From a virus: 27,354 nt of DNA. Of the stretch, positions 1 to 27,354 are shown piece after piece. A program made the translations under genes and the position numbers. The stretch is taken from positions 1 to 27,354 of IMG/VR virus record IMGVR_UViG_3300009001_000072, one strand, 5' to 3'. Below the pieces are notes generated by a model. That model did no database searches and was not told the DNA's origin. It saw only the letters and a list, made by a program, of their open reading frames with translations. Position 1 is the stretch's first letter, and every line of letters starts with the position of its first letter.

Positions 1-1
1 G

Positions 2-91
2 GACGCCCAGGCCGAGACGGCACAGACCCTCGGGCCTGAGACGCTCAAGGCCGTGGTTGAAGGTCTCCGCATTGGCTTTGGTGTGCCATGA
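2..91 (+). CDS. C-terminal end of an unidentified upstream gene (partial)
   Basis: An open frame enters from the left edge and stops with TGA at 89-91, leaving 29 residues that end in RIGFGVP. The stop overlaps the ATG of the endolysin gene (ATGA), the same coupling seen at most other junctions here, so this is probably the end of a real rightward gene. Too little is present to identify it. Its position just before the lysis cassette would fit the last gene of a tail or injection module, which is inference only. Confidence 0.5.
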   Translation, partial: DAQAETAQTLGPETLKAVVEGLRIGFGVP

Positions 92-453
92 CTCGACTGA
101 GCGAACACTTTTCCTCGCACGAGTTTGCTTGCAAATGCGGCTGCGGCAGCGACGGCATAGACCCGTCACTTATCGTACTGCTGGAGTGGCTGCGGGCGGA
201 GATGGGCGGTCGGGCTGTCGCGGTCAATAGTGGCGTGCGGTGCCCCGCCTACAACGCCCAGATCGGCGGAGCATCCAACAGCCAGCATCTGCACGGGCGA
301 GCGGCAGACGTTGTCGTTGCTGGAGTGCCACCCGACGATGTCGCGGATTGGTTGGAGGGCTGCGGGATGTCGGGCCAGATCGGCCTCGGCAGATATTCTA
401 CGTTCGCCCACGTCGATGTGCGAGGCACCCGCGCCCGGTGGGATGGGCGATAG
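88..453 (+). CDS. Peptidase M15-type endolysin (L,D/D,D-carboxypeptidase-like)
   Basis: This 121-residue protein is the probable cell-wall hydrolase of the lysis cassette. It carries the M15A zinc-binding pattern: S65-x-H67-x2-G70-x-A72-x-D74 in SQHLHGRAAD, and a C-terminal HVD with H108 in FAHVDVRG. H67, D74 and H108 are the predicted zinc ligands. The length matches compact single-domain phage M15 enzymes that cleave peptide cross-links in peptidoglycan. There is no signal peptide, so export would depend on a holin. The start ATG overlaps the previous stop, and spanin-like and holin-like genes follow directly, which supports the lysis role. The exact bond cleaved cannot be read from the sequence. 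Confidence 0.88.
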   Translation: MTRLSEHFSSHEFACKCGCGSDGIDPSLIVLLEWLRAEMGGRAVAVNSGVRCPAYNAQIGGASNSQHLHGRAADVVVAGVPPDDVADWLEGCGMSGQIGLGRYSTFAHVDVRGTRARWDGR

Positions 454-461
454 TAGATGCG

Positions 462-749
462 ATGGCAGGTGATACGGCAATCGACCCAATAGGATGTGGA
501 CTGGTAGGACAATGGCTCAGTGTCACCGATCTACGCTCTCTGCTGCTTATGATCGTATTGTGCGCGGCCTCGGTTTGCGTCGTCCTGTACCGCCGCAATC
601 AAGTCCTGCAAGCGGGATGGAGGGCGGACTTGATCGAGCAATCGGCACTCAGGCAGGCCGACCACGATGCCCAGGCCGCTCTCGCCCGCGAAACTGCGGC
701 GACACTGAGCAGGCTGACCGCGCTGGTCGAAAATATGCCGAGGCATTAG
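462..749 (+). CDS. Rz-like i-spanin candidate, zero-frame product
   Basis: This 95-residue frame begins at ATG 462, nine bases after the endolysin stop. Residues about 24-42 form one hydrophobic membrane segment (LRSLLLMIVLCAASVCVVLY), followed by a positive RRN and then a charged helical region rich in Ala, Glu, Gln and Arg that is likely coiled coil. That is the topology of an inner-membrane spanin, which links inner and outer membranes in the last step of Gram-negative lysis. The frame ends rather early, at VENMPRH. The coiled-coil pattern resumes in the -1 frame (see 731-829), so the complete product may be longer. No separate Rz1-type lipoprotein was recognised. Confidence 0.6.
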   Translation: MAGDTAIDPIGCGLVGQWLSVTDLRSLLLMIVLCAASVCVVLYRRNQVLQAGWRADLIEQSALRQADHDAQAALARETAATLSRLTALVENMPRH

Positions 750-829
750 AGGCACTGCGGCAGGCCAATCGACGGGCGCAGCGTGTCATTGACCGGCAGA
801 TTGAAACCGTAACCAGGGACGCGGATTGA
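731..829 (+). CDS. -1 frame continuation of the spanin-like gene
   Basis: In the -1 frame relative to the 462 gene, codons from AAA 731 read KYAEALEALRQANRRAQR and go on to a TGA at 827-829. This is regular charged helix, just like the spanin coiled coil it would extend. Slipping back one base after GAA (729-731), at the CGAAAAT run, joins the two frames into a protein of about 122 residues, a more usual Rz length. The stop overlaps the holin-like ATG as TGATG, and this coupling only makes sense if the frame is translated. It could instead be a separate overlapping gene (ATG 617 is in this frame), or the shift could be a sequencing indel. Confidence 0.45.
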   Translation, partial: KYAEALEALRQANRRAQRVIDRQIETVTRDAD

Positions 830-1209
830 TGCTCAGCGCAGAGGCTGTGATGCTCGCATTGCTCGCCCTGGTGGCGTCGGCCTTCCCAACGCGCCATATC
901 TGGCGGCAGTGGCGACGGCGACGGGCCGGCGAGAACGTGCCGTGGGCAGCGAGGCTGACCGTGGCTATTCTCGCCGGCTATTGCTGGATTTATTTTGTCA
1001 ATCAGGCGTACTGGGCTTATGCTCGCTACCACGGGATGCCGGCGGTCCTGGTCTATGGTTGGGCAGCACTGGTGCTCAAAGCCGCTGCTGCGGCAGTATT
1101 CGTCGCCATAATTTGGCTATACAGCACACCGAAACGACGAGCGGCCAACGCCCTCACCTATCCGCTGGGGTGCGTGCTGGCTGGACTGCTGTTGATGGCG
1201 GCGCTTTAG
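829..1209 (+). CDS. Holin-like multi-pass membrane protein
   Basis: This 126-residue protein starts at ATG 829, overlapping the preceding TGA. It has four hydrophobic stretches at about residues 5-19, 42-60, 71-97 and 108-126. A very basic loop (RQWRRRRAG) follows the first, and KRR follows the third. Its position after an endolysin and a spanin-like gene suggests it is the holin that permeabilises the inner membrane for the endolysin. No named holin family was recognised, so the function rests on topology and context. It ends convergently with the XRE gene with a four-base overlap, and no obvious terminator lies between them. Confidence 0.6.
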   Translation: MLSAEAVMLALLALVASAFPTRHIWRQWRRRRAGENVPWAARLTVAILAGYCWIYFVNQAYWAYARYHGMPAVLVYGWAALVLKAAAAAVFVAIIWLYSTPKRRAANALTYPLGCVLAGLLLMAAL

Positions 1210-1427
1210 TAGTCGCCCTCCCCAAACCAGAGCCACCCCGCCTTCACGCCGAGCGCGTCGGCGATGGATTGTGCCGTCCGTATCCCTGGGCCCGTCTTCG
1301 GGGCCTCTTCATCAGTTCGGAGCAACTTATGGATTGCGCCGCGGGACGTGCCTGCCCGCCGTTCGATTTCCGCCAGGGTCCATTCTGACTGCTCGATCTC
1401 CGCCCGTAGGCGTGTCTGCCACTCCAT
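1206..1427 (-). CDS. XRE-type HTH regulator, last gene of the leftward operon
   Basis: The 73-residue product is almost entirely a lambda-repressor-like helix-turn-helix: TLAEIERRAGTSRGAIHKLL, then a helix with IADALGVKAGWLWFGEG, a typical XRE ending. It has no dimerisation or cleavage domain, so it is Cro-sized. ATG 1427 is chosen over the upstream TTG because it overlaps the previous gene's TGA and has an AGGAGAGGG ribosome-binding site. It probably binds phage operators; candidates are the dyads at 6894-6908 and 23641-23655 or 6964-6976, but no direct link is visible. Sitting at the distal end of the operon it could act as a late feedback repressor. Confidence 0.75.
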   Translation of the reverse strand: MEWQTRLRAEIEQSEWTLAEIERRAGTSRGAIHKLLRTDEEAPKTGPGIRTAQSIADALGVKAGWLWFGEGDY

Positions 1428-1888
1428 CACCAAATCCCTCTCCTGTCGCTTTCGGCCTGGATCATTTTGCGCCGCTCGTGCTGGACCTCCATTTCGCGCA
1501 AAATCCGCTCTCGCCGGCCTGACGCAGTGTCGCCGTCTTGCGTGGGCGGGGCAATTGTCGTCCCCGCCCCCCTGGGCGCAGATCCCCGGATAGCCTCCTC
1601 GACGGCCCGGTAGGCCGCTGTGGCAATGGGGTTTTGCTGGTCAGGGCCCAGAGCGCGATAACGCGCGAGCGCCTCCATGATCACGCCATGATGCCGGCGT
1701 GCAGCGAGCCCTATTGATCGCAGGCTATAGCCCGCATCGTGGAGGGCAGCCCATAGAGCCACCCTCGGGCCGGAAATATGCGGCGCCCTCGTGCGCTTGG
1801 CCATGTCGGCCTCTGTCGCTGTGGTCGCCGTCAACGCGGCCTTCATTGCTTTTCGGTAGGTCACGGCGTCGATTGTCGCTGGGTTCAT
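1427..1888 (-). CDS. DnaA domain IV-like DNA-binding protein
   Basis: This 153-residue protein has a central segment, residues about 38-80, that resembles the C-terminal DNA-binding domain of DnaA: a helix VALWAALHDAGYSLRSIG, then RRHHGVIMEALARY, matching the DnaA pattern of YSL-x2-IG followed by (D/H)H and a long helix. The usual Ser-Thr after the signature His is replaced by Gly-Val. There is no AAA+ ATPase domain. The C-terminal third is polar and charged. ATG 1888 follows a GGGAGGGG site. It may bind DnaA-box-like sites or regulate replication, but the function is not established. It lies directly after ssb in the operon. Confidence 0.6.
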   Translation of the reverse strand: MNPATIDAVTYRKAMKAALTATTATEADMAKRTRAPHISGPRVALWAALHDAGYSLRSIGLAARRHHGVIMEALARYRALGPDQQNPIATAAYRAVEEAIRGSAPRGAGTTIAPPTQDGDTASGRRERILREMEVQHERRKMIQAESDRRGIW

Positions 1889-1902
1889 CAATTCACCCCT
1901 CC

Positions 1903-2334
1903 CTAGAACGGCATGTCGTCGTCGAGTTCAAAGCCGCCATCGGACTGACCGTAGGCGGGCGGGCGATCGCCGCCCTGTGATCCCCCACCGCCGCCGATCA
2001 ATGTCAGGACGCCGCGGAACCGCTGCAGCACGACCTCGGTGCTGTACTTCTCCTGGCCGCCCTGGTCGGTCCACTTGCGGGTCTGCAGTTGGCCTTCGAC
2101 ATAGACCTCGGAGCCCTTTTGCAGATATTTCTCCGCCACGTCGGCGAGGTTCTGGTCGAAGACAACGACGCGATGCCACTCGGTCTTCTCGCGCTGCTCG
2201 CCAGAGGTCTTGTCCCGCCACCGCTCACTGGTGGCGATCGACATATTCACGATCTTATCACCCGATTGGGTATGGCGGACCTCTGGATCCCGCCCGAGAC
2301 GCCCCAGGATGATCGCCTTATTAACGCCGCTCAT
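1903..2334 (-). CDS. ssb: Single-stranded DNA-binding protein
   Basis: This 143-residue protein is a standard bacterial-type SSB. It begins [20 protein letters not shown] and has the OB-fold core ([40 protein letters not shown]) over residues 1-112. A short glycine-rich linker leads to the acidic tip DDDMPF, which in this family recruits repair and replication proteins. It binds ssDNA in recombination and replication. Its ATG overlaps the stop of the GapR-like gene as ATGA. It is shorter in the linker than host SSBs, as is common for phage copies. The neighbouring ERF protein ends in a very similar acidic tip. Confidence 0.95.
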
Positions 2335-2573
2335 TGGCTGCCCTCCACTGCGTCGATGTAAAGTTCTGTCAGCGCCTGCATTTCGGAGCGCTCGTCGCGC
2401 TCCATCTTCCGCAGCCGGATCACCTGACGGATCGCCTTCGTGTCGAATCCGTTTGCCTTGGCCTCGGCCAATACCTCTCGGACATCCGCGGCGATCGCGG
2501 CCTTCTCCTCCTCCAGATGCTCTATGCGGTGGATGATGGAGCGCAACTGCTCCGTCGCAAAAGTCTCAGTCAT
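2331..2573 (-). CDS. GapR-like DUF2312 nucleoid-associated protein
   Basis: The 80-residue product matches the DUF2312 family: [20 protein letters not shown], then [20 protein letters not shown], then [13 protein letters not shown]. The long N-terminal helix with heptad leucines and isoleucines and the [15 protein letters not shown] helix are the family's dimerisation and DNA-clamping parts. GapR in Caulobacter binds overtwisted AT-rich DNA and aids replication. The phage copy may tune topology at the phage origin or compete with host GapR; that is inference. It starts inside the last codons of ninB (8-base overlap). The family is largely alphaproteobacterial, which supports the host assignment. 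Confidence 0.85.
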
Positions 2574-2985
2574 TGGAGTTTCCTTTCAAGAAACTGGTTT
2601 CCCACTTGGTCCCGGCGGACCACTTCACCCCCCACTCGTCACCCGTCTTGCGGATGAAGGTGAGAAGATCTCGGAACTGCGAGGCTGACAGCAGGGAGGT
2701 GTGCGGAGAGACCGCGAACGGGTATCCGTCCAACCCCTCGGCATACTGCACCTCGTAGCCGCAGGCCTGCATGAAGATTGATTTCCAGACCTCTGGTGGA
2801 TGCGTCCGCCCCTCTGGACGTGCCGCGGCTATGTCCGCCAGCATCGCCCACAGGGCGGCGTTTTGGTCAAGGGTCCGCTGTGGCGGGCCGATCGTCACGA
2901 CGGTATCGGCTGGCGCAGTTTTGATCAGGTTTCGGACCAGAGCGCGCTGCTCTGGTCCTTTGAGAACGACCTTGCGTTTGGTCAT
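2566..2985 (-). CDS. ninB: NinB-like recombination protein
   Basis: This 139-residue protein fits the NinB (lambda Orf) family: an N-terminal RALVRNLIKTAPADTVVTIG, then the family's typical RTLDQNAALWAMLADI, a PEVWKSIFMQACG segment, and a C-terminal LTFIRKTGDEWGVKW. NinB proteins bind ssDNA and SSB-coated ssDNA and help load recombinases, substituting for RecFOR. That fits the neighbours SSB, ERF and the exonuclease. The ATG at 2985 overlaps the exonuclease stop (ATGA) and was preferred to a much longer upstream extension that would run antisense-free but through the exonuclease in another frame. Confidence 0.85.
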   Translation of the reverse strand: MTKRKVVLKGPEQRALVRNLIKTAPADTVVTIGPPQRTLDQNAALWAMLADIAAARPEGRTHPPEVWKSIFMQACGYEVQYAEGLDGYPFAVSPHTSLLSASQFRDLLTFIRKTGDEWGVKWSAGTKWETSFLKGNSND

Positions 2986-3665
2986 GCGGAGATCGGCCCG
3001 AGCAGATTGACGGCTGCCATGCGGTCGTAGATCTGGCGATTGCGCTCCACGTCCGCGCGACAGTATTCGATGATCCCCGAATGCCGGCCTTCCTCCCAGG
3101 CTGTCGCGACCGACGCCCCATCGAGGCCCTCGCCTTTGCCGGGTATCCCGAGGGCGAAGCAGACCTCGTCCAGGCTCACCATGTCCCGGTGACCGGCCCA
3201 GGTGTGCATCAGGTCCACGATAGTGTCCGACCACGGTTTCGGATCTCGCGGCCAATGCCTCGGCAGCGTCACGCCCAGGATGATGGCGCGAATTGTCAGG
3301 AACCTGATGTCGAACCCGGTGATGTTGTGACCTACGAATCGGGCGGCGCGGCCCCTGTTAAGGGCGTCAAAGAACTGCCGCAAGATCTCTGCCTCGCTCT
3401 CCTGAGACCACTCCACCATATGCGTGACCTCGGTGAGCCCTGTCCCAATCGCCCAGCCGATCGTGCAGACGTGGCCGTAGGCAGGATTCATCCCGGCCTT
3501 GTGGACCGCCTCCAAGATCGCGCCAGGCTTTTGTTCCTGTTCCCATTTCTGGATGGTCTCCTCCTTCTTCATGCTGGCGGGCGGGCGCACTCGCGCGGCC
3601 ACCCGGTCGATGGCCTCCTGCGTCTGCGGGGGGATCGTTTCGATGTCGAAAAAGCAGGTTGTCAT
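2982..3665 (-). CDS. PolB-type DEDDy 3'-5' exonuclease
   Basis: The 227-residue product has the DEDD exonuclease motifs in order: Exo I FDIET (D7, E9), Exo II GHNITGFDIRFL (N114, D119), and Exo III YCRADVERNRQIY (Y201, D205), making it DEDDy type. It resembles the stand-alone exonuclease family related to the proofreading domain of family B polymerases (DNA_pol_B_exo2). It probably trims 3' ends in recombination or replication. No polymerase domain is attached. Its message has the ACTGGAGAC leader motif before ATG 3665. It is followed by ninB with an ATGA overlap and preceded by the annealing protein. Confidence 0.88.
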   Translation of the reverse strand: MTTCFFDIETIPPQTQEAIDRVAARVRPPASMKKEETIQKWEQEQKPGAILEAVHKAGMNPAYGHVCTIGWAIGTGLTEVTHMVEWSQESEAEILRQFFDALNRGRAARFVGHNITGFDIRFLTIRAIILGVTLPRHWPRDPKPWSDTIVDLMHTWAGHRDMVSLDEVCFALGIPGKGEGLDGASVATAWEEGRHSGIIEYCRADVERNRQIYDRMAAVNLLGPISA

Positions 3666-3677
3666 TGTCGTCTCCAG

Positions 3678-4442
3678 TTAGAACGGGATCTCGTCGTCGA
3701 GATCCTTTGCGAGGTTGCTCGCGGGTTTGTCGGCGGGTTTGTCCGCCTGGGCCAGCAGGACGGCCTTGATCTTATCTTTGGTGGACCGGACCGGCCCAAG
3801 GGCCTTCAATGCGGGTGGAAACGCCTTCCAGACCTCCGACAGCCCGTCGAGGCTGGTGCAGGCTGACATTGTCTCCAGAGCCGCCTGGATGGCCTCTCTG
3901 TCGATGGCCGGCGCTGCTGGCTTGTCCTGCGCCTTGGGCGGCTCGCCGCTCTCCTCGTCGCTCCCAGGCTCTTCGTGTGTCGCACGCAGGCTCTCGCCCT
4001 TGTGCCACAGATCCAGGGCTGCGCCGAACCTCATGGCCGCATTCCGCAGGGCATCGCCGATCGTCTCTTTGATTGCGTCTCCGCCCCGCTTGCCGTCCGG
4101 GTGACCATATCCGAGGCGGGCGACGCCGCAGACGGTGAGCCGGATCCACATGCCGCCGTTCTGGTCGATCGCAGGGGTGCCGTCTTCGCTCACGGTGACC
4201 GGCTCCCAGTTCCACTGTGGGTCAGCGTCGAGGAGGCGGTTGGTCAGGGCGGCGTGGCCGACGTAGGAGAGGTGCGTGGCATTGCGATGATGGTAGCCGC
4301 CGCACTGTTTGCAGTTGATGTAGCCGGCCCGGTCCTCGGTCTGCCGTTTGCTCTGCTTAGGCAGCAGCGAGATCTGGCTGTCCGGGAATGGCTCGCGGAG
4401 GAGGGATAATCCGTTAAGGGGTTGAGTCTTCTTGTCAGTCAT
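3678..4442 (-). CDS. erf: ERF/Rad52-like single-strand annealing protein
   Basis: This 254-residue protein matches the ERF-like annealing family of phages: a CKQCGGYHH segment near residue 45, then LSYVGHAALTNRLLDADP, WNWEPV, GGMWIRLTVCGVARLGYG, and DAIKETIGDALRNAAMRFGA. The core covers about residues 35-155. A charged linker and a helical C-terminal region follow, ending in LDDEIPF. It should anneal complementary ssDNA and drive circularisation or replication-linked recombination with SSB and the exonuclease. ATG 4442 was chosen over an upstream TTG because it overlaps the stop of the 36-residue gene (ATGA). The end resembles the SSB acidic tip. Confidence 0.88.
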   Translation of the reverse strand: MTDKKTQPLNGLSLLREPFPDSQISLLPKQSKRQTEDRAGYINCKQCGGYHHRNATHLSYVGHAALTNRLLDADPQWNWEPVTVSEDGTPAIDQNGGMWIRLTVCGVARLGYGHPDGKRGGDAIKETIGDALRNAAMRFGAALDLWHKGESLRATHEEPGSDEESGEPPKAQDKPAAPAIDREAIQAALETMSACTSLDGLSEVWKAFPPALKALGPVRSTKDKIKAVLLAQADKPADKPASNLAKDLDDEIPF

Positions 4443-4549
4443 GTCATCACCAAAAGCACGATCCAAAACAGCATCACGGCGTAGAACGCGGCAGCCCCGA
4501 GCAGGGCCGCTGCGTCATAGATCCAGGCTCGCAGACTACTTTTTCGCAT
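4439..4549 (-). CDS. 36-residue single-pass membrane protein
   Basis: A short gene lies between the 139-residue protein and erf. ATG 4549 opens a frame starting MRKSSLRAWIYDAAALLGAA and continuing through a hydrophobic stretch (FYAVMLFWIVLLVMT) to a TGA at 4439-4441. The start overlaps the previous gene by 14 bases and the stop overlaps erf's ATG as ATGA, the same coupling as its neighbours. The positive N-terminus followed by one membrane helix predicts a small inner-membrane protein with its N-terminus in the cytoplasm. No family was recognised. Small membrane proteins in this position can be exclusion or host-takeover factors, but that is speculation. Confidence 0.65.
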   Translation of the reverse strand: MRKSSLRAWIYDAAALLGAAAFYAVMLFWIVLLVMT

Positions 4550-4955
4550 GGCTTTGGTCCGTCAGGATGTTGCTGGAGAGATCCTGCATCAGGGTCTGCA
4601 GCGGGTTGACGTAGCGCACGTCGATCCCTGCCTCCTCGCCCGCGGCAATCAGATTCGAGACCTGCTGCATGAAGGCCTGGAGCCGGCGCGCGTCCCCATC
4701 TGGGAGGCCGTTCGCCCAGTCGAGCGCCTCCTGCAGCGCCTCCTCCAGGGTGTCCGCCCGGAAGTGCTGCCGGCGTTGGCGGTCCCATTTGTGCCGGTCC
4801 TTGTCAGCGCCGCTGTCCCAATACGAGACGTGCATCTTGCTCACGTTGTCCTCGTTGGCCTCCAGCAGCACAAACGCCTCCGGGCAAACGAGACCCTTGT
4901 CCAGCATGACCTGGGCGATCGCGTCCAGGGCTTTCGACACTTGGTAGATTTCCAT
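4536..4955 (-). CDS. Conserved-looking phage protein of unknown function (139 aa)
   Basis: The product begins MEIYQVSKALDAIAQVMLDK and is rich in acidic and aromatic residues, with a YWDSGADKDRHKW patch in the middle and a mostly helical C-terminal half. No enzyme motif, membrane segment or signal peptide is seen. The start at 4955 is chosen because the region upstream belongs to the preceding gene and a CTGGAG ribosome-binding site sits just before it. It lies in the leftward early operon two bases after the previous stop, so it is co-expressed with the recombination genes. The function is unknown. Confidence 0.75.
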   Translation of the reverse strand: MEIYQVSKALDAIAQVMLDKGLVCPEAFVLLEANEDNVSKMHVSYWDSGADKDRHKWDRQRRQHFRADTLEEALQEALDWANGLPDGDARRLQAFMQQVSNLIAAGEEAGIDVRYVNPLQTLMQDLSSNILTDQSHAKK

Positions 4956-4957
4956 GA

Positions 4958-5245
4958 CTATTCTCCAGTCGGGTTGAGGTTTTCGGCGGCGATCTCGGCG
5001 TCCTGCAGGCACTCCTCGCAGAGCCCGGACGTGATCATCGCATCCAGTTCAGTCACCCCGCACTCGCCGCAGCGGTGGAGGGTGGCGAGGTTATAGACGG
5101 CGTCCAATTTGGGTCCGTTGCGGCTGGCGCACTGGCAGCCATGCCGGAACTCCAGGCCGTCGAGGAACTCCCCGACAGTCTGCTCTCGTTCGCGCTCCAG
5201 GGCATCCCAGATGTCGCGCATCGTCACAAAAATGGGTACAGGCAT
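4958..5245 (-). CDS. Small zinc-ribbon protein (95 aa)
   Basis: The 95-residue product has cysteine pairs C37-x-C39, C59-x2-C62 and C76-x2-C79 (HGCQCA, RCGEC, LCEEC), suggesting one zinc ribbon from the last two pairs. The N-terminal half is helical and charged (RDIWDALEREREQTVGEF). ATG 5245 is preceded by CTGGAGACGACGGG, a form of the operon's repeated initiation motif; an internal ATG nine residues... inside the frame (MRDIW) is an alternative without that motif. Likely roles are nucleic-acid or protein binding; no named family was recognised. Confidence 0.75.
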   Translation of the reverse strand: MPVPIFVTMRDIWDALEREREQTVGEFLDGLEFRHGCQCASRNGPKLDAVYNLATLHRCGECGVTELDAMITSGLCEECLQDAEIAAENLNPTGE

Positions 5246-5274
5246 CCCGTCGTCTCCAGTCTCAGGGGTGGTGG

Positions 5275-6030
5275 TTATTTCACGCGCATGCCGGTGTAGG
5301 GGCTCTCCAGGGCTATCCCCCAGGCGCGATTGATCAGGGCTGTCTGTTCGTCGGAGCCGCTGTAGTCGCCCAGGGTGGCCCACTCGTAGGCGGACGCCAT
5401 CCAGGGGTTGGGGTCACAAACATCGTGCAGGGCATCCGCGCCAAGGCCGGTTGCGTTGGCGTTCTCGGCGTTGACCTTGTCCGCCTCGGCGGCGGTCAGG
5501 CCGCGGGCGACGATCCGGTGGAAGGTGTCGGCGATCTCCAGCGCGATCTGCTGGTTGTCATAATCCGCGGCGGCGTCGGCCACCTGCTTGTCGGCCTCGG
5601 CCAGGGCAGCCACGAACAATTCCTCGGCGCGCTGCCAGGAGCAGTCGTCTTCCTCGCCAGAGAAGAAAACGCCCAAAATAACGCCCCAGTCGTCGACATC
5701 ATAGTCGCAGTAGGTGGCAGCCATGCGCTTCTGCAGGTAGGCGTCAAGGTCATAGTCGGCCTCGGTCCACTCGTCGTAGCGCGCATGCATCATCCACAGG
5801 ATGCTCTCGGCCTCGTCGAGGGATTCCAGGGTGCCGTCGAACCGATCGGCCAAGACCTGATATTTGCCCTCATCGAAGGGGCCGACGCCGATGATCGAAC
5901 CGCCCGAGTATTCGATGACCTCGTTGCAGTCAGGGTAGATCTCTCGGTCGGTGTCGTTTGCGGGGCGGCGTTTGCCGGTGGTGGTCCACGCGAGGCACTC
6001 GGTTGGGCGGCAGAAATGCGGGGTCATCAT
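5275..6030 (-). CDS. Acidic protein of unknown function (251 aa)
   Basis: The protein is strongly acidic and rich in Trp, Tyr and Ala, with segments such as DCNEVIEYSGGSIIGVGPFDE, ILWMMHARYDEWTEADYDLD and a long Ala/Glu-rich helix (ALAEADKQVADAAADYDN). No catalytic motif, membrane segment or cysteine cluster was recognised. The start is one of two adjacent ATGs (6030 or 6027) behind a CACTGGAGACGATCA leader. It is the third gene of the leftward operon. Strong acidity in an early phage protein would fit DNA mimicry or interaction with host DNA-binding proteins, but there is no direct evidence for this. Confidence 0.75.
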   Translation of the reverse strand: MMTPHFCRPTECLAWTTTGKRRPANDTDREIYPDCNEVIEYSGGSIIGVGPFDEGKYQVLADRFDGTLESLDEAESILWMMHARYDEWTEADYDLDAYLQKRMAATYCDYDVDDWGVILGVFFSGEEDDCSWQRAEELFVAALAEADKQVADAAADYDNQQIALEIADTFHRIVARGLTAAEADKVNAENANATGLGADALHDVCDPNPWMASAYEWATLGDYSGSDEQTALINRAWGIALESPYTGMRVK

Positions 6031-6100
6031 TGATCGTCTCCAGTGCAGAATGGTGATGGTATATCAGGTTTCGGTGTTTGGCCAGAGGCATGTTGATGGT

Positions 6101-6121
6101 GGGGGGACTTGAAGTCCCCCC
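6101..6121 (-). promoter_or_regulatory. Intergenic RNA hairpin with CUUCAAG loop
   Basis: A perfect inverted repeat has ten-base arms (6101-6110 and 6112-6121) around one central base. In the leftward message it folds as six G-C pairs plus A-U and C-G, closing a UUCAA loop. It lies just after the stop of the 131-residue gene and about 70 bases before the next start. No U-tract follows (the message continues ACCAUCAAC), so it is not a standard intrinsic terminator. Attenuation, mRNA processing or stability are possible roles. A near copy follows the capsid gene at 26004. Confidence 0.7.
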
Positions 6122-6127
6122 TAGGCA

Positions 6128-6523
6128 TTACGCCGCGGCTGCGAGGCAGGCCTTCACGGCGTTTGCCGGGAATTTGTAGATCTTGCCGTTTTCGCGAGAC
6201 TGCCCCAGGATGGGCATCTTGGTGGCGCGGGTCTTCAGACCGATAATCTCAAAGGTTTCGCCGCCATAGGAGAACTCCTTGCCCAGATCGTCGGGCGAGA
6301 GGCCGTAGCGGAACGCATAGGCGACGAAATCAACCGCCTCTTTTGTCTGGACCGTTCCGTCGCTGTCGATCGCGGCGATCTCCAGTTTCATGGTGGCCCA
6401 CTCCGCGGTGTAGGTGCCGCGGCCCGTGGTGATTGTAACGCCGTGCTTCTTGGCGACAGCGGCCAGCGCCTCTTCGACATCGGCGCGAATGGACTTGAGC
6501 AACGTGGGGGTGATAACGGTCAT
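6128..6523 (-). CDS. Phage protein of unknown function (131 aa)
   Basis: The product starts MTVITPTLLKSIRADVEEAL and alternates helices and strands: KKHGVTITTGRGTYTAEWATMKLEI, AVDFVAYAFRYGLSPDDLGKEF, and GETFEIIGLKTRATKMPIL. The C-terminus reads GKIYKFPANAVKACLAAAA. It looks like a small globular cytosolic protein; no named domain was recognised. ATG 6523 is preceded by CTGGAGACCAGAC, and the 18 bases ending the leader and opening the gene are identical to those at the 23587 gene. It is the second gene of the leftward operon. Confidence 0.78.
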   Translation of the reverse strand: MTVITPTLLKSIRADVEEALAAVAKKHGVTITTGRGTYTAEWATMKLEIAAIDSDGTVQTKEAVDFVAYAFRYGLSPDDLGKEFSYGGETFEIIGLKTRATKMPILGQSRENGKIYKFPANAVKACLAAAA

Positions 6524-6566
6524 GTCTGGTCTCCAGGGGGGGGGAGGGGTTTAGAGGGTTGGTTGT

Positions 6567-6583
6567 GGGGCGGCTAGCGCCCC
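6567..6583 (-). promoter_or_regulatory. GC hairpin in the leader of the 131-aa gene
   Basis: Six-base complementary arms (GGGGCG at 6567-6572, CGCCCC at 6578-6583) flank the five-base loop GCTAG. In the leftward message the hairpin is followed by ACAACCAACC and, further on, by CTGGAGACC and ATG 6523. Hairpins followed by a CCAACCAA-type spacer also precede the genes starting at 6842 and 23587, so this seems part of a repeated leader design. No U-tract follows. Confidence 0.5.
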
Positions 6584-6590
6584 GGTGGGA

Positions 6591-6842
6591 TTATTCTGCC
6601 TCGGCGGCGAGGCGGGCGTCGATGTAATCGCGGAACTCAACTGCGAGATCGTCCTGATCAAAGTCGGCGTCGAGCATCAGGTCGTCGAGTTCCCAGCCCT
6701 TGATGCAGTCTTTGACATCCTCTGCGACATCGACCTCGCGGAGGTCATCGTCGGAGGCATTGCACAGCCACTCGGCGGCAATGGCGGCGATCAGGTCGGA
6801 GCGGAAGCGGAACAAGCAGCCGGCAAATTCGTAGTCAGACAT
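6591..6842 (-). CDS. First gene of the leftward operon, small acidic protein (83 aa)
   Basis: The product begins MSDYEFAGCLFRFRSDLIAA and is very acidic, with DDDLREVDVAEDVKDC, ELDDLMLDADFDQDDL and EFRDYIDARLAAEAE. It has no recognised domain. ATG 6842 is preceded by CTGGAGACCCCCA and sits about 45 bases downstream of the -10 of the leftward promoter, so this is the promoter-proximal and probably most highly expressed early gene. A much longer frame upstream exists but would run through the promoter and the initiator gene, and is rejected. Small acidic first genes are often host-takeover proteins; here that is only a suggestion. Confidence 0.8.
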   Translation of the reverse strand: MSDYEFAGCLFRFRSDLIAAIAAEWLCNASDDDLREVDVAEDVKDCIKGWELDDLMLDADFDQDDLAVEFRDYIDARLAAEAE

Positions 6843-6843
6843 T

Positions 6844-6878
6844 GGGGGTCTCCAGTTGGTTGGTGGGGCTCGCTGCCC
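6844..6878 (-). promoter_or_regulatory. Leftward leader: hairpin, CCAACCAA spacer, CTGGAGAC ribosome-binding site
   Basis: Reading leftward, a small hairpin (GGGC/GCCC arms at 6875-6878 and 6866-6869 around AGCGA) is followed by CCACCAACCAA, then CTGGAGACC and ATG 6842. GGAG is the Shine-Dalgarno core. The stretch is nearly identical to 23588-23624 upstream of the other leftward cassette, which shows that the leader is a conserved unit and not incidental sequence. Confidence 0.65.
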
Positions 6879-6886
6879 TCCACTCA

Positions 6887-6914
6887 TATATACGTCACCA
6901 ATCGTGACATGCAA
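6887..6914 (-). promoter_or_regulatory. Leftward early promoter with internal operator dyad
   Basis: On the minus strand, TTGCAT (-35, 6914-6909) and TATATA (-10, 6892-6887) are 16 bases apart. The spacer holds a perfect dyad, GTCAC-CAATC-GTGAC (6894-6908), the classic place for a repressor operator. The predicted start lies just upstream of the leader of the 6842 gene. A second copy of this arrangement is at 23633-23661. The binding protein is probably one of the phage HTH proteins (6992, 8487 or 1427 genes); which one cannot be told. Confidence 0.75.
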
Positions 6915-6956
6915 CACCCCCTTTCGTTTTTTCTGATTTTTTTTCATGGCCGGTGA

Positions 6957-6984
6957 TTGTTTGCCCCCAGCGGGGGTGTTATCT
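6957..6984 (+). promoter_or_regulatory. Rightward promoter with C5-AGC-G5 dyad, probably leaderless transcript
   Basis: TTGTTT (6957-6962) and TTATCT (6979-6984) are 16 bases apart, and the spacer contains the dyad CCCCC-AGC-GGGGG (6964-6976). A start about seven bases after the -10 would fall on or next to the ATG at 6992, and there is no Shine-Dalgarno sequence before that ATG, so the message is probably leaderless. The nine bases AACACCCCC at 6913-6921 recur inverted at 6972-6980, linking the two divergent promoters. The -35 and -10 matches are moderate. Confidence 0.55.
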
Positions 6985-6991
6985 CTATCAC

Positions 6992-7222
6992 ATGATGACT
7001 GAAGCACAAAAACTCTCCCGCCTGCTGGGCCGCTCCGCGATCGCCGCGGCCCTTGGCGTCGTCCCATCGTCGGTCTCCAACGCGAGCAAGAAAGGCGTGT
7101 TCCCGGCTGCGTGGTATCTCGTGGTCCGTAGCCTGGCGCACGAGCAGGGTCTGGATTGCCCGGTGGAGGCATTCGCCTTCGCGGAGCGGGTCGAGGAAGA
7201 GCAACGCGATCTCGCGGCGTGA
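6992..7222 (+). CDS. Cro-like regulator (76 aa)
   Basis: The product has the small helix-turn-helix architecture often found at the start of the rightward early operon in alphaproteobacterial phages: RSAIAAALGVVPSSVSNASKKG, then FPAAWYLVVRSLAHEQGLDC. GRSAIAAALGV-x-SSVSN is the turn and recognition helix. It probably binds operators between the divergent promoters. Two adjacent ATGs (6992, 6995) are possible starts and neither has a ribosome-binding site, in keeping with leaderless translation. The stop overlaps the GTG of the initiator gene, so both are coupled. Cro or repressor role cannot be separated from sequence alone. Confidence 0.75.
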   Translation: MMTEAQKLSRLLGRSAIAAALGVVPSSVSNASKKGVFPAAWYLVVRSLAHEQGLDCPVEAFAFAERVEEEQRDLAA

Positions 7223-8082
7223 GCGTCAAACTCCTCCAGAGCGTCGTCGAGGCGAGGTGTGCAGCAGGTGGGGAACTGGCGCTGCTGCTGGTCCTGGCTT
7301 GGCATGCGCGCGACAGCGGCGAGTGCTGGCCGTCTGTGCAGACGCTCGCCGATGAATGCGGCTGCGATCCGCGATCCGTCCGCCGGCAATTGTCGTCTCT
7401 GGAATCGCGCGGTCTCATCTGCCGGATCCACCGGCCCGGTAGCCGGTCAACCTACATGATCACCCCTGACGCTACTGTCACCCCTGACACTACTGTCAGT
7501 CCTGACGCTAGTGTCCGCAACCCCGGACGCCAGCGTCAGGACACCCCTGACACTAGCGTCAGCCAAAAGGTAAAGAGAAAGGTAAAGGAAAGGGAAACCC
7601 CCTATAATCCCCCTTCTGTCACTGGAGACACCGATGAGCAAACCGACAAGCCAGCCGACACCGATCGGCGACCTACTGCCAAACGCGCCACCCTCATCCC
7701 CTGGGACTGGTGGCCGGATCCCGCCGGCATTCAATATGCGATCGAACGCGGATGCCCCGATGTCCCCGGAGAGGTCGCGGCCTTCATCGACTACAGCCAG
7801 TCAACCGGCAAGCGGTATATCGACCACGCAGCCGCATGGCGGACGCGATGTCGTAACGCCGCCAGCAGGTTTGGCTGGTCCGCCGGCACCGGCCCGCGAG
7901 GTCGTCAAGGCCGCAATGCGGGAGATCGAAGCCGCGCAGCAAATGATCGACTGTTTGCCGCCGCCTCTGATTTGGCGGCTGAATGGTCAGAGGGAGAGCG
8001 AGATCACCCTGCCGATCGGACCGGATCAGGTGTGGTGTCCATTGCTGACCACTCCTCCAGGCGCAGGTCTGGGTCAGGGTAG
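7219..8082 (+). CDS. O-type replication initiator with N-terminal winged helix
   Basis: The 287-residue protein starts at GTG 7219, overlapping the previous TGA. Residues about 1-75 are a winged helix of the phage-initiator type: ALLLVLAWHARDSGECWPSV, then QTLADECGCDPRSVRRQL and SSLESRGLI. A proline/threonine linker encoded by iterons follows (about 80-115), then a basic stretch KVKRKVKERE, and a C-terminal part with IPWDWWPD and FIDYSQSTGKRYIDHAAAWRTRC, as in O-type proteins. It should bind the iterons inside its own gene and recruit the helicase loader. The last 55 or so residues overlap the next gene and look poorly conserved. Confidence 0.82.
   Translation: MSVKLLQSVVEARCAAGGELALLLVLAWHARDSGECWPSVQTLADECGCDPRSVRRQLSSLESRGLICRIHRPGSRSTYMITPDATVTPDTTVSPDASVRNPGRQRQDTPDTSVSQKVKRKVKERETPYNPPSVTGDTDEQTDKPADTDRRPTAKRATLIPWDWWPDPAGIQYAIERGCPDVPGEVAAFIDYSQSTGKRYIDHAAAWRTRCRNAASRFGWSAGTGPRGRQGRNAGDRSRAANDRLFAAASDLAAEWSEGERDHPADRTGSGVVSIADHSSRRRSGSG
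7461..7600 (+). other. Probable replication origin: iterons plus purine-rich tract inside the initiator gene
   Basis: Five related imperfect palindromes of the form TGAC(A/G)CTA(C/G)(T/C)GTCA lie at 7467-7480, 7485-7498, 7503-7516, 7525-7538 (inverted) and 7548-7561. The first, second, third and fifth point the same way and are preceded by CCCC or similar. A purine-rich, easily melted stretch follows at about 7564-7597 (AAAAGGTAAAGAGAAAGG and on). Iterons next to an A-rich tract in the middle of the O-type gene match the layout of the lambda origin. Confidence 0.75.
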
Positions 8083-8497
8083 GCCGCATGTCAGGCACAC
8101 GATCCTGCGGCAGGGCGGCTACCTGACGCTGAAGGCCTATGTCGATGCCCAGCATCAACTGGCTCCAGTGGCAACGACGGAGGAGCGGATCGCGGCCGTC
8201 GCGGAGGGACTGCAGTTCTGGCGCAGCCGCCTGGACAGCCAGATGGCGGACGACATGGCCGCGAAGGCCCTCCTCCGCACCTGGGCGCTGGCCCTGGACG
8301 GATACCCGCTGTGGGTGATCCGGGCAGCATGGCAGCGTGTGAACAGCAGCCGAGAGTGGCCACCGGAGCCGACGCACGTCCTAGCCGTCTGCACCCGCCT
8401 CTGGGGTAAACAGGGGCGGCTCCTGCAGCGGGGGATCGTCGCCGTGAGCGACTGCGAGGAACTGCGCCCAGAGTGGAGGCCTGACGATGGCGCGTGA
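7916..8497 (+). CDS. Possible helicase loader or replication accessory protein (193 aa)
   Basis: The frame starts near ATG 7916 behind AAGG and overlaps the end of the initiator by 167 bases. It begins MREIEAAQQMIDCLPPPLIW and has a helical C-terminal half with RIAAVAEGLQFWRSRL, ALLRTWALALDGYPLWVI and REWPPEPTHVLAVCTRLW. The ALDGYPLWVIRAA-x-W-PP(E/T)P pattern recalls small proteins that follow O-type initiators in alphaproteobacterial phages. By position it may be a P-type loader of DnaB, but it has no Walker motif and no direct evidence. The frame is open upstream to 7634, but that part shadows the initiator. Confidence 0.6.
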   Translation: MREIEAAQQMIDCLPPPLIWRLNGQRESEITLPIGPDQVWCPLLTTPPGAGLGQGRPHVRHTILRQGGYLTLKAYVDAQHQLAPVATTEERIAAVAEGLQFWRSRLDSQMADDMAAKALLRTWALALDGYPLWVIRAAWQRVNSSREWPPEPTHVLAVCTRLWGKQGRLLQRGIVAVSDCEELRPEWRPDDGA

Positions 8498-8753
8498 CCG
8501 TGTCCAGTTTTTAGAGGCCATGCAGGCCAGGATCATTGCATCCATGCGGGCGCAGGGGATCTCGCAGACCTATCTGGCGGAGTCCACAGGTCACGCCCGC
8601 CAGACGATCGGCAAGGTGCTCGCCCCGATGACCACAGATCGAGCATTTAAGAATGGACCTAAGATCTGGGAACTGATACAGATCGCAGAAGTATTGGAGG
8701 TTGACCCGCGCCGGCTTATTTTTGGGATGGATAATGATGATCTATCTCAATGA
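8487..8753 (+). CDS. XRE-family HTH regulator (88 aa)
   Basis: The product carries an XRE helix-turn-helix: ARIIASMRAQGISQTYLAES and TGHARQTIGKVLAP, then a helical segment IWELIQIAEVLEVDPRRLIF, the usual end of such domains. It starts 11 bases before the previous stop with GGAGG upstream. It is a third potential repressor for the operators described here. Base composition in its second half is more AT-rich than its neighbours, hinting at a different origin. It ends inside the start of the methyltransferase gene. Confidence 0.78.
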   Translation: MARDRVQFLEAMQARIIASMRAQGISQTYLAESTGHARQTIGKVLAPMTTDRAFKNGPKIWELIQIAEVLEVDPRRLIFGMDNDDLSQ

Positions 8754-9666
8754 CAATGAATCCTATGTAGCGGCGTGGTTACATAACCTGGCGCGCGAAA
8801 ATTTACTCGGGAACAACGTGAAAATTGATGACAGAAGCATCGCCGAGGTCAGCGCTGACGATGTCAGGGGATCAACGCAGGCCCACTTCTTCGCCGGCAT
8901 CGGTGGATGGCCGCTCGCTCTCCAGTTGGCCGGATGGCCAGCAGATGGACCTGTTTGGACCGGATCCCCGCCATGCCAACCCTTCTCCAGCGCCGGCAAA
9001 CGAGCAGGGGCTGCCGACGAGCGACACCTCTGGCCAGAAATGCGCCGCCTCATTGAGGACTGCCGCCCTCCAGTCGTCTTTGGCGAGCAAGTTGCGTCGG
9101 ACGATGGCCGCCGCTGGCTCTCCCGAGTACGCGATGACCTTGAAGGGGTGGGCTATGGGGTCGGGGCCGCCGATCTGTGCGCTGCGGGCGTCGGCGCTCC
9201 CCACGTCAGGCAGCGGCTCTATTGGGGGGCTATCCGGCTGGACAACCCCCAACGCCCGCGACTGGCGGAGCGAGAGCAGCAGTGCGAGTTTCGAGGCGGA
9301 GCGGTTCGAGGATACCCGCGGGAAGAGCCTGTCGTATCAGGCGATCCTGGCTGGCTGGCCGACGCCGACGACGACGGATGCGATCAAGGGGGGGAAGGTC
9401 TCGCCCCGGCCAGGGATGATGGGGCTGTCGGAGACGGCTCCGCTGGTGATTGGAACGGATCCGCCACCCGCTGGCACCTCTGCCGAGACCTCCCGCAGCA
9501 CAAGTGGCGCAGGATACCGGCTGAACCCGAACTTTTCCCGCTGGCTCATGGGGTACCCGGCAGAGTGGGCCAATTGCGCGCCTACGGCAACGCCATCGTC
9601 CCCCAGGTAGCCGCGCTGTTCATCCGGCATTTCATGGCTGCAGTGGAGGATACATGCCGCGACTGA
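8734..9666 (+). CDS. C5-cytosine DNA methyltransferase
   Basis: The 310-residue protein has the ordered C5 methyltransferase motifs: I HFFAGIGGWPLAL (about 51-63), IV GSPPCQPFSSAGK with catalytic C81, VI VVFGEQVAS with E118, VIII RQRLYW (159-164), and IX/X VGQLRAYGNAIVPQVAALFI near the C-terminus. It transfers a methyl group from SAM to cytosine, perhaps to protect phage DNA. The target-recognition stretch (about 165-265) is compositionally odd because the same DNA encodes another protein in a second frame. No partner endonuclease of a classic restriction system is adjacent. Starts at 8734 or 8737 are both possible; the gene overlaps the XRE gene by 20 bases. Confidence 0.9.
   Translation: MMIYLNDNESYVAAWLHNLARENLLGNNVKIDDRSIAEVSADDVRGSTQAHFFAGIGGWPLALQLAGWPADGPVWTGSPPCQPFSSAGKRAGAADERHLWPEMRRLIEDCRPPVVFGEQVASDDGRRWLSRVRDDLEGVGYGVGAADLCAAGVGAPHVRQRLYWGAIRLDNPQRPRLAEREQQCEFRGGAVRGYPREEPVVSGDPGWLADADDDGCDQGGEGLAPARDDGAVGDGSAGDWNGSATRWHLCRDLPQHKWRRIPAEPELFPLAHGVPGRVGQLRAYGNAIVPQVAALFIRHFMAAVEDTCRD
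8828..9610 (+). CDS. Overprinted phage protein inside the methyltransferase gene
   Basis: A 260-residue frame lies wholly within the methyltransferase gene. It contains strings known from proteins that commonly accompany phage C5 methyltransferases: MDLFGP near residue 40, SPEYAMTLKGWAMGSGPPIC, ALRASALPTSGSGS, repeated W(P/T)TP-x-ARDW-like segments, and a C-terminal LNPNFSRWLMGYPAEW then CAPTATPSSPR. These ordered Trp and Pro motifs are not expected in a chance shadow frame. ATG 8828 gives the full frame; ATG 8945, at MDLFG, is an equally plausible start (221 residues). The function is unknown; a link to base modification or target recognition is only a guess. Confidence 0.65.
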   Translation: MTEASPRSALTMSGDQRRPTSSPASVDGRSLSSWPDGQQMDLFGPDPRHANPSPAPANEQGLPTSDTSGQKCAASLRTAALQSSLASKLRRTMAAAGSPEYAMTLKGWAMGSGPPICALRASALPTSGSGSIGGLSGWTTPNARDWRSESSSASFEAERFEDTRGKSLSYQAILAGWPTPTTTDAIKGGKVSPRPGMMGLSETAPLVIGTDPPPAGTSAETSRSTSGAGYRLNPNFSRWLMGYPAEWANCAPTATPSSPR

Positions 9667-9995
9667 AGGCGTCCGAGAGCCAGGAGCAGATGGCGTTCGT
9701 GGACTGGTTTCGGCGGGCCTATCCCAGTCACCTCATCATGCATATCCCTAACGGCGAGCGGCGTGACGCCCGCACTGGTAGCAAACTGAAACGCATGGGG
9801 GTGCTGCCAGGGGTGCCGGATCTTTTCATCCCGGAGTTGGCTCTCTGGGTGGAGATGAAAGGCACCTCGGGCGGTCGATTGTCGAAGGATCAGGAGCGGG
9901 TGATCGGATTGTTGGAGATCGCCGGCTATGACGTGATCGTGGCCCACGGCTGGGAAGATGCCCGCCGTCAGGTCACAGAACATTTACAGGGATAG
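9654..9995 (+). CDS. VRR-NUC domain nuclease
   Basis: The 113-residue protein is a stand-alone VRR-NUC module of the PD-(D/E)XK superfamily: E11 in the first helix, GVPDLFIP with D56, LWVEMKGTSGG with E67 and K69, and SKDQ with Q80. This order matches the family, which includes structure-selective nucleases such as FAN1 and many phage proteins. It probably resolves branched DNA during replication or packaging. The ATG lies 13 bases before the methyltransferase stop, so the two are coupled. Confidence 0.88.
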   Translation: MPRLKASESQEQMAFVDWFRRAYPSHLIMHIPNGERRDARTGSKLKRMGVLPGVPDLFIPELALWVEMKGTSGGRLSKDQERVIGLLEIAGYDVIVAHGWEDARRQVTEHLQG

Positions 9996-9999
9996 GCCG

Positions 10000-10854
10000 G
10001 TGGACCTTCACCGTAGGCCGACCGCGGGCGCGGCCTTCAACGCCCAGGCTCTCTACCCAGGTGGCCCACCTGTCTGGGATGAGCAAACCGTCTCCGCCGG
10101 TCTAGGGGATGTTTGGCGGAAAGTCTGGGAAGCCCGTATTCCAGGAGTCCAAAGTGCAATGGTAACCGCTCGCGACCGCGCCGAGGTCAGTACCACCCTC
10201 AACTCAGCCGCCGTTGGCCTGATGGACGCCGGCCTGGATTGGTATGTCGGGCAGACGGCCCCGCAGCAGGAGTGGCGGGCGCACGGGATCCTGGGAGACC
10301 TGGACATCCCGGCATTCCTGCCAACGCAAAGCCGGTGGATTAGCCCATCGCGACACCGGAAAACTAAGACCCGCCGGCAGTACGCGATCATGCCCAGGAT
10401 GCTGTTCGTCGGGTTCAGTCGCGGCCATGAGCGCTGGCTCGATCTGCTCAACCGGACGCCGGTCATGTCGGTGATCGGTGTGGCTGGTGTCCCGACTGCC
10501 CTGCCAGGACACGTCGTCCAGGGCTTCGTCGATCGGATCGGGGCTGAGGTCGATCGGCCTGACTGGCAGCGGCACATGCCGCGCGGGCGAGAATATAAGG
10601 TGGGCGATCGTGTCCGCATCATAGACGGGGCTCTCAAGGGTCACGTCGTAACGGTCGCGGAAATCCGCGGGCCGAAATCCTGGGTGCTGTCTCAGCAGAT
10701 GCTGCTGGCTCACGCGCTCGAAATCCCAACGCGATATCTGGAGATAGATCGCGATGACACTACAGACAATCGTCCTCCGATACGACGAGATGCTGATGGC
10801 CGCACAGGCCGGCGTCCTCCGAACAATCGAAAATCTCAAGAAGGGCAGACGTGA
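10000..10854 (+). CDS. NusG/RfaH-like transcription elongation factor
   Basis: The protein has a NusG N-terminal domain from about residue 80 (WYVGQTAPQQEWRAHGIL, AFLPTQ, YAIMPRMLFVGFSRG, MSVIGVAGVPTALP) and a KOW motif near residues 199-226 (YKVGDRVRIIDGALKGHVV). NusG-type proteins bind RNA polymerase and suppress pausing or termination. Encoded shortly before the late genes, it may do the job of lambda Q; that is inference. The start is uncertain: GTG 10000, ATG 10159 and ATG 10222 (two residues before WYV region, like ordinary NusG) are all in frame. The last 100 bases overlap the next gene. Confidence 0.72.
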   Translation: MDLHRRPTAGAAFNAQALYPGGPPVWDEQTVSAGLGDVWRKVWEARIPGVQSAMVTARDRAEVSTTLNSAAVGLMDAGLDWYVGQTAPQQEWRAHGILGDLDIPAFLPTQSRWISPSRHRKTKTRRQYAIMPRMLFVGFSRGHERWLDLLNRTPVMSVIGVAGVPTALPGHVVQGFVDRIGAEVDRPDWQRHMPRGREYKVGDRVRIIDGALKGHVVTVAEIRGPKSWVLSQQMLLAHALEIPTRYLEIDRDDTTDNRPPIRRDADGRTGRRPPNNRKSQEGQT

Positions 10855-11254
10855 TCGGCGCGGTGCGGATCCGCACAATGGCTGGACACTGTCGATCGAA
10901 GGCGCGATGGCCGAATATGCCGTGGCTAAGGCGTTCGATCGGCACTGGCAGGGCAAGGGCAACCTGGGTGACGCGGACGTGAGCAGGGTTATAGAGGTGC
11001 GCCGCTGCATATACCCATACGGTGATCTCCGCCTGCACCCCGAGGATCATCGCGACCGGCCATATGTGCTGGTCACAGGTGAGAGAGGCGCCTACACGAT
11101 CCGCGGGTGGATCCGTGGAGGCGACGGGATGAAAGAGCGCTATTGGGGCTCGCCCTACGCCGAGAATCGGCCCGCCTACTGGGTGCCGCAGACGGATCTC
11201 AACCCCCCCGACGACAGCCTGCTGGCCTATGTGAAGGAGGTCGAAAATGCCTAG
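10754..11254 (+). CDS. Phage protein, possible PD-(D/E)XK-like fold (166 aa)
   Basis: The product has GAMAEYAVAKAFDRHWQGKG, then GDADV and VIEVRR, then YVLVTGERGAYTIRGWIRGG and AYWVPQTDL. The order of an acidic helix (E50, E54), DAD (D73, D75) and E81-V-R resembles the PD-(D/E)XK nuclease core with Arg in place of Lys; the later GWIRGGDGM and PAYWVPQ segments are familiar from conserved phage proteins of unknown function. ATG 10754 has GGAGATAG upstream. It could be a nuclease or an inactive DNA-binding relative. Confidence 0.7.
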   Translation: MTLQTIVLRYDEMLMAAQAGVLRTIENLKKGRRDRRGADPHNGWTLSIEGAMAEYAVAKAFDRHWQGKGNLGDADVSRVIEVRRCIYPYGDLRLHPEDHRDRPYVLVTGERGAYTIRGWIRGGDGMKERYWGSPYAENRPAYWVPQTDLNPPDDSLLAYVKEVENA

Positions 11255-11474
11255 GGAAGATTTCTGCTGGGGAGCATATCCCGAGTTTAGCGGCGAGTGT
11301 CTGCGCGAGAACATCACGGCTGTCTGGCGTGACGGACGCGTGGCCATGGGTTGCCTGACCTGCATGACGATCCTGTCGGAGTTTATAGACACGCAGACAC
11401 CCCGGCAGCCAGACACGCTGGGTGAGTGGCGGGACAGCGGAGATCTGGTGCGGAAGGCGGACCTGGGGCGATGA
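11247..11474 (+). CDS. Small cysteine-containing protein (75 aa)
   Basis: The product begins MPREDFCWGAYPEFSGECLR, with cysteines at 7, 18, 36 and 39 (CLTC), which could form a small zinc site. The rest is polar. It starts eight bases before the previous stop with GGAGG upstream and ends in an ATGA overlap with the next gene, so translation seems continuous through the three genes. No family was recognised. Confidence 0.65.
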   Translation: MPREDFCWGAYPEFSGECLRENITAVWRDGRVAMGCLTCMTILSEFIDTQTPRQPDTLGEWRDSGDLVRKADLGR

Positions 11475-12199
11475 CGCAAAACACCAGCCACGCAGTGATG
11501 TCCCAGCGGTCAGAGCCGATCGGCAGCCGCGATGATTTCCCGACGCCGCCTTGGGCCGTGAGAGCCCTCTGTGAGCATGTGCTGTTCCACGGCGAGGCCG
11601 CATCCACTGTCGCGAGACTGACGGCCTGGGAGCCGGCCTGCGGTCGAGGTTATATGGGCCACGCCCTGGAGGAGTATTTCGGCCACGTTGTGCAGTCTGA
11701 CATCCACAAATACCGACCGGAGGCGAAATACAAGGTCCATGATTTCCTGGGCGGCGAAGACCCCAACCCTCGCTGGTATCGCGACATCGACTGGATCATT
11801 ACCAACCCGCCGTTTTTATTGGCCGAGGCATTCTACCGCCGCGCCAGGCTGATCCGCCCGCGGCACGGGTTCGCCCTGCTGTGCAGATCAAACTGGATGG
11901 AGGGGATCGCGCGGTTTGAAAACATCTTCCAGCGAGACCCGCCGAACATCATCGCGCAGCACGTCGAGCGGGTGCCGATGGTGAGGGGGCGCTATGACCC
12001 CAAGGCATCAAGCGCCACCGCATATGCGTGGTTTGTCTGGTCCCACACGCTCGCTCCACAGCAGGGCAGGACGCGGCTCGTGTGGATCCCACCGGGCAGC
12101 CGGCGGCGGTATTACCGAGAGGGCGACGAGCATATGCACCGTTCCGGTCAACCCCCCACCTTAACCGGAACTCCCGACAAAATTGTGGCGATGGGTTGA
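11471..12199 (+). CDS. Class I SAM-dependent DNA methyltransferase, probably N6-adenine type
   Basis: The 242-residue protein has DDFPTPPWAVRALCEHVL near the N-terminus, motif I as WEPACGRGYMGHAL (about 53-65), an acidic DI turn (QSDIHKY), and motif IV as IITNPPF (about 109-115). (N/D)PP(F/Y) is the catalytic motif of amino-methyltransferases, and this layout is common in phage N6-adenine enzymes. ATG 11471 overlaps the previous stop (ATGA). Target site is unknown. It is the second methyltransferase in the window and the last gene before the non-coding region ahead of the terminase. Confidence 0.8.
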   Translation: MTQNTSHAVMSQRSEPIGSRDDFPTPPWAVRALCEHVLFHGEAASTVARLTAWEPACGRGYMGHALEEYFGHVVQSDIHKYRPEAKYKVHDFLGGEDPNPRWYRDIDWIITNPPFLLAEAFYRRARLIRPRHGFALLCRSNWMEGIARFENIFQRDPPNIIAQHVERVPMVRGRYDPKASSATAYAWFVWSHTLAPQQGRTRLVWIPPGSRRRYYREGDEHMHRSGQPPTLTGTPDKIVAMG

Positions 12200-12424
12200 C
12201 GTATCCCCGCCGATCGGCATATGCGGATCTTACCATGTAAGGTGGATCAGGTGGATCCGCGGCCATCCTCGTAGGGGGGTCTCCAGCCCACACGCGAGAG
12301 ACGAGGCCCGCGCCAGATCCCGCCGCCGGCAGGAACTCTACTGGTTGAGGCCTGCCGGCGGTTGGTTACCTCCCAGGTGCTGACCCGGGAGAGTGCGAAG
12401 CCATCGCAGAAAAGGCATCCCACC
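12200..12424 (+). promoter_or_regulatory. Non-coding region ahead of the terminase genes
   Basis: No convincing gene was found in these 225 bases. They hold a perfect dyad CTTAC-CAT-GTAAG (12229-12241), a direct repeat GGTGGATC (12241-12248 and 12250-12257), and a long inverted repeat further on (12323-12361). TTGACG at 12196-12201 with CATATG 16 bases on is a weak late-promoter candidate. Packaging recognition sites often lie beside terS, so this may contain a pac or cos-type element as well as late control signals. Confidence 0.5.
12323..12361 (+). repeat. Perfect 11-bp inverted repeat upstream of the small terminase gene
   Basis: CCGCCGGCAGG (12323-12333) and CCTGCCGGCGG (12351-12361) are exact complements separated by 17 bases. 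As RNA this would be a very stable stem with an open loop. The bases that follow (GTTGGTTACC) lack a long U-run, so it is at most an atypical terminator for the methyltransferase message. It could also be a protein-binding site for packaging or late regulation. Confidence 0.6.
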
Positions 12425-12919
12425 GTGGCCCGACCGACAGACTATCGCGAAGAGTTCGCCCAGCAGGCGGAAAAGTTGTGCCGGTTGGGCGCGACCGACT
12501 ACGAGGTGGCAGATTTCTTTGGCGTGAACGTCTCGACGATCCACCGATGGAAGCACCGGCACCCAGAGTTTTGCGACTCCTTGAAGGTCGGGAAAGAGCA
12601 ATCGGACGAACGGGTGGCGCGATCGCTCTACCATCGAGCGGTTGGCTACACCTACACGTCGGAGAAACTCTGGCAGCACGACGGCAGGGTGATCCGGGCC
12701 GACGTGGTCGAGCATGTCCCCCCGGACGTGACAGCAGCATGGCGCTGGCTGGTCAATCGCAGGCCGACTGAGTGGCGCGACCGGCAGACGATCGAAGGGC
12801 CGGGACCGAACGGCGAGCATATGATGGCGGTGGACGCGTCGATGTCCGCCCTGGAGAAACTGAAGACAGCCCTGGCTGCCAAGAACACGCCGGCTGATGA
12901 CGACCCAGCAGCCGAGTGA
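12425..12919 (+). CDS. terS: Terminase small subunit
   Basis: The 164-residue protein reads ARPTDYREEFAQQAEKLCRL, GATDYEVADFFGVNVSTIHR, then WKHRHPEFCDSLKVGKEQSD, and VARSLYHRAVGYTYTSEK. The helix-turn-helix followed by HPEF and RSLYHRAVGY is typical of phage small terminases that recognise the packaging site. The GTG at 12425 gives the usual family start (M/V-ARPT); an upstream TTG frame would run into the inverted repeat. The C-terminus overlaps terL by 23 bases. Confidence 0.85.
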   Translation: MARPTDYREEFAQQAEKLCRLGATDYEVADFFGVNVSTIHRWKHRHPEFCDSLKVGKEQSDERVARSLYHRAVGYTYTSEKLWQHDGRVIRADVVEHVPPDVTAAWRWLVNRRPTEWRDRQTIEGPGPNGEHMMAVDASMSALEKLKTALAAKNTPADDDPAAE

Positions 12920-14246
12920 GCAGAGCCCAGCCGATCGTATAGCGGCGCTCCCACAGGACGAGCAGGACGCGTTCTTTGCCTCTCTGACCGAGGCGGAGGC
13001 CGATGCCCTGCTGTATGACTGGCGCGGGTTCAACGCCCGCCCGTCACAGATCGCGCCCGAGGGCGAGTGGGACTGCTGGCTGGTCCTGGCTGGCCGTGGT
13101 TTCGGGAAGACCCGAACCGGCGCAGAATGGGTCCGAGAGCAAATCGAGGCAGGCGCGCGCCGCATCGCCCTGGTGGCCGAGACCCAGAAAGATCTTGAAG
13201 AGGTGATGATCGAAGGGGACAGCGGGATCCTGTCGGTGTTCCCGCCTGACAAGACGCCGCGCTATCGCAAGAAGCCGGTGAGGTTGGACTTCCACACCGG
13301 GGCCGTGGCCCTGGGCTACAACGCCACCCAGCCCGATCAGTTGCGTGGCCCCCAGTTCGACGCCGCGTGGTGCGACGAGGTCGCCAAATGGCGATACGCC
13401 CGCGAGACCTGGGACCAACTGCAATTCGGCCTGCGCCTCGGTAAGCACCCCTCTGTGGTGGCGACGACAACGCCCAGGCCGATCGAACTGATCAAGGCGC
13501 TGGTCGGAGGCCGTGAGGGGATCTGCGAGGTCACCCGCGGTCGGACGATGGACAACGCCGGCAACCTGGCGCCCCGGTTCCTGGCCAGGATCCAGGCCCG
13601 CTACGGCGGCACTCGCCTGGGGCGGCAGGAACTGGAGGGCCAGATCCTCGGCGACCTGCCGGGTGCGCTGTGGCGATTGCAGGACATCGACGACTATCGC
13701 GTGAGCGAAGTTCCGGCTGATCTGGAACGCATCGTGGTCGCGGTCGATCATGCGGTGACAGCCGGCGACGACTCGAACGAACACGGGATCCTCGTCGTCG
13801 GCATCAAGGGCCGGGAGGCCTACGTCCTAGAGGATGGATCCATCAGCGGGACACCGCTGCAGTGGGCGCGCAGGGCGATCGGCCTGCACGACACCTACGG
13901 TGCGGACGGCATCGTGGTCGAGGTCAACCAGGGCGGAGATCTGGTGAAGCACACGCTCCGCGGCGTCCGCGAGACGCTCAACGTGATCGAGGTCCGGGCA
14001 ACCAGAGGCAAACACGTCCGCGCCGAGCCGATCGCGGCGATCTACGAGCAGGGCCGCGCGCACCATGTCGGCGCGTTCCCTGAATTGGAAAATCAGATGA
14101 CCCAGGTGACGACTGCCGGCTACGAGGGCGAGGGCTCACCTGACCGCCTCGACGCTCTGGTCTGGGCGATGACCGAGTTGTTCCCCGACATGATCCAGAC
14201 TAACCCCGTGCATATCCCCGAATACCGGGTCCGCGCGGTCGTATAG
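12897..14246 (+). CDS. terL: Terminase large subunit
   Basis: The 449-residue ATPase-nuclease has Walker A as LAGRGFGKT (64-72), Walker B as AAWCDE (D160, E161), a coupling motif VVATTTPRP (187-195), and a C-terminal RNase H-like nuclease with candidate metal residues D284 (VAVDHA), E342 (VVEVNQGG) and D419 (DRLDALVWA). It powers DNA into the procapsid and cuts the concatemer. The sequence resembles the compact Terminase_6/gp17-like group frequent in alphaproteobacterial phages. It directly follows terS, with its ATG inside the terS end. Confidence 0.95.
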   Translation: MTTQQPSEQSPADRIAALPQDEQDAFFASLTEAEADALLYDWRGFNARPSQIAPEGEWDCWLVLAGRGFGKTRTGAEWVREQIEAGARRIALVAETQKDLEEVMIEGDSGILSVFPPDKTPRYRKKPVRLDFHTGAVALGYNATQPDQLRGPQFDAAWCDEVAKWRYARETWDQLQFGLRLGKHPSVVATTTPRPIELIKALVGGREGICEVTRGRTMDNAGNLAPRFLARIQARYGGTRLGRQELEGQILGDLPGALWRLQDIDDYRVSEVPADLERIVVAVDHAVTAGDDSNEHGILVVGIKGREAYVLEDGSISGTPLQWARRAIGLHDTYGADGIVVEVNQGGDLVKHTLRGVRETLNVIEVRATRGKHVRAEPIAAIYEQGRAHHVGAFPELENQMTQVTTAGYEGEGSPDRLDALVWAMTELFPDMIQTNPVHIPEYRVRAVV

Positions 14247-14261
14247 AAAGAGAGGCCCGCC

Positions 14262-14606
14262 ATGGCTACTGTGACCCCGACATATGACAGCATCTCGCCC
14301 ACCGCCCGCGTGGTGACGTGGACCGGCATTGCGACGGGCGACACCATCAACCCGATCACGCCTGACCATGCGCGACCGGCGATCGGCACCGTGACGATGG
14401 AAGGAACCTGGGGTAGCTCGACCGTGGCGTTGCAGGGCAGCAATGATGGGACAAACTATTTCACCCTAAAGAATCCGCAGGGGACCGACATCTCGGCCAC
14501 GGGCGATGCGATGTTTGAGGTCTCCACCGCTGTTCTCTATATCCGCCCAACGCCCAGCGGCGGCAGTGGCGATAGCATCAACGTCATCCTGGCAATGCGG
14601 GGCTAA
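14262..14606 (+). CDS. Small beta-rich structural protein candidate (114 aa)
   Basis: The product begins MATVTPTYDSISPTARVVTW and is dominated by Thr, Gly, Ser and short beta strands, including GTVTMEGTWGSSTVALQGSN and TAVLYIRPTPSGG. No helix-forming or catalytic segments are obvious. A beta-sandwich decoration or fibre-associated role is likely from composition and position. AAAGAGAGG precedes the ATG. It opens the accessory block between terL and portal. Confidence 0.7.
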   Translation: MATVTPTYDSISPTARVVTWTGIATGDTINPITPDHARPAIGTVTMEGTWGSSTVALQGSNDGTNYFTLKNPQGTDISATGDAMFEVSTAVLYIRPTPSGGSGDSINVILAMRG

Positions 14607-14612
14607 GGGCGG

Positions 14613-14768
14613 ATGGCTCTCAGCACGACCCTCATCAAACAATGGCGGCGCAGGGCTGGCGGCACCGGGACAGGTGGGACTGCTGTGTTGCTGCTCGAAA
14701 CCGGCAGCGACAAACTGCTGATTGAAGGGACGACCGACGCCATCGTCCTTGAGGGGGATGCCGCCTGA
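14613..14768 (+). CDS. 51-residue protein with fibre-gene context
   Basis: ATG 14613, behind AAGGGCGG, opens a 51-residue frame that starts MALSTTLIKQWRRRAGGTGT and ends with LLLETGSDKLLIEGTTDAIV and GDAA. LLLE-x-GSD-x-LLIEG resembles short beta repeats in phage tail and decoration proteins. The TGA overlaps the ATG of the fibre gene (TGATG), which supports real translation. The role is unknown; it may be a small virion component. Confidence 0.65.
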   Translation: MALSTTLIKQWRRRAGGTGTGGTAVLLLETGSDKLLIEGTTDAIVLEGDAA

Positions 14769-15949
14769 TGGCCGATACAGCGCTCACAGCCCTGACCGCG
14801 ACGGTCACGCTCGCCAGCGGCGACTTCTTCTACGTCGTCGATGCGGGCAACTCCCGAAAGATCGACTATGCCGATTTCCTGACGGAACTCGCGGCGGCCA
14901 CGCAGACGCTCACGAACAAAACCCTGGGCGATGACCTCGCCATGGGCGGGAATAACCTCACAAACCTCGGCGACATCACGTTCCAAACCGGCGCGACGGG
15001 CGGGACGCTCCAGACCGGCACCAGCGCAGCGGACAAGTTCCAGTTGCAGGCCTACGACGTGGACGGCGCTGCCTATCAGACGGTGATCCGACTGGACGCC
15101 GGCAATACGCCCGTTCTGCAACTGCGCGCCGACTTCCTGGAGATCGACGACGAGACCGACAACACCAAGCGGGTGGCCTGGGACGTATCGGGCGCGACCA
15201 CTGGCACGGCAACCACGCTCACATTCTCGCAGACCGCGGCGCGGGTGATTACGTTCCCGGACGCGAACGACACTCTGGTCGGTAAGGCGACGACCGACAC
15301 TCTCACGAACAAAACCATCAACACGGCCAACAACACTCTGACCATCGCCAAGGCGGACGTTACCGACTTGAACGCCTACGAGGTTGGCGGCACCGACGTG
15401 GCGGTGGCTGATGGCGGGACAGGCGCTAGTTCAGCGCCAAGTGCTCGCACCAATCTCGGCCTCGGCACAGGCGACAGCCCGCAGTTCACAGCGGTGAATA
15501 TCGGTCACGCCACTGACACGACACTGACGCGGGTGAGTGCTGGCCTAGCGGCCATCGAGGGCGACACGATTGCCCTGCTGACGGCCACGCAGACGCTCTC
15601 AGGCAAGACCATCACCGACCTGACCCTGGACGGCTCTGTCACCGAGCAAGTCTATGCGTGGACTGAAACGTCTGGATCGGTCACGGGTGAACTGGAGCCG
15701 GCAGAAGGGACGGTGCAGACTGTCACGCTGACCGGCAACATCACGTCACTCACCGACAACGTGGCGGCTGGCGAAAGCATCATTCTCGGCATTGACGATG
15801 GCTCCGCCTATACGATCACATGGCCTACGATAACGTGGGCGAACAACGGTGGGAGCGCTCCGACGTTGGCGACGAGTGGTTATACATGGGTGGCGATCTG
15901 GAAGGTTAGCACTACGCTCTACGGCGGGTTGATTGGAGACGGCACCTGA
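14768..15949 (+). CDS. Tail-fibre-like protein with repeated beta motifs
   Basis: This 393-residue protein is Thr, Gly, Asp and Ala rich and nearly free of Cys. It has three copies of a TQTLTNKTL-type motif (around residues 44, 177 and 275), VADGGTGASSAPSARTNLGLG, and a C-terminal end YTWVAIWKVSTTLYGG, all typical of trimeric phage fibres. The repeats are likely shaft elements and the C-terminus the tip or receptor-binding part. No chaperone or peptidase motif was recognised. The gene lies between the terminase and portal genes, far from a normal tail block. Confidence 0.78.
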   Translation: MADTALTALTATVTLASGDFFYVVDAGNSRKIDYADFLTELAAATQTLTNKTLGDDLAMGGNNLTNLGDITFQTGATGGTLQTGTSAADKFQLQAYDVDGAAYQTVIRLDAGNTPVLQLRADFLEIDDETDNTKRVAWDVSGATTGTATTLTFSQTAARVITFPDANDTLVGKATTDTLTNKTINTANNTLTIAKADVTDLNAYEVGGTDVAVADGGTGASSAPSARTNLGLGTGDSPQFTAVNIGHATDTTLTRVSAGLAAIEGDTIALLTATQTLSGKTITDLTLDGSVTEQVYAWTETSGSVTGELEPAEGTVQTVTLTGNITSLTDNVAAGESIILGIDDGSAYTITWPTITWANNGGSAPTLATSGYTWVAIWKVSTTLYGGLIGDGT

Positions 15950-16653
15950 TGGCTGGTTTTATCTTGCCGAGGCGGTTGCTTGGTGCGGGCGGTCTTGTCG
16001 GGGCTGGCGGCGGTGGCGGTGGCGGTGGTATCACCTTCAAAGGTGGCGTTTCGGTAGCAGCAGAAGATGCAAGCGGCTTTGATAGTTCCGGGGAGGCACT
16101 CGACATCATGTCGATTGCTTCGACGGGTGATCTCGCCATCATAGCCATGACCGCCGACGCCAATGCCAGTGGCGGAGGGACATGGAACGGATTTACCCCG
16201 ACAGACGTAGTGTCGGATATGGGCGATTCCACGGTGGCGACATATTTAGGTTATCGTTTTATCCAGGCTGGTGACGCCAATCCGTATGTCACGGGCGTCT
16301 CCACCGCCGCCCGCATCGGCCTGACCGTGGCCGGTGCTGTTTTCGGCGGCGTGGGGTCATATGTGAGTTCCGCCACTGGTGGGTCAGGAACTTCTGGTAT
16401 GCCGGACCCTCCCTATCTATCAGCAACGGGCGATCTGTATATCGCCGTTGGGCATCTGGATGATGATAATGTAACAGCAAGCGCCATGACAGATTATACT
16501 CTAGCGGTTACTGTCGGCGCTACTAAAAGTTATGGCGCGACCACAACGGCCATCGCTTACAGGATTGTATCAGACACGTCGCAAAACCCCGGTGCATTCG
16601 GCGGAGGAGGGTCTGATTCTTGGCGCGCCTATACACTGTGTTTTGCGGAATAA
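15949..16653 (+). CDS. Glycine-rich virion or fibre-tip protein candidate (234 aa)
   Basis: The N-terminus has a run of eight glycines after LGAGGLVGAG, then a beta-rich domain with ALDIMSIASTGDLAIIAMTA, DPPYLSATGDLYIAVGHLDD and a C-terminal FGGGGSDSWRAYTLCFAE. Glycine-rich arms followed by a beta domain are common in phage proteins attached to fibres. The ATG overlaps the fibre stop (TGATG). Its codon use is noticeably less GC-rich than the terminase and portal genes, which suggests recent acquisition or rapid change. Confidence 0.65.
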   Translation: MAGFILPRRLLGAGGLVGAGGGGGGGGITFKGGVSVAAEDASGFDSSGEALDIMSIASTGDLAIIAMTADANASGGGTWNGFTPTDVVSDMGDSTVATYLGYRFIQAGDANPYVTGVSTAARIGLTVAGAVFGGVGSYVSSATGGSGTSGMPDPPYLSATGDLYIAVGHLDDDNVTASAMTDYTLAVTVGATKSYGATTTAIAYRIVSDTSQNPGAFGGGGSDSWRAYTLCFAE

Positions 16654-16667
16654 TTGGAAAAGATGGC

Positions 16668-17216
16668 ATGAGATACGTCCTTGCGATCAATGGTGAGCCG
16701 GTTAAATGGCCATATTCTGAGCGGAAATGGCGGGCGGACAATCCGAACATTTCCATGCGGAGATGGGCTGGTTGTTCCGATGAGGCGCTGGCGAGCGTCA
16801 ATGTCTACCGTGTAGAGGAGGCCCCGCGGCCTGAGATCAACGAGCGGGAGCAGGTCGCGGATCGGTTGGCGGCACCCTCGCTGGTGGATGGCGTGTGGGT
16901 TTGGGGCTGGGCCATTTCAGCAAAGTCGCAGGCTGATATTGACACCTACGACGCCGATGGGCGCGTAAAGATAAAGAAAGAGGCACAACGGCGCATTGAC
17001 GGCCAATACCCGCTCTGGCGTCAGATGAACACGATGGCGAGGATGCTAGAGATGACCGAAAAGCCGGTGCCGAACCGGACTGGCGGAGATCTGGCTCAGA
17101 TCAATGCGGCTCGCGCGATGTTTGCTGAAATCAACGCCATCCGGGCGAAGAGCAATGCACTGGAGGCTATGACGCCGATCCCGGCTGACTATGCCGACGA
17201 CAGGTGGTGGACCTGA
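16668..17216 (+). CDS. Fibre-assembly-like or accessory protein (182 aa)
   Basis: The product begins MRYVLAINGEPVKWPYSERK and includes LVDGVWVWGWAISAKSQADI and KKEAQRRIDGQYPLWRQMNT. The short beta-rich front with INGEPV and a helical back half recall small fibre-assembly or chaperone-like proteins that follow fibre genes, but no family was firmly recognised. ATG 16668 has GGAAAAG upstream, and a longer TTG frame would overlap the glycine-rich gene. Its TGA overlaps the portal ATG. Confidence 0.6.
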   Translation: MRYVLAINGEPVKWPYSERKWRADNPNISMRRWAGCSDEALASVNVYRVEEAPRPEINEREQVADRLAAPSLVDGVWVWGWAISAKSQADIDTYDADGRVKIKKEAQRRIDGQYPLWRQMNTMARMLEMTEKPVPNRTGGDLAQINAARAMFAEINAIRAKSNALEAMTPIPADYADDRWWT

Positions 17217-19384
17217 TGGACCAAAACAACGACGCCCAGGAACTGCAAGATTTCGGCGCGATCGCCGCCCATGTGTGGGAACTGATCGACGCCTGCGAGC
17301 AGTATGCCGACGAGCAAAAGGACCAGCGCGACACGGCGCTGCTGTATTATGACGGCATAATGAACGACCTGCCGGCGGAGGAGGGGATGTCCTCGGCCAT
17401 CAGCCAGGATGTCCGCACGGCGATCAAGGATGTGATGCCGAGCGTCATGCGAACCCTTTTGGGCAATGACCGGCTCGTTGAGTATGAGCCCGCCGGCCCC
17501 GGCGACGAGGAGCAGGCGGAGCAGGCGACGGAGTATGTGAACCGCGTTGTCCTCCCCAGGTCGGGTGCGGAGGACGCGATCTATGACGCCGTCATGGATG
17601 CGCTGCTGGTCAAGACGGGGATCCTAAAATGGTCCGCTTATCAGAAGACCCAGACGCGAACTTTCGGCTACACCGACCAGTCCGATGAGGCCCTGTCTCA
17701 ACTGTTGTCGGATGAGACGATCGAAATCCTGTCGGTGGATACCCGGCCCGAAACCGACCCGGAGGTGCTGGCGCTGTTCCCGGATGCCCAGCGCCACGAC
17801 ATCACCGTCAGGAAGCGGGGGACCGACACCGAGGTCCGCCTGGAGGCTGTGCCGCGCGGTGCTTTCCTTATCGCGCCAGGCTCTCAGACCATCGAAGAGT
17901 CCCCGATCGTCGGCGAGCGGATGGTCGTCACGAGGTCGGAACTGGTCCAGTGGGGATACGACCGGGATCAGGTCTACAGTCTGTCTACCTACCATCGCGC
18001 GGATGAGGACGAAGATGACGCTCTGGCGCGCGAGGGTGACGACTGGACCGACGTGCGGATGGAAACCGCCCGGAGCATGGAAGAGGTCCAGATCTGGGAG
18101 GTCTACGTTCGCCTCGATATGGACGATGACGGCATTGCGGAGATCTACAAGGTCTGCATCGGCGAGGCCGGCCACGATCGTCAGCCAGGGCAGGGCGATG
18201 CGCGGCAGGTGCTTGCCATGGAAGAGGTCGAAGAGGCCCCTTACACAGCCCTGATCGCGGAGCGGACGCCTCACGCATTTGAGGGCCGGTCGCTAGCCGA
18301 GGACTTGATTGAGATCCAGAAGATCAAGACCGCCCTGCTGCGTGAGACACTGAATAACCTCTACTGGCAGAACCGTCCGCAGCCGGCAATCAACCCCTCG
18401 AAACTCACGCAGAAGGGCGTGGAGGCGGTTCTGAACCCGGCCCTTGGCAAGCCGATCATCCTGGCGAACGGCGCAACCAGCATCGACGAGGCGGTGCAGT
18501 GGGCGCGGGTGCCGTTTGTCGCCTCGGAATCCTACCAGATGCTGTCGCTGATGGATAAGGCCGGCGCCGATCGCACTGGCGTCAGCGACAGATCCGGTGG
18601 GCTCGATCCCGAGTCCTTCGTGAACATGAGCGCCACCTCGGCGAACCTGATCGCGGACAGCAGCATCGCGGCGGCAGAGATGATGATCCGCTCGCTGTCC
18701 AACGGGGGGCTGCGAAAGGCCTTCCGGGGCATCCTGGGTCTGGTCATCGCTCACGCCGATCGGCCCCGCACCGTTCGCCTGCGCGGGGAGTGGGTGCAGT
18801 ACGATCCCCGGTTCTGGGACAGCGGGATGGACTGTATCGTCAACGTCGGCCTGGGTGCTGGGAGCAGGGAGCGGGATCTGTCTGTGCTGCAGATCATTCT
18901 GGCCCTGCAGAAAGAGATCATCATGTCGATCGGCGCGGACAACCCGCTGGTCAAGCCCGATCAACTGTACCACACCTTGGCCAAGATCGTCGAAACCGCC
19001 GGCTTCCCATCGGCGGATCCATTCTTCACCCAGCCGGATCCGCAAGAGATCGCGGCGGCGATGCAGCAAAGCCAGGGACCGAGCATCGAAGAGCAGAAAC
19101 TGCAGATGCAGGGTCAACTGGAGCAGATGAAGGCGCAGAGCCGCACCCAGGTGGAGCAGGCTCAGATGCAGGCGGATCTGAGGGTCCGCGAACTGGAGGC
19201 CCAACTGAAGGCGCAGTTGCAGACCATGAAGGCGGAGAGCGATGCCAACATCGCCCGCATGCGCGCCGAGATAGATCTGGTGAAACATCGCGAACGGCTC
19301 GCCTTCGACTACCGGAACGCGGCCTTGAAAGCGGAGCCACCGCAAGGACCGGCTGACCCAGGCAGCATCTACGATGGCTTCTGA
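17216..19384 (+). CDS. Portal protein, P22-like
   Basis: The 722-residue protein fits the P22-type portal family: an N-terminal region with DTALLYYDGIMNDLPAEEG, SAISQDVRTAIKDVMPSVMR and TLLGNDRLVEYEPAGPGDEE, a central EDLIEIQKIKTALLRETLNN, and a long C-terminal coiled coil from about residue 620 (EEQKLQMQGQLEQMKAQSRT onward). It forms the dodecameric vertex for packaging and DNA exit. ATG 17216 overlaps the previous stop; GTG 17204 and 17207 are in frame but less likely. A coiled-coil tail of this type may form a barrel inside the capsid. Confidence 0.93.
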   Translation: MDQNNDAQELQDFGAIAAHVWELIDACEQYADEQKDQRDTALLYYDGIMNDLPAEEGMSSAISQDVRTAIKDVMPSVMRTLLGNDRLVEYEPAGPGDEEQAEQATEYVNRVVLPRSGAEDAIYDAVMDALLVKTGILKWSAYQKTQTRTFGYTDQSDEALSQLLSDETIEILSVDTRPETDPEVLALFPDAQRHDITVRKRGTDTEVRLEAVPRGAFLIAPGSQTIEESPIVGERMVVTRSELVQWGYDRDQVYSLSTYHRADEDEDDALAREGDDWTDVRMETARSMEEVQIWEVYVRLDMDDDGIAEIYKVCIGEAGHDRQPGQGDARQVLAMEEVEEAPYTALIAERTPHAFEGRSLAEDLIEIQKIKTALLRETLNNLYWQNRPQPAINPSKLTQKGVEAVLNPALGKPIILANGATSIDEAVQWARVPFVASESYQMLSLMDKAGADRTGVSDRSGGLDPESFVNMSATSANLIADSSIAAAEMMIRSLSNGGLRKAFRGILGLVIAHADRPRTVRLRGEWVQYDPRFWDSGMDCIVNVGLGAGSRERDLSVLQIILALQKEIIMSIGADNPLVKPDQLYHTLAKIVETAGFPSADPFFTQPDPQEIAAAMQQSQGPSIEEQKLQMQGQLEQMKAQSRTQVEQAQMQADLRVRELEAQLKAQLQTMKAESDANIARMRAEIDLVKHRERLAFDYRNAALKAEPPQGPADPGSIYDGF

Positions 19385-19439
19385 GGCACTGCGCCAGGCC
19401 GCCCTGTTCACCCCTATTCCGAGGTCTCGGCCACGATGA
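19374..19439 (+). CDS. Possible 21-residue coupling ORF between portal and ART gene
   Basis: ATG 19374, 11 bases before the portal stop, opens a frame starting MASEALRQAALF that ends in a TGA overlapping the next gene's ATG at 19436. Its only support is the double overlap, which would carry ribosomes across an otherwise 51-base gap. It may simply be a translational-coupling leader or chance. Confidence 0.3.
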   Translation: MASEALRQAALFTPIPRSRPR

Positions 19440-20704
19440 CACAAGACAGAGCCCTGTATCGTGCCATGGTAGACCGGATGCTTGCCGGCGAGGACAACTG
19501 GCGCGGGAAGTACCGAGACCGGAACAACGAAGGCCGCGCGGCCTACGATCCGGCCCAGGCGCGGCTCGATTCCGAGCAGCGGAACAGCCAGCACGATGAC
19601 GTGATCCGGCGCAACATGGTCAGTCAACTTCGCAAGTGGGGTGTGCCAGAGTTCACGATCGACAACCTTGTCTCGGCAGCAGAGTGGACGCCCCTGGTGG
19701 GTGACGCGATGGACGTGCAGGACGCCGGCACGATGGCGGCGAGAGCCTGGGAGGATCCCACCTGGGGCAACATCGGCGGTGCTGGCCTGATGGGCGCAGC
19801 GGCCCTTGCGAGCATTGTCCCCGGCGGCGGTGACGCTGCCAAGAAGGGGCTGAAAGGCCTCGCCAAGGACGTTGCCGGTGAGGCAGTGGAGAAGGCCGGC
19901 AAGCGCACCATCCGCGCCTACCACGGCTCTCCGCATGATTTCGACCGCTTCGACCTCAGCAAGATAGGCACGGGCGAGGGCGCGCAGGCGTATGGGCATG
20001 GGCTGTATTTTGCGGAGAGGGAGGACACGGCCAAATTTTATCGGGACAACTATGCAAAGCCGCCCGCTGATGAGTTCAAGAGTCCAACAGCGAGACAGTT
20101 GGCGCAAGACCAGTTGCAGGCGTGGGCCGGGGATATTCAAGGCGGAATTGAGGACCTAAGAGCCTCGCTTGGTAACGCCAAATTGGGCAGGCTTTTAGGT
20201 GACGCCGATGAAAGTAGAATCGCTGACTTAGAGGAGGCAATCGCCTACATGGAGCGCGGAGTTCCTCCAGGCCGCATGTACGAGGTCAACATCAACGCCG
20301 ACCCCGAAGACTTCCTCGATTGGAACAAGCCGCTGAGTGAGCAGCGGGCATGGGAAAAGCAGCGCCAGTTTTGGGATGAGAAATTGGGCGACCCCGACAT
20401 CATAACGGAGCGCCTTGGCATTGATCCGTCTCAGGACACGGGTGAAAAGTTGGCCCGCGCGGGCATGGTCGGCAATGTTTCAGACCCCGGAATGGCGCAG
20501 CGCTTGAAAGAGTCAGGCATCCCCGGCATCAAATACCTCGACCAAGGCAGTCGCGCTGCTGGAGAGGGGTCTCGCAACTACGTCGTTTTCGACGACAAAC
20601 TGGTCGAGATCCTCAGAAAATACGGCCTCAGCGGCATGCTGGCCGGCACGGGCGCCGCCAGTCTGATCCCGATATTGGAGAGCGGACAGTCCGATGGCAT
20701 CTGA
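19436..20704 (+). CDS. Polyvalent protein with ADP-ribosyltransferase-like domain
   Basis: The 422-residue protein has an N-terminal helical and alanine/glycine-rich part (1-155) and then a domain starting AYHGSPHDFDRFDLSKIGTG (161-180), AYGHGLYFAEREDTAKFYRD (185-204), and later GIPGIKYLDQGSR and NYVVFDDKLVEIL. The His-Tyr pattern (H163, Y191) and the closing NYVVFDD segment match the ART domains found in phage polyvalent proteins. It may transfer ADP-ribose from NAD to host targets. Its place right after portal, before scaffold, suggests packaging and injection with DNA. The third catalytic residue is not clear, so activity is unproven. Confidence 0.72.
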   Translation: MTQDRALYRAMVDRMLAGEDNWRGKYRDRNNEGRAAYDPAQARLDSEQRNSQHDDVIRRNMVSQLRKWGVPEFTIDNLVSAAEWTPLVGDAMDVQDAGTMAARAWEDPTWGNIGGAGLMGAAALASIVPGGGDAAKKGLKGLAKDVAGEAVEKAGKRTIRAYHGSPHDFDRFDLSKIGTGEGAQAYGHGLYFAEREDTAKFYRDNYAKPPADEFKSPTARQLAQDQLQAWAGDIQGGIEDLRASLGNAKLGRLLGDADESRIADLEEAIAYMERGVPPGRMYEVNINADPEDFLDWNKPLSEQRAWEKQRQFWDEKLGDPDIITERLGIDPSQDTGEKLARAGMVGNVSDPGMAQRLKESGIPGIKYLDQGSRAAGEGSRNYVVFDDKLVEILRKYGLSGMLAGTGAASLIPILESGQSDGI

Positions 20705-22949
20705 CAGAGCATTGATGCTCGCCTGGGAGCGCGCCCTGCTGGAGGGGCGGCGTTTTCCCGGAGGCGCTGCCTACGAGCAGAGAGAGCGGCCCGCGAACGC
20801 CGCGAAGCCAGGGCCGAGCGCCTTTGCTGAATACATCGCGCCTTTGCTGGCAATTGCCACGAAGACCGATAACCTTGACGACATGGAGGGCTTTTATCAG
20901 GCCGCGGCCTCGCCGTCGCTGCGTCCCACCGATGATATTGAGCCGCCGCAGTTGGCTAAGACGCTCTCTTTCATGGTGCCGGGTGGCGGTGATGTGGTGG
21001 GGGCGATGGATGACGCCCCGCACGTTGCCAGGGCGTGGCAGGGGGCGGTAAGCGAGCCATCTGTCGGGAGTGTCGGCTCTGCCTTGGGACAGACTGCATT
21101 GGCCGGCCTAAGCGCCTTTACAGCCGTCCCGGCTCTGCTTGGGAGCATAGCGGGCAAGGGGGCGAAAACCGCCGATCTTGTGAAATTGCGCCAGGCCGAG
21201 GAAATGGCGGCAAAGGGCGCAAGCCGCGAGGCGATCTATGATGCCACGAAGTGGTGGGCCGGCCCTGACGGGAAGTGGCGGTTTGAGATCGACGACAGCG
21301 GCATGAGGGTAAAGGGCGGCAGCGGCAAACTTGGCGACGTGGTGGAACACGACAAGTTGTTTGCTGCATATCCTGATCTGGCAGATATTGATGTCGAGGT
21401 TGGCGGTCTGCCCCGGAATAGTTATGGCGAATACTATGGCGGCGAGGCCGGCGAATCTATCAAATACCGGCCCAAAGGCGGAGACGCTGGGAAAAAACCG
21501 CTTTTGCATGAAAGCGGACACGCCATCGAAAGCCGTGAGGGGTTCGCCAAGGGCGGCAATATGTTTGGCCTTACCAAGGAGAATGGCGGGGTCCAAGTCT
21601 ATCGCCAGATCTTGGAGGACATGACCACACCCAGGCCGATAGAGGATTTTGCAAGAGAAGCCGGTTTTGAGAGCGTGGATGCGGCACAGGATGCTTATGC
21701 CCAATATGTGAAGGGCATAGAAAAAATGCGCCGCAGTGGCGTCCCCCCGGCGCTCGATCGTGCTGCCCAAGAGACCGCGATGCGTCAGGCCTATGAACGC
21801 CAGACTGGTGAGGCCTATGCGCGGCTGGCGGAGACGCGGGCGGATTATTCCAAGGCACAGCGTGACGCGCGATACCCATGGCTTGACCTCGACGTTCCAG
21901 AGGACCAGCAGATCGTGCGATTCCGCAGCAACGGCCCGCAAATGAGCGCTGCATCGGGCCGGCGATTGCTGCATGATGCGCCTTACTCAAAATACAAGAT
22001 CGACCCAGACCTACCCCAGAGGCTGGATCAAGGCCTGACAGTGCGGGCCACGCCCGACTATGAGCCGCCGCGAGTGATCTCGCCGGAAGACCTGATGCGA
22101 TATGATTATCTACTCAATCTGGTCGGCGACAGGACAAATGTGGGCGAGATCACCCGACTGTACGGTGAACTGTTAAACATGCCTATCCGCCTTGATGGTG
22201 GGCAAGGTTACATGAGAGGTCTCGGCACGGGGGCCTGGGCATCGGATCCCAACGTGACCAAGCGACTGGCCAATGCCGTGAGGTCCGCCGATGGTCGATC
22301 GGTCCTCGGGACTTATATGGCCATGAGCGGCACCGGCTCCGACTTTGCCAACATGACGCGAGACGTGGCGTTGCGTAATTTTAACCCCGGTGAACTGCGG
22401 AAAAGGGATATTCGCGAGTTCAACAAGAGGTTCAAGGCGGCGAAGGGTTTTGAAAAACTGACCCAGGACTTCCCCGGCATAGAATCCCCGGAGTTGTCAG
22501 CATGGTTGGACAAATCCGGGACACGGCGCGCGGCCTTCTTTGATTTCTTGGACAGGCGGGGATGGGTTGAAAGAGGTTTCCCGGATGTCACCGCCGCCCG
22601 CTACGCCATCCAAGATCCGCAGTTGCGCGACCTTCCGGCTGGCGTTGAGCAGTATGGCGGGACATCTATGGCGCTCATGGACCCTGCTGGAACGGTCAGG
22701 CATGTTTCTGACACTGGGATGCCTCACGCCACCTACCCGACAGATATGCCTGGGCAGTACATAGGCGGGCTTCAACAGCCGGTGCCGCGGCGGTTGCTGT
22801 TCCCAGAATGGTATGAGGAACGCCGATTGTCTGGCGCGGCACCCGCCGGGGACAATCGTGCGTTCCAGATGAGTCAGGTGCTGCAGCCGATCAATCAGAA
22901 ATGGCTAGACGACCTGATGAAGTGGGTTGAGGCTAATCAACCCCGATAA
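20694..22949 (+). CDS. Large polyvalent protein with zincin-like HExxH domain
   Basis: The 751-residue protein begins with a region like that of the ART protein (FMVPGGGDVVGAMDDA, HVARAWQGAVSEPSVG, a hydrophobic 130-152). A domain near 165-237 (AIYDATKWWAGPDGKWRFEI, HDKLFAAYPDLADIDV) matches a polyvalent-protein-associated domain. It is followed by PLLHESGHAIESREGFAKGG with HESGH (H272, E273, H276), a zinc peptidase signature. The C-terminal half has YLLNLVGDRTNVGEITRLYG and SGTGSDFANMTRDVALRNFN, familiar from the same protein class. It likely enters the host with phage DNA. Its stop overlaps the convergent leftward cassette by 17 bases. Confidence 0.72.
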   Translation: MASDRALMLAWERALLEGRRFPGGAAYEQRERPANAAKPGPSAFAEYIAPLLAIATKTDNLDDMEGFYQAAASPSLRPTDDIEPPQLAKTLSFMVPGGGDVVGAMDDAPHVARAWQGAVSEPSVGSVGSALGQTALAGLSAFTAVPALLGSIAGKGAKTADLVKLRQAEEMAAKGASREAIYDATKWWAGPDGKWRFEIDDSGMRVKGGSGKLGDVVEHDKLFAAYPDLADIDVEVGGLPRNSYGEYYGGEAGESIKYRPKGGDAGKKPLLHESGHAIESREGFAKGGNMFGLTKENGGVQVYRQILEDMTTPRPIEDFAREAGFESVDAAQDAYAQYVKGIEKMRRSGVPPALDRAAQETAMRQAYERQTGEAYARLAETRADYSKAQRDARYPWLDLDVPEDQQIVRFRSNGPQMSAASGRRLLHDAPYSKYKIDPDLPQRLDQGLTVRATPDYEPPRVISPEDLMRYDYLLNLVGDRTNVGEITRLYGELLNMPIRLDGGQGYMRGLGTGAWASDPNVTKRLANAVRSADGRSVLGTYMAMSGTGSDFANMTRDVALRNFNPGELRKRDIREFNKRFKAAKGFEKLTQDFPGIESPELSAWLDKSGTRRAAFFDFLDRRGWVERGFPDVTAARYAIQDPQLRDLPAGVEQYGGTSMALMDPAGTVRHVSDTGMPHATYPTDMPGQYIGGLQQPVPRRLLFPEWYEERRLSGAAPAGDNRAFQMSQVLQPINQKWLDDLMKWVEANQPR

Positions 22950-23163
22950 AGTCAAGGTCGGTGTTGAAGTCGTCCTTTTCCACACCGTGCTTGGCAAGGA
23001 TCTCCGCTTGGCGGGCAAGCAGGTCTGAGCGGACATCGGCTGGTAGGTCCGAAAACTCCGCGGCGGAGTGCTGGGCTAGCGCCTCAAGTCCGATGCGTTC
23101 GATCTCGTTGTAGGCCACCATCTGCGATCGAACACGGGCGATGGACGGGGGGTCTTGGGTCAT
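22933..23163 (-). CDS. Leftward cassette, third gene (76 aa, unknown)
   Basis: The product begins MTQDPPSIARVRSQMVAYNE and is helical and charged, with LEALAQHSAAEFSDLPADVR and ARQAEILAKHG. No motif was recognised. The ATG overlaps the previous stop (ATGA), and the end overlaps the zincin-like gene tail-to-tail. The four-way use of this short overlap implies no independent terminator between the opposing operons. Confidence 0.65.
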   Translation of the reverse strand: MTQDPPSIARVRSQMVAYNEIERIGLEALAQHSAAEFSDLPADVRSDLLARQAEILAKHGVEKDDFNTDLDFIGVD

Positions 23164-23393
23164 TGGAAGATTACCCTTTCAAGTTCTGAGGTGATGTAAC
23201 GGCAGAGGCGTTCTGCCGTCTCTGTGTCGCCCTGATGCAGGACGTTCCTGGCTCTCTCTATGACTGGCTCCAGGCGCTCCAGTGTCGCCTGGATGCTCTC
23301 CGGGGCGGTTCTGCCCTTGTCGCAGTATTTCGCGTCCAGGGCGGTGCTGCAGGGCGTGTCGGTCATGCGGTGGCAGATCTGGCAGCGGGTCAT
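23160..23393 (-). CDS. Leftward cassette, second gene: small zinc-finger-like protein (77 aa)
   Basis: The product starts MTRCQICHRMTDTPCSTALD, with cysteines at 4, 7, 15 and 24 (CQIC, C, YC), which could bind one zinc ion. The rest is a helical, charged segment ending ERLCRYITSELERVIFQ. GAGGAG precedes ATG 23393. It is coupled to the third gene by ATGA. Similar small zinc proteins occur among phage early genes; the function is unknown. Confidence 0.68.
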   Translation of the reverse strand: MTRCQICHRMTDTPCSTALDAKYCDKGRTAPESIQATLERLEPVIERARNVLHQGDTETAERLCRYITSELERVIFQ

Positions 23394-23404
23394 CGGGGGC
23401 TCCT

Positions 23405-23587
23405 CTAGTGGGTGTGACCGCTTTCATTGCGGACAGGGCCAACCCAGTTGCCGCTGCGGTCGTAGTCCATAATCCAGCGGTTAGCCTCAAGGAGGTTGGC
23501 CGCGTCGTCGATGCGACCCTGGCACTCCAAGGCCTCAATTTTATCATTGAGGCGGTTTAGTTCAGAAATCAATTCGATGCGGGTCAT
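23405..23587 (-). CDS. Leftward cassette, first gene (60 aa, unknown)
   Basis: The product starts MTRIELISELNRLNDKIEAL, a regular amphipathic helix that probably dimerises as a coiled coil, and continues AANLLEANRWIMDYDRSG. ATG 23587 follows CTGGAGACCAGAC, and the 18 bases covering this motif and the start are identical to those at the 6523 gene. It is nearest to the second operator-bearing promoter. Longer upstream frames would run through the leader hairpin and are rejected. Confidence 0.7.
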   Translation of the reverse strand: MTRIELISELNRLNDKIEALECQGRIDDAANLLEANRWIMDYDRSGNWVGPVRNESGHTH

Positions 23588-23591
23588 GTCT

Positions 23592-23624
23592 GGTCTCCAG
23601 TTGGTTGGCGGGGGAGCGATCCCC
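23592..23624 (-). promoter_or_regulatory. Leftward leader: hairpin, CCAACCAA spacer, CTGGAGAC ribosome-binding site
   Basis: Leftward, GGGGA/TCCCC arms (23620-23624 and 23611-23615) around a four-base loop are followed by GCCAACCAA and CTGGAGACC before ATG 23587. It matches the leader at 6844-6878 in order and largely in sequence. Confidence 0.65.
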
Positions 23625-23632
23625 TCCACCCC

Positions 23633-23661
23633 TATATAGCGTCACGAAAGGTGACTTGCAA
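23633..23661 (-). promoter_or_regulatory. Second leftward promoter with the same operator dyad
   Basis: On the minus strand TTGCAA (23661-23656) and TATATA (23638-23633) are 17 bases apart, with the perfect dyad GTCAC-GAAAG-GTGAC (23641-23655) in the spacer. Both dyad arms match the 6894-6908 operator exactly, while the central five bases differ. On the plus strand the AAAGGTGA inside the dyad is also the only plausible ribosome-binding site for the gene starting at 23664. Confidence 0.75.
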
Positions 23662-23663
23662 GT

Positions 23664-23900
23664 ATGGATGACACACAAAAACAGGGTGAGGCGCATTATT
23701 TGCTGCAGCATCCCCTGCTGAACGAAATCCTTGACGGGATAGAGCGCCAGGCGATCGAAACCGCCGTTTTCGCGCGCCCGTCAGACGATGAAACACGCCG
23801 CACCACGATGGAAACCGTGCGTGTGGTCAGATCTTTGCGGGAGCAGTTGGCCGAGATCGCGGAGCCAACCAAGCCCACCCGCAAGGCGTCGATCGCATAG
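23664..23900 (+). CDS. Small helical protein before the scaffold gene (78 aa)
   Basis: The product begins MDDTQKQGEAHYLLQHPLLN and continues as helices (LDGIERQAIETAVFARPSDD, RVVRSLREQLAEIAEP). Small helical proteins with this HPLL-x-E-ILD-x-IE-type opening often lie between portal and capsid genes in podoviruses, where their role is unclear. Its ribosome-binding site AAAGGTGA falls inside the divergent operator dyad. It reopens the rightward late operon after the leftward cassette. Confidence 0.7.
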   Translation: MDDTQKQGEAHYLLQHPLLNEILDGIERQAIETAVFARPSDDETRRTTMETVRVVRSLREQLAEIAEPTKPTRKASIA

Positions 23901-23936
23901 GCGACGGCGTAACACTACCACCGAAAGAGGTGAGCC

Positions 23937-24941
23937 ATGGATCGCAACGATCCTAACACAACCGTCCCGAACGCCGAGCAAGTCGGCAGCGACTTTGGAC
24001 AGGACCGTTCATACGGCAGCCTGGAGGAGGCCCTGTCGGACCTCGCGGACGTGGATATGCCCGACGTGGAACAACCTACCGACGGCCAGCCCGACCCTGT
24101 TGGCGACCAAGCGGAAGACGACCTCGGCGAAGACCTCCTAGAGGACGACGAGGACGACGATGCAGTCGCGGAAGACGGGGACGAGGAGGCGGAGGAGGAT
24201 TCTGACGCGGATCCCTGGGAAGCGGAAATAGAGTATCCTGACGGCACCCGCATGACACTGCGGGAGGCCCACGACCAGCGGATGTTCCAGGCCGACTATA
24301 CCCAGAAGACCCAGGCGCTGGCCCAGGAGCGAGAGCAGATCCAAGAGACTGCCCAGCGCTACCAGACCGGCGCGCAATCACTGCTGTCGCTATACCAGAA
24401 CGCGTATGAGTTTCTGCAAGGACTGGTGCCACCGGAACCCCCACTGAGCCTCGCCCAGCAAGATCCGGCTGCATACCAGTACCATAAGGCGCTGCGGGAA
24501 TCCGCCCAGCGAGAACTGGAGGGATTCCAGGCCGGCATGGGCCAAGCCCAGCAGCAGGTCCAGCAGATGTCGGCAGCCGACATGGCGGCGATGCGTCAGG
24601 GGGAAGAGAAAAAACTGATCCAGAGACTTCCTGCCCTCAAAGACCCAGGCAAATTGTCTGCGTTCCACGAGGCGAACAAGAAGTTTCTGTTGGAGTTTGG
24701 CTTCGACGCCCAGCAAATCGACGGCGTGATGGACGCCCGACTGCATGACCTCGCCTACAAGGCGCGCATCGGCGCCCGTGCGCTTGAAAACCGCACGAAC
24801 GCCAAACGGCGGCTGGCTGAGACCCCTCGAAAAGGGGACAAACCACGCCGCGCGCCGAGCCGCAGAGACCCAAACAAGACTGCGATGCGACGGCTCGCTC
24901 AGACTGGCTCGATACAGGACGCACTAAAGATCGACTTCTAG
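23937..24941 (+). CDS. Scaffolding protein
   Basis: The 334-residue protein has a very acidic N-terminal third (Asp/Glu tract around residues 60-90), then DPWEAEIEYPDGTRMTLREA, a long Gln-rich coiled coil (about 120-225), and a basic C-terminal end with KRRLAETPRKGDKPRRAP and TAMRRLAQTGSIQDALKIDF. Acidic front, helical middle and basic C-terminal capsid-binding end are typical of scaffolds, and the capsid gene follows directly. It should direct procapsid assembly and exit before packaging. GAAAGAGGTGA precedes the ATG. Confidence 0.88.
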   Translation: MDRNDPNTTVPNAEQVGSDFGQDRSYGSLEEALSDLADVDMPDVEQPTDGQPDPVGDQAEDDLGEDLLEDDEDDDAVAEDGDEEAEEDSDADPWEAEIEYPDGTRMTLREAHDQRMFQADYTQKTQALAQEREQIQETAQRYQTGAQSLLSLYQNAYEFLQGLVPPEPPLSLAQQDPAAYQYHKALRESAQRELEGFQAGMGQAQQQVQQMSAADMAAMRQGEEKKLIQRLPALKDPGKLSAFHEANKKFLLEFGFDAQQIDGVMDARLHDLAYKARIGARALENRTNAKRRLAETPRKGDKPRRAPSRRDPNKTAMRRLAQTGSIQDALKIDF

Positions 24942-24980
24942 CCGATCGCTCCTGTGGGCCTGACCACCTAGGAGGCCATT

Positions 24981-25973
24981 ATGGCTGCTATTACCAACAC
25001 CTTTGTCACGAGTTCTGCGGTTGGTAACCGCGAGGAACTCAGTGACGTTGTCAGCCGGATCACCCCGGAGGACACCCCGATCTATTCGATGATGCCGAAA
25101 GCAAAGGCGGATTCGATCCACCCGGAATGGGAGCGGGAAGATCTCGCTGTGCCGGCTGCCAACGCGCAGGCGGAAGGCGACGACTATTCCTCGTGGACGG
25201 CAATCACCCCGCCGACCCGCCTCGGGAACTACTGCCAGATCATGAAAAAAGACTGGATCATCAGTAACACCCAGGAGGCGGTGGACAACGCAGGCCGCGC
25301 CGAAAAGCGGAAACACCAGCGCCTTAAAAAGGGCATTGAGATCCGCAAGGACGTGGAGTTCGCGATCGTCTCCAACACCGCGACGGTGGGCAGCGGCACT
25401 CGCTATTTCGGCTCTCTCCCGACGTGGATTGAGACGAACGAGTCTCGTGGTGCGACCGGCTCCTCTGGCGGCTTCAACACGGGCGATGGCCTGACCGACG
25501 TTGAGACGACCGGCACCCAGCGGGCCTTCACGAAGGCGCTCTTCGACACGGTTCTGCAGTCCTGCTACAACAATGGCGGCAGCAACCGCTATGCGGTGCT
25601 GTCCCCGTATGCGAAGACGGTGTTCACGACGTTCATGTCCGACAGCAACGTCGCGTCTTTCCGTTACGCGGCGCAGGGCAATGGTCCGAACACGATTGTT
25701 GCCACGGCGGACATCTACGAGGGCGACTTTGGCAAGACGACCGTCATCCCCAACCGGGTGATGGCAACGTCCGCTGCAGTTGCTCGCCGCGTTTATATCC
25801 TTGATCGGGATCTGCTGGAGTTCAAATGGCTTCGCAACATCCAGGATCTGGATATTGCCCGCACTGGTGACGCCGAGAAGGGCGTCGTCATCGGCGAAGG
25901 CACGATGTGCGTCAAAAACGAAAAGGGCCTGGGCGTCGTTGCCGACATCTACGGCCTGACCGCATCGTCCTAA
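24981..25973 (+). CDS. Major capsid protein, SU10/DUF5309 type
   Basis: The 330-residue protein opens with the family pattern NREELSDVVSRITPEDTPIY, followed by KADSIHPEWEREDLAVPAAN and EGDDYSSWTAITPPTRLGNY. A central DTVLQSCYNNGGSNRYAVLS and the ending KNEKGLGVVADIYGL also fit. The SU10-type capsid proteins have an HK97 fold. GGAGG before the ATG is a strong ribosome-binding site, as expected for the most abundant virion protein. It lies directly after the scaffold gene. Confidence 0.92.
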   Translation: MAAITNTFVTSSAVGNREELSDVVSRITPEDTPIYSMMPKAKADSIHPEWEREDLAVPAANAQAEGDDYSSWTAITPPTRLGNYCQIMKKDWIISNTQEAVDNAGRAEKRKHQRLKKGIEIRKDVEFAIVSNTATVGSGTRYFGSLPTWIETNESRGATGSSGGFNTGDGLTDVETTGTQRAFTKALFDTVLQSCYNNGGSNRYAVLSPYAKTVFTTFMSDSNVASFRYAAQGNGPNTIVATADIYEGDFGKTTVIPNRVMATSAAVARRVYILDRDLLEFKWLRNIQDLDIARTGDAEKGVVIGEGTMCVKNEKGLGVVADIYGLTASS

Positions 25974-26003
25974 CCTCTTGCCCGGCACGTCTGGGCATCA
26001 CCT

Positions 26004-26029
26004 GGGGGGGGGCTTCAAGTCCCCTCCCC
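26004..26029 (+). promoter_or_regulatory. Intergenic RNA hairpin with CUUCAAG loop after the capsid gene
   Basis: Nine Gs (26004-26012) can pair with the following UCCCCUCCC (26020-26028) around the loop CUUCAAG (26013-26019), with two G-U wobbles. In transcript orientation it matches the 6101-6121 hairpin at 18 of 19 positions over the core. A U-tract is lacking (CUCUCUCACC follows). It may dampen or process transcription after the capsid gene. Confidence 0.65.
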
Positions 26030-26058
26030 TCTCTCACCTTGACAAAGGAACGCCACAA

Positions 26059-26307
26059 ATGGCTCGCCAAACCCGAACACAGGCCGCGCCAGGCCAGGAA
26101 GAATCGACATCCGCCACGCCCTCCTCCGCCGCCCCGACAGTGCTGGCGCCGGTCCTGCTGCACCGCAACTATTGGCCCGATGAGAACACCCGCTGCGAGA
26201 AAGGCACGATCGTCGAGGTGCCAGCCACTGAGGCCCGCCGGCTGGTGGAACTGGGTGTCGCCGAGCGCGCGGATCCCTACCCGGGCGAAGAGGGCTACGG
26301 AGGCTAA
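26059..26307 (+). CDS. Small protein after the capsid gene (82 aa)
   Basis: The product begins MARQTRTQAAPGQEESTSAT, a disordered Pro/Ala/Ser/Thr-rich front, and ends in a compact domain with PVLLHRNYWPDENTRCEKGT and ARRLVELGVAERADPYPGE. The second part looks like the short domains in head-completion or decoration proteins with a TIVEVPATEARRLVELGVAE core. ATG 26059 follows AAAGGAAC. Position between capsid and connector genes supports a head role. Confidence 0.7.
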   Translation: MARQTRTQAAPGQEESTSATPSSAAPTVLAPVLLHRNYWPDENTRCEKGTIVEVPATEARRLVELGVAERADPYPGEEGYGG

Positions 26308-26308
26308 T

Positions 26309-26632
26309 ATGGCCCGGATCAAAGACGGCAACTGGGAACTGATCAGCCACGATTTCGCTCTTGGTCGCACCGTCTGGTCCTACTACGATGGGCAGCAGAA
26401 TCACTATCGGATCGACTATCAGGTGGATCAGGTTTTGAAAGACAACGCCGCCGATCGGAGCGACCACGCTGGGGCGAAATGGGGCGATGGCCGGCGCGTG
26501 GCCTCAATCCCGCTGAACGTCTACTACGACCGTCTCGCCCAGGCTCACGACCAGGGCGACGACGCCTACGTCAGCCGGTGGCTCAACGACTCGGACAACC
26601 GGGGCTTCAGAACATTTGATGGGACCGTGTGA
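26309..26632 (+). CDS. Head-associated protein of unknown function (107 aa)
   Basis: The product begins MARIKDGNWELISHDFALGR and includes TVWSYYDGQQNHYRIDYQVD, a DNAADRSDHAGAKWGDG loop and PLNVYYDRLAQAHDQGDD. The mixed alpha/beta pattern is conserved-looking, and the position between capsid and adaptor genes suggests a head-to-tail role, but no family was firmly recognised. The ATG comes right after the previous stop, and its TGA overlaps the next ATG. Confidence 0.7.
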   Translation: MARIKDGNWELISHDFALGRTVWSYYDGQQNHYRIDYQVDQVLKDNAADRSDHAGAKWGDGRRVASIPLNVYYDRLAQAHDQGDDAYVSRWLNDSDNRGFRTFDGTV

Positions 26633-27204
26633 TGGCTCTCGACGACTATGCCGAACTGGTGCTGGAGGCCGCGCGCCGCACGGGCGTGACGGATCTCACT
26701 ACCCGTGCCGACATGGTCGTCGGCATGGCGGAGAAATATCTCTCCAAACGCCTGCGCCTCGCCGGCCAGGAAACGGAGACCACGCTGACCACCGACTCGG
26801 ATGGTGAGGCGACCTTGCCCTCCGATTTCGAGGAGATCCGGTCAGTGCGGGTTTCCGATCGGATCTTTCCGCGGCTCGATCTGGATCGCGTCCTGACCGG
26901 CAGCGCTGACGGGTTCACCGTGCGGGGATCGACGCTGGTCAGCACCAAGGCCAGCGCCGACCACGTCATTGTCTATTATGCCAGCATCCCGAGCCTCGAC
27001 AGCAATGACACAAATCACCTGCTGACAGCCGAGCCGGAACTGTACCTTTACGCCGTGATATTCCAGGCGTACAGCAGCGCCGGGGATCTTGAAAAGGCCG
27101 CTGTGGCCAGGGGCTATGTCGATACCATGATCGAAGAGGCGAACCTGCGGTCATATCTGATCCGGCATGGTGATCAACGCCTGCACCTGGGGGCTGCTCC
27201 ATGA
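26632..27204 (+). CDS. Head-tail adaptor protein (190 aa)
   Basis: The product begins MALDDYAELVLEAARRTGVT and has GMAEKYLSKRL, a beta hairpin region ATLPSDFEEIRSVRVSDRIF, VIVYYASIPSLDSNDTNHLL, and TAEPELYLYAVIFQAYSSAG. The LP-x-DF-E-IRSV, YYA-IP-L and T-EP-LYLYA pattern is common in phage adaptor proteins that dock under the portal. It should form the ring joining portal and tail. ATG 26632 overlaps the previous TGA; its own TGA overlaps the next ATG. Confidence 0.78.
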   Translation: MALDDYAELVLEAARRTGVTDLTTRADMVVGMAEKYLSKRLRLAGQETETTLTTDSDGEATLPSDFEEIRSVRVSDRIFPRLDLDRVLTGSADGFTVRGSTLVSTKASADHVIVYYASIPSLDSNDTNHLLTAEPELYLYAVIFQAYSSAGDLEKAAVARGYVDTMIEEANLRSYLIRHGDQRLHLGAAP

Positions 27205-27354
27205 GCGCATTGACCGTACTGACCAACGCATTTCGCCATGTCGGCCTGGAGGTCGATGCCCCGGCGGTGACGGCCACTGACTGGCAGACCGAGCAGATGC
27301 TGCGGTTTATCAACGAGGCCGGCCTGGATGTCGCGCGCAGGGCTCGCTGGCAGA
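27201..27354 (+). CDS. Start of a further connector or tail gene (partial)
   Basis: A frame starts at ATG 27201, overlapping the adaptor stop (ATGA), and runs off the window. The 51 visible residues include MSALTVLTNAFRHVGLEVDA and QMLRFINEAGLDVARRARW, an amphipathic helical start like that of many adaptor or tail-completion proteins (FINEAG-x-DVARRA). The family cannot be fixed from this part. Confidence 0.7.
   Translation, partial: MSALTVLTNAFRHVGLEVDAPAVTATDWQTEQMLRFINEAGLDVARRARWQ

Follow-up and report, generated by a model that had tools for sequence, protein, structure and literature searches.

Two Similar Leftward Promoter Modules in a Phage Genome and a Cro-like Protein as Their Candidate Regulator

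Two Leftward Promoter Modules

Can one phage protein control two sets of genes that lie 17 kb apart, one in the early and one in the late region? The question is raised by two leftward promoter modules, at 6842–6914 (A) and 23585–23661 (B), in the 27,354-bp stretch of viral DNA analysed here (the window). Each contains a −35 box, the dyad GTCAC-N5-GTGAC, the box TATATA, a short leader, CCAACCAACTGGAGA and an ATG (minus strand, at 6842 under module A and at 23587 under module B). A preliminary description of this sequence had pointed out that these elements recur in the same order at both places and had proposed that one repressor governs the main early operon and a small cassette in the late region. 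The coordinates of all features are given in Table 1.

Table 1. Positions of the two modules, the neighbouring genes and the Cro-like gene with its promoter
Feature	Position	Strand	Remark or basis
Module A: PL promoter with its operator and leader, heading the early leftward operon	6842–6914	−	
−35 box of PL, TTGCAT	6914–6909	−	
Operator A, GTCAC-GATTG-GTGAC (GTCACGATTGGTGAC)	6894–6908	−	inside the 16-bp PL spacer; geometry as in relatives
−10 box of PL, TATATA	6887–6892	−	1 nt (G) after operator A; sequence
PL leader, ~40 nt	6848–6883	−	
Leader, short GC stem-loop	6883–6862	−	
Leader, CCAACCAA	6863–6856	−	
Leader, Shine–Dalgarno (SD) CTGGAGAC	6855–6848	−	
First gene of the leftward operon, 83 aa	6591–6842	−	no family match
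Remaining leftward early operon	1206–6523	−	
Single-strand annealing protein	3678–4466	−	leftward operon
Exonuclease	2982–3665	−	leftward operon
NinB/Orf	2566–3255	−	leftward operon
SSB	1903–2334	−	leftward operon
HTH proteins	1427–1891 and 1206–1433	−	leftward operon
PR of the Cro-like gene, TTGTTT-N17-TATCTC	6957–6992	+	ATG 7 nt on; sequence; predicted leaderless
Cro-like protein, 76 aa, proposed operator reader	6992–7222	+	recognition helix at about residues 25–34
Module B: second promoter–operator–leader copy, in the late region	23585–23661	−	
−35 box of promoter B, TTGCAA	23661–23656	−	
Operator B, GTCAC-CTTTC-GTGAC (GTCACCTTTCGTGAC)	23641–23655	−	inside a 17-bp spacer; sequence
−10 box of promoter B, TATATA	23633–23638	−	2 nt (GC) after operator B; sequence
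Leftward cassette under module B	22933–23587	−	three ORFs, no family match
Cassette ORF, 60 aa	23587–23405	−	
Cassette ORF, 77 aa	23393–23160	−	
Cassette ORF, 76 aa	23163–22933	−	
Rightward late gene, phrog_12935	23664–23900	+	start 3 bp from the −35 box of promoter B

The likeness of the modules was borne out by comparison with random sequence. Their local alignment comprises ~53 identities in 70 columns, from the −35 box to the SD, and scores 41, against a maximum of 37 and a median of 16 for 300 random 74-mers compared with the rest of the genome; the likeness ends at the SD. Both leaders carry CCAACCAA followed by the SD CTGGAGAC, and in both modules the dyad occupies the −35/−10 spacer. 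By element, identical positions number 10/10 in the dyad arms, 2/5 in the dyad centre, 5/6 in the −35 box, 6/6 in the −10 box, 16/16 in the linker and SD, and 0/4 in the gap between the SD and the ATG. The PL unit was probably duplicated or transferred to give module B.

The exact dyad is present in the window at these two sites only, and allowing one mismatch adds none. Because chance alone would give 0.9 sites with one mismatch allowed, the dyad by itself is weak evidence, and the strong part of the evidence is its repetition within a 70-bp module. The combination of identical arms and a differing centre had been taken as the mark of a selected binding site; the arms do agree fully, but this contrast taken alone is weak (Fisher p = 0.02), and the centre of operator B is also part of a possible SD on the opposite strand. 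The small G/C hairpin, originally counted among the elements of the module, did not survive the comparison with shuffled sequences: the leader stem-loops fold at −11.1 and −18.1 kcal/mol, no better than shuffles (z of −0.6 and −1.3), and the hairpin was rejected as a selected element. One stem pair switches from C-G to G-C between the modules, which is a compensated change.

A sigma-70 consensus scan listed neither promoter at its threshold, and we regard the promoter boxes of both modules as plausible from their sequence. Such sub-threshold promoters with imperfect −35 boxes would suit a dyad that is the site of an activator or of a host regulator and not the operator of a phage repressor. 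We consider this very improbable: the dyad fills the −35/−10 spacer, the classical place for steric repression, the arms of related operators follow a phage-encoded protein, as described below, and the exact promoter/dyad pattern was found, copies of the window virus aside, in one unrelated viral contig only. Matches to the leader pattern alone, in six viral contigs (own copies again aside), were taken as chance; none of these contigs shares proteins with the window, and the two matches that were inspected both lie in unrelated sequence. On the comparison with relatives given below, an operator role for the dyad is very probable.

Genes Around the Modules

The virus probably infects alphaproteobacteria. 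It is reasonable to regard the leftward operon under module A as a typical early recombination operon, because its downstream genes are recombination genes (Table 1); a search with its 83-aa first gene found no relatives. In the rightward direction, the HTH gene at 6992 is followed by a gene for an O-like replication initiator. This gene holds three 18-bp tandem repeats (7460–7515) and then A/G-rich 12-bp repeats (7566–7597), an arrangement that resembles an iteron-containing replication origin of the lambda type. A NusG-like protein (9958–10854) matches a phage antiterminator family.

The cassette under module B runs leftward amid rightward structural genes, including those for the portal, the scaffold and an SU10-type capsid protein. 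The cassette, which may be a moron, has a promoter-like unit of its own, and a search with its 77-aa ORF found copies of the same virus only. No intrinsic terminator was found on the minus strand after 22933. The near-identical contigs (L007–L010) are copies of the same virus and hence uninformative on conservation. One near-identical contig runs 5.3 kb beyond the right end of the window; no further GTCAC dyad was found in this extension, and neither the window nor the extension contained an integrase, resolvase or Peptidase_S24 domain. The virus record may be incomplete.

Operator B also adjoins a rightward late gene. It ends 8 bp before the ATG at 23664, a start that is backed by a full-length match to phrog_12935, and the plus-strand GAAAGGTGA within operator B, which includes the dyad centre, is a plausible SD for this gene. 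Operator B could accordingly be imagined to act mainly on the late operon, by blocking rightward RNA polymerase or by hiding the 23664 start, and repressor roadblocks do exist, as described for stoperators (PMC6550527). We find such a main role scarcely credible, given that the whole leftward unit (boxes, leader, SD and ORF) is kept with operator B and that the site is a single distal one with no stoperator series.

The Cro-like Protein and Its Relatives

The AlphaFold model of the 6992 protein has a pLDDT of 90, and its top PDB matches are the Cro proteins of Xfaso 1, N15 and P22, all of them weak (Foldseek E of 0.14 or worse). Pfam Cro matches were obtained for 5 of 20 family members, with a best E of 0.005, and the NCBIfam carph-isopro domain (NF046037) scores 19.9 bits, under its curated cut-off of 38 bits. 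The product is most likely a lytic repressor, which we call Cro-like and not a proven Cro; there is no clear sign that it is an immunity repressor.

Relatives in EBPR podovirus 2 and Paracoccus phage Shpa were identified by tblastn. A single-sequence search of viral contigs with the 6992 protein returned none, and a search with an alignment of these three proteins yielded four loci in bacterial genomes (Falsigemmobacter, Pseudovibrio and Paracoccus) and 22 in viral contigs, making 26 loci of which about 18 are distinct. The structure-model alignment was built without EBPR podovirus 2. In most relatives, the cro-like gene begins a few bases past a −10-like box, and its mRNA is therefore predicted to be leaderless.

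A perfect 5-N5-5 dyad lies at most 50 bp upstream of the Cro-like start in 12 of 20 distinct loci (0.85 expected; maximum of 4 in 500 shuffles). It nearly always lies at about −27 (beginning at −25 to −28 with corrected starts), in the −35/−10 spacer of the gene's own promoter, the position that it also has in the modules of the window. These loci keep the placing of the dyad between the promoter boxes, and the arms differ by group (TCCAC, GCTAA, TTCAC, GCCAT, TACAT and TACGA), the GTCAC of the window being a seventh type. With the arms taken from PR, a second site pair, 30–31 bp apart, was found upstream, on the PL side, in 10 of the 12 loci, compared with no pair in 200 trials with scrambled arms. 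Further sites lie at fixed positions (−52/−78 or −70). In the near-complete relatives, the operator sites cluster in the early control region; outside it, only scattered one-mismatch or chance-level matches and no distal operator copy were seen. In L015, L017, L024, L016, L020 and L038, the cro-like gene itself also contains an operator-like dyad, at a fixed distance of about +197 to +201.

In the relatives, the operator found at PR is also found at PL, whereas the window has the GTCAC dyad at PL and not at PR. No such dyad occurs at its PR within 2 mismatches, and the PR spacer holds GCCCC-CAGCG-GGGGT, at −29, in its place. The dyad hence covers only half of the main switch region. The PR dyad was rejected as a repeated operator, being present as a single exact copy in the window, and a role as an intrinsic terminator was considered unlikely because no rightward transcription into it is known. 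The window contains just two copies of the string GGGGGTGTT, oppositely oriented, at 6913–6921 (minus strand) by the −35 box of PL and at 6972–6980 (plus strand) beside the −10 box of PR. Two copies were obtained in 3 of 100 shuffles, and it is possible that the string is a second regulatory element.

The window differs from its relatives in further respects: it has one operator per promoter, a distal copy of a kind not seen in them, no CI gene beside cro and no integrase that could be found. PL and PR stand back to back (6842–6992) with no CI gene between them, which departs from the lambda-type immunity layout, and the Cro-like gene is the first gene of PR, divergent from PL, in both the window and L021. 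In most relatives, the neighbour of the cro-like gene is a divergently oriented HTH gene of the CI type; no CI lies beside cro in the window, L021 and Shpa. Locus L021 likewise has PL and PR back to back without a CI between them, with TTCAC-N5-GTGAA in both spacers, and its SD and start (GGAGACCAGACATGACC) are identical to those of module B.

Covariation of Operator Arms and Recognition Helices

The helix–arm pairs are TAVSNAV with TCCAC, HSVRxAR with GCTAA, SKSxxSN with TACAT, SAVNNQ with TTCAC and, in the window, SSVSNAS with GTCAC. Across 18 loci, several of whose arms were called by eye, the Mantel correlation between arm and helix is 0.81, with a partial correlation of 0.62 given the rest of the protein; the reverse partial, for the rest of the protein given the helix, is 0.18. 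Restricting the comparison to automatically called arms (13 loci) gave r = 0.85 and a partial of 0.60. The Mantel control is approximate, with shared ancestry incompletely removed, and the covariation is partly phylogenetic. The helix of L021 is among the nearest to that of the window, and the arms of the two loci have the inner CAC in common, a feature that accompanies the VSN/VNN helix in the Cro-like family.

This covariation supports the Cro-like protein as the probable reader of the dyad. Since operators occur at the early promoters of the relatives and their arms follow the helix, the 6992 product is favoured over the 8487 and 1427 products, which had been named with it as candidates. 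In most relatives, the covariation cannot separate Cro from CI, because a divergent CI there should read the same sites; in the window, L021 and Shpa, the Cro-like protein is favoured because there is no CI beside cro.

A division of labour is also conceivable, in which another phage HTH protein of the CI type (1206–1433 or 8487–8753) reads the GTCAC operators and the Cro-like protein reads GCCCC-N5-GGGGT at its own PR. It would agree with a PR that has no GTCAC dyad and with the confinement of GGGGGTGTT to PL and PR in the window; both HTH proteins match HTH_3, and the 1206 product, encoded last in the PL operon, is similar to the N-terminal part of CI-like repressors from two Pseudomonas phages. 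We judge this division unlikely. The operator-bearing loci were found to contain no relative of either protein, and neither aligns with the CI of a relative. In the Pseudomonas phages whose repressors are 1206-like, the intergenic region at the repressor gene lacks a GTCAC dyad, and the inner CAC tracks the helix of the Cro-like family.

Proposed Regulation and Comparison with Known Systems

One phage protein probably reads the dyad at both modules. The original proposal of one repressor for the early operon and the late cassette is retained to this extent, but the favoured protein is Cro-like, with little to suggest an immunity repressor, and its gene has no neighbouring CI. We consider it fairly likely that the Cro-like 6992 protein binds both modules and turns down the recombination operon and the three-gene cassette. 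Modules A and B would then be two copies of one promoter–operator–leader unit, in which a dimer of the 76-aa protein would occupy the GTCAC-N5-GTGAC dyad in the promoter spacer and keep RNA polymerase out. Early in infection, PL and PB would both fire, PL giving the recombination operon and PB the three small proteins of the moron-like cassette, until the Cro-like protein, building up from a leaderless PR transcript, would shut both promoters down together. That the promoters are repressed, when this happens and what becomes of the cassette products are all inferred.

A wider interpretation, which we put forward only tentatively, is a CI-less, Cro-only circuit in a lytic phage. It would have kept the Cro-like protein and the PL operator, while PR was freed from the shared operator or given another; through the copying of the whole PL unit, an accessory cassette of the late region would have joined the Cro regulon, and its genes would be expressed only early though they lie among late genes.

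The locus shares with lambda-type control of PL and PR by Cro and CI (lambda, P22, N15) a leftward recombination operon, a rightward cro with an O-like gene, symmetric operators at promoters and a small Cro-fold protein. It differs in that CI is missing beside cro, PR has no copy of the operator and PL has only one; in addition, the late region contains another PL-type unit. In PY54, cI and cro have leaderless transcripts; this phage has CI and a single operator, at OR3 and not at PL, and N15 has extra operators elsewhere, at repA (PMC4488713). A cro read from a leaderless transcript (predicted here) and a reduced operator set are common to the window and PY54, and an operator elsewhere is common to the window and N15, whereas a late cassette does not appear in the sections of that source that deal with them. 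The pid moron of P22 is a small ORFan of the late region, transcribed against its neighbours under separate control, with a Rho-independent terminator (PMC3573128); the sections on pid mention no copy of an early operator, whereas a PL-unit copy accompanies the cassette of the window. Mycobacteriophage stoperators, with up to ~30 sites for one repressor, mostly outside promoters (PMC6550527), resemble the present operators in lying outside the switch region and in a site sequence that tracks the repressor. The window differs in having only two sites, both symmetric and within promoters.

Distal operators under a switch repressor and counter-transcribed small genes in late regions are already known, as these sources indicate (PMC4488713, PMC6550527, PMC3573128). 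A limited literature search brought up no description of a phage lacking CI beside cro in which a copy of the entire PL unit serves a cassette of the late region. The locus suggests how an accessory cassette within a late operon could stay timed with the early genes, by bringing its own copy of the PL unit. Hall et al. (as cited in PMC4488713) proposed recognition rules on the basis of lambdoid Cro proteins; the seven operator arms, matched to Cro-like recognition helices of alphaproteobacterial phages, would provide a test set for such rules of protein–DNA recognition, and the arm/helix comparison predicts operators for phages that lack experimental work.

EBPR podovirus 2 has a lone leftward gene in its late region, gp30 (L054:21030–21359), with no operator-like dyad nearby. 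In viral contig L014, which is otherwise unrelated and has no detectable relatives of the window proteins, positions 1423–1449 follow the same promoter plan, TTGCA-N2-GTCACCAAAGGTGAC-N-TATA.
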